Positions 1 to 64,000 of a stretch of DNA of 64,000 nucleotides are shown here, in pieces; position 1 is the first letter of the stretch, and the number at the start of each line of letters is the position of its first letter. The stretch is from contig JBBJNV010000011.1 of NCBI GenBank assembly GCA_037721215.1, positions 1 to 64,000 on the forward strand. Direction: 5' to 3'. This DNA is from Gemmatimonadaceae bacterium. Its GTDB lineage: Bacteria; Gemmatimonadota; Gemmatimonadetes; Gemmatimonadales; Gemmatimonadaceae. The translations under genes and the position numbers were made by a program. The notes beneath the pieces were generated by a model that made no database searches, had not been told where the DNA came from, and saw nothing but the letters and a program-made list of their open reading frames with translations.

Positions 1-336
1 GCTGCCGCCCTCTCCACGGCCGCCGTCACGTCCGCCTGGCGCACCTCGGCCCCCATCACGCGAGCGACCAGGTCCGCCGCCGCCATCGCGGCCACCACCA
101 CCAGGCCCGCCGCCAGGACCGCCGGGGCCACCTCGACCACCGCCTGGGCCACCGCGACCGCCACCGGGGCCGCCGGGACCACCGCGCCCGCCGCCGCCAC
201 GTCCGCCGCGGCCGCCAGGACCGCCAGCGCCGCCACCGCTGCGCGCGCTCCGGCCGGGACCACTGCGCGCAGCCGGCGCACCAGCTGGACGCTCGTCGCC
301 TGCTGGCGCTGATCCTTCCTGATTCTCTTCAGCCAT
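1..336 (-). CDS. rpsE: 30S ribosomal protein S5, N-terminal part, with Gly/Arg-rich extension (partial)
   Basis: This minus-strand reading frame starts at an ATG at 336, 3 nt after the rplR stop, and runs off the window edge. Its place directly after rplR is where rpsE lies in the spc operon. The 112 visible codons contain none of the S5 core. They begin MAEENQEGSAPAGDERPAG and then consist almost only of Gly, Pro, Arg and Ala in GGPGG and GGRGG blocks. S5 normally reaches its double-stranded-RNA-binding fold within about 20 residues, so this is a long RGG-like N-terminal tail. The identity as S5 rests on gene order, since the diagnostic domain lies outside the window. Confidence 0.75.
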   Translation of the reverse strand, partial: MAEENQEGSAPAGDERPAGAPAARSGPGRSARSGGGAGGPGGRGGRGGGGRGGPGGPGGGRGGPGGGRGGPGGPGGGPGGGGRDGGGGPGRSRDGGRGAPGGRDGGRGEGGS

Positions 337-339
337 TGC

Positions 340-696
340 CTAAAACTCCAGCCCGCCTTCGCGGGCTCCGTCGGCCACTGCTTTCACGCGGCCGTGATAC
401 TTGTAACCGCCACGGTCGAAAACGACCATCGTGATGCCGGCATCCTTCGCCTTCTGGGCGATACGCTTGCCGACTTCGGCGGACTTCTCTGTTCTCCTTC
501 CTTCCAATCCTGTATCTGAAACCGTCATCAGCGTCCGCATCGACACATCGTCCACGAGCTGCGCGTAGATGTGCTTGAGCGAACGATAGATCACCAGCCG
601 CGGCCGCTCGCCCGTGCCGTTCACCTTCTTCCGAACCCGGAAGTGGCGGCGCGTGCGCAAGCCCGACCGGGTGCGCGGAATTGCCATCTTGCCCAT
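340..696 (-). CDS. rplR: 50S ribosomal protein L18
   Basis: A 118-residue L18, which binds 5S rRNA and helps attach it to the central protuberance of the large subunit. The basic N-terminus ([11 protein letters not shown]), the strand [20 protein letters not shown] and the C-terminal [16 protein letters not shown] are typical of the family, and the length is normal. Its start codon overlaps the rplF stop as TAATG, which suggests translational coupling. An internal ATG four codons later (MAIPRTR) is an alternative start. It sits in the usual spc order between rplF and rpsE. Confidence 0.95.
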
Positions 697-1235
697 TACT
701 TGCCTCCGGCCTTTCCGGCCTTACGCCGAATCTGCTCGCCTGCGTACTTGATGCCCTTGCCCTTGTAGGGCTCGGGTGGGCGGAGACTGCGAAGCTCGGC
801 GGCCACCTGCCCAACGATTTCCTTGTTTGCACCCTCGACCAGGATCTGCGTCGGCAACGGGGCCTTGAGGGTGATTCCCTGCGGAGCCTTGTACTCGACA
901 GCATGCGAGAAGCCGAGGGCGAGCTGCAATCCGTACGGGCGGGTTTCTGCCTTGTAGCCAACGCCAACGATGTCGAGTTGTTTGACGAAACCCTTCGTCA
1001 CACCTTCCACCATGTTGGCGATCAGCGTACGGCTGAGGCCATGAAGGGACTTGTGGCGCGCTTCGTCAGACGGGCGTGCAACCGTGAGCTTGCCATCTTC
1101 ATGGGTGACCTTCATGTCGCCGGGGATCGTACGCGACAACTCGCCGCGCGGCCCCTTTACAGTGACCCTGTTACCGTCGAGCGTAATCGTGACGCCGGAC
1201 GGAACATCGATCGGATTTTTTCCAATTCTTGACAT
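696..1235 (-). CDS. rplF: 50S ribosomal protein L6
   Basis: A 179-residue L6, which binds 23S rRNA near the elongation-factor site. The start [15 protein letters not shown] at 1235 is chosen because it matches the conserved L6 N-terminus and has GGGAG just upstream. The open frame extends 15 codons further, but that extra part looks non-native. The C-terminal [15 protein letters not shown] block is the classic L6 signature. It ends in an overlap with rplR and follows rpsH by 16 nt. Confidence 0.96.
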
Positions 1236-1251
1236 TATATGGGCTCCCTTA

Positions 1252-1653
1252 TTACCAGACGAGAGCGAGGATCTCGCCACCGGTGCGCTTCTGGCGCGCC
1301 TGGCGGTCCGACATCAGGCCCTGCGAAGTGCTGAGAATCGCCATGCCAAGCCCGTTCCGCACCCGCGGAATCTCGCCAACTCCGACATACTTGCGGAGTC
1401 CCGGCGTCGACACGCGCTGAAGCTGGCGGATAACCGGCTGACCACCCTGCGCGTACTTGAGTACCACGCGCAACGTCTTCCGCCCCGTCTCTTCCTCGAG
1501 GGTTCTGTAATCCTGAATGAAGTGGTTCTCCTTCAGGATCTTGGCAATCTCGACTTTCATTTTCGAACCCGGCATATCTACACGGCGGTGCTTTGCCCCC
1601 TGGGCATTGCGGATGCGTGTCAACATGTCGGCTATCGGATCTGTCATGCTCAT
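1252..1653 (-). CDS. rpsH: 30S ribosomal protein S8
   Basis: A 133-residue S8, which binds the central domain of 16S rRNA. In enteric bacteria it is also the translational repressor of the spc operon. It shows TDPIADMLTRIRNA at the N-terminus and GLGMAILSTSQGLMSDRQA at the C-terminus, both family hallmarks, and has normal length. A second ATG two codons in is the more usual start (MTDP). It is separated from rpsN by an unusual repeat-bearing spacer of about 150 nt, whereas the other genes of the operon are nearly contiguous. Confidence 0.96.
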   Translation of the reverse strand: MSMTDPIADMLTRIRNAQGAKHRRVDMPGSKMKVEIAKILKENHFIQDYRTLEEETGRKTLRVVLKYAQGGQPVIRQLQRVSTPGLRKYVGVGEIPRVRNGLGMAILSTSQGLMSDRQARQKRTGGEILALVW

Positions 1654-1694
1654 GTAATTCGTGTCCTCGTTCTGACGTTTCTGTTACCGTTAAC

Positions 1695-1763
1695 CAGTCC
1701 GCAGTTCGCAGTCAGTCCGCATTCCGCAGTCCGCAGTCCGCACCTGCTATTAGTCCGCAGTCC
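1695..1763. repeat. short imperfect tandem repeats inside the spc operon
   Basis: The rpsN-rpsH spacer contains several imperfect direct copies of a 7-8 base unit close to CAGTCCG. There are perfect doublets around 1724-1745 and a further copy near 1751-1763. The neighbouring junctions in this operon are a few bases long or overlap, so the tract stands out. It could be a simple-sequence expansion in untranslated mRNA. No coding or protein-binding role is evident. Confidence 0.7.
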
Positions 1764-1800
1764 TCGGTCAACCCGCCCCAGACAATCAGAAAGTGATTGT

Positions 1801-1986
1801 TTACCAACTCGCCTTGCGCACGCCCGGGATCAGTCCCGAAAGTGCCAGCTCGCGAAAGCAGATTCTGCATACGCCGAAAGTTCTCAAAAACGCGCGCGCT
1901 CGCCCACAGCGTCCGCACCGATTGTGCTGGCGCGCCATGAACTTCGGCTTGCGCTTGCTCTTCTCCACCATGGCTTTGCGTGCCAT
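1801..1986 (-). CDS. rpsN: 30S ribosomal protein S14, zinc-binding type
   Basis: A 61-residue S14 of the short zinc-containing class. It has two CxxC pairs, in [13 protein letters not shown] and [12 protein letters not shown], which bind zinc and replace the longer zinc-free form. The C-terminus [11 protein letters not shown] is the family signature. It follows rplE by 34 nt, in the normal order L5-S14-S8. Only the zinc-type copy is visible here, and whether the genome also has a zinc-free paralogue cannot be seen. Confidence 0.96.
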
Positions 1987-2020
1987 CAGATATTCTCTCT
2001 GCTGAAGTGTGTGCTGCGCA

Positions 2021-2779
2021 TCAGGCCTGCACGATCACGGGCTTTTCATCGCCCTTGAAAGGCATGCCCAGCTCGCGCAACAAAGCGAGGGCCTGATCGT
2101 CCTTGCTCGTCGTGGTGACGAAGGTGATGTCCATTCCGTGAACCTGATCGACCATGTCGTAGTTGATCTCGGGAAAAATCATCTGCTCCTTTACACCAAG
2201 GCTGTAGTTGCCCCGACCGTCGAACGACCGCGTATTGATGCCCCGAAAATCACGAATGCGTGGAATCGCGACAGTGATGAAACGATCCATGAACTCCCAC
2301 ATCCGGGCGCCTCTCAGCGTAACCGCCGCGCCGATTTCCTGACCCTCGCGTAGCCCGTAGTTGGCGATCGACTTCTTCGCCTTCCGGCGAACCGGACGCT
2401 GCCCGGTTATGATCGCCAGCTCCTCTACAACCTTGTCGAGAACTTTGGGATTCTTGATTGCTTCGCCGACACCACAGTTGACCACGATCTTCTCGACCGT
2501 CGGAATTTGATGGATGTTCTTGAGGCCCAGCTGCTCCATGAGGCGCGGACGAATGGTATCCTGATAGTATTTTTTGAGGCGCGGCGCAGGAATGGGAAGT
2601 CCAGCGCCCGTGTGCTCGGGCTGCGTGTACTCCTCGCGTTTCTTCGCCGCGGCCTTCGCGGTCTTGCTCTGCTGCGCTTCCTTGGGCGCGCCTCCGCCCT
2701 TGGCCCCGCCCTTCCCGCCAGCCTTGGAATCCTTCCCGCCCTTCGCGCCTTTAGCGCCCTTGCTGTCTTTAGTCGCCAT
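2021..2779 (-). CDS. rplE: 50S ribosomal protein L5 with Lys/Gly/Ala-rich N-terminal extension
   Basis: L5 binds 5S rRNA and forms the A-site-finger contact with S13. The canonical core begins around residue 63 ([19 protein letters not shown]) and includes [28 protein letters not shown] and [19 protein letters not shown]. The total is 252 residues against about 180 in most bacteria. The excess is a low-complexity head made of Lys, Gly, Ala and Ser. The ATG at 2779 is the only evident start, and the extension stays in frame throughout. Confidence 0.95.
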
Positions 2780-2793
2780 TTATTCCTCTCCGG

Positions 2794-3192
2794 TCAGCGT
2801 GTCCGGGGGATAGGCTCCCCCGTACGCACGCCGACACGTTCTTTCGTACCATCGGTGTCAATTCGAGCCTTGGTGCGCGTCGGCTCCCCGGTCTTCGCGT
2901 CGATCAGCATCAGATTCGACGAGTGCACCGGTGCCGGTGCCTCGATGATCCCGCTCTGATCCTCAGGCCCGCGAGCCTTGCGGTGCTTCTTCACGATATT
3001 GATGCCCTCGACGAGCACGCGGCCGGTCTTGGGATAAGTGCGCAGCACCTTGCCATCCCTGCCCTTGTCGTCTCCGCGCATCACCCGCACCGTATCGTTC
3101 TTCGACACATGCATCTTCACCCGCTCGGCGTTGATACCGTGGCGGACGCGGCTGCGCTTGCCCGCTGTCTTTCTGTGCTTCAGATCTCTCAT
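2794..3192 (-). CDS. rplX: 50S ribosomal protein L24
   Basis: A 132-residue L24, an assembly-initiating protein that binds the 5' domain of 23S rRNA. A KOW motif is visible in KNDTVRVMRGDDKGRDGKV, followed by the typical VLVEGINIVKKHRKA and the SNLMLIDAKTGEPTR segment. About 25 basic residues precede the KOW motif, so the protein is longer than the usual 105 or so. The start lies 1 nt beyond the rplN stop. It is in the standard order L14-L24-L5. Confidence 0.95.
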   Translation of the reverse strand: MRDLKHRKTAGKRSRVRHGINAERVKMHVSKNDTVRVMRGDDKGRDGKVLRTYPKTGRVLVEGINIVKKHRKARGPEDQSGIIEAPAPVHSSNLMLIDAKTGEPTRTKARIDTDGTKERVGVRTGEPIPRTR

Positions 3193-3193
3193 G

Positions 3194-3562
3194 CTAGATC
3201 ACCTCTGGCGCAAGCGACACGATCTTCATGTACTTCTTCTCGCGTAGCTCGCGCGCCACTGGTCCGAAAATGCGGGTGGCACGCGGCTCACCTGCTTCAT
3301 TGATGATGACAATGGCGTTCTCGTCGAAGCGGATATAGGAGCCGTCCTTGCGGCGGGTTTCCTTCGCCGTACGGACGACAACGCCGCGCGCAACCTCCGA
3401 CTTCTTCACCGTTCCGTTCGGCAGGGCGTTCTTCACGGCGACGATAACGATATCGCCCAATCCCGCATACCGTCTTCGGGTGCCGCCAAGCACACGGATG
3501 ACGAGCGCCGTCTTGGCACCCGAATTATCCGCGACCTTGACCACCGATTCCTGTTGAATCAT
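3194..3562 (-). CDS. rplN: 50S ribosomal protein L14
   Basis: A 122-residue L14 of normal length, located at the subunit interface where it contacts 16S rRNA helix 14. The start [19 protein letters not shown], the middle [15 protein letters not shown], and the end [24 protein letters not shown] match the family closely. A 41-nt gap separates it from rpsQ and a 1-nt gap from rplX. Confidence 0.97.
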
Positions 3563-3603
3563 TGCAAATCCTGGGTTCTTTGAGCGTCAGTTGAATCGAA
3601 CGG

Positions 3604-3888
3604 CTATCTGGCCCGCTCGACGATTTCGACGACGCGCCACCGCTTGTCTTTGGACATCGGACGGGTCTCCATGATCCGAACCGTGTCGCCGGTCTTCGCA
3701 TCGTTCTGCTCGTCGTGCGCCTTCAGCCGTTTCGTCCGCCGCACCATCTTGCCGTATACCGGGTGTTGAACCCGGCGCTCGATCGAGACGACAACGGTCT
3801 TCTCCATCTTGTCGCTGACCACGAGACCGATCCGCGTCTTGCGCGCGGAGCGTGCTGCAGCCGTCGTGTTCTGCTGTGTCTCAGCCAT
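3604..3888 (-). CDS. rpsQ: 30S ribosomal protein S17
   Basis: A 94-residue S17, an OB-fold protein binding the 5' domain of 16S rRNA. The start [19 protein letters not shown] at 3888 overlaps the last 8 nt of rpmC. The open frame extends upstream through rpmC, but that part is a shadow. Core motifs are [38 protein letters not shown] and [18 protein letters not shown]. Its N-terminus is about 15 residues longer than the E. coli protein. Confidence 0.96.
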
Positions 3889-4189
3889 TCTTCCCTGCCC
3901 TCTTGCTCGTGCGAGTACCAGCAGTCCTGGCGCGGCGGATGCGGCGCGTCTTTGCGCCCCTCGCCTTCGGAAGCGATGCCGATGTGCCGGCTTCCCTGAT
4001 TCCGATGATCTTCTCACGCAACACCGTCTTGAGCCGCGCGACGTTCTTTCGAATTACACGCAGCCGAAGCGGATCTTCGAGAGTCTCCGTTCCCGCGCGA
4101 AACTTGAGACGAAACCGTTCCTCTTCCATTTCAGAGATGCGGGCGAGAATGTCCGCCTCGCCCATCTCGCGAATATCCTTACTCAGCAT
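3881..4189 (-). CDS. rpmC: 50S ribosomal protein L29 with basic C-terminal tail
   Basis: A 102-residue L29 located near the polypeptide exit tunnel. The first 65 or so residues form the usual helical hairpin ([19 protein letters not shown], then [17 protein letters not shown]). The remaining 35 or so residues are an Arg/Lys/Ala/Thr-rich tail absent from the typical 65-residue protein. The ATG at 4189 is preferred because it overlaps the rplP stop by 11 nt and gives the standard MLSKDIREM opening. An ATG at 4207 is possible. The 3' end overlaps rpsQ. Confidence 0.93.
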
Positions 4190-4607
4190 CTGTATGCGCC
4201 TCCTCACGAGCCACGAACTTCGTTTTCACGCCGAGCTTGGCACCGGCGAGCGCCATCGCCTTCTTCGCTATCTCGGGCGTCACGCCTTCGAGCTCGAACA
4301 TCACACGGCCGGGCTTCACCACCGCCACCCAACCCTCAGGTGATCCCTTACCCTTGCCCATGCGCGTCTCGGCAGGCTTTTTGGTGATCGGCTTGTCGGG
4401 GAAAATCCTGATCCACACTTTTCCGCCACGCTTGATGTGGCGCGTAAGAGCCACACGAGCCGCTTCGATCTGACGGTTGGAAATCCATCCTGGCTCGAGT
4501 GCCTGCAGGCCGTACGCGCCGAACGCCACGGTCGAGCCGCGCGTCGCAAGGCCCTTCATGCGCCCCTTGAACATCTTTCGGAACTTCACTCTCTTCGGAC
4601 TCAGCAT
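4179..4607 (-). CDS. rplP: 50S ribosomal protein L16
   Basis: A 142-residue L16, which contacts the A-site tRNA elbow and is needed for peptidyl-transferase function. Diagnostic blocks are [19 protein letters not shown] at the start, [10 protein letters not shown], and a C-terminus ending with the lysine-rich [12 protein letters not shown]. Length is typical. It is 12 nt downstream of rpsC, and its stop overlaps the rpmC start. Confidence 0.96.
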
Positions 4608-4619
4608 CGCTTCGTTCTC

Positions 4620-5282
4620 CTAGACGCCGGTCGAGTAGGTCTTGCCGCGACGGTCTTCGACAATCTCGCCCTTGAAGATCCAGACCTTCACTCCAATGGT
4701 GCCGAAGGTGGTCTTCGCCGTGGATGTCGCGTAATCGATGTCGGCCCGAAGCGTGTGCAAAGGCACGCGCCCTTCGTGGTAACCCTCGGTTCGCGCGATT
4801 TCAGCGCCACCCAGACGTCCGCCGCACTTGATCTTGATTCCACCGGCGCCCATTCGCATGGTGCTCTGCACCGCGCGCTTCATGGCTCGGCGGAACGAGA
4901 TGCGCTGCGCAAGCTGATTGGCGATGTTGTCCGCCACCAGCTGCGCGTCGAGCTCCGGACGCTTTATCTCTTCGACATTGATACCGACTTCCTTGCCACT
5001 GATCTGCGCCAGCTCGTCGCGAAGCTGATCGACTTCGGTGCCCTTCTTACCGATGACGACGCCCGGACGTCCGGTGTGAATCGTGACGACGACCTTGCCC
5101 GGCTTCCGCTCGATGCGGATGTCCGCGATCGCAGCATGCCCAAGACGCTGCTTGAGATAGTTGCGAAGCAGCTCGTCCTCGCGCAGCAGCGCTGGAAAGT
5201 CACGGTTGTTCGCGTACCATGTGGAGCGCCACGTCTTGGATATTCCAAGACGGAAGCCGATCGGATGTGTCTTCTGTCCCAT
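4620..5282 (-). CDS. rpsC: 30S ribosomal protein S3
   Basis: A 220-residue S3, part of the mRNA entry tunnel. The start [20 protein letters not shown] is diagnostic. A KH domain with [17 protein letters not shown] follows, and the C-terminal S3 domain contains [17 protein letters not shown] and [19 protein letters not shown]. Its start codon overlaps the rplV stop as TAATG. Length is standard and no tail is present, in contrast with L22 just upstream. Confidence 0.97.
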
Positions 5283-5821
5283 TACTTGCCTTCCTTCGCG
5301 CCGACGACAATGTGGATGTGGCTCGTGCGCTTCTGAATTGGAGTTGCGCGCCCCTGGGCCGCGGGCATGAACCGCTTGATCTTCGGACCTTCGTTTACAA
5401 TCGCGTGCTTGATGAAAAGCGTATCGACGTCCAGTGACTCATTCGCTTCACGCGCCTTGTACTCGGCATTTGCGACCGCGCTGTTCAGCGTCTTTGCGAT
5501 CTGAACCGCAGCGTGCTTCTTGGAGAACTTGAGAAGGCCAAGTGCCTCATTCACGTTCTTGCCGCGAATCTGATCGATCACGAGACGCATCTTGTACGGC
5601 GACTGGCGTGTGCCACGCTGAATTGCGCGGACATCGGCCATTACAGGAGCGGACTTCGCCACCTTGCGAGCGCCCGTCTTCTTCGTCGTCGTTTTCCGGG
5701 CGCCCGTCGCTCCGGCTGTCGACTGCTTAGCCGCGGTCTTGCGGGCGGCGGATTTTCCGGTGCTCGCTTTCTTCTCCGCGCCCCCAGTTCCCTTCCTGCC
5801 TCCCTGCTTACGCGCCGCCAT
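5282..5821 (-). CDS. rplV: 50S ribosomal protein L22 with Lys/Ala/Thr-rich N-terminal extension
   Basis: L22 lines the exit tunnel with a long beta hairpin. The core starts around residue 63 ([20 protein letters not shown]) and includes [12 protein letters not shown] and the C-terminal hairpin [16 protein letters not shown] followed by SHIHIVVG. The total length is 179 residues against about 110-115 normally. The surplus is a head of Lys, Ala, Thr, Gly and Arg resembling a histone H1 tail. There is an internal ATG at VMADVRAIQ which would give an ordinary L22, so the extended form depends on the ATG at 5821, only 2 nt from the rpsS stop. Confidence 0.93.
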
Positions 5822-5823
5822 CG

Positions 5824-6132
5824 CTACTTCCCGCCCTTGTTCGGCACGCCGCCAGCCTTCTTGTCGGTGGCCTTCGATCCGGTATGGCCACGAAACAACC
5901 GCGTCGGCGAAAACTCGCCAAGCTTGTGGCCGACCATGTTCTCCGTGACGTACACTGGAATGAACTTGTTGCCGTTATGCACCGCGAAGGTGTGGCCGAC
6001 GAAGTCAGGGATGATGGTGCTCGATCGCGCCCAGGTCTTGATCACCCGCTTCGCGTTGTTCGAGTTCATCGTGTCGACTTTTTTCAGCAGCGCGTCCTGA
6101 ATGAACGGCCCCTTTTTAACGCTTCTCGCCAT
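5824..6132 (-). CDS. rpsS: 30S ribosomal protein S19
   Basis: A 102-residue S19 in the head of the small subunit, paired with S13. The start [19 protein letters not shown], then [19 protein letters not shown], then [20 protein letters not shown] are classical. A Lys/Gly-rich end ([12 protein letters not shown]) is slightly longer than usual. It lies 22 nt after rplB and 2 nt before rplV. Confidence 0.96.
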
Positions 6133-6154
6133 TTACGATATCCGTTGTTTGTGG

Positions 6155-6985
6155 CTACTTCGTCGCTTTGCCGCGCTTGCGGCCGCGTACGATGAGACGC
6201 TCTGACGGCTTCTTCTTGTTGCGCGTCTTCACGCCTTCCTTATTCCCCCACTTGTCCACGACGTTGCGTCCACCGCGCGTACGTCCACCGTGCGGGTGAT
6301 CGACCGGGTTCATGACTTCACCGCGAACCTTCGGGCGCTTGCCAAGCCACCGGCTTTTGCCGGCTTTTCCGTGCGAGAGCAACTCGTGCTCGGAGTTGCC
6401 GACGACACCGATAGTCGCGAGGCAGCTGCCGTGGATGAGACGCATTTCGGTCGAGCGCATGCGAACCGTGACGTAATCGCCTTCCTTGGCGACGACCTCG
6501 ACCGACGTCCCCGCGGATCGTGCGACCTGGCCGCCCTTGCCCGGCTTCAGCTCGACGTTGTGCACGTCGGTACCCAGCGGTACTTCACGAAGCGGAAGCG
6601 CATTGCCCAGCCGTGTGTCAACCCCGGAGCCCGAGACAATCTTGTCCCCAACCGAAAGACCTTTCGGATGCAGCACGTAACGCTTGTCACCATCCTCGTA
6701 GACCACGAGCGCAATCCGCGCCGAGCGGTTTGGATCGTACTCGATGTGCTCCACCGTCGCCTGCATGCCGTGCTTGTTGCGCTTGAAGTCGATGATGCGG
6801 TACTGGCGCTTGTGACCGCCGCCGATGCGGCGCATCGCGATGTGACCATGATTGTCGCGTCCGCCCGATTTCTTGAGAGGCGCGGTAAGCGACTTCTCAG
6901 ACGTCGTGCGCGTAATCTCGGCGAAATCCGAAACGCTGCGGAAACGCGAGCTCTTGGTCACTGGCTTGAACTGACGAACTCCCAT
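6155..6985 (-). CDS. rplB: 50S ribosomal protein L2
   Basis: A 276-residue L2, needed for subunit association and peptidyl transfer. The sequence has the RNA-binding N-terminal domain ([17 protein letters not shown]), the SH3-like middle, and the conserved C-terminal [13 protein letters not shown], including the histidine known to be important for peptidyl transfer. The C-terminus [19 protein letters not shown] is typical. Length is normal. The gene is 3 nt after rplW. Confidence 0.97.
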
Positions 6986-6988
6986 GAC

Positions 6989-7276
6989 CTAACCCTCGAA
7001 GATGTCGATGGAATCACCGTCGCGAAGCTTGACGATGGCCTTCTTCCAATGCGGCCGCCGACCGGCGGACTTGCCAACCTTGCGAGCTTTGCCACGCTGG
7101 TTGGATGTCCAGACACCGGTGACTTTCACGCCGAACAGCTGCTCGATAGCAGTCCTGATGGACGTCTTCGTCGAGTCACTGGCGACGCGGAACGTGTATT
7201 CGCCGCGCTCCTGGTACGCCACCGATGACTGCTCGGTGACGATCGGGCGGACGACCGTGCGATAAAGTGAGCTCAC
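6989..7276 (-). CDS. rplW: 50S ribosomal protein L23
   Basis: A 95-residue L23, the docking site for trigger factor and SRP at the tunnel exit. Family features are IVTEQSSVAYQERGEYTF and the AIEQLFGVKVTGVWTSNQRGK segment followed by the basic loop and KKAIVKLRDGDSIDIFEG. Its start is 3 nt from the rplD stop. Confidence 0.95.
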   Translation of the reverse strand: MSSLYRTVVRPIVTEQSSVAYQERGEYTFRVASDSTKTSIRTAIEQLFGVKVTGVWTSNQRGKARKVGKSAGRRPHWKKAIVKLRDGDSIDIFEG

Positions 7277-7279
7277 TGT

Positions 7280-8251
7280 CTACCTCCCCTTCTTCTTGGC
7301 CACGCGCTTCGTGGTTTTCTTTGCGACGCGTTTCGTAGCTGGCTTCTTCTTGGCCGCGGTTTTCTTCGCAGCCGTCTTGCGGCCGACAGTCTTCGCCACC
7401 GCCTTCCGGGTTGCCTTTCGCGCCGTCCTGGTCGCCTTCTTTGCGGTCCGCGCAGTTTTCTTCGCGGCCGTAGTAGTCTTGGTCGCGGATTTCGTGACCT
7501 TCTTTGCCGCTCTCGTGCGCTTTGCAGACTTCTTTCGCGCCGGTTCCGCCTTTACCGCTATTTCCGCCTTGTCTGCTCTTTCCCCTTGAGCTTCCTCGGT
7601 GGTCTCGGTGGTCTCGGTGTCCGTAACACCCGCCCCAAACGCTCCAGACTCGACGATCACCACGTCCGACCAAAGCAGGTGATATGTCGACACATCCGAG
7701 TACGGGAGCACGTGAGTGCGGGGCAGGTTCCGCCCGCTCATGTAGACGTTCGGATTCACTCCATCGGTCAGGATGAGGACTTTCCTGTCCCCGACGCCGA
7801 GCGTGTTCAGCAGGCCGAGCAGCTGGGAGGTCTTGGGAGACTTGTAATCGAATGCGTCGATGACGATGACCGCGTTCTCGCGAGCGCGGGCATTGAACGC
7901 GCTCTTCCGGGCAAGTGCTCTGACTTTGCGCGGGACCGATTGCGCGTAGCTGCGCGGCGTCGGGCCGAACACGGTGCCACCGCCAACCCACTGCGGCGCG
8001 CGGATTGAACCCTGTCGCGCACGACCGGTGCCCTTTTGCTTCCAGGGCTTGGCATTGCCACCGATCACGAAACCGCGGGTCTTGGTCGAAGCGTTGCCTT
8101 GGCGCTGGTTCGCGAGGTACGCTTTGACCGCCTGGTGCATCACCGGCATGTTGATCGTACCGTCGAACAGATCGCCGGGCAGTGCGAACGCATCGCGCGC
8201 ACCACCCGCGGAATCGTATGAGGCTGCATTCATTGAAGTATTCTCGGCCAT
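7280..8251 (-). CDS. rplD: 50S ribosomal protein L4 with long Lys/Ala-rich C-terminal tail
   Basis: L4 lines the exit tunnel. In E. coli it is also the autogenous repressor of the S10 operon leader. The core (about residues 20-215) has [41 protein letters not shown] and the [19 protein letters not shown] region. The protein is 323 residues against about 205 in most bacteria. The last 100 or so residues are repeated AKK, ATK, RKA and KKTA units like a histone H1 tail. A glutamate- and threonine-rich linker separates core from tail. Given the conserved leader upstream of rpsJ, L4 is the first candidate for an autoregulator, but this is inference. Confidence 0.94.
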
Positions 8252-8255
8252 TCCT

Positions 8256-8942
8256 CTAACCCTGCTTCTTCACGAGAACGATGCCGTTGGTGGGGCCGGC
8301 GATCGAGCCGCGGATGTAGATCAGATTCCGTTCGGTGTCGATCTTCTCGATGCGGAGGTTCATCTGCGTGTGGCGGTGATCGCCGTAGTGACCGGGCATG
8401 TGCTTGCCCTTGATGACTCGTGACGGATTCGTGCCCGCGCCGATGGAACCCGGCCGGCGGTGCTTGGTGTTACCGTGGGTATTTGGCCCACCGTGCATGC
8501 CCCAGCGCTTCACCACGCCCTGAAATCCGCGGCCCTTTGAAGTACCGGTGACCTTCACCTCGTCGCCGATCGCAAAGATTTCGACCGTCACCTTGTCGCC
8601 AAGTGCGTACGTGGGAATTTCTGCATTCTTGCCGCCCGGGCCGTCGTCGATCCGGAAGCTGCGGAGCACACGCGGCGCGGTGGTGAGACCAGCCTTCGCG
8701 GCGTGACCCACTTCAGCCTTGTTCGCCCTGCGGCCGCGTGGAGTGCGCTCGTTTTTCTTCGACTCGCGCGCCAGGCGCTGCTCGCCATAACCCAGCTCGA
8801 CTGAGGCGAAGCCCGCCTTCTCCTTCTCGATCACCTTGGTGACCGGGTTGGGCGGCGCTTCGACGACCGTGCACGGGATCTGCTGGCCGAGTGCGTTGAA
8901 GATCTGGGTCATCCCGACCTTCTTTCCAATTATGCCAATCAT
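8256..8942 (-). CDS. rplC: 50S ribosomal protein L3
   Basis: A 228-residue L3, one of the first proteins to bind 23S rRNA near the peptidyl-transferase centre. It begins [15 protein letters not shown]. It contains [20 protein letters not shown] and the signature [20 protein letters not shown], and ends with the [19 protein letters not shown] block. It starts 6 nt after the rpsJ stop and is 4 nt from rplD. Confidence 0.97.
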
Positions 8943-8948
8943 CGTTCT

Positions 8949-9257
8949 CTACTCGACCTTGATTTCGACGTCGACGCCAGCCGGGAGATCCAGCTTGGTG
9001 AGCGCATCGACTGTCGCAGCGCGGCTGTCGAGAATGTCGATGAGCCGTTTGTGCGTCTTGAGCTCGAACTGCTCGCGGGATTTCTTGTCCACGTGCGGGG
9101 AGCGCAGCACCGTCCAGCGCTTTGTCTTCGTCGGGAGCGGAATGGGCCCCGATACCTGAGCACCCGTCTTTTCCGCCGTACGGACGATGTCTGCTGACGC
9201 CTGGTCGATCACTGCGTGATCGAACGCCTTGAGACGGATGCGAATTCTGCCTGCCAT
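8949..9257 (-). CDS. rpsJ: 30S ribosomal protein S10, first gene of the S10 operon
   Basis: A 102-residue S10, also known as the transcription antitermination factor NusE, which pairs with NusB and NusG. The start [19 protein letters not shown] at 9257 is chosen on conservation, and GAGGT lies about 12 nt upstream. The open frame extends 18 codons further into the leader, but that part is not conserved. [19 protein letters not shown] is the family signature. It is the first gene after a structured leader of about 195 nt, so it is exposed to any attenuation control there. Confidence 0.96.
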
Positions 9258-9311
9258 GTGGATTGACCTCGGGATAGCTTCACTGCGTGATGGCGCTTGC
9301 TCTGGCCACAT

Positions 9312-9419
9312 TCAACAAAAACGCGGCTGGACCTGGCGCCCTATAAAGGGCCGGTATCCATCCGCTGCCGCCGGGTGCACCCGCAACTGGAACGCGGATG
9401 GGGACTCGAGGCGCGCCGG
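9312..9419 (-). ncRNA. structured 5' leader element of the S10 operon (copy A)
   Basis: This 108-nt element in the rpsJ leader, read on the minus strand, matches the leader of fusA at 92 of 109 aligned columns. The first 20 nt and the last 15 nt are identical between the two copies. In RNA sense it has, in order: a GC-rich 5' block; a strand CCAUCCGC (9401-9394); a hairpin CGGG-UGCA-CCCG; a strand GCGGAUGG (9365-9358) complementary to the first strand over 8 bp; a nested hairpin GCCCU-UUAU-AGGGC; the strand UCCAGCCGC; and U5. It ends 54 nt before the rpsJ start. I do not recognise it as a named RNA family. Confidence 0.75.
9317..9365 (-). terminator. terminator-like attenuator hairpin in the rpsJ leader
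   Basis: In minus-strand sense, GCGG-A-UGGA-UA-CC pairs with GG-UCCA-G-CCGC around the nested GCCCU/AGGGC hairpin. GUUUUUGUU follows at once. This is the layout of an intrinsic terminator, placed upstream of the first gene of an essential operon. The upstream strand at 9394-9401 can capture the 5' arm over 8 perfect base pairs, so the terminator and antiterminator folds exclude each other. Confidence 0.6.
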
Positions 9420-9460
9420 TGTTCGTAGCTTCCGGCGTTGAGTTGTGGTGTAGCCTTATC

Positions 9461-9488
9461 AATTTACTCGGCTTCGGATGGGAGTCAA
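9461..9488 (-). promoter_or_regulatory. candidate promoter for the S10 operon
   Basis: Minus-strand TTGACT (9488-9483) and TAAATT (9466-9461) are separated by 16 bp. AAGGCT (9457-9452) lies exactly 25 nt after the -35 hexamer, the same spacing as upstream of fusA. A start there would give a leader of about 195 nt that contains element A. The -10 match is only moderate. Confidence 0.5.
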
Positions 9489-9795
9489 TGGACGGGGTGT
9501 CAATAGTCATACGCCGTTAGAAGTGTCACCCATCAATCTGGCTGTATGTAGTCCGGAGTAATCCGCAGCGGTTCGTAGCGGCCGGTATTGACAGTGAACT
9601 GAGAACCCATAACAGGCCATGAATTCTCAGTACGAAGTCCCTCTTTGAGATCCGAACTCGGCCCCGACGCTTGCCGATTGCACTCCGGGCTTTAATGGAG
9701 CGATCGATCCACGCGCCCTGAATTCACTGCCTTGTCTTAACAGATGCTGTTGGACAATCCACCGCTAACTGTTGAGTTGTCCTGCCCAGCCACCC
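9489..9795. other. intergenic region between the S10 promoter and the gntR stop
   Basis: No open frame of convincing composition is seen. A short inverted repeat, GGACAA (9752-9757) with TTGTCC (9776-9781), lies 14 nt past the gntR stop and could be a weak terminator for that gene. Nothing else is recognisable. Confidence 0.5.
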
Positions 9796-10728
9796 TCAAC
9801 CGGCCGGGTCGTTGAGTCGGCCCATCAGAGCCGCCATGTTGGCCCTGACAACTACGGTCAGCAGCTCGCGTGCCGTCTCCGACGAAAAAACCCTCTGATT
9901 CACCGTAGCGCGCCCGGCAAGCGCTGTCCCGGCGATACTGGCTACCGCGCTTCGCATGACCATCACCGGGGCCCCTTCCGGAACGGTGGGCAGTCCGGCC
10001 CCCACAATCACGAGACGGACATTCTTCTCGAGTCCCGCGGGAGCAAAAATGGTGTGGAGGGCTTCGCCGAATCTCGGATCGGTAGCCAGGAAGTAGACCG
10101 GCCCCTTTTTGAGGCTCTGGGTGAGATTGCTCATGATATCCCTCCGCAGCCGCGTGACCACGACCGGCTTTCGCCACTTGGCTCCGAGTTGTTGCGCAAG
10201 CGTCGCGTGCAGGGACGTGGCGACGATCAGGTCTGTTCGCGTCAGCGTTGTCTGAGCTGCCCGGCCCTCTAAGGTTTCCGCGTCGATCGAGTCGCTCTCG
10301 ATACCGTAGTCCTCTCTGAGCTCCGAATACAGTTCGTGATATTGGTCATGATTTCCGGTAATACATGCGGCCCGCATGCGGAGAGTTTCGAGGCACCGGC
10401 GGACGCGCTCCGGAAACCCAATCGGCGGGATCTCGCGGCCACGTGCCTCCACGAGCACCTCGACCAACCAGCCGGCGAGCTGCGTGAGCATCGCACCTTC
10501 AGGCACCCGCGCGGCCGCAATGTAGATTCCGGACCGCTCCCGGCGCTCTATAAGGCCTTCGGTTTCGAGGGTGCGGTAGGCCGCCATCGCGGTTCGTGGC
10601 GCGACCCCAAACTCCTCGGCGATGTCACGCGTACTCGCAAAGCGGTCTCCAGGGCTCAATATGCCCAGATGAAGCCCGCTTACGATCCGCTGTCGAAGCA
10701 CATCGGTGATCTCTCTGCGTTGATCCAT
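9796..10728 (-). CDS. GntR-family transcriptional regulator
   Basis: A 310-residue regulator with an N-terminal GntR winged helix. LRQRIVSGLHLGILSPGDRF is the usual GntR opening, and the recognition-helix segment TRDIAEEFGVAPRTAMAAYR is followed by the wing LEREGLIERRERSGIYI-like sequence. The C-terminal part of about 220 residues has alternating strands and helices (DLIVATSLHATLAQQLGAKW, KKGPVYFLATDPRFGEALH) and resembles a periplasmic-binding-protein-like sensor. No effector can be assigned. The ATG at 10728 is chosen because GGAGAGG precedes it. A TTG at 10767 is the alternative. It is divergent from the lipoprotein gene at 10969, and paired 12-base direct repeats in the shared spacer are plausible operators. 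Confidence 0.85.
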   Translation of the reverse strand: MDQRREITDVLRQRIVSGLHLGILSPGDRFASTRDIAEEFGVAPRTAMAAYRTLETEGLIERRERSGIYIAAARVPEGAMLTQLAGWLVEVLVEARGREIPPIGFPERVRRCLETLRMRAACITGNHDQYHELYSELREDYGIESDSIDAETLEGRAAQTTLTRTDLIVATSLHATLAQQLGAKWRKPVVVTRLRRDIMSNLTQSLKKGPVYFLATDPRFGEALHTIFAPAGLEKNVRLVIVGAGLPTVPEGAPVMVMRSAVASIAGTALAGRATVNQRVFSSETARELLTVVVRANMAALMGRLNDPAG

Positions 10729-10808
10729 CAAGTCATACCTCTCCGCTTGGTGGGCACTGCGTTTCAAAGTGTAAATAGCTTGCAGGGGCGATATCGCTCA
10801 CCCCTCGT

Positions 10809-10863
10809 TACATCACCAGATCCGCTAATTCATCCCAATCTGATACACTTCTACATCACCAGA
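10809..10863. promoter_or_regulatory. pair of identical 12-bp direct repeats, candidate GntR operator
   Basis: TACATCACCAGA occurs exactly at 10809-10820 and again at 10852-10863, in the spacer between the divergent gntR gene and the lipoprotein gene. The start-to-start distance of 43 bp is about four helical turns, so both copies would face the same side of the helix. The GntR protein itself is the obvious candidate binder, by position only. Confidence 0.5.
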
Positions 10864-10968
10864 ATGGCCCGTCACTTGCAAATGCGTTGCAGGGTTCCCC
10901 CATTCGCGCGCCGCTGCGACACCATGGGTACCCCAGACTTCGCCAGCACCCACTTCAAAGGAGGCCAC

Positions 10969-11586
10969 ATGCTCACGATTCAGACTCGACGCTTGACTCG
11001 TCCGATGTTTTTTGCTTCGATCATCGCGATGGCAGGATGTGCATCGGGAACACAAGGCGGTTCCGGCGGAGGCGTCAATGGCATGGCCAATATGCTCTCA
11101 TCGTGGCCGGAGAAGCAGCGCGAGACAATCACGATGATGACGACAAAATACGGACAGCCGGCCGTGATTGCCGATCGCATGGTCGTCTGGCATGGCACGG
11201 GTCCCTTTACGAGCACCATGGTACTTCGCGATGCCGTGCCTCACAACTTTCCGATGCCGCACATGGACTATCTAACCCAGACGGTGAGACACACAGTGCC
11301 GTCGGGCAAGGTGAATCAACTCCACGAATACGATGGCAGCGTCTGGGTACACCGCACACGAGGGGAGATGTCGGCACAGTGCGATCTCGAGCCGATGAAC
11401 TTCCTGGCTCTCAACCTCGCGCACGATATCATCACTGGGCAGCGGACCGTGGCCGACGCACGGGCCTTCTACGCGAAAACAGCGATGGCATTCAAGGGGG
11501 GCGACCGCTCGAGTCCCTATGTCAACGGCCTGCGGTTCCAGGCGGAACCAGGTGCAGCAGATCCGGACAAACCGCACAGTATGTGA
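10969..11586 (+). CDS. secreted lipoprotein of unknown function
   Basis: A 205-residue protein beginning MLTIQTRRLTRPMFFASIIA with a lipobox-like AMAGC, giving a lipidated cysteine at about residue 24. A strong AAGGAGG lies 4 nt upstream of this ATG. The open frame continues far upstream, but only as a shadow of gntR. The mature part has WPEKQRETITMMTTKYGQPA and VHRTRGEMSAQCDLEPMNFL. I recognise no catalytic motif. Many Met and His residues are noticeable. It is divergent from gntR and 109 nt ahead of a membrane-protein gene, so the two may be co-transcribed under GntR control. Confidence 0.8.
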   Translation: MLTIQTRRLTRPMFFASIIAMAGCASGTQGGSGGGVNGMANMLSSWPEKQRETITMMTTKYGQPAVIADRMVVWHGTGPFTSTMVLRDAVPHNFPMPHMDYLTQTVRHTVPSGKVNQLHEYDGSVWVHRTRGEMSAQCDLEPMNFLALNLAHDIITGQRTVADARAFYAKTAMAFKGGDRSSPYVNGLRFQAEPGAADPDKPHSM

Positions 11587-11695
11587 GACGAAACCCGACA
11601 GCCGCTGGACTTGACTGAACTGCTCGCGGAGGCGCCGACGCTCGGTGAACCCAGTCACGCAGGTGTCGGTATTTTTTCACATTCGAGGAGGAAGC

Positions 11696-12190
11696 ATGAA
11701 AACCGGAAGAGCTATCCTCGCCGGCGCGATCGGCGGTCTCGTGATGACGGCGCTCGCCTGGACAGCACGACAGCTCGGCATGGATCTGAACGCTGAAATG
11801 ATGCTCGGCACCATGGTCGTGAGCCCGCCCGGCGGTGCCGCGTGGCTCGCGGGTTTCGTAATGCATATGGTGCTATCGGTTCTGATCGCACTCATTTACG
11901 CATGGGGATTCGAGCGTGTAACTCATCGCGCCGGCGTTGGGATCGGGCTGGCGTTCGCTTTGGTGCACATCGTCATCGCCGGAATGGTGATGGGGATGAT
12001 TCCGGCCGTGCATCCAATGATTCCCGAGCAAATGCCAGCTCCTGGAGCATTCCTCATGAACATGGGAGCGGTGTTCACCGCGTTGTTCGTTGTCGAGCAC
12101 CTGCTTTATGGAGCGGTCGTCGGCGGTATGTACGGTGCGGTAGAGAATCCACGGCGAGTCGGTACGAATGTACCGGGTACGGTATCCTGA
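11696..12190 (+). CDS. small integral membrane protein
   Basis: A 164-residue protein with about four hydrophobic segments (ILAGAIGGLVMTALAWTA; AAWLAGFVMHMVLSVLIALI; GVGIGLAFALVHIVIAGMVM; FLMNMGAVFTALFVVEHLLY). The Gly-rich ends of the segments (AIGGLVM, VGGMYGAV) resemble small channel-like or glycine-zipper proteins. GAGGAGGAAGC just upstream supports the ATG at 11696. It is the second plus-strand gene after the gntR divergon. No specific family is assigned. Confidence 0.75.
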   Translation: MKTGRAILAGAIGGLVMTALAWTARQLGMDLNAEMMLGTMVVSPPGGAAWLAGFVMHMVLSVLIALIYAWGFERVTHRAGVGIGLAFALVHIVIAGMVMGMIPAVHPMIPEQMPAPGAFLMNMGAVFTALFVVEHLLYGAVVGGMYGAVENPRRVGTNVPGTVS

Positions 12191-12398
12191 ATCGCGCCGG
12201 ATCATCGGCGAGGCCCGATCAAGGCCTCACGATGACTCACCAGGGACTCTCACTTCTGCGCCTCAGAACGTCAGTCCGATGGCGCCGCTCATGTTCGATT
12301 CGTTCATACGATTCGATCAGCGCGCCGAAGACCCTTCGTGGCCGAGTGGGGCGATCCTGTCTCATTCCCCCCCCCGGTATCGCGGCTACTGCGAAACT

Positions 12399-12857
12399 CT
12401 ATTTGCGAGCGTCGCACACCGGAACGCCGTTCCGGGAGCGGGCGTATCCGACCATCAGAGCATCCACCGTCACAAGCGGAATCCCGTGTAACTGCGCTGA
12501 CGAAATCAGTATCCTGTCAGCGGGATCACCGTGGAGCTCGCCTTGCAGCTGCGCGCTGAGAATCAGAATCGTCCGATCAGTCGGCAGATAGCTGACGCCT
12601 GGCGCGTTCTCAGCCTGGCGAAGCCATATCGCCGGATCGAGCGATAGCAATAGTTTCCCCTTCGCGGCCTTCACGGCCACTTCCCAAAAGGATATGTCGG
12701 AGACGTAAAGCTGTCTGGATGCAGCGGCCCGTTCCATGAGGGCGACCGATTTCGGTGACATTCGGCCGATGTTGCCTTCGAGCATCCACACCCACATGTG
12801 GGTGTCGAGCAGAAGTGGACCATCGTAGTCAGGCCGGGCGGCCGGTCGCCACACCAT
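12399..12857 (-). CDS. PIN-domain toxin of a Phd/PIN toxin-antitoxin pair
   Basis: A 152-residue PIN-domain ribonuclease-type toxin. The first acidic residue is in LLLDTHMWVWML, the second in ISFWEVAVKAAKGKL, and the third and fourth in GDPADRILISSAQ and PLVTVDAL. These match the subgroup that starts with LLDTH. Toxins of this kind cleave RNA at a Mg-bound acidic site. The antitoxin gene lies 52 nt upstream on the same strand, and the intervening frame is open, so an upstream non-ATG start is possible. It lies at the left flank of the polysaccharide island. Confidence 0.85.
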   Translation of the reverse strand: MVWRPAARPDYDGPLLLDTHMWVWMLEGNIGRMSPKSVALMERAAASRQLYVSDISFWEVAVKAAKGKLLLSLDPAIWLRQAENAPGVSYLPTDRTILILSAQLQGELHGDPADRILISSAQLHGIPLVTVDALMVGYARSRNGVPVCDARK

Positions 12858-12909
12858 ATCGCCACGGGGTTTCCCGCGGGTGTCCCTTGTTTTCGCGGTG
12901 ACTCCGGTC

Positions 12910-13206
12910 TCAGCCAGCGGCCAGCGGATCGGACACCGACTCGGTCCATGCCTCGAAGTCCGGCTTCACAATGTCACGTGAGTCGAGGACCGTCCCACGC
13001 AGGAAACCGAATGGGCTCGGCGACACGGAGTCGACCGGGCCGAGCTTTGCAACCGGCTTGCCCCGCTTGGTGACGATGTACTCAGCGTGACGCTCCTTGA
13101 CCTTGTCCATCAATTCGAGACATATGGCCTTGAACTCACCCGCGGCTATTGTCGGCGTCTGGGGCTTGCGGGTCACTTTCGGCTTGGTTTGGCGCTTCTG
13201 GCTCAC
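12910..13206 (-). CDS. Phd/YefM-type antitoxin
   Basis: A 98-residue protein with the Phd/YefM fold signature IAAGEFKAICLELMDKV, then EYIVTKRGKPVAKLGPVD. This N-terminal part binds DNA, and the C-terminal 40 residues (PFGFLRGTVLDSRDIV) would wrap the toxin. A Lys/Arg-rich start of about 20 residues precedes the fold. It lies immediately upstream of the PIN toxin, the usual order for autoregulated type II modules. Confidence 0.85.
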   Translation of the reverse strand: MSQKRQTKPKVTRKPQTPTIAAGEFKAICLELMDKVKERHAEYIVTKRGKPVAKLGPVDSVSPSPFGFLRGTVLDSRDIVKPDFEAWTESVSDPLAAG

Positions 13207-13503
13207 GGAAACCCTGGATGTCTATGGTCATGACATCATAGTCATATTTGCCCGGTTGAAGTTACGCGAGCCTCTGTTTTGCTGTCAACCGTCAACAACG
13301 GCGATTCGGCGGTGAGGTGCGTAACAAAAGCGGCATCGCGGGCTCTAGCTCCGGTGGCGGCGTCGGCCGCGGAATCTTCGAAGTAGCGCGCCCTCGGTAA
13401 CCGCTGCCCTGCCCGCCTCACGTCCCGCGGCGGCACTAAGAGGTAGAACTTTTGACTTGTGAACGCGCGGAGGTCGGCTGAACTCCGACTGGTGGATCTC
13501 AGG
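13207..13503. other. intergenic region between antitoxin and coiled-coil gene
   Basis: About 300 nt without a credible gene on either strand. A+T-rich bases near 13225-13255 could hold the promoter of the minus-strand toxin-antitoxin pair. No other structure was recognised. Confidence 0.4.
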
Positions 13504-15084
13504 CTAGCGGAGCCAGCCCCTTCTGGATGGCTGCCGCTCGGGTTGCCGCAAGGGTTGCCGCAAGGGCTGCCGCAAGGGCTGCCGCTCCAGCTCCCTCTGT
13601 AATTCCTCGATCCGCGAGGCACCGGCGTCCCCACTCTGTTCCAGCTCCTCGATGCGAGCCGATTGAGCATTCAACTCTCGTTTCAGCGCTTCGGTGACGG
13701 GCACCCGGGAGTCAAGATCGCGCCGGAGCGTCTCCATTTCCGCCTCTCGGGCGCTAGAGCTCTGGAGCAGCTCCTGCTGCAGTTCATCAATTCTCGCCTT
13801 GCCGGTGTCGAGCTCCGTACGCAATGCATCGGTCTCGATCTCGCGGGCCCGTGAGATTCGCTGCATGTCTTCCTCCAGCTCGGCCATTCTTTGCAGACCC
13901 GCGTTCAGTTCCCACTTCAGCGCCTCGTTGTCAGCGTCGCGCGCCCGCAAGGCGAGATGCAACTCTTCTGTCTGAAGCGCCTGAGCGACTGGTGTCTGCT
14001 CGTTCAACCTCCGCTGAATTGCTTCGCTCTCGGCTTCCCAGGTGCTGGAGGCACGCTGCAATTCCTCAATCCGGAGAACGCGTTCAGCCAACTCCTGCTT
14101 CAGCCCGCCGGCCTCTGCAGCGTGAATATCGCTCTCCCGCTTCAACGCATCGAACTCTGCGGCGCGAACCTCGCTCTCCCGCTTCAACACGTCGAAACCC
14201 GCGGCGCGAACCTCGCTCTCCCGCGTCAACGCATCGATCTCCGCGGTGCGAGCATCCAGCTCTGTCTGAAGCGCCTGAGCCAGTGGTGTCTGCTCGTTCA
14301 ACCTCCGCTGAATCGCTTCGCTCTCGGCTTCCCAGGTGCTGGAGGCACGCTGCAATTCCTCAATCCGGAGAACGCGTTCAGCCAACTCCTGCTTCAGCGC
14401 TTCGACCTCTACATCGCGGGCACGTAAGTCACTCTCGAGCTCGCTTATCCGGGATCCACGAACCTCTAGTTCCTTTTTGAGATCATCGATCTCCACTGTG
14501 CGGTCGACCAACTCTTTCTGCAGCAGAAGAGCGATGAATGTCTGCTCGTTCATCTTGCGCTGAATTGCATCGCGCGTGGCCTTCAGGGCGCTCGAAGCCC
14601 GTTGCAACTCCTCAAGACGGGCCTCGTGAGCCTGATGCTGCTGTTCGAGCGCATTGGCCTCGCTCTTTCGCGCCTCCGAGTCGGGCCGCAACTCCTCGCG
14701 CCGCAGTTCCTCGAGCCTGGACTCGTGGGCGGCAACTTCAGACCGCAGTTCCACCGCGAACTTCGCGTGGGCGGCAAGCTCCTGCTGCAGCTCCTCGATC
14801 CTTGCGTTGCGGCTGGCGAGCTCGCGGTGCAGCGAGTCGGTCTCGTGATGCAGCTCAGTGAGGAACTCGCGTCGCGCCGTCGCCTTTTCGAGCGCTTCAT
14901 CAGCCTGCTCAGCGACCTTCAGGTAGGCGCGCGCAAGCTCCGGGAGCGCTTCGCGCGCAAACGCGACGTATTCCTGCTGATAGTCAGCGCATACCTCGCA
15001 TTTCGTGAGGTCATGCCTGATCGCCGACGACAGTACGTCGAGTTCGAGCGCCTGTTGCGCGAGAGACTGGTGGTTTGTTCCCAT
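13504..15084 (-). CDS. long coiled-coil protein with internal duplications
   Basis: A 526-residue protein from the ATG at 15084 (MGTNHQSLAQQALELDVLSS). An N-terminal helical part has a CxxC (TKCEVCADYQQ). The rest is an almost unbroken heptad-like, Glu/Leu/Arg-rich coiled coil with recurring RIEELQ or RIDELQ units. Two segments of about 47 residues, each around ELAERVLRIEELQRASS and IQRRLNEQTP, are nearly identical. The C-terminus is a run of LRQP repeats. No membrane segment or signal peptide is visible, so a cytoplasmic filament, scaffold or spacer is likely. The open frame starts 32 codons earlier, but that part lacks the heptad pattern. I do not recognise a family. Confidence 0.75.
   Translation of the reverse strand: MGTNHQSLAQQALELDVLSSAIRHDLTKCEVCADYQQEYVAFAREALPELARAYLKVAEQADEALEKATARREFLTELHHETDSLHRELASRNARIEELQQELAAHAKFAVELRSEVAAHESRLEELRREELRPDSEARKSEANALEQQHQAHEARLEELQRASSALKATRDAIQRKMNEQTFIALLLQKELVDRTVEIDDLKKELEVRGSRISELESDLRARDVEVEALKQELAERVLRIEELQRASSTWEAESEAIQRRLNEQTPLAQALQTELDARTAEIDALTRESEVRAAGFDVLKRESEVRAAEFDALKRESDIHAAEAGGLKQELAERVLRIEELQRASSTWEAESEAIQRRLNEQTPVAQALQTEELHLALRARDADNEALKWELNAGLQRMAELEEDMQRISRAREIETDALRTELDTGKARIDELQQELLQSSSAREAEMETLRRDLDSRVPVTEALKRELNAQSARIEELEQSGDAGASRIEELQRELERQPLRQPLRQPLRQPERQPSRRGWLR
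13540..13592. repeat. 12-bp tandem repeat encoding the LRQP tail
   Basis: The unit GGGTTGCCGCAA and its variant GGGCTGCCGCAA is repeated about four times in tandem near the 3' end of the coiled-coil gene. It encodes LRQP repeats on the minus strand. Because the unit is a multiple of three, copy-number change would keep the frame. Confidence 0.75.
13966..14400. repeat. two near-identical direct repeats of about 140 bp within the coiled-coil gene
   Basis: The segments around 13966-14103 and 14263-14400 differ at only a few positions and are 297 bp apart, which is 99 codons. Between them lie three further short in-frame repeats around DALKRESEVRAAEFD. Such identity at DNA level inside a coiled coil indicates recent duplication rather than selection on heptads alone. 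Confidence 0.8.
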
Positions 15085-15324
15085 GGCGTGAGTGCGGAAG
15101 AGTATATCACAAACGTAGCCTTCACGCAACGCCATCCCCGTGGCCGCGGCTCCTCTCGGGGCGGCGGAGCAGTGCTGCAAGTCTCTTGTACTACATGACG
15201 GACGACTGTCCCATCCTGCTGCAACACCGCTCGCCAGCTAATGTAATTAACGTATGTTATTAGACCCGGGTGACCCTCTCCTCATCCCGACCGGGGCACT
15301 GACCGACTAAGGGAGGCTGGTGTC

Positions 15325-15657
15325 TGCCGAACCGGCCAGCGCCGCACCCAGCGTCAAGCACCCATTTTCCGGCGATGTCGCGTGAAGTCCAGTCCGTTGC
15401 CGTCCAGAACCGATTCGCGGAAATCGGGTGCCCCCAGTGGCTGTCCAGCTGGGTGTGCGGGAATTTGTTCCACACCATTCCGAAGCTGTCCGTATAGTTC
15501 GACGCCACGACGAACCGTGGAACGAAGTCCCGCGCTGGACAGTGATGCCGTCGATCCGCCGAGGCAAGCCATCCTGTATGGATGCGTCCGTCGCGGTACT
15601 TTGCCTGCTCCCGAAGGAGCTGTTGCCCTGTTTCGGGGCAGCGCAGAAGTTCGGTTA
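15325..15657 (-). pseudogene. truncated Trm112-type class I methyltransferase
   Basis: Minus-strand reading gives ELTELLRCPETGQQLL, ARDFVPRFV, NYTDSFGMVWNKF and WVLDAGCGAGRF. These match, segment by segment, the intact methyltransferase at 34259-35245 (LRCPATGDRL, FGMQWNKFRQTQLDS, WVLDAGCGAGRF). The fragment has no usable start codon and breaks off just after the SAM-binding glycine motif, so about two thirds of the protein is missing. It directly follows an asnB remnant on the same strand. Confidence 0.85.
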
Positions 15658-15659
15658 AT

Positions 15660-15886
15660 TCAACGTGGAAGCTTAGCCTGGACTTTGCGACTATTGGCAG
15701 TGGCGTTGAGCCGCGATGGAAGCTTCCCAAGGGCAAATTCGGTGCAGTGCTCGTGGACGAGCCGGCTGACCAAATAGGTGGGAATCATCAACGAATTCAC
15801 AATCGGCTCATCGAGCGGCCGCGCCAGGATTGGAAGAAGATCTCGGGAATCGGTGTCCGCGAAGCGATTCCTAGGATGCCGCACAT
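15660..15886 (-). pseudogene. asnB: asparagine synthetase (glutamine-hydrolysing) remnant with two internal deletions
   Basis: The ATG at 15886 gives MCGILGIASRTP, the catalytic N-terminus of AsnB. After a large deletion the frame jumps to DEPIVNSLMIPTYLVSRLVH, which belongs to the synthetase domain. After a second deletion it reads FALGKLPSRLNATANSRKV, near the usual C-terminal third. All three pieces match the copy at 29303-31232. Its start overlaps the end of the glycosyltransferase gene at 15871, as in an operon. Almost all of both catalytic domains is lost. Confidence 0.85.
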
Positions 15887-16878
15887 GACCGCGTCATCCA
15901 TTGCCGCGCGAGCAGCTTCGGCAGCGAAGAGCCGAACAGCCTATGGGCTACGAGGGACGTGACGTGCCCCGACCGGAGAAGACGCACACCCGATTTTACC
16001 GCGCCCGCCAATCTATGTTCAGTGCCAAAGAATTCCGCGCGAGCATCAATCCACGCTCGACTTCTTTCATATGCCCGCTCCTCGAGCAGTCGTTCGTCCA
16101 GCCATTTCATAAACTCGCGCCAGGCCGTTACATCGTCGCTCGTGGAAGGGTCAGTGAATCCATGTCGCCGAAGAAAGTGACAGGTCACCGCGACGATGCC
16201 GTACCGGGTCTGAAGATCTCCTCCGTCGATGTTGGAAATGTTCTTCCCATGCTTTCTGCATTTTACGAGCGGCTTAGTCAACGCTCCAAGCCTTCCAACC
16301 TCCGAAAGGCGCAGCCACAGGTCGTAGTCTTCCGACTGGACGAATCTCGCGTTGAACCCCCGGACCCGCGCCACTGCGTCCCGGCGGTATATCATCGACG
16401 AATGAGGCAGGAAAGGCTGTAGCGCATGCAGGCGACGCACGAGCGCCCGATGATTTGTGGGATAGCTATGCTGCTTTATCATCTCGCCACGACTGTCCAT
16501 GGAGATGAAGCCGGCGCCTATCATCACCACGTCGTTCCCAGATTCTGCGAGTGCCAGCTGTTCCTCGAACCGGGTGGCGATGGCGACGTCGTCCGAATCC
16601 AGAATACCCAGCCACTTTCCGCAAGCCGCCCGGATTCCTGCGTTTCGCGCTGCCGCCGGACCCGAATTAACCGGGAGCGATATCACGACAACGCGGCCAT
16701 CTGCTGCCGCGTGCCGTCTGGCGATCTCAAGTGTGTCGTCGGAAGAGCAATCATCTATGACGATCAGCTCCAGATCTCGCAGCGTCTGGCCCCGCACGCT
16801 GCTGATGGCTTCGTCGAGGTATTCGGATGAGTTGTAGCAGGCCATAATGGCCGTAAGCCTGTTGCTTCGAGGGCTCAT
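15871..16878 (-). CDS. glycosyltransferase family 2
   Basis: A 335-residue GT-A fold enzyme that would transfer a sugar from a nucleotide donor to the growing polysaccharide unit at the inner membrane. It has the N-terminal TAIMACYNSSEYLDEAISS, the strand LELIVIDDCSSDDT, the metal-binding LGILDSDD (DXD-like) and the acceptor-side ED in FVQSEDYDLWLRLSEVG. The start MSPRSNRLTA at 16878 sits 5 nt after the methyltransferase stop. Its final codons overlap the decayed asnB. Confidence 0.88.
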   Translation of the reverse strand: MSPRSNRLTAIMACYNSSEYLDEAISSVRGQTLRDLELIVIDDCSSDDTLEIARRHAAADGRVVVISLPVNSGPAAARNAGIRAACGKWLGILDSDDVAIATRFEEQLALAESGNDVVMIGAGFISMDSRGEMIKQHSYPTNHRALVRRLHALQPFLPHSSMIYRRDAVARVRGFNARFVQSEDYDLWLRLSEVGRLGALTKPLVKCRKHGKNISNIDGGDLQTRYGIVAVTCHFLRRHGFTDPSTSDDVTAWREFMKWLDERLLEERAYERSRAWIDARAEFFGTEHRLAGAVKSGVRLLRSGHVTSLVAHRLFGSSLPKLLARQWMTRSCAAS

Positions 16879-16883
16879 GAGGT

Positions 16884-17558
16884 TTAAAAGCGGATTACGC
16901 CGAGTTTTTCGTGCACTATCTCCGGCTGCCGGTAGTTCTCTCCGCACCATTCAGTGTACGCCTGAAGGGCGCCGTCAAAGACGTTGTCCGGATGGCAGTC
17001 GTCGACGACGATCCTACTACCCGGCGTCATGAACTGCGCGATCGAGTTCAACGCCCGCGACACGGGTCGGTATAGGTCTACGTCGATCAGCGCAAATGCG
17101 ATCGGCGCGAACTGGCCATAGTCGAGAGCCCCAGCGTCCCCTTGAACCAACTCCACGTCCCCGTGTCCGCTGAGCGCGAGTGAACGCTCGACCCAGCTTC
17201 GGCGATTCATGCTAAATCCCGTGTAGTCCAGGCTTCGGCGCTCGATGACCGGCGCGCGCACGCGGATCTCGTGGCCGACGTCGGCCGCGAGGAACCCGTC
17301 GAACGTGTCGATCGCGACATAGCGCCTGCGCCTGCCGAGGTCCGCGAGATGTTCTCGTAGATAGATCGTCGTGGCGCAGGCGAAACACCCTACTTCAACC
17401 ACCGCGCCGTCTACGGACCTTACCTCGTCGAGCATGGATACCAGAAACCCGAGCTGGGCGGGTCGGAAATTGTAGTGGTAACGGGGCATGAGAAACCGCG
17501 CCGCTGGAGTCCGAAAGGCGAGATCCTTGAAAGCGCGCTGAACACCTCGAAGCAGCAT
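16884..17558 (-). CDS. TylF/MycF-type SAM-dependent methyltransferase
   Basis: A 224-residue class I methyltransferase. The SAM motif is VVEVGCFACATTIYL, followed by RYVAIDTFDGF. The metal-site-like motifs IAFALIDVDLYRPVSRALN and GSRIVVDDCHPDN match the macrocin O-methyltransferase family, whose members methylate sugar hydroxyls with Mg. In this locus it would methylate a polysaccharide sugar. A decayed partial copy lies at 18561-18762. Confidence 0.85.
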   Translation of the reverse strand: MLLRGVQRAFKDLAFRTPAARFLMPRYHYNFRPAQLGFLVSMLDEVRSVDGAVVEVGCFACATTIYLREHLADLGRRRRYVAIDTFDGFLAADVGHEIRVRAPVIERRSLDYTGFSMNRRSWVERSLALSGHGDVELVQGDAGALDYGQFAPIAFALIDVDLYRPVSRALNSIAQFMTPGSRIVVDDCHPDNVFDGALQAYTEWCGENYRQPEIVHEKLGVIRF

Positions 17559-17701
17559 GAGCCAATGGGTCGTTGTGGGTATCAGTTCGTTCGATCAGCC
17601 AACGTAAGAACCCCCCGATGCACCGCGGGGCAACACGTGTCACGCAGGGTCTCCAGCGGCAGTTATCATTGTCGGCGAGCCCGTGTGGAATCTACGCCGT
17701 G

Positions 17702-18418
17702 TCAACGCGATCCGGCGGCATCAACGGATTCATTCCTGCGAACGGCGAGCCAGTTGGAGTATTTGAACGTATCTAGACTCTGTCTGTATTTCTCCATGAC
17801 GGGGCCTTTGGGATACAGTTTTGACATGGCGATTCCATGCTGTTCCTGCAATTCCCAAATATCCCTTAGGCTCACGCGTGCATCCAGATGCAACCCCCGT
17901 ATTCGAACTGTATTCTGCCTACACGCGCCCTGGCCAGCACCTCGCCCGCGCCTTCGAATACAACCATTCGTGCCCCTCGACGACAACCTTGAGGAGGTCG
18001 ATCCGGGGCACCGCATTGCGCCGGCAGTATGCGTCGATCGTGGTAGCGTTAATTCTCTCGATCGAGCGGTTTTCGACCCCCTCCACCCCCCGCCGTAGAT
18101 ACACGGAATTCATTCCTGATTCCAATTCTACAACATTTAGGTCCAGTACGCCCTCGGCATCTCCCAGGCCAACATTGTTCAGCCGCACATCTTCCGGCCA
18201 GTGTCGCTGGGCCAGCCTCGCGTAGGTCGCCCTGCTCGGCTCGAAACAGTGGAGATTGATGCGTGGATTGATGCCCAGCGCGAACCTCGCCCAGTTTCCA
18301 ACGTTGCCCCCGCGTCGAATACGATCCCCCGGTTCAGCTTCGGCAACTCGCTGCGCACAAACAAGTACTCTCCGTTCACTTCCGGATCCGTCTCATTGTC
18401 GCCGTTGAAGCGATCCAC
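17702..18418 (-). pseudogene. FkbM-family methyltransferase, frameshifted
   Basis: Reading across three frames on the minus strand recovers an FkbM domain in order: YLFVRSELPKLNRGIVFDAG; NVGNWARFALGINP; INLHCFEPSRATYARLAQRH; VRLNNVGLGDAEGVLDLNV; ATTIDAYCRRN with IDLLKV; then VQFEYGG with ARVSLRDIWE; and NWLAVRRNE. At least two frame breaks are needed, near 18310 and 17930, and a V replaces the usual D in LLKVDVEG. No continuous product is possible. Confidence 0.85.
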
Positions 18419-18560
18419 ATAGCGCGAACAGACTGTGTTTGAGACTCGGTGTGAGGGAATCAGGGCGAACAGTCGCGGGGTAAACTTCCTTGGACTTCAC
18501 TTTCCGCACCTGTCTGATGAAGCTTCTTGGGGAGGAGGCTTCCTGCCCCACACCAGTTGG

Positions 18561-18762
18561 ATTTGCCATAGTCGAGAGCTCCAGCGACCCCTTGAACCAG
18601 CTCCAAGTTCCCATCTCCACTGCGCATGCGTACGCTAGAACCCAGCTTCGCCGGTTCATACTGAATCCGGTCTAGTCCAAGCTTCGCCGGTTCATGCTGA
18701 ATCCGGTCTAGTCCAAGCTACGCCGCTCGGTGGCCTGCATGCTGAACCTGTCGAAGCGGCAT
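18561..18762 (-). pseudogene. decayed partial copy of the TylF-type methyltransferase
   Basis: From the ATG at 18762 the first codons (MPLRQVQHA) parallel MLLRGVQRA of the gene at 16884-17558. The sequence then jumps to RRSLD, a TAG stop, and TGFSMNRRS, which parallels RRSLDYTGFSMNRRS of the intact gene. That unit is repeated, and degenerate sequence with ELVQ-like and LDYG-like codons follows. The stops replace the Tyr codon in both repeat units. DNA similarity to 17119-17240 is evident by eye. Confidence 0.8.
18645..18716. repeat. 36-bp tandem duplication inside the TylF-type pseudogene
   Basis: Units 18645-18680 and 18681-18716 are identical except for one A/G difference. A partial third unit follows. 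The unit covers the RRSLD(stop)TGFSMN segment, and each copy carries the same nonsense codon, so the stop predates the duplication. Confidence 0.85.
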
Positions 18763-18790
18763 GAGCGAATGAGGCGTTGTTGGGCGAAAC

Positions 18791-19738
18791 TCATCGGGCC
18801 TCCTGCACCGAGCTCGGGGAGCGGCACCTCTCCTGAACTGTTTTCGGACCCAAGACCTCCAACTGCTCCCACCGCTCGGGAATCGTTTCCGGATTCGGGA
18901 AGAGATCAGCCGCCCAGACTCTTACTTCCGGCAGCGTCTTTTCGGCCAGCCAAGCGCCCCACCAGTAGAACGAGCTATTCGAGATAACGTGGCACCGGAA
19001 TCGGGTCAGCAACCAAAGCCTGTTGAGCTCCCCGGTGTAGCCGTCGTCGTGCGTGACGTAACGGATATCACCGGGAAGGTCGAGTTTGCCGTCTATCGGC
19101 TCGCGCATCGTGCAGAACAGATAGAACACCGGGTTCTCGACATCATTTGCGACCCTGCGCGCCGCCTGTTCGTAGAACGAGAAGGGTGCCGCGTCGTGCG
19201 CGCCCGGCGGTGCTTCCTCGTAAAGACGAATCCCTATCGCGATCGCGTTTCGCTGCCTTATCTCACTGACGAGCGCGACGAATTTCTCTTCCCGGGGTTC
19301 GGGGATCCTGAACCTGTCCGCGACCGGCTCACCCATCTCTTCGAAGTATTTCTCGGTTTGCCAGCCCCCATCGAGCCAGATGCTGCGATCGTATCTCCGC
19401 GATATTAGTTCCGGGTAAATCTGGAATTGCTTCTCGACGATGTGCAGACCCCATGGCCGGTTCCCGGAGAAATCTCGTGCTCGAGGAATAAACCGGTCGG
19501 CGATCGCCTCCAGCCAGAAAGGCATTTGCTCATAGAATGACGCGTGGCGATCACTGACGTTGAACTTGTCCAGGGAAAAACTCCGCCGATACAACCGGTC
19601 CCTGGCGAACCCGGTCCTCGTGTCGACCACCAGCTCCATGCCATTTCTTGCGGCCACGGCAAAAGCGGCCGCATACTGGAACATCTGGTTACCCAGCCCT
19701 CCCTTGAGCCTGACGACTATCTTGCGTGGCTTACGCAT
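18791..19738 (-). CDS. glycosyltransferase family 11 (alpha-1,2-fucosyltransferase-like)
   Basis: A 315-residue GT11 enzyme. The N-terminal [20 protein letters not shown] is diagnostic, and the C-terminal [15 protein letters not shown] is the other conserved block. The usual HxRRGDY donor motif is replaced by AIGIRLYEE, so the donor or linkage may differ from the typical GDP-fucose alpha-1,2 reaction. The ATG at 19738 ([11 protein letters not shown]) overlaps the upstream epimerase stop by 8 nt, which indicates coupling. Confidence 0.88.
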
Positions 19739-20828
19739 GGCGTCCGTACCAGCCCTCCACGATGTCCTCGAAGATTCTTTCAAGAGTGATCGTGATATCC
19801 CAGCCGGGATAATGATTTTTCATCTTTCCGAGATCGGATATGTAACAGATGTGGTCTCCCTCGCGATTTTTCTCGACGTATTCGTAGATCATTTTCTTGT
19901 CGGTCAGGAGCTCCACCATGTCGAACGCTTCCAGAATCGAGCATGAATTCCGGCGTCCTCCACCGAGATTGTAAACCTCGCCGCTGCGGGGGTTCGCCGC
20001 AAATGCGGCGATGAACGTGGCGACATCGTGAGAGTGGATATTATCGCGAACCTGTTTGCCCTTGTACCCAAAGACCCGGTATAGCTTTTCTTCGAGATTG
20101 ACTTTGACCAGATAGCTGAGGAAACCGTGCAGCTCGACGCCTGAGTGACTCGGACCAGTCAGGCAACCGCCGCGAAGACAGCAGGTCTGCATTCCGAAAT
20201 AACGACCGTACTCCTGAACCATGACATCGGCGGCTACCTTCGAGGCACCGAAAAGCGAATGCTTCGATCGGTCGATGCGGAAGGTTTCGGGAATTCCCTT
20301 TGCGTAGGCGGGATCTGCGTAGTCCCACCGCTTCTCGAGCTCGACAAGATCGATCTCATTGGGGGCGTCGCCGTAAACCTTGTTGGTCGACATGTGGACA
20401 AACACTGCCTCTGGCGCGTGTCTCCGGGTTGCCTCAAGCAGGTTTAGAGTTCCGACGGCATTCACGTCGAAATCGTCGAAGGGCCGCGAGGCTGCGAGGT
20501 CGTGGCTTGGCTGAGCAGCGCAGTGTACAACAAGCTCTGGTCGCAACATCCGCAACAGGGCGACGACCGTTTCCCGGTTTCTCAAGTCGATTTCGTGGTG
20601 CCGGTAATTTCGGTACTGGCGGAGAAGGCGCGCCTGATTCCAGCGAGTGTCTCCCTGCGGACCGAAGAAGTCCGCCCGCATGTTATTATCGAGGCCGTGA
20701 ACATCGTGTCCTTCGAACGCGAAATGAGAAACCACCTCGCTTCCAATGAGACCATTGGCGCCCGTGACCAGCGTTTTCTGTATCAGGTTCTCGGGTCTCC
20801 GTCGAAGGTCAATTCGCCGGCTCTGCAT
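19731..20828 (-). CDS. extended SDR epimerase, CDP-paratose 2-epimerase-like
   Basis: A 365-residue NAD-binding epimerase/dehydratase. The Rossmann motif is [15 protein letters not shown], followed by [27 protein letters not shown] and [29 protein letters not shown] and [12 protein letters not shown] are as in CDP-tyvelose/paratose epimerase relatives. The active-site YxxxK reads FGASK, so the catalytic Tyr is Phe. It overlaps the GT11 gene and follows the flippase by 14 nt, so it likely supplies or modifies a nucleotide sugar for that transferase. Confidence 0.85.
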
Positions 20829-20842
20829 GAATTTGCCGGCAC

Positions 20843-22132
20843 CTACCTGCGTTCTCCTCCAGCCTCATGTTTCGAAAGCGCCGCCATCCACACAAGATAG
20901 GATATGGAGAAAACGATTGCGGCGCCGACGACACCGGCGACCCCATACCAATATGCACCGGCGAAGTTCGCAGCGATACCAAGCATGCCGGTGACGACCT
21001 TGACCGGGATCAACTTGCGGGTTTTCATCTGGCTCATCAGGTCAAAGGAAATGGCCTGTCCGGCCGCAAATGCTCCTCCAGCAAGCATCATCCAGGGGAG
21101 CAGATGCGACACCGACCGATATTCGGGCGCTACGAAAATCCGAAAGATCAACCCGTGCAGTACAAGAGATAGCAGAAAGGCGACGCCGGTCACGCCCAGC
21201 GCCATCCAGCCAAGGCGCCAGCTGAGCCTGTTCACGCCAGCATTTCGGCGCCTGTCTGTGCCATCCCCCGCTCGCTGGTACAATATGGGAATGAACAGCT
21301 GCATCGCCATCGTGGTGGCCATCGCAACCGGGTAGGTACCAAGCTGAAAGAGTACGGCGTACAATCCCACGTCTCCGGTGGTCGAAAAAAGCTCCAGCGC
21401 CCATCGATCTGAAGCCAGCTGAGCCCATGTGAACATTCCATAGGCCGAGAAAGGCCAGGAATACTCCCACATACTCCGCCGCCAGGCGCGCGCGGATGCG
21501 TCCACACTGCCTTGATCTCCCTGGTTGATCTTGCGAAGGAACAGGTACTGCGAGCACAGCACGAGAGCGCTTCCCATCGCATAGCCGGCCATCGCCGCGG
21601 AACTCGTGGCCCCCACCGACAGCATCAAAACTGCTGCCGCGCCGAAACGAGCCCATGACTCAGCCCCCTGATGAAGCGCTACGATGGAACGCCGCCGAGC
21701 GGCATTCTGAACGGCGTTCAGAATGGAGCTGTATCCGCTGAGCATCGCGAAGACGAACGCCGCCGCCGCGAGGGCGATCCACTGCGCCCGGCCCGTGATC
21801 AGCAGCCCCGCGAATGTCAGGACGGCTACCAGCGCAATGATCCCTGCTGACTCCGAGAAAAGACGGCGGACGGCGCGCAGATAACCTCGCAGCTCGCCTT
21901 GCTCGGCCGCCGGTGTGTAGAACCGGGTCACCCCGTTGAGCAGAGGTCCGAGAACAATCTGGTTGATCAGGATGGCCAGAGTCATCCCGAGTGCCAGCTC
22001 GCCGTATTCGCCGGCATCGAGCATTTCGGTAGTCAGGCGCACGCCAACCAGCAGACCGGCGACGGCCAGTACCTGGCCTAGTAGGATCCAGACGCCCTCT
22101 CTCGAGAGACGCCGGACCCGCTCGGTTCGCAA
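20843..22132 (-). CDS. Wzx-type polysaccharide flippase
   Basis: A 429-residue membrane protein with about 12 hydrophobic segments and the MATE/PST arrangement. The N-terminus has [20 protein letters not shown] and [20 protein letters not shown] central basic loop ([19 protein letters not shown]) and [16 protein letters not shown] are typical of O-unit translocases. It would flip lipid-linked repeat units across the inner membrane. It lies between the putative polymerase and the epimerase in one minus-strand operon. Confidence 0.85.
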
Positions 22133-22162
22133 GGGCTTGATACTTCTTTACCCGTGGCCGCT

Positions 22163-23524
22163 CTACGCTCGGCTCAGCTGATCGGTCTGCCTCAAAATCG
22201 TGCGTACCAGTCGGATCATCGAAACCACGAAGATTAGAGGGAGAATGATCTGATAGATCTGCAGAGCGATGTCGGATACCCAGATCTTCGGTTCCATGTA
22301 AGCCCAGGGCTTGAAGACCGCGACCATTAGCGGCAGAGCGACAAGGCCAAGCTTGGAGAAAAAATGCGCGCAAAGAGCGACGTAAGTCCCGGAGATCGCG
22401 CTGAGGATAAGTACACCCGCGACGCCAAACTCCCAATAGAAATGCCCACCTGTCGGGAAGTCGACCATGGAGTCGGAATCGTGTCCGTTGATCTCCCTGT
22501 AGATCAGGTAACTGCCCTGCGAGTAGATATCATAGCCGTCAAGAGTGCTCGGATGAGGCTTCTCCGGATTGAGCGACCGAGGGAGGAATCCCAAGAGCGA
22601 ATTTGCGATCGGATTGAACCCCGCTGGATTGCCGCGATCATACATCCGTATGAAAGCGGTGCCATGCCGGGTTGCTGCACCGAACCGCCATTCGACCTCC
22701 TCCATACTGGAACGCGCGCCCTTCTTTTCAGAGGCAATACCGGTTGTAACGGCCACGCCTCCCTCTTCATCGACTACAAACGCGCCGGTGATCAGCCCGC
22801 CAAACGTGAAATAGACCGCAGTCAGGAGAACGAGCGCGCCAGCGAAAACGAACTTCGCCGTTCTCTGGCGCAGGACAAACCAGGACAGAAAGATGCTGAA
22901 CATCGCGAAGGATACAACGGCTGCACGCGTGGCAAGCGACAATAGCCCGAAAATCGAGGAGATGACGCCCAGGAGGAACAAGGCTTTTCCGTAATACCTA
23001 AGACCCAGGATCATGAGAAACGGCCCGGCTGCCAGGCCCGCATAGACGAATAACCCGCTGAAAATCGCGAAGAAGGGATTGAGCTCGCGCCCAGCCAAGG
23101 GAAGTATGATTGCCGCTAGAACACCCAATGTCAGCACCCAGAGCAGTATTCTCGATTCCGCAAGCCGAGCATAGAAAAAATCGCCCTCCGCTATTTTCCG
23201 GCTTCCTTTGCCGACGATCTTGAATACCGCGATCAGTGCAATCATCCAGGCTGCCCACGAGATGACCTCGATCAAATAGACAAGCGGGAGCTCCGTAATG
23301 GCGACTCGATCTTCGCGTTCGAAGCGGTAGTCGCTCGCGATCCTGAGAAGTGTCGGCAGAGCGTAGAACAATGCTACCTTGACGATGACGAAGAAGAAGA
23401 TCAGGTTCACGATGATCGGCACGTCGAATCGACGTCTGGCGATCCGCCACCCCCCAAAGGTCAGGCCGAGCAGCGCGCCGCTAAGAAACAGCAGGCTCAG
23501 CGAGGAGAGGAGGTACTCGCTCAT
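22163..23524 (-). CDS. candidate Wzy-type polysaccharide polymerase
   Basis: A 453-residue protein with about 10-12 membrane segments and one large loop (about residues 220-320; SSMEEVEWRFGAATRHGTAF, NPEKPHPSTLDGYDIYSQGS), the layout of O-antigen polymerases. Sequence conservation in this class is low, so the call rests on topology and on the neighbouring flippase. The ATG at 23524 (MSEYLLSSLSLL) overlaps the acyltransferase stop as ATGA. The frame extends far upstream, but that part is a shadow of the acyltransferase. Confidence 0.7.
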   Translation of the reverse strand: MSEYLLSSLSLLFLSGALLGLTFGGWRIARRRFDVPIIVNLIFFFVIVKVALFYALPTLLRIASDYRFEREDRVAITELPLVYLIEVISWAAWMIALIAVFKIVGKGSRKIAEGDFFYARLAESRILLWVLTLGVLAAIILPLAGRELNPFFAIFSGLFVYAGLAAGPFLMILGLRYYGKALFLLGVISSIFGLLSLATRAAVVSFAMFSIFLSWFVLRQRTAKFVFAGALVLLTAVYFTFGGLITGAFVVDEEGGVAVTTGIASEKKGARSSMEEVEWRFGAATRHGTAFIRMYDRGNPAGFNPIANSLLGFLPRSLNPEKPHPSTLDGYDIYSQGSYLIYREINGHDSDSMVDFPTGGHFYWEFGVAGVLILSAISGTYVALCAHFFSKLGLVALPLMVAVFKPWAYMEPKIWVSDIALQIYQIILPLIFVVSMIRLVRTILRQTDQLSRA

Positions 23525-24708
23525 CGCGGTTGAGACACCGCCGGGACGCTCGTGACGTTGGCGACACTGTCGTGCCGCAGCCTCCGCGCGAGCCGGTGGC
23601 AGGGCCGTTCCACGGCGCGGAAGCACAGTTCCGCCATTAAGAGGACGAGCCCCAGCGAGCCCCACCGTACCACTGGTGCAGACGCCGCGCTCCACCACCA
23701 GATAAAGAGGACGAGGACCGGGGTATGAACCACGTACAGGCTGTAGCTCCGCTCGCCGATCCGCCCGCAGACTTCCAGGAGCCGGCGCCAACGCGAATCG
23801 GTTTCAAGGCGTGTTTCCTCGAGCACCAATAGCCCGAGGGTGATGGAGGCGCAGATTGCGAGGAGAAGCGTACCACCGAAATGAGCACCCCTTACCTCTA
23901 TGAGGAGATTGTAGGCGAGATAGGCAGATGCACTGACAATGGCCGCCACTCTCCACCTGCCAGTTCTCCTGACCGGTGCTCGCATCTCGTAAATGGCGAA
24001 CTCCACCGCTACGGCGCCAAGAACCCAATAGAGGAGGAATTCGAGAAACGTACCGTGCAAGAGCTCAGCCGATATGCCGTGAAATGCAAGGGATGCCCAA
24101 ACTATATAGAGAAGTAGGGCAAGAGCGCTGACCACCGTTGCTCCGATTCGTCGAGCGAGAACGAGCAGACCGGGATACGCGCAGTAGAGAAGCATCTCCA
24201 CGGCCACGGTCGACAATGGCCCGTTTCCGGCCCAGACGTCCTTGGGCCAACTAGAACCGGCGATTGCAGCAAGCTGGGCCAGCGCTCCTGTACCAGACCA
24301 CGAAATCAGGAGACCGTCGCGTGTGATCGAAGGCTCTGCGACTATAAGCGCGGACATGAGTCCCAGCGCCAAGCCCACCACGTAGACAGGGTAGATTCTC
24401 ACAAAACGCCTGAGCGCAAAATTGCTCCAGAATCCACTGCGCTCCGTCCGCTCCAGACCAGCCGCCACCGGGAGATGGATGCAGAACCCGCTCAGGACGA
24501 TGAAAATGACCACGCCCGGGTGAATTCCAGCGCCTTTCCAGCCAAGTGACAGCACCCGCGCCAGGGCGCTGATTGCTGTACTCTGCGCGTCACGGCCGAC
24601 CGCCTGACTCGTCCAGAGACTCCAGTGCAGGACCAGAACAGATGAGGCAGCGAGGCCGCGCACTACGTCCAGGGAGTATGCTCGCTGGCGTGTGAAAGGT
24701 GTCGTCAA
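23521..24708 (-). CDS. acyltransferase family 3 (OafA/NodX type) membrane protein
   Basis: A protein of about 395 residues that would O-acetylate or otherwise acylate a sugar, taking the acyl group across the inner membrane. It opens with RAYSLDVVRGLAASSVLVLH, the family signature including the active His, and has FIVLSGFCIHLP and NFALRRFVRIYPVY. About ten membrane segments follow. I place the start at a TTG at 24708 that overlaps the upstream TGA, because no ATG lies close to the conserved N-terminus. The longer open frame upstream is not conserved in character. Confidence 0.85.
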   Translation of the reverse strand: MTTPFTRQRAYSLDVVRGLAASSVLVLHWSLWTSQAVGRDAQSTAISALARVLSLGWKGAGIHPGVVIFIVLSGFCIHLPVAAGLERTERSGFWSNFALRRFVRIYPVYVVGLALGLMSALIVAEPSITRDGLLISWSGTGALAQLAAIAGSSWPKDVWAGNGPLSTVAVEMLLYCAYPGLLVLARRIGATVVSALALLLYIVWASLAFHGISAELLHGTFLEFLLYWVLGAVAVEFAIYEMRAPVRRTGRWRVAAIVSASAYLAYNLLIEVRGAHFGGTLLLAICASITLGLLVLEETRLETDSRWRRLLEVCGRIGERSYSLYVVHTPVLVLFIWWWSAASAPVVRWGSLGLVLLMAELCFRAVERPCHRLARRLRHDSVANVTSVPAVSQPR

Positions 24709-25856
24709 AACAGACTGCTGTCTCCGTCGTAGAGCGACGTGTACCACGCCTCCTCGACTTGCAGCGCCGCCCGCAATTGGGGGGAATGCGCTATGTAGTG
24801 AACTGGAAAACTGGAGAACCGGCGCGTGAACGGGTTGTGCCGGCAGAGCTGCGTCCGAACAGTTGCGGGGAACCCCACCGCTTCCAAAACGTGACAATTG
24901 CCATTTCTCGCAACAGCAATTGCGGCTGAAAGAAGGCCTTCGACTACCACAGATTCGTCTCCGGCGACGAATAAATCGAGGATCTTCGCTCGAATCAAAC
25001 CAATGCTCTTTACCTCCTCGCGGATCATGACGAGATAGCCCTCGAGCTGGCCTCCGCGGCGGCAGCGCAGGATTGTCAACGTCCCCGCCTCCGCATGGGG
25101 TCCGAAATGCCACCGCAGGTCAGCCGCCTCGCGAGAGGCATAGAGTCGACCCTCGCCGCCCTTGCGCTGCCACAACTCGTCAAAATCGTCGCCAACGTCC
25201 GCGAGCGCGATCATCTCGGGCTCAACCACTCCGATCCGGCGGCCTGCGCGGTGCCGCTTAAGGCCTATCACGGCAGCCATGGCTGGTGCTGCCAATATTG
25301 AGGCGGCTACTGCCAGTTTGCTGTGAGTCTGCTTGCGCCTGAGCGCGGCACGCAGAAATCCCGCAGCGTCGAGTACCCAGAAAAGGACCTCGGCATAGGT
25401 TGGCTGGGGCATGGGAACCCCACCGTAACGAGCGAAAATTCGCGCAGTCGGCTTTATGGCTGTTGTAACCAGAAGCATATCAGCCCGCGGTTGATCGAAA
25501 TACCGCTGCGCTAACTCATCGGTGTGTGAGCGAAAGGGCTTCTCCACCGCCCAGGAGCTCGCGACCGCCGCGACGAGCGTTCGATCCTTCATGCGGTATC
25601 GCATGGGGATTGTACCGAAAAAACCGACCGGCGTATGTTCGGATTCCATCACCCATCCAATCGGCGAGCCCGGAGACCAAGCGGGGTTATTTATCCACAG
25701 TCGTTCCCAGATTCGGCGGGGGGCGTCAGGGTCGGAGGGAAACTCGAGCCCGAGCCTGCGAAGAAGCCGCGTGATCTCCACAGCATCCGCAAGCGCGGCT
25801 TCTCGGACAGTGACTGGACGCCCAGCGGCTTCTTCGGGGGCCGTTTGAACTTTCAC
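24705..25856 (-). CDS. GNAT-fold acyltransferase-like protein
   Basis: A 383-residue protein whose N-terminal half looks like a GNAT domain: VREAALADAVEITRLLRRLG, then VGFFGTIPMRYRM and AAVASSWAVEKPFRSHTDEL. A second, weaker GNAT-like part at the C-terminus includes GQLEGYLVMIREEVKSIGLI. Proteins of this length are common in exopolysaccharide loci and may acetylate or aminoacylate sugars, but the substrate is not evident. It overlaps the acyltransferase start and follows the deacetylase by 9 nt. Confidence 0.7.
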   Translation of the reverse strand: MKVQTAPEEAAGRPVTVREAALADAVEITRLLRRLGLEFPSDPDAPRRIWERLWINNPAWSPGSPIGWVMESEHTPVGFFGTIPMRYRMKDRTLVAAVASSWAVEKPFRSHTDELAQRYFDQPRADMLLVTTAIKPTARIFARYGGVPMPQPTYAEVLFWVLDAAGFLRAALRRKQTHSKLAVAASILAAPAMAAVIGLKRHRAGRRIGVVEPEMIALADVGDDFDELWQRKGGEGRLYASREAADLRWHFGPHAEAGTLTILRCRRGGQLEGYLVMIREEVKSIGLIRAKILDLFVAGDESVVVEGLLSAAIAVARNGNCHVLEAVGFPATVRTQLCRHNPFTRRFSSFPVHYIAHSPQLRAALQVEEAWYTSLYDGDSSLF

Positions 25857-25865
25857 TTGCCCTCG

Positions 25866-26642
25866 CTACCGGGAGAAAAAGTAACGGAGTTGAGCAGTTC
25901 CCCACTCGGCCAGCAGATGGTCCCGTTCGAGCAGGAAGGGCCGACTCATTCGATGGATACTGCCTCGTTGTGTGGTCAGAAAAGACCGGTACCCCACGCG
26001 CTCCGCAATTCCGGGCTCGCGGTCCGGCATGAAATCGAAACCAGGCCTGCCGCGTGGACAGGAAAAGTGATCGCACGGCTTCCTGACTTCGCGCTCGATG
26101 GTGGTCTTCGAGTCGCGCAGCTCCCGCTCGACCGCCCCCTCTGCCATCGCCGAGAGGATGACGTGGTTGACGGTGTGTGAGCCGATCGTCATGCCGGCAG
26201 CCGCCATCGCGCGGCATTCATTCCAGTTCAGGAAATCCGGCACACTGTCACCACCGTTACTGACTCGGCGAATCAAACCCGGATCATTGACCGGGCTGTC
26301 GATGAACCTGGTCGGCAGAAAGAAGGCTGCTGTAGCTCCCATGTTCGAGAGGGCCGGAACCGCGTTCGTCAGGCAATTTTTAAACCCGTCGTCGAAGGTA
26401 ATGCAGAAGTATCTTCCATCTATTCGTTGCCCGGACTTAAGGCAAGCCACGGCATCGTCGAGTGAAATGAACTCGCCCCGATTGCGGAACCAGCGGAGCT
26501 GCGTCGCGAAACCGACCCGCTCATCGTCAAAAACATAGTGATAGTATGGGAATCGTATCCAGCTAGTGACCTGGGCACGCGGCACCAGAGAAAGCGCATT
26601 GATGACAGTGTCGCGGGCGAGGCGGCGGAGGCTGTCTCGCAT
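25866..26642 (-). CDS. polysaccharide deacetylase (NodB homology)
   Basis: A 258-residue carbohydrate esterase family 4 protein. Motif 1 is RYFCITFDDGFKNCL with the catalytic and metal Asp, and motif 2 is MTIGSHTVNHVILSAM with the two metal His. Motif 3 is weaker (FSCPRGRPGFDF). It would remove N-acetyl groups from a polysaccharide. No cleavable signal peptide is evident. The ATG at 26642 is chosen for its position 23 nt after the upstream stop. A start at 26714 is possible and would overlap that gene. Confidence 0.88.
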   Translation of the reverse strand: MRDSLRRLARDTVINALSLVPRAQVTSWIRFPYYHYVFDDERVGFATQLRWFRNRGEFISLDDAVACLKSGQRIDGRYFCITFDDGFKNCLTNAVPALSNMGATAAFFLPTRFIDSPVNDPGLIRRVSNGGDSVPDFLNWNECRAMAAAGMTIGSHTVNHVILSAMAEGAVERELRDSKTTIEREVRKPCDHFSCPRGRPGFDFMPDREPGIAERVGYRSFLTTQRGSIHRMSRPFLLERDHLLAEWGTAQLRYFFSR

Positions 26643-26665
26643 GGTCGAGCCCTTCCGGAAGTGTT

Positions 26666-27457
26666 TCAGAGTGCGCACAGGAGCCCGTTCCGGTGTTGGG
26701 TCGGCGTCGTACATAAGTTTTGCGGGCTCGGTCCCCTTCGGAGCACACCGAGGAGGTTGGCGCGGAATCCGGCCAGCAATTCGGAGCGGTTAACCACCCG
26801 CTCGTACAACATGAAAGTGAGAAACAGCACGCGGGAGGAACGCCCGTACCACGGCTCCTTTTCCAACAGGCGAAGAGTGTCGACTTCAAGGCCTGCCGCG
26901 GCAACCGCCTGCAGGATTGCACCGCGGGAATTCATCCGGTAGTGGGTAGGGTAGGGGTCGTGGCTTCCGCGAGGAAGGTTGCGCAGCCGGTTCGCTATGA
27001 GCTCGTGAAACCAATGCGGAGTGAGCCGGGCCGCAAGTGCCACATAGTGGAACCGGTTCGGCGTGCGGAACACGTAGACACCGTGCGGCTTAAGTATCCG
27101 ACGCACTTCGTTAAGGTGGCGGAGCGGATCCTTCATATGTTCGATGACATAGTCGGACACGCATGCGTCAAAAGCAGCGTCGGGGACGGGATACGTGTCG
27201 TTGCTCAAGACGAGCGCCGTATCGAGAGCATCATTGGTGAGCACCTCCCGATCGACGTCGACGCCCGTCACTCGTCCCAAGGTGCTCAAGAAGCGGGAAG
27301 TCGGGTTGGATGGGCCGCTTCCGATTTCCAGGATGGCGCTTCCGGCCGGGATCGAGGCGGTACACAGCCGGTGAAACTCGGTAATGCCGTCGAGCCAGCC
27401 AGGCTTGCTGGAGTAGAATCTCTCCAGATACACTTCCTGCCACGACTTCTCCTCCAT
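26666..27457 (-). CDS. class I SAM-dependent methyltransferase
   Basis: A 263-residue methyltransferase. Motif I is AILEIGSGPSNPTSRFL, followed by VTGVDVDREVLTND. Motif II is DAAFDACVSDYVIEHMKDP with HLNEVRRILKPHGVYVFRTP, as in the Methyltransf_11 group. The C-terminus has MLYERVVNRSELL. The ATG at 27457 (MEEKSWQEVYLERFYS) is preferred, since the preceding codons are of poor composition. Its substrate is probably a glycan intermediate, by context only. Confidence 0.85.
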   Translation of the reverse strand: MEEKSWQEVYLERFYSSKPGWLDGITEFHRLCTASIPAGSAILEIGSGPSNPTSRFLSTLGRVTGVDVDREVLTNDALDTALVLSNDTYPVPDAAFDACVSDYVIEHMKDPLRHLNEVRRILKPHGVYVFRTPNRFHYVALAARLTPHWFHELIANRLRNLPRGSHDPYPTHYRMNSRGAILQAVAAAGLEVDTLRLLEKEPWYGRSSRVLFLTFMLYERVVNRSELLAGFRANLLGVLRRGPSPQNLCTTPTQHRNGLLCAL

Positions 27458-27930
27458 TTCTACGAGGCGACTTCCGCACGAAGACCGAATCTCGACTTGC
27501 GAGTGCAGTGGGAACCGGTCGTCAGACCGGAGCGAGGGACGACTCCAGTCACGTCGAAGCTGCATCTTTGTAGCCCTGAGGGGATGAGTAACCGCACGCC
27601 CTGCGAACTGTCACCCAGGCATGTCGCCGAATAGCTGAGCAGACTCTTGCCCGCAGGCGCGATCACTACAGCCCGGCTGACCCTCCGGTAAGTGGCGTAG
27701 CGTCCGACGGCCAAGAAGGTCGGCAGGCAAGTGTGCATCAAAAGCCCTGGCGTTGAATTGGAGCAGCCCCAGATTTTGGTGGCTGCTCAATTATCATAGT
27801 TGCACCACGGGGAAGCAAGGATTCCTGTCACTGGCGCACCTGCGTACGCCGTGCGGACCTCCACCTGGCGCGAGTCGACCTGCCGCGAGTGTCATGTCAG
27901 CCGCCCCGACTCGACGGATGCGTTCTGGCG
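27458..27930. other. intergenic region with one hairpin between two minus-strand genes
   Basis: There is no convincing gene. GAGCAGCC (27762-27769) and GGCTGCTC (27782-27789) form an 8-bp stem, extended by AATT/AATT flanks with one bulged base. This could end transcription of the epimerase gene at 27931, although no U-run follows on the minus strand. The rest may contain the promoter for the methyltransferase gene at 27457. Confidence 0.45.
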
Positions 27931-28974
27931 TTACGAAGACGCACTCGTGACCGCAAGATTGCGGACATACCACTCCATGGCCTCTTTCATCCCCTCACCG
28001 GCCCGGTGGGTCGGCTCATATCCCAGATCTGCCCTGGCCCGGTCGATACACGCCAGCGAATGGCGCACGTCCCCACCACGAAAATCACGATACTCAGGCT
28101 CGGCGATCCGCAGACCCGGTACTCGCAATTCGAGCTCAGTCCTGATCATGCGATAGAGCTCGTTCAGGGTCGTAGATTCACCAACTGCGACGTTATATAC
28201 GCCGTTGACCGCTGCTCCATTCCTCACCGCGGCGAGGATGTTGGCCTGCACGGCGTTTGCGATGTAGCAGAAGTCACGGCTGGTGTCGCCATCCCCGTTG
28301 ATATGGACCGGCTCCCCGTGGAGCATGGCTGACGTCCACTTGGGAATTACTGCGGCGTACGGTCCGTTCGGGTCCTGGTGAGGTCCAAAGATATTGAAGT
28401 ATCGCAGTCCGACCGCTTCCACGCCGTATGTCTTCGCGAATACGGCGGCGTATAGCTCGTTCGCGTACTTCGTGACGGCGTACGGAGAGAGGGGCTTGCC
28501 GATCCTGCCCTCTGTCTTTGGCAGGTCGGGGTGATCACCATAGGTCGAGCTTGAAGAGGCGAACACGAAGCGCTTCACACCCGCGTCGCGGGACGCCACC
28601 AGCATGTTGAGAAACCCGTCAATGTTCGCCTGATTGGTACGGATGGGATCCTCGATAGAACGCGGGACCGAACCAAGAGCGGCCTGATGGAGAACGTAAT
28701 CCGCTTCACGAACTGTTTCCCGGCAGACATCCAGATCTCGTATGTCGCCGCCCACGAAGCGAAAGTTCGCCCACTGCTGCGGTTGCACGGTGGCTTCGAC
28801 CTGCTCCAGATTTTTTCTCTGTCCGGTCGCGAAGTTGTCGAGTCCGACAACCCGCTGATCCAGCCTCAGCAACTCCTCGAGCAGGCTGCAGCCAATGAAG
28901 CCCGCAACCCCGGTGACAAGCCACGTCCGCGGCTCCAAAGCAAGTTGCCTCCTCAAACTTTGATAGGACTGCAT
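27931..28974 (-). CDS. UDP-N-acetylglucosamine 4-epimerase-like SDR (WbpP/TviC type)
   Basis: A 347-residue extended SDR. The cofactor motif is [20 protein letters not shown]. Active-site residues are in [16 protein letters not shown] and [14 protein letters not shown] (YxxxK intact). [20 protein letters not shown] and [16 protein letters not shown] are characteristic of the WbpP/TviC group, which interconverts UDP-GlcNAc and UDP-GalNAc or their uronates. The ATG at 28974 gives the usual length. It is the first gene of the minus-strand half of the locus, and the opposite-strand half begins about 330 nt away. Confidence 0.9.
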
Positions 28975-29095
28975 GCGCGAGCCTCGTCTGGAAGCTTTCG
29001 TGAAAACCTCGACCGACACGCCTGCTGCCAGTCACGCCGAACGCATACCGAGCAGGTCCGCAGGGTGGCTCGAAAATGACACTTGCGTTCCGCGT

Positions 29096-29172
29096 GGTAG
29101 CGGGGTAGCGGGGTAGCGGGGTGGCGGGGTGGCGGGGTGGCGGGGTGGCGGGGTGGCGGGGTGGCGGGGTGG
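29096..29172. repeat. 8-bp tandem repeat array (GGGGTGGC / GGGGTAGC)
   Basis: About nine tandem copies of an 8-bp unit. The first three read GGGGTAGC and the later ones GGGGTGGC. It lies in the divergent spacer between the epimerase gene (minus) and the asnB pseudogene (plus), about 130 nt upstream of the latter. Unit length and purity suggest slipped-strand variability. There are no spacers, so it is not a CRISPR array. Confidence 0.9.
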
Positions 29173-29302
29173 AATATATAGTCAGGGGTACGCTGGACAC
29201 CAACCTGCTCGCGACCGAGAACGTAGGAACGCCACAGATGCCTGCTCGCGAAAGCTGGTATTCCCACAGAAGCCCCATCGGGCGGCAAAGAACGAGGCAT
29301 CC

Positions 29303-31232
29303 ATGTGTGGCATCCTAGGCATCGCGTCGCAAACCCGCATTTCCAGCTCAACCTGGCTCGCTGCAGGTTGCGATGCTGTCTGCCGTCGCGGACCTGACGA
29401 TTTCGGAGAATGGTGGTCAGAGGACCAGCGGGTCGGCCTTGGCCATCGACGGGTTGGCGATAATCGATCTCTCTCCGGGAGGACATCAGCCGATGGACGA
29501 CGCAGGGGGCGATCTCCGCATCGTCTTCAATGGCGAGATCTATAATTTCGTCGAGCTCCGGGCCGAACTAAGATCGAAAGGCTACGCTTTTCGATCCGAG
29601 TCCGATACTGAAGTTATTCTGGCCTCATATCGCGAATGGGGCCACGATTGCCTGTCCAGGCTTAACGGGATGTTTGCCTTCGCTCTCTACGACGGCCGCC
29701 GCGCTCAGCTTTTCATGGCGCGCGATAGAGCGGGGGAAAAGCCGCTCTTCTACTCGCTGACTGATGGCGTTCTGCGATTTGCCTCCGAACTCAAGGCGCT
29801 GATGGCAGATCCTGCGTTTGTACGGCACATCGAGCCTGAGGCGCTTGATTGTTATCTGACCATGGGATTCGTTCCCGGCGACCTTTGCATACTGAAGGGC
29901 GTGAAGAAGCTTCCGCCCGCCCACGCGTTCGTGTTCAATATCAGGACCGGAGAGTCACAGGCATGGCGCACTGGAACGTTCCTCGGCTGAACGCATCGGG
30001 GGAGTCAGGCGAGGCTGACGAGGGCGCACTTCTCCATGAGCTGGAATCCTTGCTTGAGGACGCGGTGTCTCGCCAGTCGGTAGCCGATATCCCGGTTGGG
30101 GTCCTGCTCAGCGGTGGCGTGGACTCCAGTCTGGTGACCGCAATGGCGGTGCGGGCCATCCCCAAGGTGAAAACGTTCACAATACGTTTTCTGGGTCATG
30201 GCGCATACGACGAGACGGAACATGCGCGGCTGATCGCGCGGCACTTCGGCACGGAGCACTTGGAGTTGACGGCCGGAGATTCCACATTGGATCTCCTTTC
30301 GATTCTGGCACGGCAGTTCGATGAGCCCATTGTGGATTCATCGATGATTCCCACTTATCTGGTCAGTCGGCTTGTTCGCGAGCATTGCACAGTGGCGCTC
30401 GGCGGAGACGGTGGCGACGAGCTGTTTGGCGGATAGCCGCATTACAACCGTCTTCTCTGGATGCAGCAGAAGCTGGGTTGGATACCGGGATCCTTGCTGA
30501 GGCCGGTGAGCAGGACGGCCGAAACGTTGTTGCCGGTTGGGTACAGGGCACGTAACTGGTTGCAGGGATTGAGCGTCGATCTGCGGACAGGACTCCCGCT
30601 GATTGCCTCGTACTTCGACCCCGGCACGCGACGGCGTCTGATTAACGAAGGCGGAGACTGGAAAACCGTTGCCGAAGGCGTCTGGAAACGGCGGATTCCT
30701 GATTCGCGGGACCTGCTTCAAAGGGCAACCCGAATGGACTTCGAAAAACTTTCTGCCCAGCGATATCCTGGTGAAAGTAGATCGTGCAAGCATGCTCAAC
30801 TCGCTCGAGGTACGGTCGCCTTTGTTGGACTATCGCCTGATCGAGTTTGCCTTTGGCAAAGTTCCATCGCGGCTCAAAACCACTGCCAACAGTCGTAAAG
30901 TCCTCTTGAAAACGCTCGCCACCCGGCTTTTGCCGCCGGAGTTCGACCGTCACCGAAAGCGTGGATTCGAGATTCCCCTTGCTTGGTGGCTTAGCTCGGG
31001 TGCCTGGCTCGCGTTCTTCAGGGAGGTTCTGCTGGGCTCCAGCCATAACCTGTTCAATCGTAAAGTGGCGAGCGAATTGCTTGAGGGTCAGGCAAGGGGT
31101 CGGATGAACGGCGAAAGACTTTTCGCGCTTGTAATGTTCGAATTGTGGAGTTGGGAATACCGCGTCACTGTGAGACTATCCGGTGCGGGCTCCACTTGGC
31201 GCGAGTTGACCGGGAGCAAGTGTTATAATTAG
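29303..31232 (+). pseudogene. asnB: asparagine synthetase (glutamine-hydrolysing), disrupted by three frameshifts and a stop
   Basis: The reconstructed product starts MCGILGIASQTR with the catalytic Cys2. It continues through GEIYNFVELRAEL and RDRAGEKPLFYS (glutaminase), GVLLSGGVDSSLVTA (PP-loop) and GGDGGDELFGG, and ends with LVKVDRASMLNSLEVRSPLL and RKRGFEIPLAWWL. Breaks are an extra G in GGG at 29451-29453, a lost base near 29968-29971, a TAG at 30434-30436 where Tyr is expected before PHYN, and an extra A in the A5 run at 30744-30748. In such loci AsnB-like enzymes amidate sugar acids. Three of the lesions are small indels near homopolymers, so sequencing error is possible for them. Confidence 0.88.
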
Positions 31233-31338
31233 CCGCCCGGCTCGGCGCATCAGTTGTGGATGCCTCGCGCGAAATCATCTGATTATCCAAAATACGGGCT
31301 TCCGGTAGAATTTTGATCGCGGCTCTTTTTCGTGTCCA

Positions 31339-33069
31339 ATGAGCGTAATTCTAGGGATTAACACGTTTCACGCCGGGTCTTCGGCGGCGGTTATCGTTGA
31401 CGGCGAACCCGTCGTCGCACTTGCCGAAGAACGGCTGAACCGCGTCAAATATTTCGCAGGATTTCCGAAACTGGCTATTCGAAAGTGCCTGGAAGTTGCA
31501 AATCTGGATTTCTCGGATCTCGATGCGATCGCCGTGGGCGCTGACACCTCGGCAAATCGCCATCAAAAGGTCGGATTTGCTCTCCGAAACCCTTCAAAGC
31601 TTCTGAACTTCGCCAGGATGCGGATGAAGAAGAAGACATTTGACGATATGAAGTCGCTGGTCGCGAACGAATGCGAAGTAGATCCCGCAATGCTCAACTT
31701 TCGAACGTTCAACATCGAACACCATCTTGCTCATACTGCGAGTGCTTATTTTGCCTCCGAATGGGAAGACTCGGCCGCAATAACGATTGACGGTTCGGGC
31801 GATTTCGTCTCGTGCCTGCTCAGCCGCTGCACCGGCAGTGAGATCCGTCCCCTGAAGCAGGTTTTTGTCCCGCATTCCCTCGGCACGCTCTACACGGCTG
31901 TTTGCCAGTTTATCGGTTATCCGAAATACGGCGACGAAGGCAAGGTCATGGGCCTTGCACCGCTCGGCAGCGACGTTTACGAAACGTTCTTCGAGAAAAT
32001 GCTCAACACAACCGCAGACGGTTTCGAACTGAATCCCGCGTATTTTCTGCCGTTCGGTTCAGATCAGGGCAGAGAGATCACGGAGTCCGGCGAGATGGTT
32101 GTCCACCGGCTTTACTCCGATCTGTTCATAAAGGAGTTTGGCGAACCGCGTGAGCCTTACACGGAGATCACTCAGCGTGATATGGACCTGGCATTCGGAA
32201 TTCAGAGAATATTTGAGAAATACTATTCGTATATGCTCAATTCGCTGCACTCGATTGTTCCGACCGAACGTGTCTCAATGGCCGGCGGATGTGTCTTAAA
32301 CAGCGTTGCGAACGGGAAAGCCCTTCTTGAGACCCCGTTTCGCGAAACCTGTATTCAGCCCGCAGCCGGTGACGACGGCCTTGCACTCGGTGCCGCACTC
32401 TATGTAAGCAACTGCGTTCTCAAAGAAAAGAAGCGTTGGGTGATGAGAAACGCGTATCTCGGTCCCGATTATTCCGATAGTTTTGTTAAATCGGAGCTGG
32501 ACAGATATAAGATCGAATACCGCGAGCTTGACCGGGAGAACCTGCTCGACACTACCGCCGACGAGATAAAGCACGGGAATGTCGTCGGCTGGTTTCAGGG
32601 GCGCATGGAATGGGGCCCGAGAGCGTTGGGCAACCGTTCGATTCTCGCTCATCCCGGATATCCGAACATGAAGGACATCCTGAACGCCCGCATCAAGCAC
32701 CGTGAATCGTTCAGGCCGTTCGCGCCCTCCGTGCTGGTCGAACGCCAGAGCGACCTGTTCGAACAGGACCATCCTTCGCCGTTTATGCTGCACGTCTACA
32801 AGATACGTCCCGAATGGCGTGAGCGACTTTCCGCCGTCAATCACGTCGATGACACCGGTCGGCTTCAGACCGTGGCACGCGAGGAAAACCCGCTTTATTA
32901 CGATCTGATAAGGGCCTTCGATTCGAAAACGGGTATTCCTGTGATCCTGAATACGAGTTTTAACGAGAACGAGCCGATCGTGTGCGAGCCTTCGGAGGCG
33001 ATCGAATGTTTTCTTCGCACAAAGATGGACACGCTCGTTATCGGTTCGTTTTTCTGTAAGAAGGTGTAA
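31339..33069 (+). CDS. NodU/CmcH-type carbamoyltransferase
   Basis: A 576-residue enzyme that would move a carbamoyl group from carbamoyl phosphate, through an adenylated intermediate, to a sugar hydroxyl. The N-terminal Kae1-like domain has ILGINTFHAGSSAAVIVDG and IEHHLAHTASAYFAS with the metal His residues. SLGTLYTAVCQFIGYPKYGD and AGGCVLNSVANGK follow. The C-terminal YrdC-like half has MEWGPRALGNRSILAHP and ILNTSFNENEPIV. All main motifs are present. A sampled line (31621-31680) has 28 G/C of 60, lower than most of the locus. It likely pairs with the gene 34 nt downstream. Confidence 0.93.
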   Translation: MSVILGINTFHAGSSAAVIVDGEPVVALAEERLNRVKYFAGFPKLAIRKCLEVANLDFSDLDAIAVGADTSANRHQKVGFALRNPSKLLNFARMRMKKKTFDDMKSLVANECEVDPAMLNFRTFNIEHHLAHTASAYFASEWEDSAAITIDGSGDFVSCLLSRCTGSEIRPLKQVFVPHSLGTLYTAVCQFIGYPKYGDEGKVMGLAPLGSDVYETFFEKMLNTTADGFELNPAYFLPFGSDQGREITESGEMVVHRLYSDLFIKEFGEPREPYTEITQRDMDLAFGIQRIFEKYYSYMLNSLHSIVPTERVSMAGGCVLNSVANGKALLETPFRETCIQPAAGDDGLALGAALYVSNCVLKEKKRWVMRNAYLGPDYSDSFVKSELDRYKIEYRELDRENLLDTTADEIKHGNVVGWFQGRMEWGPRALGNRSILAHPGYPNMKDILNARIKHRESFRPFAPSVLVERQSDLFEQDHPSPFMLHVYKIRPEWRERLSAVNHVDDTGRLQTVAREENPLYYDLIRAFDSKTGIPVILNTSFNENEPIVCEPSEAIECFLRTKMDTLVIGSFFCKKV

Positions 33070-33103
33070 GTCCGCGTTTAGGGTTCACAGGCAAAAACTA
33101 TCG

Positions 33104-34147
33104 ATGAAATGGAAAGTCGAACAATTGCGACAGCTTCGCGGTTACGCTGTCGAATGCGCGGAGCCGGGCAATTTTCTCCTTTCGCGACGCAACTGCCTTT
33201 TCCACTCGACGACGCTTGAGCCGCCCTTCGAACTCGTCGCGGGCATCGACGCTCCCTTCTGGAAACGGCTAGCGTCGAATTCCCGCCTTGCCCAGCGTTT
33301 ACTGCGGTTCATGGTGACGAATGTGATTCCTCTCGCAAATGGCGAGATCTTCGTTACGTTCGATAAATCGGTCGGTGTCGTCCGAAGCGGCAAATACTGT
33401 GAAGTCAAAGGTCTATTTCGCCCGTGCCGTGTCTTGCGGGGCGCCTGTGCAGTGGACAACGCCGGAAACGTCTTTTTCGGCGAGTATCTTGCCAACAACG
33501 AACGCGGTGGGATGCGTGTATACAAATATTCGCCCGGTTCAAGCAGGCTCGAAAGCATCTTCACATTCCCGTCGAATTCGATAAAGCACATTCACGGGAT
33601 CTACTTCGACCGTTTTACCAACTCGCTGTTTTGCCTGACTGGGGACGACGACAAGGAATGCCGGATCACTCAGACCTTCGACGAGTTTCGCACACTGGAA
33701 ACGGTCGGCGAAGGCGACGAAACCTGGCGTGCAGTCAGCCTTCTTTTTTCCGCGGAATCGCTGTTGTACGGAATGGACGCCGAATTTCGCGATAACCACA
33801 TTTTACAGTTCGACCGCCAATCCAGGGAACAACGGAGCTTAGGGCAGGTGAGCGGCCCAGTCTATTTCTCGAAGCAATTCAGCGGCGAGATGTTCTTTAC
33901 CACGACCGCCGAGAACGCACCCAGTCAAAAGGAGAATGTTGCAGCGATTTGGAACGTCGATGCCCAGGGAAAATGCGAGGAAATCGCTAAATTTCGCAAG
34001 GATCGGTGGCATCGGGCGTTGTTTATGTTCGGAACCATCCACTTTCCGTATACAAACACGGTAGAGGACGGGCTGTATTTCTATGTCGTGGGTGCAAAAG
34101 GGGACGGCCGGAGCTACAGAATCCGCCGAAGTGAAACGCAATCTTAG
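33104..34147 (+). CDS. predicted beta-propeller-like protein of unknown function
   Basis: A 347-residue protein with no signal peptide or membrane segment. Repeated strand-rich segments (GEIFVTFDKSVGVVRSGKY, GNVFFGEYLANNERGGMRVY, NSLFCLTGDDDKECRITQ, GEMFFTTTAENAPS) suggest a six- or seven-bladed propeller. It shares the lower G+C of the carbamoyltransferase and starts 34 nt after it, so the two probably arrived together. I do not recognise a catalytic motif. Its role in the polysaccharide pathway is unknown. Confidence 0.65.
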   Translation: MKWKVEQLRQLRGYAVECAEPGNFLLSRRNCLFHSTTLEPPFELVAGIDAPFWKRLASNSRLAQRLLRFMVTNVIPLANGEIFVTFDKSVGVVRSGKYCEVKGLFRPCRVLRGACAVDNAGNVFFGEYLANNERGGMRVYKYSPGSSRLESIFTFPSNSIKHIHGIYFDRFTNSLFCLTGDDDKECRITQTFDEFRTLETVGEGDETWRAVSLLFSAESLLYGMDAEFRDNHILQFDRQSREQRSLGQVSGPVYFSKQFSGEMFFTTTAENAPSQKENVAAIWNVDAQGKCEEIAKFRKDRWHRALFMFGTIHFPYTNTVEDGLYFYVVGAKGDGRSYRIRRSETQS

Positions 34148-34258
34148 AGAATTTTACTGCCACTACCGCAGCGCTTCAGGCAGGGTGTACGGTTGGCCCT
34201 TGGGAGGAATACGTGGTGCCCGTTCAACAGCCAGAATACCTTCTCGATGTAACGCCGA

Positions 34259-35245
34259 ATGCACGCTGAATTGCTCGAGATTCTCCGCTGCCCGGCCACT
34301 GGTGACCGGCTTGCTCTCGAACAACCGGAATATCTCGATCGGCAAATCCGTTCCGGTTGTCTGGTTTCGGAAAATGGGGGACATCGTTATCCGATCCGGG
34401 ATTTCATACCTCGATTCGTCCCTAAGTCAAATTATGCCGATAACTTCGGCATGCAGTGGAATAAGTTTCGGCAAACCCAGCTCGACAGCTACACGGGCCA
34501 TTCGATTTCCGCGAATCGTTTCTGGAAGGCGACCGCGTGGCGAACCGAGGATATTGCGGGACAATGGGTACTCGACGCCGGATGTGGTGCCGGACGCTTT
34601 GCGGAAGTGGCTTTGAAGGCAGGGGCAAAGGTTATCGCACTGGATTATTCAAGTGCTGTCGATGCCTGCTTCGCCAACCTGAAGCAGCATCCCAGTGTGC
34701 ATGTGGTGCAAGGGGATATCTATGCTTTACCGTTCACCCGGGATTTCTTTCCGTTTGTGTACTCGCTGGGCGTTCTGCAACACACCCCGGACGTCGCCGC
34801 GGCGTTCGAGGCCTTGCCGCCAATGGTCGCCGCAAAGGGGGGCCAGCTGTGCGTCGATTTTTATGAGCGATCGTGGAAGACCTGGTTGTGGCCGAAATAC
34901 TGGCTCCGTCCCCTGACCAAACGACTGTCGCAAAAATTCCTGTTCCAGCTATTGGAGCGGCTGGTTCCCCCATTGCTCTCCATCAGCATGACGCTGGGGC
35001 GAATTCCCTTCGTCGGGCCATCGATCAAGCATCTGGTGCCAGTGGCCAACTATCAGGGCGTTTATCCATTGTCCCAACAACAGCTGAGAGAATTCGCACT
35101 GCTCGACACCTTCGATATGTTCGCTCCCAAATACGATAGTCCCCAGACAGCGGCCACTGTCGAGAGACTTCTCCGGCAGTCTGGATTGCGGGAGACCGCA
35201 GTCCTGAAGGCCGGGCACCTCGTAGGGCGCGGCCGGAAAGTTTAA
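34259..35245 (+). CDS. class I methyltransferase with Trm112-like N-terminal domain
   Basis: A 328-residue protein. The first 55 or so residues (ELLEILRCPATGDRLAL, YPIRDFIPRFV) resemble the Trm112/UPF0434 fold with its single visible Cys. The SAM domain follows with WVLDAGCGAGRFAEVALKAG, KVIALDYSSAV and the motif-IV region PFVYSLGVLQHTPDV. Its stop overlaps the next gene's start. A truncated homologue lies at 15325-15657, so this gene belonged to a duplicated module. Confidence 0.88.
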   Translation: MHAELLEILRCPATGDRLALEQPEYLDRQIRSGCLVSENGGHRYPIRDFIPRFVPKSNYADNFGMQWNKFRQTQLDSYTGHSISANRFWKATAWRTEDIAGQWVLDAGCGAGRFAEVALKAGAKVIALDYSSAVDACFANLKQHPSVHVVQGDIYALPFTRDFFPFVYSLGVLQHTPDVAAAFEALPPMVAAKGGQLCVDFYERSWKTWLWPKYWLRPLTKRLSQKFLFQLLERLVPPLLSISMTLGRIPFVGPSIKHLVPVANYQGVYPLSQQQLREFALLDTFDMFAPKYDSPQTAATVERLLRQSGLRETAVLKAGHLVGRGRKV

Positions 35246-36399
35246 TGCTCCTAGGCATCGATGCCTCCAACCTTCGGGCGGGCGGGAGTCTGACTCATCT
35301 AGTCGAACTTCTGCGGGCGGCGGTTCCTGCGGCCCACGGCTTTGAGAGGATCGTCGTGTGGGCGGGAGCCGCGACCCTCGAGGCGATAGAGGAGCGCCGG
35401 TGGCTGCGGAAGTCGCACGACCCTCTGCTGGACCGTGCGCTACCGTATCGCCTCTTTTGGCAGCGATTCAGGGTGCCCCGACTGGCGGCCCTGGCGGGGT
35501 GCGATGTGCTGTGGGTTCCTGGTGGGTCCACGGCCAGCAGCTTTCGGCCCATGGTCACCATGAGCAGAAACATGCTGCCGTTCGAGTGGCGCGAAATGCG
35601 ACGCAACAGATTTGCATGGAGAACCTTAAAAAACCTGCTGCTGCATTTCGCTCAGCGAAGCTCCTTTCGCAGGGCAGAGGGCCTGATCTTCCTCTCGCGG
35701 TATGCCCGCGACGCCGTGATTGGCTTCGCGGGCGACAAAACGAAGGTGACCATCATCCCGCACGGGATCGAGAGTCGTTTTTCCTGCCGGCCGCGGGCAC
35801 AACAGCCGATCGGGGAATACACCACCGACAAGCCGTTCAGGCTGCTCTACGTCTCCATAGTGGACGTCCACAAACACCAGTGGCACGTGGCGGACGCTGT
35901 CGCTCGCCTGCGCACATCCGGTCTCCCGGTTGCAGTCGACCTGGTCGGTCCGGCCCATGGGCCAGCTCTGGCGAAGTTGAATGCGACCCTGAGGCGGGTG
36001 GATCCGACTCGCCAGTTCGTTCGTTACGTCGGCGCGGTTCCACACCGGGAACTCCATCGATTTTACGCGGCGGCGGATCTGAACATCTTCGCGTCGAGCT
36101 GCGAGAACATGCCTAACATACTTCTCGAGGCCATGGCCGCCGGGTTGCCCATCGCATGCTCACGAAGGGGTCCGATGCCGGAGATTCTTGGCGAAGCCGG
36201 AATCTATTTCGATCCTGAGAGGCCGGACGAGATAGCCGATGCGATTCGAAGGTTGATCGAGTCTCCCGATCTCAGGAGAGAGAAGGCTGAGGCTGCATTC
36301 GAGCGGTCGGCGGATTTTTCATGGGCTCGATGCGCGCGAGAGACCCTGGCGTTTCTTGCTGAGGTTGTGGACGTGGACCATCTCCGGTCGAAACGCTGA
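35245..36399 (+). CDS. glycosyltransferase family 4 (GT-B fold)
   Basis: A 384-residue retaining glycosyltransferase. The N-terminal domain opens LLGIDASNLRAGGSLTHLVE, with the Gly-rich donor loop. The C-terminal domain has KVTIIPHGIESRF, the FRLLYVSIVDVHKHQWH hinge, and the EX7E-type motif in IFASSCENMPNILLEAMAAG with PIACSRRGPMPEIL. It overlaps the methyltransferase stop by one base. Donor and linkage cannot be read from sequence. Confidence 0.9.
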   Translation: MLLGIDASNLRAGGSLTHLVELLRAAVPAAHGFERIVVWAGAATLEAIEERRWLRKSHDPLLDRALPYRLFWQRFRVPRLAALAGCDVLWVPGGSTASSFRPMVTMSRNMLPFEWREMRRNRFAWRTLKNLLLHFAQRSSFRRAEGLIFLSRYARDAVIGFAGDKTKVTIIPHGIESRFSCRPRAQQPIGEYTTDKPFRLLYVSIVDVHKHQWHVADAVARLRTSGLPVAVDLVGPAHGPALAKLNATLRRVDPTRQFVRYVGAVPHRELHRFYAAADLNIFASSCENMPNILLEAMAAGLPIACSRRGPMPEILGEAGIYFDPERPDEIADAIRRLIESPDLRREKAEAAFERSADFSWARCARETLAFLAEVVDVDHLRSKR

Positions 36400-36818
36400 C
36401 AATATAAACAGCTTCGTCGCCTGAAACCCCGCTCAAAGGTTCCTTTCGAAATTGGGAGACGCACAGGGCTTGCAAAATGCCGGGCGCCTATGACATTGTC
36501 ACGCGAACTGTTGTTTAAAAGTGGCTTCGGGACCAACCGCCCGAACAATATCTGATGTCGCAGATGACGCCTGCTGCACCGGAATCCTAAGAATTGGGGG
36601 TTGCGGGGTCGAGAAGTGACTCGTCATTCTCGGGTGGAATTGGAATTGCTTGTTTTTAGGATTTTTGGCTGTGGCTATTTGCGATAACGCCGACTAAAGG
36701 GACCGATGAACATTGAGCTGATGGCATATCGCGGACATCAGGGCGTCTCCGGCCTTGATGCACAAGACAGGAGACGCGGAAGGCCGGCGGGTGTGACCGT
36801 CGCATCGATCGAGCCATT
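36400..36818. other. intergenic leader region of the nucleotide-sugar operon
   Basis: A 419-nt gap before the first gene of the reductase-dehydratase-epimerase operon. There is no coding signal. It includes a T-rich tract near 36648-36664 and, just before the next gene, two interlocked inverted repeats listed separately. The operon promoter probably lies here. Confidence 0.5.
36743..36787 (+). promoter_or_regulatory. two interlocked inverted repeats, possible H-type pseudoknot
   Basis: GCGTCTCC (36743-36750) is complementary to GGAGACGC (36770-36777), and CCGGCCTT (36749-36756) to AAGGCCGG (36780-36787). The order a-b-a'-b', with a two-base overlap of a and b, is that of an H-type pseudoknot with about 6-8 bp per stem. 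It ends 31 nt before the start codon at 36819. Alternatively the repeats are mutually exclusive hairpins or nested protein-binding palindromes. Confidence 0.5.
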
Positions 36819-37688
36819 ATGAGGCTCCTTGTGCTAGGCGCCAACGGCATGCTCGGGCATCAACTCGTCGAGTCGCTACGCAGTAGGCACGAGGTCCAGG
36901 GGACCGTGTGGCTCGGTGAGGCTGCATACTCCGGGATTCGTAAGTTTCTGCCTGAAACGGTTCACTACGGGATCGACGTCAGGGACTACTCGACAGTTGA
37001 CGATCTCCTTCATCGCGTGCGGCCTGATGCAGTGATCAACGCAGTCGGCATCATCAAGCAGCGTGACGATGCGCATGACGCCGTCCTATGCGTGGAGGTG
37101 AATGCCCTGCTGCCACACCGCCTGGCTGCGACCTGTGCCGAAATCAGTTCCCGCCTGGTCCAGATGAGTACCGATTGCGTGTTCTCCGGGCGGAGTGGTA
37201 TGTATTCCGAGTCTGATCTTACGGATGCATGCGACCTCTACGGACGCTCCAAGCTCCTCAGCGAGGTCGTCTCGCCGGGCGCCCTGACTCTCCGCACTTC
37301 GATAATCGGTCTGGAGCTGTCCCGGAAGGTGAGCCTGATCGAATGGTTTCTCGCCCAGCAGGGTCCGGTCAAAGGGTTTAGAAAGGCGATCTATTCAGGC
37401 TTCACCACTTTGGAGATGGCTCGCATCATCGAGCACGCGCTCGTGAGGCATCCGACGAAGAGCGGGCTTTATCACGTCAGCAGCGAGCCCATCGACAAGT
37501 ACTCACTGCTGTGCATGCTGCGCGACCGGTTGGGAAGGCCAGCCGATATCGTACCGGACGATGAATTCATATGTGACCGAAGTCTTGACTCCACGCGTTT
37601 CCGGTCTGAGTTCGGCTACACGCCCCCCGACTGGGGAGTGATGCTGGACGATCTCGCCGCACAGATCCGGGAGCGATATTCATGCTGA
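36819..37688 (+). CDS. RmlD-like SDR reductase for a UDP-6-deoxy-L-hexosamine
   Basis: A 289-residue reductase. The cofactor motif is LLVLGANGMLGHQLVESL, followed by INAVGIIKQRDDAHDA and QMSTDCVFSGRSGMYSE. The YxxxK is in CDLYGRSKLLSEV. It lacks the C-terminal cupin domain of WbjC/FnlB, the UDP-L-FucNAc-pathway reductase, and in size fits WbvR/QnlB of the UDP-L-QuiNAc route. It overlaps the dehydratase gene by 7 nt. Its predicted job is C4-keto reduction of the product of the next gene's enzyme. Confidence 0.85.
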   Translation: MRLLVLGANGMLGHQLVESLRSRHEVQGTVWLGEAAYSGIRKFLPETVHYGIDVRDYSTVDDLLHRVRPDAVINAVGIIKQRDDAHDAVLCVEVNALLPHRLAATCAEISSRLVQMSTDCVFSGRSGMYSESDLTDACDLYGRSKLLSEVVSPGALTLRTSIIGLELSRKVSLIEWFLAQQGPVKGFRKAIYSGFTTLEMARIIEHALVRHPTKSGLYHVSSEPIDKYSLLCMLRDRLGRPADIVPDDEFICDRSLDSTRFRSEFGYTPPDWGVMLDDLAAQIRERYSC

Positions 37689-38695
37689 TGGATGGAGCCG
37701 TCGTCTTGATAACCGGGGGAACCGGATCCTTTGGCAACGCCGTCGTGAGGCGCTTGCTGGCAATGGCCGTGCGCGAAATCCGGATCTTTAGCCGGGACGA
37801 GAAGAAGCAGGAAGACATGCGCGCCATCTTCAAGGCGAACACGTTGAAGTTCCACATCGGGGACGTACGCGATTACAACAGCATCAACCAGGCTCTCAAA
37901 GGGGTGGATCACGTCTTCCACGCCGCCGCACTGAAGCAGGTCCCGGCCTGTGAATTCTACCCGATGGAGGCGCTGCGCACCAACGCGCTGGGAGCCGAGA
38001 ACGTGATGGACGCCGCCATTGCGAATCGCGTGAAGACCGTCGTCATGCTGAGCACGGACAAAGCCGTCTACCCTATCAACGCCATGGGCTTGTCCAAGGC
38101 ATTGATGGAAAAACTGATGGTTGCCAAAGCGCGCACGCAGGGGGCGGGCGACACGGTCATTTGCTGCACACGCTATGGGAACGTCATGGCTTCGCGTGGT
38201 TCAGTCATCCCCCTTTTCGTCCAGCAGGCCAGGGAAAACAAGCGGCTTACTATCACCGACGGAACTATGACCCGGTTCATGATGTCACTGGACGACGCTG
38301 TCGCCCTCGTGTATCACGCGTTCGAGTTCAGCCGTCCGGGAGACATCTTCGTCCAGAAAGCCCCCGCCGCGACCATTCTGGATGTTGCCAACGCGGTCCA
38401 GGAGGTCTTCCAGAAAGACAACCCACTGGAGACGATAGGCACACGCCATGGCGAGAAACGTTACGAGACTCTCGTCTCGCGTGAGGAGATGGCCCGGGCG
38501 GAGGATCGCGGCCGCTATTTCCGCATTCCTGCCGACAACCGCGACCTGAACTATGACACGTTCGTATTCCAGGGCGAGACGAGTATTTCCGAACTGGACG
38601 ATTACACGTCCCACAACACCGAGCGATTGACCGTTCCGCATGTCGTCGACTTGCTGCGCAATCTCGACTTCATCCAGAATCAGCTAAGTGCCTGA
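37682..38695 (+). CDS. capE: UDP-GlcNAc 4,6-dehydratase/5-epimerase (CapE/WbjB/FnlA family)
   Basis: A 337-residue SDR that converts UDP-GlcNAc to 4-keto-6-deoxy-L sugars. The cofactor motif is VLITGGTGSFGNAVVRRLL, then IRIFSRDEKKQEDMR, HAAALKQVPACEFYPMEA and VMLSTDKAVYPINAMGLSKA. In this family Met and Lys take the place of YxxxK in NAMGLSK, consistent with CapE-type enzymes. TRYGNVMASRGSVIPLF and RHGEKRYETLVSREEM complete the signature. It overlaps its neighbours at both ends, so the three enzymes are translationally coupled. Confidence 0.92.
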   Translation: MLMDGAVVLITGGTGSFGNAVVRRLLAMAVREIRIFSRDEKKQEDMRAIFKANTLKFHIGDVRDYNSINQALKGVDHVFHAAALKQVPACEFYPMEALRTNALGAENVMDAAIANRVKTVVMLSTDKAVYPINAMGLSKALMEKLMVAKARTQGAGDTVICCTRYGNVMASRGSVIPLFVQQARENKRLTITDGTMTRFMMSLDDAVALVYHAFEFSRPGDIFVQKAPAATILDVANAVQEVFQKDNPLETIGTRHGEKRYETLVSREEMARAEDRGRYFRIPADNRDLNYDTFVFQGETSISELDDYTSHNTERLTVPHVVDLLRNLDFIQNQLSA

Positions 38696-39800
38696 AGTGA
38701 TGACCGTTGTCGGCACCAGGCCCGAGCTGATCAAGCTTTCACGTGTGATCGCGGAACTGGATCACCAGGTCGATCACGTCCTCGTGCATACCGGCCAGAA
38801 CCACGACTTCGAGCTGAATGAGGTGTTTTTCCAGGATCTCGGGATTCGCCGGCCCGATCATTTTCTCAACGCAGCAGGGGCGAACGCGGCCCAGACGATC
38901 GCGCGCGTCATCGAACGGCTGGATGCAATACTCGAAGTTCGCCGCCCAGATGCCGTGCTCGTCCTGGGCGACACCAACTCCTGCCTCGGGGCGATCGCCG
39001 TGAAGCGGCGCAAGATCCCGATATTCCACATGGAGGCCGGCAACCGCTGCTTCGACCTCCGTGTGCCCGAAGAGATCAACCGGAAGATCATCGATCACCT
39101 GAGTGACATCAATCTCGTCTACACCGAGCACGCTCGCCGCTACCTGCTCGCCGAAGGCATCCGCCCGGACACGGTGATCAAGACAGGCTCACCAATGCGA
39201 GAGGTTCTCTCACATTTCTCCAGCGTTATCGAGGCGTCGGACGCAATGTCGGCTCTGGGCCTCGAACCGGACGGATTCTTCATCGTCTCCGCTCATCGTG
39301 AAGACAACGTTGATGATCCTGTTCGCCTGGCGACGCTGCTCAGGAGCCTCGACTCGCTTGCCACGGAATTCGGAAAACGCGTGCTCTTTTCGGTGCACCC
39401 GCGAACGCGCGCGCGGATGGCAACGTACGGGCTTTCTTCAAGCCCGTCCGTCGCATTTCTGAAGCCGCTGGGATTCTTCGACTACGTCAAGCTCCAGATG
39501 AACGCCTTCTGCGTAGTGTCCGATAGCGGAACCCTCACAGAAGAGGCGTCGATCCTCGGCTTCCCCGCGATCACGATACGTGACGCCCACGAGCGGCCGG
39601 AGGGCATGGACGAGGGGACGCTCATCATGACGGGCGTGGATGCGGAGCGAATGGTCCATGCAGTCCGGGTTCTCCGGTCACAGCCCCGGAGCGGTACGCG
39701 CCAGATCACGGATTACGGGGCCGACAACGTTTCAATCAAAGTCGTGCGGATCATTCTCAGCTACATCGATTTCGTCAGGCGAACCGTGTGGTATCAGTGA
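38688..39800 (+). CDS. wecB: non-hydrolysing UDP-HexNAc 2-epimerase (WecB/WbjD/CapG family)
   Basis: A 370-residue GT-B-fold epimerase. The N-terminal MTVVGTRPELIKLSRVIAEL, then VHTGQNHDFELNEVFF, VLGDTNSCLGAIAVKRRKIP and HMEAGNRCFDLRVPEEINRK are the expected blocks. The C-terminal SDSGTLTEEASILGFPAITI is conserved. It would catalyse the last step, C2 epimerisation to UDP-L-QuiNAc or UDP-L-FucNAc. It overlaps the dehydratase by 8 nt and the next glycosyltransferase by 4 nt. Confidence 0.92.
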   Translation: MPEVMTVVGTRPELIKLSRVIAELDHQVDHVLVHTGQNHDFELNEVFFQDLGIRRPDHFLNAAGANAAQTIARVIERLDAILEVRRPDAVLVLGDTNSCLGAIAVKRRKIPIFHMEAGNRCFDLRVPEEINRKIIDHLSDINLVYTEHARRYLLAEGIRPDTVIKTGSPMREVLSHFSSVIEASDAMSALGLEPDGFFIVSAHREDNVDDPVRLATLLRSLDSLATEFGKRVLFSVHPRTRARMATYGLSSSPSVAFLKPLGFFDYVKLQMNAFCVVSDSGTLTEEASILGFPAITIRDAHERPEGMDEGTLIMTGVDAERMVHAVRVLRSQPRSGTRQITDYGADNVSIKVVRIILSYIDFVRRTVWYQ

Positions 39801-41014
39801 CCGAACGCCTGATGCGCATTGCACTCGTCGCCGATGCATACAAGCCTCTCCGCTCGTCGGCGGCCGTACAGATCCGGGATCTGGCTCACGAGCTGGCGGC
39901 ACAGGGTCACTCCCCAACGGTAATCGTGCCCGCAATCCAACTCGAGCGCGACTGGAGTCTGGAGAACGACGACGGTGTAGAGGTCCTGCGCGTTTCTGCA
40001 CCACGCACCAAGGACGTGGGAAATGTGCGCCGCGTCTTGTCAGAGCTGCTGCTCCCCTATGTCATGCTGAGAAGATTCTCTCAGAGCCCGCTGTCCGGCC
40101 GCCAGTGGGACGCAGTCGTCTGGTATTCTCCTTCCATTTTCCTCGGGCCGCTGGTAAGCCGGCTGAAGCGGGCCTACCATTGCCCGAGCTATCTCATTCT
40201 TCGGGATATGTTTCCGGAGTGGGCGGTGGACACGGGCGTGATCGGAAGAGGCCCCGCTTTCCACCTCTTCAAACGAGTGGCCCGATATCAGTACTCGCTG
40301 GCCGACACGATCGGAGTTCAGTCTCCGGCCAATCTCGGACTGTTCGATGGTAGCGACGGTTCCGGGCAGCGGAGGGTTGAAGTCCTCAACAACTGGCTCG
40401 CTGAACCGAGGAACGCTCAGAGCCCTGTCTTGGTGTCAGAGACCACCTTGGCAGGCCGGACCATCTTCGTATACGCCGGCAACATGGGAGTATCGCAGGA
40501 CATGCCCGCCGTGCTACGGCTCGCCGAGCGCATGCAGAGCCGGCAAGATGCCGGTTTTTTCTTCGTGGGGAGAGGCACCGAGGTCGATAAGCTTCGGGCG
40601 CTGGCAATGCAAATGAAGCTGGACAACACCCTCTTCCATGGCGAAATCGAGCCTTGGGAAGTCCCCGGAATGCTCGCGCAGTGCCACATTGGCATCGTCA
40701 CTCTGGATCTCCGCCACAAGACACACAACGTGCCCGGCAAGTTTCTCAATTACCTGCAGGCGGGTTTGCCGGTCCTTGCACGACTGAATCCAGGTAATGA
40801 CCTGGAGAAACTGATTCGGGACGAAGGGGTCGGCCTTTCCTGCAGTGATCCATCGATCGAGCTGTTCCATGAGTTAGCGGTTAAGCTGCTGGACGATCGT
40901 GGGTCGTTCGAACACGCAGCAGCGAGAGGAAAGGAACTGGCACAACGCATGTTCTCGGTGCGGGCAGCAGCTGCGCAAATCGTCGATCGGTTGCAGAACT
41001 CCAACGGCCAGTGA
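39797..41014 (+). CDS. glycosyltransferase family 4, WbuB-like (6-deoxy-L-HexNAc transferase candidate)
   Basis: A protein of about 405 residues. The opening MRIALVADAYKPLRSSAAVQ, the LILRDMFPEWAVDTGVI segment and the donor-domain IFVYAGNMGVSQDMPAVLRL with VPGKFLNYLQAGLPVLA match the WbuB type. That enzyme adds L-FucNAc or L-QuiNAc in loci with the same gene order. The GTG at 39797 overlaps the epimerase stop as GTGA. An ATG at 39812 is an alternative. The C-terminus FSVRAAAAQIVDRLQ is echoed by a remnant 220 nt downstream. Confidence 0.85.
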   Translation: MTERLMRIALVADAYKPLRSSAAVQIRDLAHELAAQGHSPTVIVPAIQLERDWSLENDDGVEVLRVSAPRTKDVGNVRRVLSELLLPYVMLRRFSQSPLSGRQWDAVVWYSPSIFLGPLVSRLKRAYHCPSYLILRDMFPEWAVDTGVIGRGPAFHLFKRVARYQYSLADTIGVQSPANLGLFDGSDGSGQRRVEVLNNWLAEPRNAQSPVLVSETTLAGRTIFVYAGNMGVSQDMPAVLRLAERMQSRQDAGFFFVGRGTEVDKLRALAMQMKLDNTLFHGEIEPWEVPGMLAQCHIGIVTLDLRHKTHNVPGKFLNYLQAGLPVLARLNPGNDLEKLIRDEGVGLSCSDPSIELFHELAVKLLDDRGSFEHAAARGKELAQRMFSVRAAAAQIVDRLQNSNGQ

Positions 41015-41237
41015 CGCCGAATCGAGGGCGCACGTGCTTAGTCAGGTCTGAGTCTTCCGGCATTCATGGACGGAACGGGATCGGTGCCGTGAGACACAGA
41101 ACGCAGGGGGCGATAGAGCTGTTACATGTTTCCTGAGGCCGTTCTGCCCGCCTCTCTACTCAGCGCGTTCCTTGTGAGCGTGCTGGTAGGGCTCCTTTTC
41201 GTCGGCCGAGGCGGCCAGCTTCCGCTTTTACGGGCAA

Positions 41238-41291
41238 ATGTTTTCCGTGGCCGCCGCAGCCGAGCAGATCATCGAGGTGCTGAAGAGGTAG
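41238..41291 (+). pseudogene. 3' tail remnant of a WbuB-like glycosyltransferase
   Basis: The plus strand reads MFSVAAAAEQIIEVLKR followed by a stop. This closely resembles the end of the preceding intact enzyme, MFSVRAAAAQIVDRLQ. Only this tail is recognisable. The 220 nt between the two show no continuous homologous frame. It is best explained as what is left of a second, deleted or recombined transferase copy. Confidence 0.6.
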
Positions 41292-41366
41292 CAGGAACCA
41301 GGCGCCGGGCCGGGAACCCGCCACCGCGACCCGCATTTTAGACGGGCAACCGGTGGCGAACCGGGC

Positions 41367-43856
41367 TCATTTCGTATGGCCATACGCATACGGATGGCCC
41401 TGAGCGTAACCGTAGCCGTATTCGTATCCATACCCGGGCTGCCTGGGATCGAAGCCATTTACAACCGTACCGCCGACCTGCACGCGCAGGTGATGCAACT
41501 GAGCTGCCGCGTGGTGTAGCGCCCTCTTGTCTGTAACTCCGGCACGCGCTACCAGAAACGTCGAGTCGGCAAGTGTTGCCAGCACGGCCGCGTCGGACAC
41601 GAAGTTCAGGGGCGGCGTATCTATCACAATCATGTCGAACTGCTGCCTCAACTCCTCGAGTAGATTCAGCATCTGGACGGATCCAAGGAGCTCCGCCGGG
41701 TTGGGTGGAAAGCGACCCGATGCCAGAAGATGAAGCACGTTCCCTTCACCGTCGACAGGAACTGTCTGGAGCGCCGCCGCGACAGTCGATTTGCCGATGA
41801 GAAGCTGCGTGAGACCGGGCTCACGCGATACGCCAAACAGCTTGTGGAGGACGCCCTGCCGCAGATCGGCGTCGATCAGCAGGGTGCGTGTCCCGCGGCG
41901 AGCGAGCGTCAGGGCAAGATTGGACGCGGTCGTGCTTTTTCCGTCGCCGGGAAGAGCGCTCGTGATGAGCAATACCTGATTCGGGTGATCAGCGGGGACG
42001 AAGAGGATGTTTGTCCGGAGGCCGCGATATGCCTCGGCGAATACGTCTCCTGAGTCAAGCTGCGTAATCAAGGCTGTGCCTGAAGCGGCGCCCGCGGGTG
42101 CAATCGCTGCCGCAGCCGTCCCACCATTGGTACCCTTCAGTATTGCACGCCCTGTGGCTGGCATGACGGGGATGGCGGCCAATATGGGCAGCCCGCCGGT
42201 GACGCTCTGAACGTCTTCTCTTGTTCTCACCTTTGTATCGAGCGCATCCCTGGCAACCGCCAGCCCGCCGCCAAGAAAAAGTCCGAGCAGTGCTCCAAGC
42301 ACTATGTTGCGTACCGGCTTCGGTGAAGTCGGGCGATCCGGAATCAGCGCGCGATCTATCACGCGAACTCCTCCCGGCTGCACAGCTAACTTGATCTCAG
42401 CTTCCTTCAGCCGGGTCTGCAGGAGAGTTGAGATATCTTCGAGCAGCTTCTGCTCGCGCGAAAGGCGGGCAAACGCGATCTCCCGCGCAGGAATTTTTTC
42501 TACCTGAGCGCCGAAGGACCGAATGGTGGTATTGATCGACGAGAGCTTGCTGTCGAGGCCAACGAGATAGGCCCGGGCCATCTGGGTCAGCTGGCCATCG
42601 AGATCGCCGATTCGCTGCGAAACAGCCACCACGTCAGCGTTCCCGGGATTGCGGCGAACGAGGAGCTGAGACCGTTCGTTCTCCAGCACAATCAGGGATT
42701 GGAGAATGTCCTGCATGCCCCGGTTCGTGATGAATGAGGGGAAAGCGGCTATGTCCCGCGCGGCGCTCGCCCCGGGCGCCGGCTGCTTCGCGAGCACGCT
42801 GGCGAGTGACCGGCTCTCCGACTCTATCTGCTCGCGCTCGGCTTGCAGCTCCGCCATGCGCCTTACCTGGGCCTGGGCCTCGTCGGCAATGCTCACAACT
42901 TTGGCTTCTTCCCGATATCCACCCAGGGCCGACTCTGCCCCCTTCAATTGGCGCTCATAACTCCCCACCTGCTCTTTCAGAAAAGAGACTGTAGTGGTGG
43001 CCTCGGACTTTGTGGTCTGGGCCTTGTAAAGCATGAATTCGTGGAGCAGAAGATTCGGCACCGCCGCGGCCTCCAAACGGCTGTTGCTCTCATACCGGAC
43101 GTTGATAATCTGTGCCTCTCTGCTTGCCCTTGAGACATTCAGGTTTTTTCGCATCGCGTCAACCGCACGCCGCAAAGGGCGAACTCGAAGGGTGAGCTCC
43201 GGCGGGAGAGAGGCGCCGGCCGGCTGCTCCAGAACGAGCGCCGCCCTTCCAATCGAAAACGGCTTGCCTTTTTCCACCATTGCGGGAAGAGCGGCGCGGG
43301 CCCCGCCGCTCGTCTGACGTATCGCGTAGATGCCGTTCGCCTTTCTCGTCAGCACGAACTCTGATTCGGCCATGTCTGCCGGAATGTTGAGCACGCGTAT
43401 CGCGCGACGCGCGTCAGATGGGCCTGGCACCTCGAGATTTAAATGCAGTGCCTGCGCGACGTTCTCGGCAAGCTGCCGGCTGCGCAACACTTCGATCTCG
43501 GTCAGAATAGCCCCGCCATTCATTCCCGGGAGGGCCACGGCTTCGCTAAGCGGAGATCGTCCGCCGTCCTTGTCCTCGATTCGGATGGTCGCGCTGCTCT
43601 GGTAAACTGGATCAGCCATCTGCGTGTAAATCGCAGCAGCGGCCACGGTGGCCACCGCAACCCCGGCAACGAGCCAGCGGTTTCTTCGAAAGGCGAGGGA
43701 GAGTTGCCCGAATGAAAGCGGGTCGCTTTCCACCCTGATTGCCTGAGCAAAAGTGGTCTCTTGGTCATCCATCGGCCCGGGGCCACGGTTATCCGCAAGC
43801 CGGGGTTGCGACCCGGACGAAGTGACGGCCACATCTACGCGGGAGTTTCTATTCAT
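41367..43856 (-). CDS. wzc: polysaccharide co-polymerase and bacterial tyrosine kinase (Wzc type)
   Basis: An 829-residue inner-membrane protein controlling polysaccharide chain length and export. The first membrane segment is near residue 60 (WLVAGVAVATVAAAAIY), with a long periplasmic Wzz/GNVR part rich in coiled coil and a second segment before the kinase (VRNIVLGALLGLFLGGGLAV). The kinase has Walker A SALPGDGKSTTASN near residue 635, Walker A' TLLIDADLRQG, and Walker B MIVIDTPPLNFVSDA. The C-terminus is a tyrosine cluster with six Tyr alternating with Gly after PRQPGYGYEYG, the autophosphorylation tail. It starts 2 nt after the wza stop. Confidence 0.94.
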   Translation of the reverse strand: MNRNSRVDVAVTSSGSQPRLADNRGPGPMDDQETTFAQAIRVESDPLSFGQLSLAFRRNRWLVAGVAVATVAAAAIYTQMADPVYQSSATIRIEDKDGGRSPLSEAVALPGMNGGAILTEIEVLRSRQLAENVAQALHLNLEVPGPSDARRAIRVLNIPADMAESEFVLTRKANGIYAIRQTSGGARAALPAMVEKGKPFSIGRAALVLEQPAGASLPPELTLRVRPLRRAVDAMRKNLNVSRASREAQIINVRYESNSRLEAAAVPNLLLHEFMLYKAQTTKSEATTTVSFLKEQVGSYERQLKGAESALGGYREEAKVVSIADEAQAQVRRMAELQAEREQIESESRSLASVLAKQPAPGASAARDIAAFPSFITNRGMQDILQSLIVLENERSQLLVRRNPGNADVVAVSQRIGDLDGQLTQMARAYLVGLDSKLSSINTTIRSFGAQVEKIPAREIAFARLSREQKLLEDISTLLQTRLKEAEIKLAVQPGGVRVIDRALIPDRPTSPKPVRNIVLGALLGLFLGGGLAVARDALDTKVRTREDVQSVTGGLPILAAIPVMPATGRAILKGTNGGTAAAAIAPAGAASGTALITQLDSGDVFAEAYRGLRTNILFVPADHPNQVLLITSALPGDGKSTTASNLALTLARRGTRTLLIDADLRQGVLHKLFGVSREPGLTQLLIGKSTVAAALQTVPVDGEGNVLHLLASGRFPPNPAELLGSVQMLNLLEELRQQFDMIVIDTPPLNFVSDAAVLATLADSTFLVARAGVTDKRALHHAAAQLHHLRVQVGGTVVNGFDPRQPGYGYEYGYGYAQGHPYAYGHTK

Positions 43857-43858
43857 CG

Positions 43859-44485
43859 TCAGCGAAGGAGGAGCGTGAGGGCGACGGTTGCAACAGAGAG
43901 CCCAGCGCTGATAGCAAGCGCGCCGTTACGATCGAGCCAGCCTCGCCGGTCAACGAATATCTGGTCGTCCGACCGTATGTCGATTACGCTCAGCGACGAG
44001 CCGGCGGCTGCCCGGTCAAGGATGGCGGTGCCGTTGCGCACCACACGCAGACGATTCAAGTCACCGGCAGGTGTGGCTCCTCCCGCCATGGCAACCACAC
44101 CCGCAAGGCTCATGGTGGGGTCAACGGCATAAGGGCCAGGCTTGGTCACCTCGCCCAGCACATACACCCGCCTCAACGGCGTGACGGTAATCGACGGATT
44201 TCGGAGCTCGACAGAGTACCCCGCAACCAGCATGTCCCGAAGCTTCGACATCGGGATATCGAGAAGCGTGATCTTACCAAGCAGCGGAAGCGTAACGACT
44301 CCGAGTTCATCCACCACAAAATCGCCGCTAAGGTCTGGTTCGCGCCATACCGATATTCGAACTATGTCTCCTGGTGCCAGCGCAATGGCGCCGGATTGCG
44401 ACCCGCTGGCCGGAACCTGGGCGTCGACGGTCCCGAGGGACGCGAGGAGCAGGAGTGTGATACATGCGACCCTGCGAATTTGCAT
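43859..44485 (-). CDS. wza: outer-membrane polysaccharide export protein (Wza type, short)
   Basis: A 208-residue protein with a signal peptide (IRRVACITLLLLASLGTVDA). The polysaccharide export domain has ALAPGDIVRISVWREPDLSG and VVDELGVVTLPLLGKI. A SLBB domain has VYVLGEVTKPGPYAVDPTMS and LAGVVAMAGGATPAGDLNRL. It lacks the further SLBB and C-terminal helix domains of full Wza (about 360-380 residues), but ends in a hydrophobic stretch (GALAISAGLSVATVALTLLL) that may act as membrane anchor. It forms a transcription unit with wzc. Confidence 0.9.
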   Translation of the reverse strand: MQIRRVACITLLLLASLGTVDAQVPASGSQSGAIALAPGDIVRISVWREPDLSGDFVVDELGVVTLPLLGKITLLDIPMSKLRDMLVAGYSVELRNPSITVTPLRRVYVLGEVTKPGPYAVDPTMSLAGVVAMAGGATPAGDLNRLRVVRNGTAILDRAAAGSSLSVIDIRSDDQIFVDRRGWLDRNGALAISAGLSVATVALTLLLR

Positions 44486-44965
44486 ACAACCCGCCTAAAT
44501 AGGAAACGTGGTAAACAGAGCGTGCACTTAAGACACCGATGGCGCCCTTATGTAACCCTTTTTGAAAACAATTTCCGCCGTTTACTGCCGCTTGACGTGA
44601 CGAGTGTCGCCGGTGCGGTCGTCGATTCGCTGACCTTTCCGCGAGTGTGTCTGGAATGACCGCGTACGCTGCCGACTGGCAGAGGCAAGTCTCATTCCCG
44701 ATAAACATTCGTTGCCAAGCCTAGGATCGGGCATCAGATAGCAATGTAGCGAAAAATCATGCCACCACCTAACACCTGCTCCGCAGATCCCATCGAGATC
44801 ATCCAGCCCCTCGTACAGGAGTCCGCCCGCTTCTTTCTCGGCGCCGCTGTGGAACTCCACATAACGAACCGGCAAGTCGCCGGAATAATTTCCGGTTGGG
44901 CGTGGGCTGCCGAACCCCGCGCTGCAGGATTGCCGTAGAAGCGTACTACGCGTATGCTTATTCCT
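44486..44965. other. intergenic region between wza and the VapBC pair
   Basis: A 480-nt divergent spacer. It must contain the wza-wzc promoter on the minus strand and the vapB promoter on the plus strand. A minus-strand frame over about 44730-44940 has fair composition but no recognisable domain. No repeats were seen. Confidence 0.4.
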
Positions 44966-45190
44966 ATGAAAACTACGCTGATTCTTCCCGATAGTCTCGT
45001 GCGCACTCTCAAACGCCGAGCCGTGGAGCGCGGCACGACGCTCTCTCACGTCGTGGCCGAAGCATTGCACCGCGGCCTGCGGAAGGAGCCGAAGACAGCT
45101 TTGCCGCCGCTGCCTTTGCATCGCCTGGGCGTCGCCCGCGCCGACGTCGCCGATCGCGATGCCCTGTATCAGGCAATGGAAGGCCGCTAG
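44966..45190 (+). CDS. vapB: VapB-type ribbon-helix-helix antitoxin
   Basis: A 74-residue protein starting MKTTLILPDSLVRTLKRRAV, the beta-strand and first helix of a ribbon-helix-helix DNA-binding fold. RGTTLSHVVAEALHRGLR follows. The C-terminal part is Pro- and Leu-rich and would bind the toxin. The ATG at 44966 is preferred over one four codons earlier. The toxin gene begins 1 nt after its stop, so they are co-translated. Confidence 0.87.
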   Translation: MKTTLILPDSLVRTLKRRAVERGTTLSHVVAEALHRGLRKEPKTALPPLPLHRLGVARADVADRDALYQAMEGR

Positions 45191-45191
45191 C

Positions 45192-45638
45192 ATGTTCGTC
45201 GTCGATACGAACCTGCTCCTTTACGCGGTCAATCCGGATGCGCCCGAGAATCCGAGCGCCCGTGCACTCGTCGAGGAGTGGCGGCGCGGAGATCGCTCGT
45301 GGTTTCTGACATGGAGCATTATTTACGAGTTCCTGCGCGTGAGCACGCACCCGAGAGTGTTTCCTCAACCGCTCGACCTGCCTCGCGCTCAAGCCTGGAT
45401 AGCGACGCTGCTCGCCTGCCCCCCGGCCGGCTTACTGGTACCAACTGACCGTCACATGGCGGTGCTCCAGGAGCTGGCAGAGCGTCTTCCACGCCTGCGC
45501 GGCAACATCGTCCACCACCTGCATACCGCCGTGCTCATGCGCGAGCACGGCGTCTCCGAGATCCGCACCGCGGACGCGGACTTTCACCAGTTCGCGTTCC
45601 TCGAGGTCACCAATCCGCTTGCCGACGTTCGCCCGTAG
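45192..45638 (+). CDS. vapC: VapC-type PIN-domain toxin
   Basis: A 148-residue PIN-domain protein. The first acidic site is in MFVVDTNLLLYAVN, the second in WSIIYEFLRVSTHPRVF, and the last in IRTADADFHQF. The third site, usually Asp in a VHDAH-like motif, reads VHHLHTAVLMREHG, so an Asp appears to be replaced by His. This could weaken or alter nuclease activity. It lies 190 nt from the tuf stop, between the polysaccharide island and the fusA-tuf operon. Confidence 0.87.
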   Translation: MFVVDTNLLLYAVNPDAPENPSARALVEEWRRGDRSWFLTWSIIYEFLRVSTHPRVFPQPLDLPRAQAWIATLLACPPAGLLVPTDRHMAVLQELAERLPRLRGNIVHHLHTAVLMREHGVSEIRTADADFHQFAFLEVTNPLADVRP

Positions 45639-45786
45639 TCCACGGTTCCGATCATTGCAACGTGTTCGCGGTCGGCCTCGCCGGGACGATCATCAGCGAC
45701 ACCGGTCAGAAGCTCAGGGGCACGCAGTCGTCCGGCCGCTTGACGCCGATCAACGACGTATCGACCGACAATCCTGAAAAGCAGGA

Positions 45787-45822
45787 CCAAAGACCGCGCG
45801 GGTGACACCGCGCGGTCTTTGG
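45787..45822 (-). terminator. strong terminator hairpin after tuf
   Basis: A perfect 15-bp inverted repeat (45787-45801 with 45808-45822) closes a 6-nt loop and begins 6 nt after the tuf stop codon. The outer part is A/T-rich (CCAAAGA/TCTTTGG) and the inner part GC. On the minus strand a short T4 lies about 6 nt further on. The symmetry may also let it work for the converging plus-strand vapBC transcript. Confidence 0.85.
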
Positions 45823-45828
45823 TGTTTG

Positions 45829-47022
45829 TTACTTGAGGATCTTTGTAACTACGCCGGCACCGACGGTGCGGCCGCCCTCTCTGATTGCGAACCGGAGACC
45901 CTCGTCCATCGCGATCGGCGTTATCAGCTCGATCGTCATCTGTACGTTGTCGCCCGGCATCACCATCTCCATCCCTTCCGGAAGCTCTACACTCCCCGTT
46001 ACGTCCGTCGTCCTGAAATAGAACTGCGGACGGTAACCCTTGAAGAACGGCGTATGCCTTCCACCCTCCTCCTTCGTCAACACATACACCTCGGCCAGAA
46101 AGTTCGTGTGAGGCGTGATGCTGCCCGTCTTGGCCAGCACCATTCCGCGTTCCACATCGTCCTTCCCAACCCCACGAAGCAACAGACCAACGTTGTCGCC
46201 AGCACGTCCCTCGTCCAGCAGCTTCCGGAACATCTCGACACCCGTGATCACCGTCTTCTTGTCAGCGTTGAAGCCGATCAGCGAGACTTCCTCGCCCACC
46301 TTGACGATGCCTCTTTCAATTCTGCCCGTCGCTACCGTACCACGACCAGTGATCGAGAACACGTCCTCGACCGGCATGATAAAGGGCTTCTCCACCTCTC
46401 GCTCGGGCTGCGGGATATAGGAATCAAGAGCGTCCATCAGCTCCGTGATCTTCTTCCCCCACTCGCTCTCGGGGTCGCCTGACTCCAGCGCCTTGGTCGC
46501 ACTCCCCTGGATGATCGGCGTATCGTCGCCCGGGAAGCCATAGGACGAGAGGAGCTCTCTCACTTCCAGCTCCACCAGCTCCAGCAGCTCCGGATCGTCG
46601 ACCATGTCGACCTTGTTCATGAACACCACGATGTAGGGCACGTTCACCTGCTTGGCCAGCAGGATGTGCTCTCGCGTCTGCGGCATCGGGCCGTCAGCAG
46701 CACTCACCACCAGGATCGCACCATCCATCTGCGCGGCACCGGTGATCATGTTCTTCACGTAATCGGCGTGGCCCGGGCAGTCGACGTGAGCGTAGTGTCG
46801 CTTTACGGACTCGTACTCGACGTGGGCGGTAGCGATGGTGATGCCGCGCGCCTTCTCTTCCGGGGCTTTATCGATCTGGTCGAAGGCCACCGACTGAGCC
46901 AGGCCCTTCTTCGCCTGAATCGCCGTGATCGCCGCGGTAAGTGTCGTCTTCCCGTGATCGACGTGGCCGATAGTGCCAACGTTTACGTGCGGCTTGTTTC
47001 GCTCAAACTTTGCTTTTCCCAT
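45829..47022 (-). CDS. tuf: translation elongation factor Tu
   Basis: A 397-residue EF-Tu, which delivers aminoacyl-tRNA to the ribosome as a GTP complex. G1 is [14 protein letters not shown] near residue 19, G2 is [13 protein letters not shown]3 is [12 protein letters not shown], and G4 is [18 protein letters not shown]. The C-terminal barrels end in [12 protein letters not shown]. Length is normal. It is 26 nt downstream of fusA, and a strong hairpin follows. In many bacteria rpsJ comes next; here it is about 36 kb away. Confidence 0.98.
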
Positions 47023-47048
47023 TCTCTATATCCTCTTCAGTGCGTTCG

Positions 47049-49208
<2,160 letters not shown>

Positions 49209-49247
49209 CGGATACTCGAAGGCTTGTTGGGTGCGATCTGTTCAGGA

Positions 49248-49356
49248 TCAACAAAAACGCGGGTGGACCATTTCGCCCCGCGAAGGGCAGGTATCCATCC
49301 GCAGCCGCCGGGTGCGCCCGTGGCTGTAACGCGGGCGGGGACTCGAGGCGCGCCGG
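49248..49356 (-). ncRNA. structured 5' leader element of the fusA-tuf operon (copy B)
   Basis: This 109-nt minus-strand element is the partner of the rpsJ leader element, with 92 of 109 aligned columns identical and one single-base gap. The central hairpin is CGGG-CGCA-CCCG. The nested hairpin GCCCU-UCGC-GGGGC keeps its pairing although loop and closing base differ from copy A (U-A there, U-G here). The strand CCGCCCGC (49338-49331) pairs with GCGGAUGG (49302-49295) with one G-U and one mismatch. It ends 39 nt before the fusA start. Confidence 0.75.
49253..49302 (-). terminator. terminator-like attenuator hairpin in the fusA leader
   Basis: GCGG-A-UGGA-UA-CC pairs with GG-UCCA-C-CCGC around the nested hairpin, and GUUUUUGUU follows. 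The same pairs form as in the rpsJ leader, with only the internal A-G mismatch changed to A-C. Position before the first gene and the competing upstream strand suggest conditional termination. Confidence 0.6.
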
Positions 49357-49398
49357 ACTCAACGATGAACCCGGCGGTAAGTTTGTGAACAGCCTTGA

Positions 49399-49427
49399 AT
49401 AATCACATTCGCGTGAGCTGGTGTCAA
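49399..49427 (-). promoter_or_regulatory. candidate promoter of fusA-tuf
   Basis: Minus-strand TTGACA (49427-49422) and GATTAT (49404-49399) are 17 bp apart. AAGGCT (49396-49391) lies 25 nt after the -35 hexamer, as upstream of rpsJ. This is a good sigma-70-type match and would give a leader of about 185 nt. Confidence 0.6.
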
Positions 49428-49851
49428 CACGGAACTGGCGCTGGTAGTGGTACCGTTTGAATCTGTGCGGGGTGGGCGATCGCCTATAACCCTGCGGCGC
49501 GTGTTTACCACTACCACTGCGAAAAGCCTGAATTTGCGTCGAGGCGGGCGCTGGCGTCTCTGTACTACGCTATGTTTCAACCGGCGACCTGCCCGCAGAG
49601 CCCTCGGTTGCAAGAAAACACGATTCGGGTCCTAAAGTGCCTCCTGAAGGAAACTCAGATCGACTGGCGGGAGAGCGAGCATTGGCTGCGTTACAACTGG
49701 CGGAACCAACTCGCAGTTCGCAGAGCAGCGCAACTGTTGCGAATCGCCGCACCAGAAGGCCGCGCGGCGCTCCATGAGCTCCGCGAATCTTATTGCGTTT
49801 CTCCGATCATCCCCGAAAAGCCGCTTTTTTTCGCCACGCGATCGGTCGTAA
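49428..49851. other. divergent intergenic region between fusA and a glycosyltransferase gene
   Basis: A plus-strand frame from about 49620 to 49850 has reasonable composition (LLKETQIDWRESEHWLRYNW, EGRAALHELRESYCVSP). It could be the end of a decayed gene, but I recognise no domain and it runs out of frame into the next gene. Nothing else is supported. Confidence 0.4.
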
Positions 49852-50736
49852 GTGAAAGCAACATTTCCCACAGTCAGCGTTCTCATCACGGCGTACAATC
49901 GCGAGACGTTCATCGGCGAAGCGATTGAAAGCGTGCTTCGCTCGTCCCTTGAGGATCTGGAGATCGTAATCGTCGACGATGATTCGAGCGACCAGACCGC
50001 AGAGATCGCACGCAGGTACGCGGCCGCCGACCCGCGAATAAGACTGTTTGTCAACCAAACGAACCTGGGCGACTACCCGAACCGGAATCGCGCCGCGAGC
50101 CACGCGAAGGGCATATATCTCAAATACGTCGATTCCGATGACGTAATCTACCCCCATGGGCTCGAGGCGATGGTGAGATGTATGGAAGCGTTCCCTGACG
50201 CCGGGCTTGGCCTCTCGGCTCTGCCGGATCCCGCTGGCCCGTGTCCACGGCTGCTCTCGCCCGTAGAAGCGTACCGGGAAAATTTCTTCTATCGCGATCT
50301 CCTTGGCCGTGCCCCCGGATCGGCAATCATAAGGCGGTCGGCGTTTAATGCGGTTGACGGCTTTTCAGGCCGTAAGCAGGTTGGGGACCATGAGCTTTGG
50401 CTCAAGTTGGCCCGTCGTTTTCCGGTTGTTAAAATGCCCACGGATCTCGTCTGGGACAGGCAGCATCCCGATCAGGAACAGAATTACGACAGCACGGTCG
50501 AGAAGGCCGTTATGCACGAAGGGGTGCAGATCGCCGCACTCGCAGCGCACGACTGCCCCTTGTCGGAGCACGAGCGGGACGACGCTCTGGGCCGCCTCCG
50601 CGAGGCCAGCGCCAGGAAATACTGGTATTTTCTGCGAAGCGGCGGAGGGTGGCGCATCGCTCAGGAGTACCGCGGCCGCGCTTCAGTACCCTCTCGCGCG
50701 ATCCTGAGTGTAGCGTGGAATCGCTTAGCGAGGTGA
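49852..50736 (+). CDS. glycosyltransferase family 2
   Basis: A 294-residue GT-A enzyme starting at a GTG. VSVLITAYNRETFIGEAIES, LEIVIVDDDSSDQTAEIARR and the metal motif KYVDSDDVIYPHGLEAM are the family core. RKQVGDHELWLKLARRF supplies the catalytic-base region (ED/D-like). It opens a second plus-strand glycosyltransferase cluster beyond fusA, separate from the main island, and may serve the same or another glycan. Confidence 0.87.
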   Translation: MKATFPTVSVLITAYNRETFIGEAIESVLRSSLEDLEIVIVDDDSSDQTAEIARRYAAADPRIRLFVNQTNLGDYPNRNRAASHAKGIYLKYVDSDDVIYPHGLEAMVRCMEAFPDAGLGLSALPDPAGPCPRLLSPVEAYRENFFYRDLLGRAPGSAIIRRSAFNAVDGFSGRKQVGDHELWLKLARRFPVVKMPTDLVWDRQHPDQEQNYDSTVEKAVMHEGVQIAALAAHDCPLSEHERDDALGRLREASARKYWYFLRSGGGWRIAQEYRGRASVPSRAILSVAWNRLAR

Positions 50737-50842
50737 ACCCGAATCGCCACGACCGCCACCATCCTGGTCAGCGACGTATCGGCGGAGCGCTTCGACGTCT
50801 CGGGGCGTCGTTTCTGACGTTTTGAAAGGGCAAACGAACTCC

Positions 50843-50913
50843 TGCATAGCGATCGTCGACTACGACATGGGCAACGTTGCATCTGTCCGAATACGCTGAA
50901 GCGAATCGGTGCC
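50843..50913 (+). pseudogene. N-terminal fragment of a HisH-type glutamine amidotransferase
   Basis: The plus strand reads CIAIVDYDMGNVASVR, then after a one-base frame change NTLKRIGA. Together these parallel the conserved HisH opening, IAIVDYGMGNLRSV followed by a KR-G helix. Nothing of the catalytic Cys region follows. HisH paralogues occur in polysaccharide loci that amidate sugars, which may be the origin, but the fragment is too short to tell it from the histidine-pathway gene. Confidence 0.65.
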
Positions 50914-51167
50914 CTCCTGCCTTTTCACCACGACGAACCCGTCACTGGTGCGCGCGGCCACTCAACAGGATGGATCTACAAGTGTGATCGGATCAATCGA
51001 TCACAGGAAGGATATCTATAGAAGGCAGCAGGTCTACTCGGCAACTGGCGTCAAGACGCGACGCAAGCTTGTCGATCATTGTAAGTTTCTCGCTGACGAG
51101 CTGGGGCGACAGCGCGTGCGCTGCACAGGTCATCCGCTGATGGCGGATTCGGAGTGAACTCTTTTAG

Positions 51168-52088
51168 ATGAGAATTGTGCCCACGCCGGACCCACTCTTT
51201 TCCGTTCTTGTCGCAAGCTATTGCAATGGCCCCTACCTTGAGGCGGCAGTTGAATCGGTACTGCGGCAGTCTTACGCCAACTGGGAGCTTGTAATTGTCG
51301 ACGACGCGTCAACTGACAACTCGGTAGACGTCCTCTCACAATGGCGAACGGACCCCCGTGTTCGAGTCATGACGCATGCGGTCAATCAGGGCGCAGGTGC
51401 TGCTTTCGCCACTGCGGCAGCGGCGGCGTCTGGAGAATTGATGGGCATGCTGGGGGCCGACGACGCTCTGACAGCCAACGCACTCGAAAAAATGGCCGAT
51501 GCCCACGCCCGCCATCCGGCAGCGAGTCTCATAAACAGCGACCAGACAATATGCGGCGTCAATCTGGCGCCCCTGGGAATCGCAAGTCCGTTTGGCCCGC
51601 GGCTTTCTGGAAGTAGTTTGATTTACGATTGCTCAGTATCCAATTTTGCGACTTTTAAGCGTTCGGCCTACGTTCGTACGCGTGGATTCGACCCGGCATT
51701 TCGCAGGGCTGTCGACCATGACCTCTACCTGAAACTCGAAGAGGTTGGCGAGCTGGAGTACGTGGCCGAACCGCTGTACCTGTATCGCACTCATTCAGGC
51801 GGTATTTCACAGGGGACGAACGGCATCCTTGCTGCTCAGTACGCGCTTGTGGCGCGAGCAAATGCATACAAGCGCCGTCGGGGAACAATCGTACCGAACC
51901 TTACACGCAGGGAATTCCGGGAAGCGATGAGCACCTACCACGCCAGGCAGGCAACGCTGCAGGTGAGCGCTTCGCGGCTCGAACGTCTTCAGCATCGGAT
52001 CAGGTCAGTGCTGTTTCGGCCACTCGGTGTCCTCGCCAGCTCATTCTGGCTCCACACGGTTCGTCGCTTTTCATTGCGGCGAGCATAG
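51168..52088 (+). CDS. glycosyltransferase family 2
   Basis: A 306-residue GT-A enzyme. FSVLVASYCNGPYLEAAVES, WELVIVDDASTDNSVDVLSQ, and the donor-site GMLGADDALTANALEKM show the family. The acceptor part has FATFKRSAYVRTRGFDPAF and RAVDHDLYLKLEEVGELEYV. The C-terminal 60 residues are basic. It is followed at 14 nt by a family 4 transferase, so they form an operon. Confidence 0.88.
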   Translation: MRIVPTPDPLFSVLVASYCNGPYLEAAVESVLRQSYANWELVIVDDASTDNSVDVLSQWRTDPRVRVMTHAVNQGAGAAFATAAAAASGELMGMLGADDALTANALEKMADAHARHPAASLINSDQTICGVNLAPLGIASPFGPRLSGSSLIYDCSVSNFATFKRSAYVRTRGFDPAFRRAVDHDLYLKLEEVGELEYVAEPLYLYRTHSGGISQGTNGILAAQYALVARANAYKRRRGTIVPNLTRREFREAMSTYHARQATLQVSASRLERLQHRIRSVLFRPLGVLASSFWLHTVRRFSLRRA

Positions 52089-52102
52089 AGTCCTCATTCC
52101 AT

Positions 52103-53302
52103 ATGGCCGCTGGTGGATCCCCGCAAGTCTGCATTTTTGTTAACGAGATCACCGGAGGCATAGCTTCGATGATGTCGCGGTGGGCTGAATTTTCCGAAGG
52201 TACCATGGACATGTCCATCGTCCTTCTCAGAGACACGAGCCGTCCATTCACGCCACTCGACCAATTGCTTCGGGGCCCGAATTCGGCCCGGATAATATTC
52301 GATGCCAGGCGCGACAACCGCCGCCTGGTGTACGAACGCATCGCGGCAGCTATTCCCAGCTCCTGTGCCTATCTGGTCGCAAATGACGGAACCGAGCTGG
52401 GGATGGTAGCCGCTCTCGGCCCTCCAAACCCGGTCGCTTATGCTCTGCACGGAGACTATGAGTTTTATTATGCGCTTGCTGTTAGGCATTCCCGTGACAT
52501 CGGCAGCTTCCTTTGCGTCAGCCGTCGAATACAGGATAAGCTGGGTGAGCTGCTCCCGCAGCGGGTTGCGGATATTCACCTTACTCACCCGATCGTGGCG
52601 AATCCTTCGGGAAGAAGTTTCCGGGTCTCTAATCAAGAGCCGCTTCGGTTGCTTTTCGTCGGTCGGCTGACAGAAGAAAAGGGATTTTTCGACCTCCGAC
52701 GAATCGACATGGCGCTGCGAAAAGCCGGGACGCCGGCGCAGTGGACCATAATGGCACCCCGATGCGGACAACTTTCGGGCGAAGCGGCCGAGTGGCTGAG
52801 CGCCGTTCATGTGATACACCGCCATGTGGTGCCTGAAAGAGAAATGGAGGGTATTTACCTCTCTCATGACATTCTCGTTTTTCCGTCACGCGCTGAAGGA
52901 TTCAGCATGGCCGTGCTGGAATCAATGAAATGCGGGATGGTCCCGGTTGTGTCGCGGTTAGACTCAGGGATGCCAGAAATGGTGGACGATGGAACAACAG
53001 GGTTCATAACTGACGCGGGTGACCACCAGGCGATGGCGCTACGAATCGCCAGTCTTTCGCGTGACCGGACGCGACTGAGATCCATGGGCGAGACGGCACT
53101 CAGTTTTTCCCAGGAACGTTTCGACTGCAGCGAGGCGGTTAACCGTCTGAGCCAAGCGGTCACTGCGGCAGCCCCACGGGGAGATTTCCAATCCGAGGCA
53201 CCGACCTATATGAGCCGCCTTGATCGGAAATGGCTTCCGAACTCGTCAGTTCGGTTCATGCGCCGGATGGCGGGCGCTCTCCGCCCGAAAGTCATTTTAT
53301 GA
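52103..53302 (+). CDS. glycosyltransferase family 4
   Basis: A 399-residue GT-B enzyme. It opens VCIFVNEITGGIASMMSRWA, with the Gly-rich loop. The donor domain has LRLLFVGRLTEEKGFFDLRR and ILVFPSRAEGFSMAVLESMK (EX7E motif), then PVVSRLDSGMPEMVDDGTTG. Its last 30 or so codons adjoin a transposase remnant on the opposite strand at 53303. The C-terminus looks complete but may have been trimmed there. Confidence 0.88.
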   Translation: MAAGGSPQVCIFVNEITGGIASMMSRWAEFSEGTMDMSIVLLRDTSRPFTPLDQLLRGPNSARIIFDARRDNRRLVYERIAAAIPSSCAYLVANDGTELGMVAALGPPNPVAYALHGDYEFYYALAVRHSRDIGSFLCVSRRIQDKLGELLPQRVADIHLTHPIVANPSGRSFRVSNQEPLRLLFVGRLTEEKGFFDLRRIDMALRKAGTPAQWTIMAPRCGQLSGEAAEWLSAVHVIHRHVVPEREMEGIYLSHDILVFPSRAEGFSMAVLESMKCGMVPVVSRLDSGMPEMVDDGTTGFITDAGDHQAMALRIASLSRDRTRLRSMGETALSFSQERFDCSEAVNRLSQAVTAAAPRGDFQSEAPTYMSRLDRKWLPNSSVRFMRRMAGALRPKVIL

Positions 53303-53550
53303 CTCAGCCGGTCGGGCCGGCCGCTTCGGGGCAAATCGCGAAGCGCGAGCAGACCGCCCTCGACGAAACGTCGCTTCCAGCGCGCGACAAAAGCGTCAGT
53401 TACACCGAGCGCACTGGCGATCGAGTCGTAGCTATCGCTGTCAGCCAGAGCGAGTATGACGCGGCGGGCGGACCCGGCGGGGATGGTAGTCGAGCGCAGC
53501 ATGCCTGTAAGCACCTTGCGATCGTCGGCGGGAAGCATGAGAGCTATCAC
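53303..53550 (-). mobile_element. IS630-family transposase remnant (N-terminal helix-turn-helix)
   Basis: Minus-strand reading gives LPADDRKVLTGMLRSTTIPA, YDSIASALGVTDAFVARWKR and RFVEGGLLALRDLPRSGRPD, the DNA-binding N-terminus of IS630/Tc1-type transposases. The DDE catalytic part is absent. The frame then passes into the antisense of the glycosyltransferase 3' end. It marks the left edge of the A+T-rich insert. Confidence 0.75.
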
Positions 53551-53582
53551 TACTTCAGTTACAAGCCACTAGAGTGTCTTTT

Positions 53583-54332
53583 ATGCTAAAAACATTAGAT
53601 CTGGTATTTGAAACGGGAACTATAGAAACTGACGCTGAAGGAAACAGAATAGAAATAAGTTCTCATATATCAAAAGAGCAGGGACTTTTTCTTCAAAAAT
53701 TGTATGATCAGGTAAAACCTTCAAGGTCATTAGAAGTAGGTCTGGCTTATGGAATCTCTACTCTTTTTATTTTAGAAAAGTGTCGGGAAAACAACTGTGC
53801 GGAAAAATCACATATTGTTATTGAACCATTTTCATGGGGCGATGCAGCTGAATACAATATAAAAAAAGAAGGATTAGAGAGATACATTGATATACGAAAA
53901 GATCTTTCAGATGTAGTCATTCCTACCATGTATTTAAACCAGGAACGTATCCAGTTTGCATTTGTAGATACTACTAAAATTTTTGATACAGTAATGCAGG
54001 ATTTTTACTTTATCGATAAAATATTGGATGTTGGGGGGATAGTGGTATTTGATGATGCAACACTGGGAGGTATAAATGTTGTTATGAGATTTGTTAGGTC
54101 GTTACCACATTATGAAATGATTGATAAATTTGAAAAGGTGAGAGTCAGTAAGGCCTATGATTTGGGAGCTGGGTTTTTTGAAAAACTATTATCTATTTTA
54201 CCGTTTCAAGCAAAATATTTGGGTTTTTATTCCTTGAAGACAAGTCGTCAACTTGGGATAAATTATAGATGTATTGCATTCAGGAAATTAAGTAACGACC
54301 CAAGGACATGGGATTGGGATGTGCCTTTTTAA
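53583..54332 (+). CDS. A+T-rich, probably transferred SAM-dependent methyltransferase
   Basis: A 249-residue class I methyltransferase. SRSLEVGLAYGISTLFILEK is the SAM motif, HIVIEPFSWGDA follows, and IQFAFVDTTKIFD with GGIVVFDDATLGGINVVMRF is the Methyltransf_24-type core. Composition is unlike everything around it: the line 53641-53700 has 17 G/C of 60, and codons favour A/T third bases. The ATG at 53583 is chosen over a GTG at 53574. Its position between IS630-like and IS256-like remnants points to recent import. The substrate is likely a sugar or glycan, by context only. Confidence 0.88.
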   Translation: MLKTLDLVFETGTIETDAEGNRIEISSHISKEQGLFLQKLYDQVKPSRSLEVGLAYGISTLFILEKCRENNCAEKSHIVIEPFSWGDAAEYNIKKEGLERYIDIRKDLSDVVIPTMYLNQERIQFAFVDTTKIFDTVMQDFYFIDKILDVGGIVVFDDATLGGINVVMRFVRSLPHYEMIDKFEKVRVSKAYDLGAGFFEKLLSILPFQAKYLGFYSLKTSRQLGINYRCIAFRKLSNDPRTWDWDVPF

Positions 54333-54339
54333 TTTATGG

Positions 54340-54583
54340 TCTTCTCGCTTTTTCTGATCGACAAGATAGATCGAGCCGCGCTGCTTCCCAACCGTGCGAG
54401 GCCGGCATGCTCGTCGTCGTGCGCATAGCGCGGACCCGCGAGCGCCGTCACTTCGGCAATCAGCGCCTCTTCAACTGCTCTCAACCCCAACGGTATCAAC
54501 GCCTGAAGCATCGCCAGCGTCAACGGTGTCGTGACGCTTCCGTCGTCCCAACGGAAAGGCTTGCTGCACCGCGGCTGTCCCAC
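54340..54583 (-). mobile_element. IS256-like transposase remnant
   Basis: Minus-strand reading gives LTLAMLQALIPLGLRAVEEA, LIAEVTALAGPRYAHDDEHA and GLARLGS. This resembles the start of IS256-type transposases, in which an EAL...LAGPRY..D helix precedes the RxGSQ.G.V segment. The frame breaks right after RLGS, exactly where the A+T-rich insert ends. No catalytic region or terminal inverted repeats were found. Confidence 0.65.
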
Positions 54584-54780
54584 ACCGGTTCGAGCCAGTG
54601 GAACCTGGACAGAGGAAGATTGATCATCAGCTCACCGGCCGTGATCAAAGTGCGCGTCACACGTTGCCAGAGCGCGATGGCCGAAAGCTCGCGCGGATTC
54701 ATTCGGTAGCACCTCTTGCATGTAGCGCGGAAGACGCTGCAGACATGCGACGGTACGCGTCCGCATTGTTCACGGGCGCT

Positions 54781-56379
54781 CTACTTCAGCGCCCGCACCA
54801 GCACCACGCCGTCCAGCCGCTCGAGCGGGGTCGCGCCGAGAGCGGCGGCCACCGTCGGCGCGAGATCCACCGTTCTGACAAATTCGCTGTAACGCCCCGC
54901 CCGGAACGCAGGCCCGTAAAAAATCAACGGAACGTGGGTATCGTAATCGTATGGGGACCCATGCGATGCGGTGATCGTACTGAATAACGTCATCGGCGTC
55001 TGCGTCACGACGAGCTCGACCCCGGCGTCCGGCGGAAACTGATGCGCCCATCGCCGGGCGGTGACATTCCGTATCGTGTCCGACTTCAACAGGTCCGCGA
55101 ATCGATCGACCCGCGCCACACCGGGGGTTGCCCGGATTACCTTCGCGAATTCTGCAAGGACATCGTCCGCGGTGCGACGGCCGCTCGCGAACGCGGCCCG
55201 GTTGGCCGTGATGATCTGCTGGTCGACGGTGATCGCCATTGTGTCGACTCCGGCGTTGCGCAACGTCGCCCGAAGACCGGGAACGAGCGAAAGCATGTTG
55301 ACCCGCGCCGGCGGCGGTCGCGTGCTGTCCGCCGCGAGCTCGGGGATTCTGCCTACCCCGTGATCCCCCGTCAGCACCACCAGAACCCGCGTCGGGTCCC
55401 TCAGTTTATAGAGCGAGTCGAGGAAGGCGCCAACTGCGCGGTCGAGGCGCAGTGCCTGATCGTGAACCTCACGCGAGTCAGGCCCATATCGATGGCCGAT
55501 CAGATCGGTTGCCGACAACGACACTGCCATGACGTCGGTGTGCTGTCCCTTCCCTATCGACAACGCCTCGAGACCGTTCAGCGCGAAGGCCAGCACAAGG
55601 TCGTCCATCCATGGAGTGGACCGCACTTCGCTGGCGGCGATGGCACTATCAGCCGAGAGACGATGTGGAAAGACGATGTCCGCGCCTCCGCCCTCGAAGA
55701 CCACGCTGTCCCGTTCGCTGTAAGCGTTGCTCTCGAGAAGGAGCTCCCAGCTGTGCCCCGCGTAGCGCTGCGCGAGCCTGCGCGCGTTGAACCTGTTCAC
55801 CCACTGCGGCAGCGAGTCCGCATAATAGGCGCTGGTCGTGAAGCGACCGTCCGGCACATACCAGTACACCTGCTCGGCCAGCCTGCCGATCGGCAGGATT
55901 GCGCCGCGGTCCTTCAGCGAGACTGAGAACGCCCGCGACTGCGGAGTGCGCGCTTTCAGCCAGTCGATCAGCGTCGTCCCGCGAAACTGCCTCGGCGAAG
56001 CACCTGGTTGATCTGCGCTGCCAAGGGTGCGCGCGGTGTTGTCGAAGACCCCGGCCCGGTTCGCGGTGATGCCAGTGCTCCGGGGAAAGCGACCCGCCAG
56101 AAGGGTCGCGTGGCCCGGCGCGGTTTCGGTTATCGCGTGATCGTGATGCGCATTCGTGAACCACGCACCGCCGCGCGACAATCGAGCGAGTCCGCCGCGC
56201 AATTGCGGTCCGAACCGGTCGATGTAATCACCGCGAAGCTGATCGACTGTTATCAGAACGACCAATGAGGGAGGGGCAAGGGGCGTCGGCGACGGCGCAT
56301 TACGCGCAGGTCGCGGCTGCGCACAGGCCATAGTTGCGGTGAATGCGCCCAACGAGAAAATCACGGGAATTGGATGCAT
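54781..56379 (-). CDS. secreted alkaline-phosphatase/phosphodiesterase-family protein (PafA-like)
   Basis: A 532-residue exported enzyme. The N-terminus has a hydrophobic segment and a lipobox-like ATMAC with Cys at about residue 19. The metal site starts at VVLITVDQLRGDYIDRF. The nucleophile Thr lies in ITETAPGHATLLAGRFP. Further metal ligands are in SATDLIGHRYGPDSREVHD, VVLTGDHGVG and DYDTHVPLIFYGP. These are the landmarks of the Thr-nucleophile phosphatases such as PafA, which hydrolyse phosphate monoesters in the periplasm. The gene stands alone, convergent with the transposase remnants and divergent from the next gene. Confidence 0.9.
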   Translation of the reverse strand: MHPIPVIFSLGAFTATMACAQPRPARNAPSPTPLAPPSLVVLITVDQLRGDYIDRFGPQLRGGLARLSRGGAWFTNAHHDHAITETAPGHATLLAGRFPRSTGITANRAGVFDNTARTLGSADQPGASPRQFRGTTLIDWLKARTPQSRAFSVSLKDRGAILPIGRLAEQVYWYVPDGRFTTSAYYADSLPQWVNRFNARRLAQRYAGHSWELLLESNAYSERDSVVFEGGGADIVFPHRLSADSAIAASEVRSTPWMDDLVLAFALNGLEALSIGKGQHTDVMAVSLSATDLIGHRYGPDSREVHDQALRLDRAVGAFLDSLYKLRDPTRVLVVLTGDHGVGRIPELAADSTRPPPARVNMLSLVPGLRATLRNAGVDTMAITVDQQIITANRAAFASGRRTADDVLAEFAKVIRATPGVARVDRFADLLKSDTIRNVTARRWAHQFPPDAGVELVVTQTPMTLFSTITASHGSPYDYDTHVPLIFYGPAFRAGRYSEFVRTVDLAPTVAAALGATPLERLDGVVLVRALK

Positions 56380-56573
56380 ACTGCAATATCCGCCCGGTCC
56401 GTGAATGCGGCAACCACTCCCTAAAGTCCATTGGCAACGCGATATTAGCGTCGCCGCCGCCGAAACTTTCGGCCTCTTGCGCCCGACAGTGAACTGCCGG
56501 TTCGCGGGTTCGGAGGCGCGGGCTGTCCGGCGCCGAACTGTTCTGGAGTGCTCCCATAACCTGGAGAGACGCC

Positions 56574-57680
56574 ATGAAAGTCCAGTCAGAGAAACGACTT
56601 CGAACGTTGGTCGCAGCGACGGCGGTTCTCACCGTGACGGTCATCGCGCCGGTCGGTTCGCCCGCCCAGGACAAACCGGTCGGCTCCGTGCCTCCGGATA
56701 AACAGAAAGCCCCTCAGCAGGTGTCCGCGTTCTTCGATTTCGAGAAGCCGCTGGACCTGATATTCACGACCAATCTTCGACAGCTTCGGGGCGATCGGGG
56801 AACGGTCCCTCCGTGGCGCGTTGCGACGCTCGGGTACACCGGCGCGGATGGGAAACCGGTCGTGGTGCCCCTGAGGGTGCGGACCCGCGGCATCTGGCGG
56901 CTGAAGAACTGCAACTTTCCGCCATTGAGACTCAACTTTGCGGCCGTCAACACCAAAGGGACGATTTTCGAAGGACTCGACAAGCCGAAGCTCACCAGCT
57001 ACTGCCAGGACAACTCCCGCTATGAGGAGTACGTGCTGCAGGAACTTCAGTTGTACCGCGTATACAGGCTGCTCACGCCGATCAGTCATCGCGCGCGTCT
57101 GACGCGCGTCACTTACACCGACAGTGCGACCGGGCGGGAAGCAACTATCCGCTCTGCTTTCATCATGGAAGACCTTTCCGTCGTCGCGGCCCGCGCTGGC
57201 GGCACCGGACTCGAGACGAAGGGTGCGCAATCCGGAGATCTCGATCCATATCACGATGCGCTGATGGGGGTGTTCGAATACTTCATCGGCAATACCGATT
57301 TTTCCATCGGCGGTCTTCACAATGCCGAGCTCGTTCAACACGCTGACGGCCGGGTTTTTCCAGTTGCATACGACTTCGATTTTTCAGGCGCGGTTAACGC
57401 ACGCTATGCAACCGTCGATCCGTCGCTCAACTCCGACCGTGTGCGGGACCGTCTGTTTCGTGGCTTCTGTGTCGACGTTGCCGAATTCAGGAAGGTGTTT
57501 GCACTCTTCAATGAGAAGAAGGCCGCCATTTACGCGCTTTACGAGGATGAAGTCGGGGCGCGCCTGCCTCGGCGGGTCGCCAGCGAAACGCTGAAATACT
57601 TCGACGAATTCTATCGGACGATCAACGACCCCCGCGCCGCAAAACGGGAGATTACCGACGCATGCAGACGGCGGGCATGA
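56574..57680 (+). CDS. secreted protein of unknown function, possibly CotH/kinase-like
   Basis: A 368-residue protein with an N-terminal hydrophobic segment ending near GSPAQDK, consistent with export. GGAGAG precedes the ATG. The conserved-looking segments are VPLRVRTRGIWRLKNCNFPP, NSRYEEYVLQELQLYRVYRL, ATIRSAFIMEDLSVVAARAG, and FEYFIGNTDFSIGGLHNAEL with FPVAYDFDFSGAVNARYA. The order RxRG, EYVLQEL, an ED pair, IGNTD/HN and YDFDFSG is reminiscent of CotH-type atypical secreted kinases. I offer this only as a lead. Confidence 0.6.
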   Translation: MKVQSEKRLRTLVAATAVLTVTVIAPVGSPAQDKPVGSVPPDKQKAPQQVSAFFDFEKPLDLIFTTNLRQLRGDRGTVPPWRVATLGYTGADGKPVVVPLRVRTRGIWRLKNCNFPPLRLNFAAVNTKGTIFEGLDKPKLTSYCQDNSRYEEYVLQELQLYRVYRLLTPISHRARLTRVTYTDSATGREATIRSAFIMEDLSVVAARAGGTGLETKGAQSGDLDPYHDALMGVFEYFIGNTDFSIGGLHNAELVQHADGRVFPVAYDFDFSGAVNARYATVDPSLNSDRVRDRLFRGFCVDVAEFRKVFALFNEKKAAIYALYEDEVGARLPRRVASETLKYFDEFYRTINDPRAAKREITDACRRRA

Positions 57681-57831
57681 AGATGGCGCCGGAGAGGCGG
57701 GCATCGGTCGTCGGTCATGGCTCACGAGGGCACCGGTAGCAGCGTCCCGGGGTAGTAACTTACTCCGACCGAAAACCTCCGTACCCTGGCATCACGGCCC
57801 GCATCGTCAGCCGATCAAAAGGAAGAACCGA

Positions 57832-59685
57832 ATGTATTTTCGATCAGGAAAGCTATTTGCCCGGAATGGCGCCCGCGCGTTGCCCCTGGCGGGGATCGCG
57901 ATCCTCGGCGCCTGCGCTACGGGGGCGAACCGGCCTGTAACATCGTCTGGCACAGTCACACAGGCGGCCGCACAGGCATACGTGGACTCGTACGCTCGCG
58001 AGTACCAGCGGCTCTATACGCAATCATCGAATGCCGAGTGGGCATCGAACACCCGCATCGTTGCCGGTGATTCTACCAATGCTACCCGGACGAGAGCCGC
58101 CAACGAGGCTTTGACACGGTTCGTGGGGAGCACTCAGAACATCACCACCATCCGGGCGTTTCTCGCGCAGCCACAGGTTCTCACCCAGCTTCAGAAGCGT
58201 TCACTGGAGGCAATGCTCTACAGTGCGGGCAACGGACCGCAAACTGTCGCGGACGTGGTGAATCGGCGCATCGCTGCCGACGCAGCGCAGACGGAAAAGC
58301 TGTACGGGTATACGTTCACCGTCGCGGGAAAGCCCATCGTACCCAATCAGATTGACTCGGTGCTTCGGGCAAGCAACAACCTCGCCGAACGACGCGCGTT
58401 CTGGGAATCATCGAAGGCGATTGGACCCACCCTGAAATCCGGGATCGTGAATCTGCGCACGCTGCGCAATCAGACCGTTCAGGCGCTCGGGTATCCGGAC
58501 TTCTTTTCGTATCAGGTGTCCGAGTACGGTCTCTCCGCCGACGACATGCTGCGCCTCACTGACAGCATGAACCGCGAGCTCAGGCCTTTGTATCGTGAGC
58601 TCCACACCTGGGCGCGCCACGAGCTTGCGAAAAAGTACAAGCAGCCGGTTCCCGATCTCATCCCCGCTGACTGGCTGCCGAACCGCTGGGGTCAGTCGTG
58701 GGCAGACCTCGTGACCGTCAAGGGATTGAATCTTGATTCTGCGTTCACAGGCAAATCCCCCGAGTGGATCGTCCGGCAGGGCGAAGAATTTTTCAAGAGC
58801 CTCGGTTTCGATGCATTGCCCGCAAGCTTCTGGGAGAAGTCGTCGTTATATGAGCTTCCGGCAAAGTCGTCTTTCAAGAAGAACACGCATGCTTCAGCGT
58901 GGCATCTCGATCTCGACAGGGACGTTCGTTCGCTGATGAGCGTCGTTCCCGATGCGGACTGGTACGGCACTTCCCACCACGAGCTGGGGCATATCTACTA
59001 TTACATGAGCTACACCCAGCCCTCCGTCCCGCTCGTTCTGCGCGGCGGCGCAAACCGTGCCTACCACGAAGGCATCGGGACACTTTTGGAGCTTGCGTCG
59101 TCGCAACGGAAATATCTGGTGAACCGCGGCGTAATATCCGGATCCTCGGCGCCTGATCCGATGCAGCAGATGCTCAAGGAAGCCCTCCAGTACGTCGTCT
59201 TCATGCCGTTTTCGACCGGCACCATGACTCGATTCGAGCATGAGCTGTACTCGAAAAATCTTCCCGCGGGGCAGTTCAACGCAAAGTGGTGGGAGCTCGC
59301 GCGAAAGTACCAGGGCATCGTTCCGCCATCGCCGCGCGGTGAACAGTTTGCGGACGCTCTCACAAAGACGCACATCAACGACGATCCGGGCCAGTACTAC
59401 GACTATGCACTTTCCCAGGCGCTTCTATTTCAACTGCATAACCACATCGCAACCAACATCCTTAAACAGGATCCGCACGACACCGATTACTTCGGCAACA
59501 GGCAGGTGGGAGACTTCCTGAAAACGTTGATGGCTCCGGGCGCCAGCCGCCCCTGGCGCGACGTGCTCAAGGAAACCACCGGCCAGGAGCTGAACGCTCA
59601 GGCGATGGTCTCGTATTTTGCGCCGCTTTACACCTGGCTCAGGGAACAGAACAAAGGCAGAAGTTACACGCTGCCGGAGATTTGA
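57832..59685 (+). CDS. M2-family (angiotensin-converting-enzyme-like) lipoprotein peptidase
   Basis: A 617-residue dipeptidyl carboxypeptidase-type zinc enzyme. The signal ends in LGACATG, giving a lipidated Cys near residue 28, and AAAAGGA precedes the ATG. The zinc motif is SHHELGHIYYYMSY (HExxH). The downstream ligand region is GANRAYHEGIGTLLELASSQ, as in ACE, where HExxH is followed by a Glu ligand in HEAIGD. FWESSKAIGPTLKSGIVNLR and NQTVQALGYPDFFSYQVSEY match the helical N-domain. Its 3' end overlaps the convergent gene by 47 nt. Confidence 0.93.
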   Translation: MYFRSGKLFARNGARALPLAGIAILGACATGANRPVTSSGTVTQAAAQAYVDSYAREYQRLYTQSSNAEWASNTRIVAGDSTNATRTRAANEALTRFVGSTQNITTIRAFLAQPQVLTQLQKRSLEAMLYSAGNGPQTVADVVNRRIAADAAQTEKLYGYTFTVAGKPIVPNQIDSVLRASNNLAERRAFWESSKAIGPTLKSGIVNLRTLRNQTVQALGYPDFFSYQVSEYGLSADDMLRLTDSMNRELRPLYRELHTWARHELAKKYKQPVPDLIPADWLPNRWGQSWADLVTVKGLNLDSAFTGKSPEWIVRQGEEFFKSLGFDALPASFWEKSSLYELPAKSSFKKNTHASAWHLDLDRDVRSLMSVVPDADWYGTSHHELGHIYYYMSYTQPSVPLVLRGGANRAYHEGIGTLLELASSQRKYLVNRGVISGSSAPDPMQQMLKEALQYVVFMPFSTGTMTRFEHELYSKNLPAGQFNAKWWELARKYQGIVPPSPRGEQFADALTKTHINDDPGQYYDYALSQALLFQLHNHIATNILKQDPHDTDYFGNRQVGDFLKTLMAPGASRPWRDVLKETTGQELNAQAMVSYFAPLYTWLREQNKGRSYTLPEI

Positions 59686-60580
59686 ACCCGGCGGCGACGC
59701 CATAGTCGAAGGATTCGGCCGGAGAGTTGTCGGTATACCGGCAACCCTCGCCTGATCTGCTGGTGCTCTTCGGGTCACGTTCCTGCGCGAGTGATAGTTT
59801 TCGCCAGATGTCCTGCCGCTGTGCAGACACCCTCGAGGTGATCCCAAGCTGGACGTGGGCAACATCCAGCGGCGTCAGTCGCATTATGCGACTCGTTGAC
59901 GGATTCATTATCGACGCCCACGCCGTCGTATGGCCGAAGCCGAGTGCGTGCACCATTTCGTGAGCTACAATTCTTGGATCGTGCAACGTTTTCTGACTTC
60001 GCAGGAAAACACGGGCGTCATACACATCGCCGCCGGAGGTCCATGTGATCAAAGTCACGCCTTCATCGCCAGCGGTCGCCTTCAGGGCAACGATGATTGC
60101 ATCCACGGGATCATCGTTCGGGCCAAGGGTGGCGGGAACGAACAATCGCATTCCGATGTCGGCTTCCATCTGACCCAGCGTCGACCAGAACGCCGCTGAG
60201 TCGCCGGCGGTGATTGCTTCGCCCTGAGCGTGTTTCAACGCCACCGGAATGGGAAACCGTGACGGATTCCATCCCACCAGGCGGCCGCGGAACGCTGGAC
60301 CCGCAGTGCGAAGAAAGCTTCCGGCAGCCCGCTTGCCGGCGCGAGCCCGCTCCAATTCTATGGGAACCCTTATACCTGCGTAAACGCCGGCGCCGATCGT
60401 CCACGCAGTGTCGCGCCCGGCCGGGTGCCCCGGGGTGGCGCTATGCTGGGGATCCGTGCCTGGCTGCGCCTCCACAACCGCCGCCCCCAACACGCAGATT
60501 GCTCCCAGCGGCCAACAGAGGCGCGCCAGGAATGTTGGAGGACGCACGTTACCGGCGGGAAAATGGCAACGCCGCGCCAT
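59639..60580 (-). CDS. secreted matrixin-like zinc metalloprotease
   Basis: A 313-residue protein with an N-terminal signal-like segment (LCWPLGAICVLGAAVVEAQ). The zinc site is RIVAHEMVHALGFGHTTAW, an HExxHxxGxxH motif, with a Met-turn candidate in ASIMNPST. This places it with metzincins of the matrixin or related type. The ATG at 60580 overlaps the upstream TonB-domain gene by 32 nt, so the two are likely co-translated. The C-terminus overlaps the M2 peptidase gene on the other strand. Confidence 0.82.
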   Translation of the reverse strand: MARRCHFPAGNVRPPTFLARLCWPLGAICVLGAAVVEAQPGTDPQHSATPGHPAGRDTAWTIGAGVYAGIRVPIELERARAGKRAAGSFLRTAGPAFRGRLVGWNPSRFPIPVALKHAQGEAITAGDSAAFWSTLGQMEADIGMRLFVPATLGPNDDPVDAIIVALKATAGDEGVTLITWTSGGDVYDARVFLRSQKTLHDPRIVAHEMVHALGFGHTTAWASIMNPSTSRIMRLTPLDVAHVQLGITSRVSAQRQDIWRKLSLAQERDPKSTSRSGEGCRYTDNSPAESFDYGVAAGFKSPAACNFCLCSVP

Positions 60581-61487
60581 GATCCAGCTTGAACTGGAAC
60601 GATTGCCGGACAATCTGCTTCACCGGACATCCGCGAATCCTGGCCGGAGCGAACTGCGCCCTCGGCAGCACTTCGAGAGCTGACCGCGCGAATTCCTGGT
60701 CGGAAAATTTGATGACCCGGATACTCTCCCCGACAGCGCGACCGCGCTCATCGACTACGAATTGGAACGATGCCTCGCCCTCTACCCCGCGGTTCCGAAG
60801 ATCCAGCGGATACTTCGGCGCCGCACCATTGGGGACCTGAGAGGCGATGTTATTCAGCAGGAAGACCGGGAGCGTCAGACGGAACAGCTCGTGCGAACCA
60901 GCGGGCGTTCGACTTACGAGATCCACATCGATATAGACACTGAGCTCCTGACCGGCGACTTCAGCGTTGCGAGTTGGAAACGCGCGGGCGGAGTCAGCAG
61001 CAAGAATGGCATGAATGACTGCCTTGTCCAGCGCCGGCGAAAGCGAACTTTGCGCGAGTCCCACTTTCTTCAGGGATCCGTCTCGCTTCCATGCAATCAT
61101 TACCTCGAGGCCGAAGCTCAGGTGGGCAGTCAGCGGCTTCGATGACTGTACGTTCGCGAACGATTCGGAGCCCGTTCCACCGTAAGCGGCAAGCTGAAAC
61201 GGCTGTGGGAGAGTCAGACGGTCTGCAATCGCGCCCATCGACAGGGCGGCGAAGCCGGTCGGCAATTTCGATGATTCCCGCCCGTCCACCCGATGCATGC
61301 GGCCAACAAAGATAAGAGTGTCTGTTCCAACCGGAGATCCCGCCGAAGCGGGACACATTGCCACCGTGTCAACCGCCGGTGACGGCATGTCGACTCGCAT
61401 CGTCTGAAGCACACCAGGCACCGTGACGCCCGTCGCAGCGAACGTCAGAACGACGCCAGTGAGCACCAACGCGAGATTGGGCATCAT
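60549..61487 (-). CDS. TonB C-terminal-domain protein
   Basis: A 312-residue protein with a signal or anchor segment (MMPNLALVLTGVVLTFAATG). The last 90 residues are a TonB-type C-terminal domain: PKYPLDLRNRGVEGEASFQF, VVDERGRAVGESIRVIKFSD and FARSALEVLPRAQFAPARIRG. The central part (about residues 100-210) contains VEVMIAWKRDGSLKKVGLAQ-like repeats of a related fold (GLAQSSLSPALDKAVIHAIL), so the protein may carry two such domains. The ATG at 61487 has GGGAG about 11 nt upstream. The overlap with the metalloprotease suggests a common role in the envelope. Confidence 0.8.
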   Translation of the reverse strand: MMPNLALVLTGVVLTFAATGVTVPGVLQTMRVDMPSPAVDTVAMCPASAGSPVGTDTLIFVGRMHRVDGRESSKLPTGFAALSMGAIADRLTLPQPFQLAAYGGTGSESFANVQSSKPLTAHLSFGLEVMIAWKRDGSLKKVGLAQSSLSPALDKAVIHAILAADSARAFPTRNAEVAGQELSVYIDVDLVSRTPAGSHELFRLTLPVFLLNNIASQVPNGAAPKYPLDLRNRGVEGEASFQFVVDERGRAVGESIRVIKFSDQEFARSALEVLPRAQFAPARIRGCPVKQIVRQSFQFKLDHGAALPFSRR

Positions 61488-61722
61488 GTTGAGGATTCTC
61501 CCTTCAGACCACTGCTGCAATACATCGTGCCACCTCGATATCCGATTCGCAATCTAGACCTCGCGCATTGCCGATCAAGCGAGGATTATCGGCGGCGTGA
61601 TTCCGGAATTTCCGCATCTGACATGGATCGGATCTCGGCATGACGTGTATAATATTCAGTACCGATGTCTGCTCGACTCCGCTGCGGTCAGCGTGGAGGA
61701 TGTCATTTTCGAAAGGAATCCC

Positions 61723-62235
61723 ATGCTTATTCGGACACTGCAACGCATATCGATTTGGTCAGGCCGAAACAGGCTGACGGCCGCCCTTGTAGCCGCTTGC
61801 CTTTTTGCGATCGCCACCTCGCCACAATCAGCGTCGGCGCAATCCGCGCAAATCAGCGGCGCCGGGCTGAGCAAGGTGGGAAAGGATACCCGGAAGCTTA
61901 CTGCCAATGCCCGTGCGACCACCGGTGCGTCGAGTGCAACCGGAGAGCTGCAGTTCATTCACAACAGCCCCGCCGGATTCTCGCGCTTTCGCGGTACCGT
62001 GAGCTGCCTCAGCACCAACGGCGGCGTCGTTCAGATCAGCGGTACAGTTGACAAGGGTGAAACCGCCGCGGGCGCGCCGCTCGATGGAAAATCCTTTGCG
62101 TTCACGATCCAGGCAGCAACCTCACCCCAGTCCTTTTCTCTGCCCAATTTCGGTGACGCTGGGTCGCTCGGCGCGTGCAGCGGCGGCAGGGGTGAAACAG
62201 TTCCGGTCACGGAGATGGGCTTCCGCACGCAGTAG
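61723..62235 (+). CDS. small secreted protein of unknown function
   Basis: A 170-residue protein from an ATG with AAAGGA upstream. An N-terminal hydrophobic region (LTAALVAACLFAIATS, ending near SASAQ) is a signal peptide. The mature part is strand-rich (SGAGLSKVGKDTRKLTANAR, ATGELQFIHNSPAGFSRFRG, GTVSCLSTNGGVVQISGTVD) with two Cys that may form a disulfide. The pattern resembles secreted proteins whose core measures a released or post-processed ligand, but no family is assigned. It is divergent from the TonB-domain gene. Confidence 0.75.
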   Translation: MLIRTLQRISIWSGRNRLTAALVAACLFAIATSPQSASAQSAQISGAGLSKVGKDTRKLTANARATTGASSATGELQFIHNSPAGFSRFRGTVSCLSTNGGVVQISGTVDKGETAAGAPLDGKSFAFTIQAATSPQSFSLPNFGDAGSLGACSGGRGETVPVTEMGFRTQ

Positions 62236-62296
62236 TCACAGCTCAGCCAGGAGTTGACCTTCGCCTGACTGATCTGTGGATTCCAGACAAGCAGCT

Positions 62297-64000
62297 TCAA
62301 CGCTTCCCTTTCCACCCGGGGCCGCGCACTACGCGGCCCGGTGTCGCGCCCGTGTGCGCACCGTTCCTGAGCACGGGCACCCCATTGACCATTACGTGGA
62401 CCATTCCCGTCGCGTACTGGTGAGGCCGCTCGAACGTCGCATGGTCCTGAACGCGCCTTGGATCGAACACCGCTACGTCGGCGTAAAATCCCCTGCGCAG
62501 CTCACCTCGCCGTACAATCTTCAGGTTTTTTGCGGGAAGTGTGGTGAGGCGCCGGATGGCTTCTTCGAGCGGAATCAGTTTTTCGTCGCGCACGTATCGC
62601 CCAAGGAGGCGGGCCATGTTGCCGTAGGCTCTCGGGTGCGGGTTCGATTTGAGAAACGCACCTTCCGCGGCGGGCGCGCTGCCATCAGAGCCGAAGCTGA
62701 TCCACGGGATTGCGATCTGGCGGCGAACATTTTCCTCGGACATCAGGAAATACACAGTGCCCACCCGGCTTCCGTCCTCTATCACGAGATCCATTGCGGT
62801 CTCTTCCGCCGACTTGCGCCGCATTCGCGCAACCTCGCCAAGAGTCTTTCCCGTCAACGGCTTGAGCGAATCGTTTCGGAACCCGACCAGCACGATTTTC
62901 TCAGGTGATTCCACCGCATTGAAGAAATTCTCCCATTTGTCCGTCGGCGTGCGCATCTCGACCGCCACCCGTGCGCGGACCGCTGGATCAGCGAGCCGCT
63001 TCGCCCAGGCCTTGTAACCACCTTCCTGAACCCAGGGAGGCATCGCCGCGTCGAGGCCTGTTGCGCCGGCGGTATACGTGTACATGTTGGCGCGGACGGC
63101 CTGGCCCGCTGCGCGCGCCGAATCCACTTTTGCAATCACTGCCTGGAGCTTTCCCCAGTTCGCCGTACCCGCCGCTTTCAGATGGTAGATCTCAGCGGCG
63201 ACGCCGCCCTCGCGGCCAATGGTGAGAAGCTCGTCGACGGCCTGCAGAAGCCGCGCGCCCTCGCTCCTCATGTGCGAGATGTAACTCCCGCCGTACGGTG
63301 CGGCCGCGCGGGCGAGCGCGATCAACTCAGGAGTCTTTGCATAAAACGCGGGGGCATAGATGAGCGAGGATCCAACACCGAGTGCACCTTCTTCCATCGC
63401 CTGTCGGACGAGCGCCCTCATTCGCTCCAGCTCCGCGGGAGTGGGTTCTCGATCGGCATACCCGATTTCATGGACGCGCACCGTTGTTGCCCCGACGAAC
63501 GACGCAACGTTGGGCGAAACTCCCCGTTTAGTGAGTGATTCGAGGTACTCGCCCAGCGTTGTCCAGGTAACATCGAACTTGAAGTCGCCCTGTTCCTCTA
63601 CCATCTCTTTCTTCATCGCGTCGTTGAGCGGCCCCATCGAAGATCCCTCGCCGAAAACCTCGAGCGTCACTCCCTGCCGGATGTCGCTCTGCGCATGCGG
63701 ATCGATGATCAGCGATTCGGTTGCCCAGCTCAGCATGTTGATGAATCCAGGTGCTACCGCGAGCCCGCGCGCGTCGATCTCCGTTCTTGCGCGACTTTGC
63801 GAGAGATCGCCCATCGCAGCGATGGTGTCACCGCTGACTGCAACGTCTGACACCCGAGGCACCACGCCAGTGCCGTCGTATACCATGCCGCCGCGGATGA
63901 TGATGTCGTAGGAAGCGAGCGGCACTGGCGCCGACGGCCCTCCGCTGACGGAAGGCGTGCACGATACGAGCGAAATGATCAACAGCGCTTTTGCAGGCAC
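62297..64000 (-). CDS. D-aminoacylase/N-acyl-D-amino-acid deacylase-family amidohydrolase (5' end at window edge)
   Basis: At least 567 residues. A GTG at the window edge reads into a lipoprotein-like signal (ALLIISLVSC), so the gene may be nearly complete. The amidohydrolase N-terminal barrel is YDIIIRGGMVYDGTGVVPRV, then GLAVAPGFINMLSW. Metal-site His residues are in GSYISHMRSEGARLL and AAEIYHLKAAG, and the late Asp is in ISFGSDGSAPA. The usual HxH of PGFIDxHxH is missing (NMLSW), as is the Cys of the GNCG motif (FGEGSSMG). It is therefore a variant with an altered metal centre. Confidence 0.85.
   Translation of the reverse strand: MPAKALLIISLVSCTPSVSGGPSAPVPLASYDIIIRGGMVYDGTGVVPRVSDVAVSGDTIAAMGDLSQSRARTEIDARGLAVAPGFINMLSWATESLIIDPHAQSDIRQGVTLEVFGEGSSMGPLNDAMKKEMVEEQGDFKFDVTWTTLGEYLESLTKRGVSPNVASFVGATTVRVHEIGYADREPTPAELERMRALVRQAMEEGALGVGSSLIYAPAFYAKTPELIALARAAAPYGGSYISHMRSEGARLLQAVDELLTIGREGGVAAEIYHLKAAGTANWGKLQAVIAKVDSARAAGQAVRANMYTYTAGATGLDAAMPPWVQEGGYKAWAKRLADPAVRARVAVEMRTPTDKWENFFNAVESPEKIVLVGFRNDSLKPLTGKTLGEVARMRRKSAEETAMDLVIEDGSRVGTVYFLMSEENVRRQIAIPWISFGSDGSAPAAEGAFLKSNPHPRAYGNMARLLGRYVRDEKLIPLEEAIRRLTTLPAKNLKIVRRGELRRGFYADVAVFDPRRVQDHATFERPHQYATGMVHVMVNGVPVLRNGAHTGATPGRVVRGPGWKGKR

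Follow-up and report, generated by a model that had tools for sequence, protein, structure and literature searches.

The 64,000-nt stretch of DNA analyzed here (the window; GCA_037721215.1, contig JBBJNV010000011.1, positions 1-64,000 of the forward strand, from a Gemmatimonadaceae bacterium) contains two copies of a structured RNA leader, one upstream of rpsJ and the other upstream of fusA. We propose that they represent a so far undescribed leader of the fusA-tuf-S10 operon, found across the order, which would have been duplicated when this operon split and which is most likely a transcription attenuator. The leader has a conserved structure and a terminator-like 3' end, it is strictly associated with fusA or rpsJ, and it is retained or gained when the operon is rearranged.

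The shared leader before rpsJ and fusA had already been noticed in the initial annotation, and the pairwise alignment reproduced its description. The two stretches of 108 and 109 nt are identical in 92 of 109 columns, with one single-base gap, and their first 20 and last 15 nt are the same. Copy 1 is in sense orientation to rpsJ and ends 54 nt before the ATG at 9257; copy 2 is in sense orientation to fusA, 39 nt before the ATG at 49208. A BLAST comparison of copy 1 with copy 2 gave 84% identity (E = 2e-27). These two are the only strong leader copies in the 3.5-Mb genome, the next BLAST match being only 25 nt long (E = 0.002), and the 14-mer CCGCGTTTTTGTTG, a word shared at the 3' end, was found at the two leader sites only (0.03 occurrences expected). 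The gene rpsJ (S10; 8949-9257, minus strand), identified as an open reading frame and by tblastn against relatives, is the first gene of a detached S10 operon. The genes fusA (49208-47049) and tuf (47022-45829), also identified by tblastn against relatives, form the other half of the split operon (45829-49208, minus strand).

The initial annotation mentioned neither the terminator-like 3' hairpin, which is the best conserved part of the element, nor the P1 helix; the segment that it had marked starts downstream of the 5' arm of P1 (CGCCGG, 9437-9432 and 49376-49371) and of a conserved ACAAC. According to the covariance model R1 the limits of the element are better set at 9446-9312 for copy 1, in the 5' leader of rpsJ, and at 49386-49248 for copy 2, in the 5' leader of fusA, which we consider the ancestral place (both on the minus strand). 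The model itself aligned to 9446-9313 with 134.5 bits (E = 4e-37) and to 49386-49249 with 120.7 bits (E = 6e-33). A scan for promoter-like sequences found a putative promoter of the rpsJ unit, TTGACT-16-TAAATT (9461-9488, minus strand), and the transcript is likely to start near AAGGCT (9457-9452). A putative promoter of the fusA unit, TTGACA-17-GATTAT (49399-49427, minus strand), was read from the sequence. AAGGCT and ACAAC are common to the rpsJ and fusA copies, and an A/T-rich, -10-like sequence together with A(A/G)GGCT also precedes other copies in the genus of the window.

An alignment of 27 sequences supports a model with three hairpins, P1, P2 and P3, which matches the RNAalifold result. 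All helices lie on the minus strand. In copy 1, P1 (9414-9437) is formed by CGCCGG (9437-9432) and CCGGCG (9419-9414), and four of its six pairs covary. In P2 (9369-9413) three of the five pairs of the inner hairpin (9399-9395 with 9383-9379) covary, while the outer part is nearly invariant. P3 (9323-9365) is the best conserved hairpin and has the form GCGG-A-UGGA-UA-CC ... GG-UCCA-G-CCGC. By structural alignment the corresponding parts of copy 2 are P1 at 49351-49376, P2 at 49306-49350 and P3 at 49259-49302, the latter being supported also by a switch between clades. In the 27 sequences 97.4% of the paired cells can pair, compared with 92.6% after shuffling; double changes affect 61 cells, where 18 are expected from shuffles, and changes on both sides occur at 11 pairs. 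This covariation signal collapses in a control in which the partners were slid.

The clade switch in P3 concerns two pairs: 86 copies have UGGA/UCCA and 47 have GCGA/UCGC, with no mixed forms (0). The outer pairs of P3 hardly vary in the family of the window, and two of them change together in sister families. The latter have other hairpins in place of P1 and P2, and P3 with its U-tract is the core of the element. The folding energy of the two single copies is unremarkable (z = -1.3 and +1.2 against shuffles); because single copies fold no more stably than shuffled sequences, the structural case rests on covariation. The initial annotation had suggested that the differences between the two copies concentrate in hairpin loops. 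This is only partly correct since some of the differences are compensatory changes in helices; an example is pair 9399-9379 of P2, with A-U before rpsJ and G-C before fusA. The compensatory changes in relatives for which it had asked are present, both in the 27-sequence alignment and in the P3 switch of the sister families. The conserved RNA structure with covariation that characterizes ribosomal leaders (r-leaders) is hence found here.

Two other pairings were considered and rejected. One single-sequence fold pairs CAGC, ahead of P3, with GCUG, behind the U-tract, but there is no covariation between these two segments. The rpsJ copy could form an antiterminator between GCGGGUG in P2 and CACCCGC in P3, which relatives have not conserved. 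Inspection by eye revealed no conserved alternative (antiterminator) pairing of P1 or P2 with P3.

In a DNA search, 52 of 59 genomes from the window's family contained the element, and every copy that was read lay just upstream of fusA. We built R1 on 27 copies and a second model, R2, on the 3' hairpin alone. R1 matched about 127 of the 140 genomes sampled in the window's family and 30 genomes of two sister families; overall, 158 of 395 sampled Gemmatimonadota genomes were positive. With R2 this number was 196 of 395, including 68 genomes in the two sister families. Outside the order Gemmatimonadales R2 gave four matches only, with E values from 4e-4 to 0.009, which is about chance level. In a pattern scan of 84,980 species, 76 of the 80 matches listed were in Gemmatimonadota, and the four others are at the level of chance (about 4 expected, as an estimate); matches in Clostridia, Hafnia, Aquificaceae and Neglectibacter were off the consensus, had no translation gene downstream and were discarded. 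Three congeners without a sound leader match also have no fusA in their assembly. From the counts of R1, R2 and the pattern scan the element therefore appears to be nearly universal in, and limited to, one order, Gemmatimonadales.

Some copies are more elaborate. A conserved block, CUCCCGAAAAGCRACGCAGGACAAU, lies about 90-120 nt upstream of P3, with hairpins before it, in L018, L023, L027 and others; it leads many copies of the family and is absent in the genus of the window. L026, L034 and L020 have long insertions with an extra hairpin in the P1 loop, and the rest of their leader is kept. One genome (G264; L117 and L118) has two leader-fusA units on different contigs, which may reflect a strain mixture or contamination and not a true second copy.

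The genes behind the leader are always the same. The matches were found by sequence, not by gene, and among 140 distinct copies with readable downstream DNA the next gene is fusA in 136, rpsJ in 4 and anything else in 0. The element is consistently upstream of these genes of translation operons on the same strand (140/140), as is typical for an r-leader. The initial annotation had predicted copies before fusA and rpsJ, which is what we found, and also before rpsL, where none occurred. The same data bear on the idea that the two copies are a repeat or mobile element, or are conserved for some other reason. Two near-identical copies in one genome are what a dispersed repeat would leave; however, there are two copies only in this genome and one in most relatives, the gene context is fixed and the helices carry compensatory changes. 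We consider the probability of this explanation close to negligible. The statement in the initial annotation that the copies are not part of a mobile element is well borne out, and the matches of a covariance model across the order indicate that they are not a private repeat.

The initial annotation saw the element mainly as an RNA that joins two separate regulons. The cis-located, structured RNA of translation operons stands; the joining of two regulons needs revision because relatives have one continuous cluster with one leader before fusA. Long contigs were available for 12 relatives from other genera; in each, a single run comprises fusA-tuf-rpsJ-rplC and the remainder of the S10 operon, with one leader, located before fusA, and the S10 genes follow tuf in 12/12. 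In the two sister families the leader lies inside the str cluster, in the order rpsL-rpsG-[leader]-fusA. Most genomes of the window's family have rpsG at another site and keep the leader in front of fusA.

The window genome has fusA-tuf (49208-45829) 36 kb away from rpsJ (9257), each half with its own leader. In eight sampled congeners rpsJ is directly behind tuf, and none of them has a second leader there (8/8; in two of the eight the contig holds only the last codons of tuf). A second leader was found in the four congeners in which rpsJ is detached or spaced from tuf. Besides the window genome these are G258, with tuf, a 343-nt gap containing the leader and then rpsJ, and G317 and JADGQR010000247, where the 1.5 to 3 kb ahead of leader and rpsJ contain no tuf. 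A promoter-like start region accompanied the leader of the new rpsJ unit. The fact that a leader was gained where rpsJ left tuf suggests that the leader follows the control of the S10 genes when the old control is lost, and on comparative grounds this gain appears to be the strongest functional argument. The operon split can be read as a natural test of function, in which the detached half gained promoter and leader and the eight congeners with an intact junction lack them. In a tree of the leaders the rpsJ copies do not form one clade, and the sequence is too short to resolve the duplication. At the operon break point a small open reading frame (45159-45638, plus strand), which may encode a PIN-domain (VapC-like) protein, is convergent with tuf. 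The detached fusA-tuf pair lies among genes for glycosyltransferases and polysaccharide export (39788-52088).

The 3' end of the element resembles an intrinsic terminator. P3 is followed by one nucleotide and then by UUUUUGYUG; the resulting U-tract, TTTTTGTTGA, is at 9312-9321 in copy 1 and, with an identical end, at 49248-49257 in copy 2 (both minus strand). P3 has a mean energy of -24 kcal/mol, and at least 4 U occur in the first 6 nt after it in 102/102 copies, three of these U being fixed by the search pattern; positions fixed in this way appear conserved through the selection of matches. GYUG is still kept although it was not fixed in the pattern, and conservation ends directly after it. 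A GC-rich hairpin with a U-tract upstream of a start codon, as in known attenuators, is present. A simple terminator scan of the window did not flag P3 because of its internal loops. A point against an attenuator is that the U-tract is short, with five U after a purine. The conservation of GYUG is more than a plain terminator needs. Judged from its sequence, P3 with the U-tract has the anatomy of a transcription attenuator.

Alternatively, the element might be an r-protein leader that acts on translation or mRNA stability: a protein would bind P1-P3 and repress the first cistron, with the U-tract as part of the binding site. In E. coli, most leaders of r-protein genes do act on translation (PMC10931766), and the conservation of GYUG after the U-tract would fit a binding site. 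However, the distance between U-tract and start codon varies from 21 to 207 nt among the copies, which argues for an action on transcription and not for direct masking of the ribosome site; the Shine-Dalgarno region is outside the conserved block and has no conserved pairing with it, and the U-tract after the GC hairpin is constant. We regard this explanation as rather unlikely.

Together, these results make it probable, though well short of certain, that the element is a cis-regulatory attenuator leader of the fusA-tuf-S10 operon of Gemmatimonadales. The nascent 5' leader would fold into P1, P2 and the bulged P3, directly followed by UUUUU-GYUG. P3 and the U-tract would then act as an intrinsic terminator, or as a pause site plus terminator, and a trans factor would tune the read-through. 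This factor would most likely be an operon-encoded ribosomal protein in excess over rRNA, which binds the conserved irregular part of P3, i.e. the A/C mismatch, the two-nucleotide bulge and the asymmetric inner loop. When the operon broke between tuf and rpsJ, promoter and leader would have been duplicated so that both halves kept their control. Termination by P3, its regulation and the identity of the ligand are what we infer from the features described above; regulation in particular is suggested because a fixed terminator behind the operon's own promoter makes little sense.

The latter point also bears on a simpler explanation, namely that the element is a constitutive partial terminator or a processive antitermination element, which merely sets the expression level of a long operon. 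The operon is indeed long, and other families of the class (L262, L269 and L265) also have terminator-like hairpins between rpsG and fusA. In the window's family, however, the leader comes first in the operon, after a putative promoter of its own, and a fixed terminator at this place would only be wasteful; moreover, a plain terminator does not need the strictly conserved internal loops of P3. This makes the explanation very improbable. The hairpins in these spacers are of different sequence. L262 (3648-3608, minus strand; family f6, outside the order) has a divergent P3-like hairpin followed by UUUU, GCGGAGGUGC...GUGCCCCGCGUUUU, which may be a distant homologue of P3 as judged from its sequence. 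L269 and L265 have terminator-like hairpins and then U-runs of unrelated sequence. The rpsG-fusA spacer may be a recurring position for attenuation.

As to the ligand of the proposed attenuator, uL4 is the first candidate by precedent: the E. coli protein promotes Rho-independent termination in the S10 leader (PMC10931766). By this analogy uL4 may be the regulator, and its gene is present in the intact unit as well as in the detached one; S10, uL3 or another operon protein may serve as well. uS7 is a weaker candidate, since most of the window's family no longer has its gene in the unit, although the position of the leader between rpsG and fusA in the sister families makes S7 or an elongation factor also a possible ligand. 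At the sequence level no resemblance of R1 or R2 to the 16S or 23S rRNA of a family member was detected (R1 without a match, R2 at chance level only, shared words of 9 nt or less), so no ligand is supported by mimicry. P3 contains GGAU..GAUACC..GGU..UCCAC, which we take to be a look-alike of 16S helix 24; it is lost in the sister families and was dropped. The uL4 gene of the window (7280-8251, minus strand) is long; its product has 323 aa, of which about 110 form a C-terminal tail that is rich in Lys, Ala and Thr and resembles histone H1. uL22 (5282-5821) and uL5 (2021-2779) have N-terminal extensions similar to this tail. These extensions could matter for RNA binding.

The leader could also respond to something other than an r-protein, such as EF-G, EF-Tu, a nucleotide like ppGpp or a NusB/NusE (S10) antitermination complex, and in this way tie the elongation factors to ribosome synthesis. 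Except in the rearranged genomes, fusA is the first gene; the leader of the sister families comes after rpsL-rpsG and controls only fusA onward, and S10 (NusE) is encoded in the operon. However, the element has no boxA-like match and no match to a known riboswitch family, the genes behind the rpsJ copies are those of the S10 operon only, with no fusA or tuf among them, and we found no precedent for an EF-G or EF-Tu leader in the studies consulted. We judge such a sensor improbable. In its strongest form, the element would be the first RNA known to sense EF-G/EF-Tu or a global translation signal and to set elongation factors and r-proteins jointly by attenuation, which we consider distinctly improbable; if elongation factors were sensed, the rpsG-[leader]-fusA layout of the sister families and the copied rpsJ leader would follow.

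The leaders of r-protein genes differ from phylum to phylum, and the uS7/str control of E. coli acts at the rpsL-rpsG intercistronic region. The sister-family element is likewise inside the str operon; unlike the uS7 site, it is between rpsG and fusA and not between rpsL and rpsG. The element also resembles the uL4-regulated S10 leader of E. coli (Gammaproteobacteria) in being a 5' leader of S10-operon genes with an end like that of a Rho-independent terminator, and feedback by an operon protein is the use proposed here. It differs in that the first gene is normally fusA, that there is no Rfam-detectable similarity and that the P1-P2-P3 layout is specific to Gemmatimonadales; a test at the sequence level revealed neither homology to the E. 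coli type nor mimicry of the uL4 site in 23S rRNA. In agreement with the initial annotation, which recognized no named RNA family and thought that the element may be undescribed, a search of Rfam 15 gave no family at gathering score and only chance matches (E up to 5).

In streptococci a transcription attenuator has been predicted between rpsG and fusA (PMC2965389). It is placed before fusA and follows the same logic; in contrast, the present element belongs to a different phylum, and covariation across two clades and a duplication to rpsJ are seen here. The rpsL motif of Candidatus Pelagibacter is a three-stem junction known only from SAR11 and marine metagenomes, with no terminator reported (PMC2704228). 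Like the present element it is a structured RNA that leads a long str-S10-spc cluster and occasionally stands before fusA, but its structure, from its description, is unrelated. The 20 ribosomal leader candidates of Eckert and Weinberg include none in Gemmatimonadota and none before fusA (Table 1 in PMC7247131). The RNA family is well supported and missing from Rfam 15, and the main surveys consulted give no ribosomal leader for its phylum; it would add an independent leader solution in which EF-G is encoded by the leading gene. The evidence for it, covariation together with a consistent r-protein gene context, is of the same kind as for the leaders of Eckert and Weinberg (PMC7247131), and the element appears to be a new RNA family of a known kind, a putative r-leader.

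Follow-up and report, generated by a model that had tools for sequence, protein, structure and literature searches.

The window analyzed here, a 64,000-nucleotide stretch of a Gemmatimonadaceae contig (JBBJNV010000011.1), carries two similar leader RNAs on its minus strand, one ahead of fusA and the other ahead of rpsJ, raising the question of whether they constitute a regulatory element and, if so, how it might act on the translation genes that follow. The rpsJ leader (9313–9437) and the fusA leader (49249–49375) share 84% identity over ~110 nt in a pairwise sequence match, and each is a structured RNA with a terminator at its 3′ end. Read directly, both copies display GCGG-A-UGGA-UA-CC ... 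GG-UCCA-C/G-CCGC and then GUUUUUGUUG, which bears out the intrinsic-terminator layout that the initial annotation had assigned to them.

In the fusA copy (all coordinates here and below being on the minus strand), a promoter scan recovers a −35 hexamer TTGACA (49422–49427) and a −10 hexamer GATTAT (49399–49404) separated by 17 nt, with 10/12 matches as against 0.1 such promoters expected in shuffles; transcription would thus be expected to start near 49393. The first hairpin, P0 (49352–49375), comes from the single-sequence fold, and its CGCCG..CGGCG pairing is kept in the genus. It is followed by the P1/P2 hairpin (49306–49350), comprising CGCC..GGCG, GAGU/ACCC and the P2 helix GCCCG/CGGGC, with covariation in both P2 and P1. 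The terminator hairpin P3 (49259–49302), which features an A·C mismatch and a UA bulge, has its 5′ arm GCGGAUGGAUACC at 49290–49302, an upper stem, P4, at 49270–49289, and its 3′ arm GGUCCACCCGC at 49259–49269. The U-tract GUUUUUGUUG (49249–49258) places the predicted 3′ end near 49253. The first gene after the leader is fusA (47049–49208; elongation factor G; TIGR00484, 1140 bits; ATG at 49208), succeeded by tuf (45829–47022; elongation factor Tu).

The rpsJ copy has the same layout: a promoter with −35 TTGACT (9483–9488) and −10 TAAATT (9461–9466) across a 16-nt spacer (9/12 matches in the scan), P0 (9414–9437; CGCCGG..CCGGCG, conserved in the genus), and the covariation-supported P1/P2 hairpin (9369–9413), in which P1 pairs CGCC (9410–9413) with GGCG (9369–9372) and P2 pairs CAUCCGC (9394–9400) with GCGGGUG (9378–9384). 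Its P3 (9323–9365; 5′ arm 9353–9365, 3′ arm 9323–9333) carries an A·G mismatch and a UA bulge and leads into the U-tract GUUUUUGUUG (9313–9322), with a predicted 3′ end near 9317. Hence, as judged from the hexamers, a predicted sigma70-type promoter lies ahead of each window copy. The downstream gene rpsJ (uS10) spans 8949–9257, with its ATG at 9255–9257 and rplC next downstream. The longest-ORF call for this gene (8949–9311) begins right beside the leader U-tract; the real start is likely the ATG at 9257 rather than the longer ORF start at 9311. More generally, the matched U-tract is usually followed after 9 to 60 nt by the start codon, and the ribosome-binding region, too, comes after the tract. 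Thus, the element is placed for the control of transcription rather than translation. Two short motifs recur outside the helices. AAGGCT(A/G) occurs at the expected transcription start (49390–49396 and 9452–9458 in the window) in many family members, including those whose promoters otherwise differ. Many leaders, both in the window's family and in the sister families (L055–L074, L239–L248), have a single-stranded ACAAC ahead of P0; in the window it is found at 9442–9446, and as ACAAAC in the fusA copy.

Across the window's family the structure can be described as P0 (CGCCG..CGGCG), P1 (CGCC/GGCG and GRGU/ACCC), P2 (CACCCGC/GCGGGUG), a linker, and P3 (GCGG-A-UGGA-NA-CC / GG-UCCA-C-CCGC) capped by P4 and followed by GUUUUUGUUG. 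This P1/P2/P3/P4 model shows 26 two-sided cells as compared to 5.3 in shuffles, the covariation coming mostly from P2 and P4, while P1 covaries too. For P3, 48 distinct sequences are paired in 99.6% of cells, as against 33–45% when the arms are slid, and contain 42 two-sided cells versus 15 in shuffles. Between families, its UGGA/UCCA segment changes to GCGA/UCGC with compensation on both sides (UA to GC and GC to CG). In the sister families, alignment folding independently recovers the order P0-P1-P3-P4; P0, P1 and P4 each show compensatory changes there, and P2 is missing or replaced. The mismatched A of P3 is present in 106/106 sequences, facing C in 80, G in 22 and T in 4, and is unpaired in 102 of them; the second base of the NA bulge is likewise A in all 106, and at least five T occur within 9 nt after the stem in every one. 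The most conserved positions of the leader fall in P3, and this terminator hairpin is its invariant, sequence-specific part. Taken singly, neither window leader folds better than its shuffles (z −0.7 and −0.8), so the support for the terminator is comparative rather than energetic; a simple terminator scan of the window leaders missed P3 because of its bulges.

Is the terminator then one arm of a switch? The initial annotation had proposed that an upstream strand, corresponding to the 5′ strand of P2, sequesters the 5′ arm of P3, and that a ligand bound to a central hairpin, CGGG-YGCA-CCCG, selects between the two folds. The complementarity itself is as it had been described: CCAUCCGC of the rpsJ copy pairs 8/8 with GCGGAUGG, and CCGCCCGC of the fusA copy 7/8 including one G-U. 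Further, the two strands can pair in 84% of cells from 22 relatives, and in the rpsJ copy equilibrium folding gives the upstream pairing a probability of 1.00 in a truncated transcript and 0.33 in the full one; of the two forms predicted to compete, however, the upstream one is negligible in the fusA copy. Yet the helix has zero two-sided changes, not above shuffles. Among 79 leaders of the family, the median probability is 0.98 for the terminator form as against 0.00 for the upstream pairing; among 20 leaders from sister families the terminator median is 0.96. A single relative (L036) has a predominant upstream pairing, at 0.96, and a few leaders besides the window rpsJ copy form it in part. 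Folding of the alignment with the 3′ strand of the terminator removed yields no conserved alternative, the upstream pairing never exceeding 0.15 per base, and the sister families have nothing equivalent to the P2 5′ strand that an antiterminator would need. The mutually exclusive antiterminator is thus rejected as a conserved element, given its lack of covariation, the terminator median of 0.98 and the lack of a conserved alternative fold. The proposed ligand hairpin goes with it: it shows no covariation, since its bases are in fact parts of P2 and P1, two helices that do covary. We accordingly regard the proposed switch as highly doubtful. The complementarity between P2 and P3 is best explained as that of two GC-rich helices with similar arms, and in the rpsJ copy the upstream pairing may at most matter slightly, as a peculiarity of that lineage.

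The phyletic spread of the leader was traced with searches of increasing reach. BLASTN with the rpsJ leader found matches in 21 of 41 related genomes, nearly all ahead of fusA; copies ahead of rpsJ were found for the window genome itself and for three others of its genus (L001, L012, L014 and L023). Of 394 genomes of the class, 132 were matched by a covariance model, R1; they take in nearly the whole of the window's family as well as representatives of two other families in the order. A second model, R2, limited to the terminator and derived from the three families together, matched 198 of 395 genomes across the phylum, essentially all in the same order, with weak matches in five genomes outside it (four at E 0.03–0.05 and one at 8e-4). 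An exact degenerate pattern run against 84,980 species genomes hit 98 stretches, and among the 80 titles listed all but 'Bacterium HR33' are Gemmatimonadota or its members. Where genomes of the family or order lacking a leader match were checked with EF-G, they had no fusA match at the cut-off, except for one in which fusA lies at a contig end; hence, they provide no evidence of leader loss. These matches indicate that the leader is conserved throughout the order Gemmatimonadales. No Rfam 15 family was matched by the window leaders (the best, unrelated match has an E of 0.35 and lies far under its gathering score), and the Rfam ribosomal protein leaders and riboswitches gave neither a gathering-score match nor a meaningful E-value. 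The open-licence literature searched reports no such leader for Gemmatimonadota. On this showing the leader represents an RNA family not catalogued before, though of a kind that is already familiar.

Many relatives from other families of the same class have no terminator at the rpsG-fusA junction, indicating that the operon can do without it. Terminator-like hairpins are seen between rpsG and fusA at some loci of these families (L272, L280, L269, L273, L276 and L292), of which L272 keeps GCGG-A-...-C-CCGC and then GUUUU, suggesting a wider, more diverged version of the leader terminator. Separately, palindromic REP-like units (GTAGGGGCGCAGCATGCTGCGCCC and similar) occur in or beside the leader region at the rpsG-fusA junctions of a sister family (L055, L056, L058, L060 and L069), situated before P0, in P1, or right after the U-tract.

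Gene neighborhoods place the element, in its ancestral setting, within a super-operon. The order rpsL-rpsG-[RNA]-fusA-tuf-rpsJ-rplC-rplD-... occurs in several genomes of two families, with rpoC right upstream in two of the stretches read, and fusA-tuf-rpsJ-L3-L4 is contiguous in five loci (L115, L116, L117, L118 and L120). From this gene order we reconstruct the ancestral site as rpsG-[RNA]-fusA-tuf-rpsJ-rplC-rplD... in a single super-operon, where the terminator sits between rpsG and fusA and the leader precedes an operon encoding uL4. Within the window's family, many members lack an upstream rpsG, the RNA remaining next to fusA. In the window's genus a further break falls between tuf and rpsJ, and a second leader copy stands ahead of rpsJ. 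One genome, G012, has a leader copy and a promoter-like sequence within a short tuf-rpsJ junction (L121, 1–420), showing that a second leader can arise without full separation of the operon. The branching of the leader tree does not settle the number of duplications that gave rise to the rpsJ copies.

Several known systems invite comparison. In E. coli, uL4 acts with NusA to favor termination at a hairpin of the S10 leader (PMC10931766), and, going by the title of Zengel and Lindahl (1996), cited in PMC7186457, attenuation there requires a hairpin upstream of the terminator. The Gemmatimonadales element resembles it in having a copy that precedes rpsJ, an intrinsic terminator in the leader with a conserved hairpin just upstream, a downstream operon that encodes uL4, and a model that needs no competing antiterminator. 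It differs in that its main site is before fusA, in the phylum, in the lack of an Rfam match, and in its P3 signature and P0/P1/P2 hairpins, which are not known from the E. coli leader. In streptococci an attenuator between rpsG and fusA has been predicted (the 'rpsL-leader'; Naville and Gautheret 2010, PMC2965389), and it likewise is a premature terminator within the str operon. However, it was described as having no globally conserved sequence or structure, and antiterminators were proposed for it (PMC2965389). That published description sets it apart from the present leader, whose sequence and structure are conserved across an order, which has no conserved antiterminator and which has an rpsJ copy. 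The Pelagibacter rpsL motif (Meyer et al. 2009, PMC2704228) is also a structured RNA of the str-S10 super-operon, but it is a three-stem junction, is usually found before rpsL and only occasionally before fusA, is restricted to Pelagibacter and marine samples (PMC2704228), and is reported to fall short of terminator criteria (PMC2965389). The S10 r-leader of Firmicutes and the rpsJ motif of Peptostreptococcaceae are structured 5′-UTRs ahead of rpsJ (PMC7247131, PMC11109978) like the second copy here, but belong to another phylum, and the window matches no Rfam family; neither Gemmatimonads nor fusA are mentioned in the main text of the two papers. Finally, in the E. coli str operon a uS7 site in the rpsL-rpsG junction controls coupled translation (PMC10931766). 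While there, too, the same operon is regulated by one of its own ribosomal proteins, the site is one gene further upstream and translational; the leader described here has its terminator past rpsG, just ahead of fusA, and persists in genomes where rpsG lies elsewhere.

The sequences define an RNA family with its structure, U-tract, location, distribution, and copies at both halves of the operon. On this basis we infer that termination indeed takes place at P3 and is conditional, with a ribosomal protein providing feedback repression. The reading we moderately favor is a factor-controlled attenuator without an antiterminator, acting on the fusA-tuf-rpsJ-rplC-rplD-... super-operon of Gemmatimonadales. 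Under this model, RNA polymerase would make the lead-in, P0, P1/P2, and then P3 with its U-tract ahead of the ribosome-binding site of fusA or rpsJ. P3 would be the default fold with no conserved antiterminator to oppose it; a trans-acting factor would recognize P3 by its mismatched A, its NA bulge and its fixed helix sequence, and thereby set how frequently the polymerase terminates. That factor would probably be a ribosomal protein of the downstream operon, closing a feedback loop that represses it. The default terminator, the lack of a conserved antiterminator, the invariant unpaired A, the preceding hairpins and the essential genes downstream together point to a termination efficiency set by such a factor; with essential genes downstream, a fully efficient terminator would be untenable. 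Consistent with this are the placement of the leaders almost only ahead of fusA throughout the order, the near-complete pairing of P3 with its compensatory change, the retention of the RNA with fusA without rpsG, the copy before rpsJ where tuf-rpsJ is interrupted, and the promoters at both window copies. On the other side, the leader shares no more than chance-level matches with rRNA, matches no ribosomal protein leader of Rfam, and belongs to a junction at which many relatives in other families carry no terminator; some of the termination may also be constitutive. A ribosomal protein had already been considered a plausible regulator in the initial annotation, and by analogy it stands as a candidate. 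The single most likely one would be uL4, a tentative choice made because it acts in this manner in E. coli, with another S10/spc ribosomal protein, uS7, or EF-G/EF-Tu also being possible.

Much of the same evidence bears on the alternatives. That the terminator is the default fold and ancestrally lay inside the str-S10 super-operon would also suit a constitutive, leaky terminator that sets the ratio of rpsL-rpsG to fusA-tuf-S10 or isolates fusA with no regulation; but a plain terminator would need neither an invariant mismatched A, a bulged A and a fixed helix across an order nor the conserved preceding hairpins, and as the leader has its own promoter and moves with its genes after the operon split, little would be left for it to isolate. 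We therefore hold this to be rather unlikely. As for what might be recognized, a search for rRNA mimicry, using the terminator model unfiltered and k-mers against the 16S/23S loci of relatives, gave only chance-level matches, such as 9-mers shared with the 5′ part of 23S (ACCCGGCGG and GCGGAGCGA), about what is expected by chance for a 6-kb GC-rich locus. This result, along with the primary association with fusA rather than with a ribosomal protein gene and the highly conserved unpaired A residues, would fit a small-molecule riboswitch or an action of the elongation factors themselves on the terminator, to which we nonetheless give little credence because the downstream genes are always translation genes and the rpsJ copies exist, the usual setting of ribosomal protein leaders. 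It is likewise quite improbable that the terminator hairpin itself is the receptor, its mismatched A, NA bulge and fixed helix forming the site bound by one of the translation factors EF-G and EF-Tu or by some other signal that is not a ribosomal protein. Were that so, one RNA would coordinate the elongation factors and the S10 operon, having been copied to each half upon interruption.

Under the attenuator model, with conditional control by a factor reading P3, the leader probably throttles the production of the translation machinery. A phylum with little regulatory annotation thus gains an RNA element that probably controls EF-G and EF-Tu and probably also, under the ancestral gene order, the whole S10 operon. 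The rpsJ copy at the interrupted super-operon provides natural evidence that the S10 half is among the targets of the element, and the invariant A residues of the terminator mark the exact positions for probing which protein sets the readthrough.
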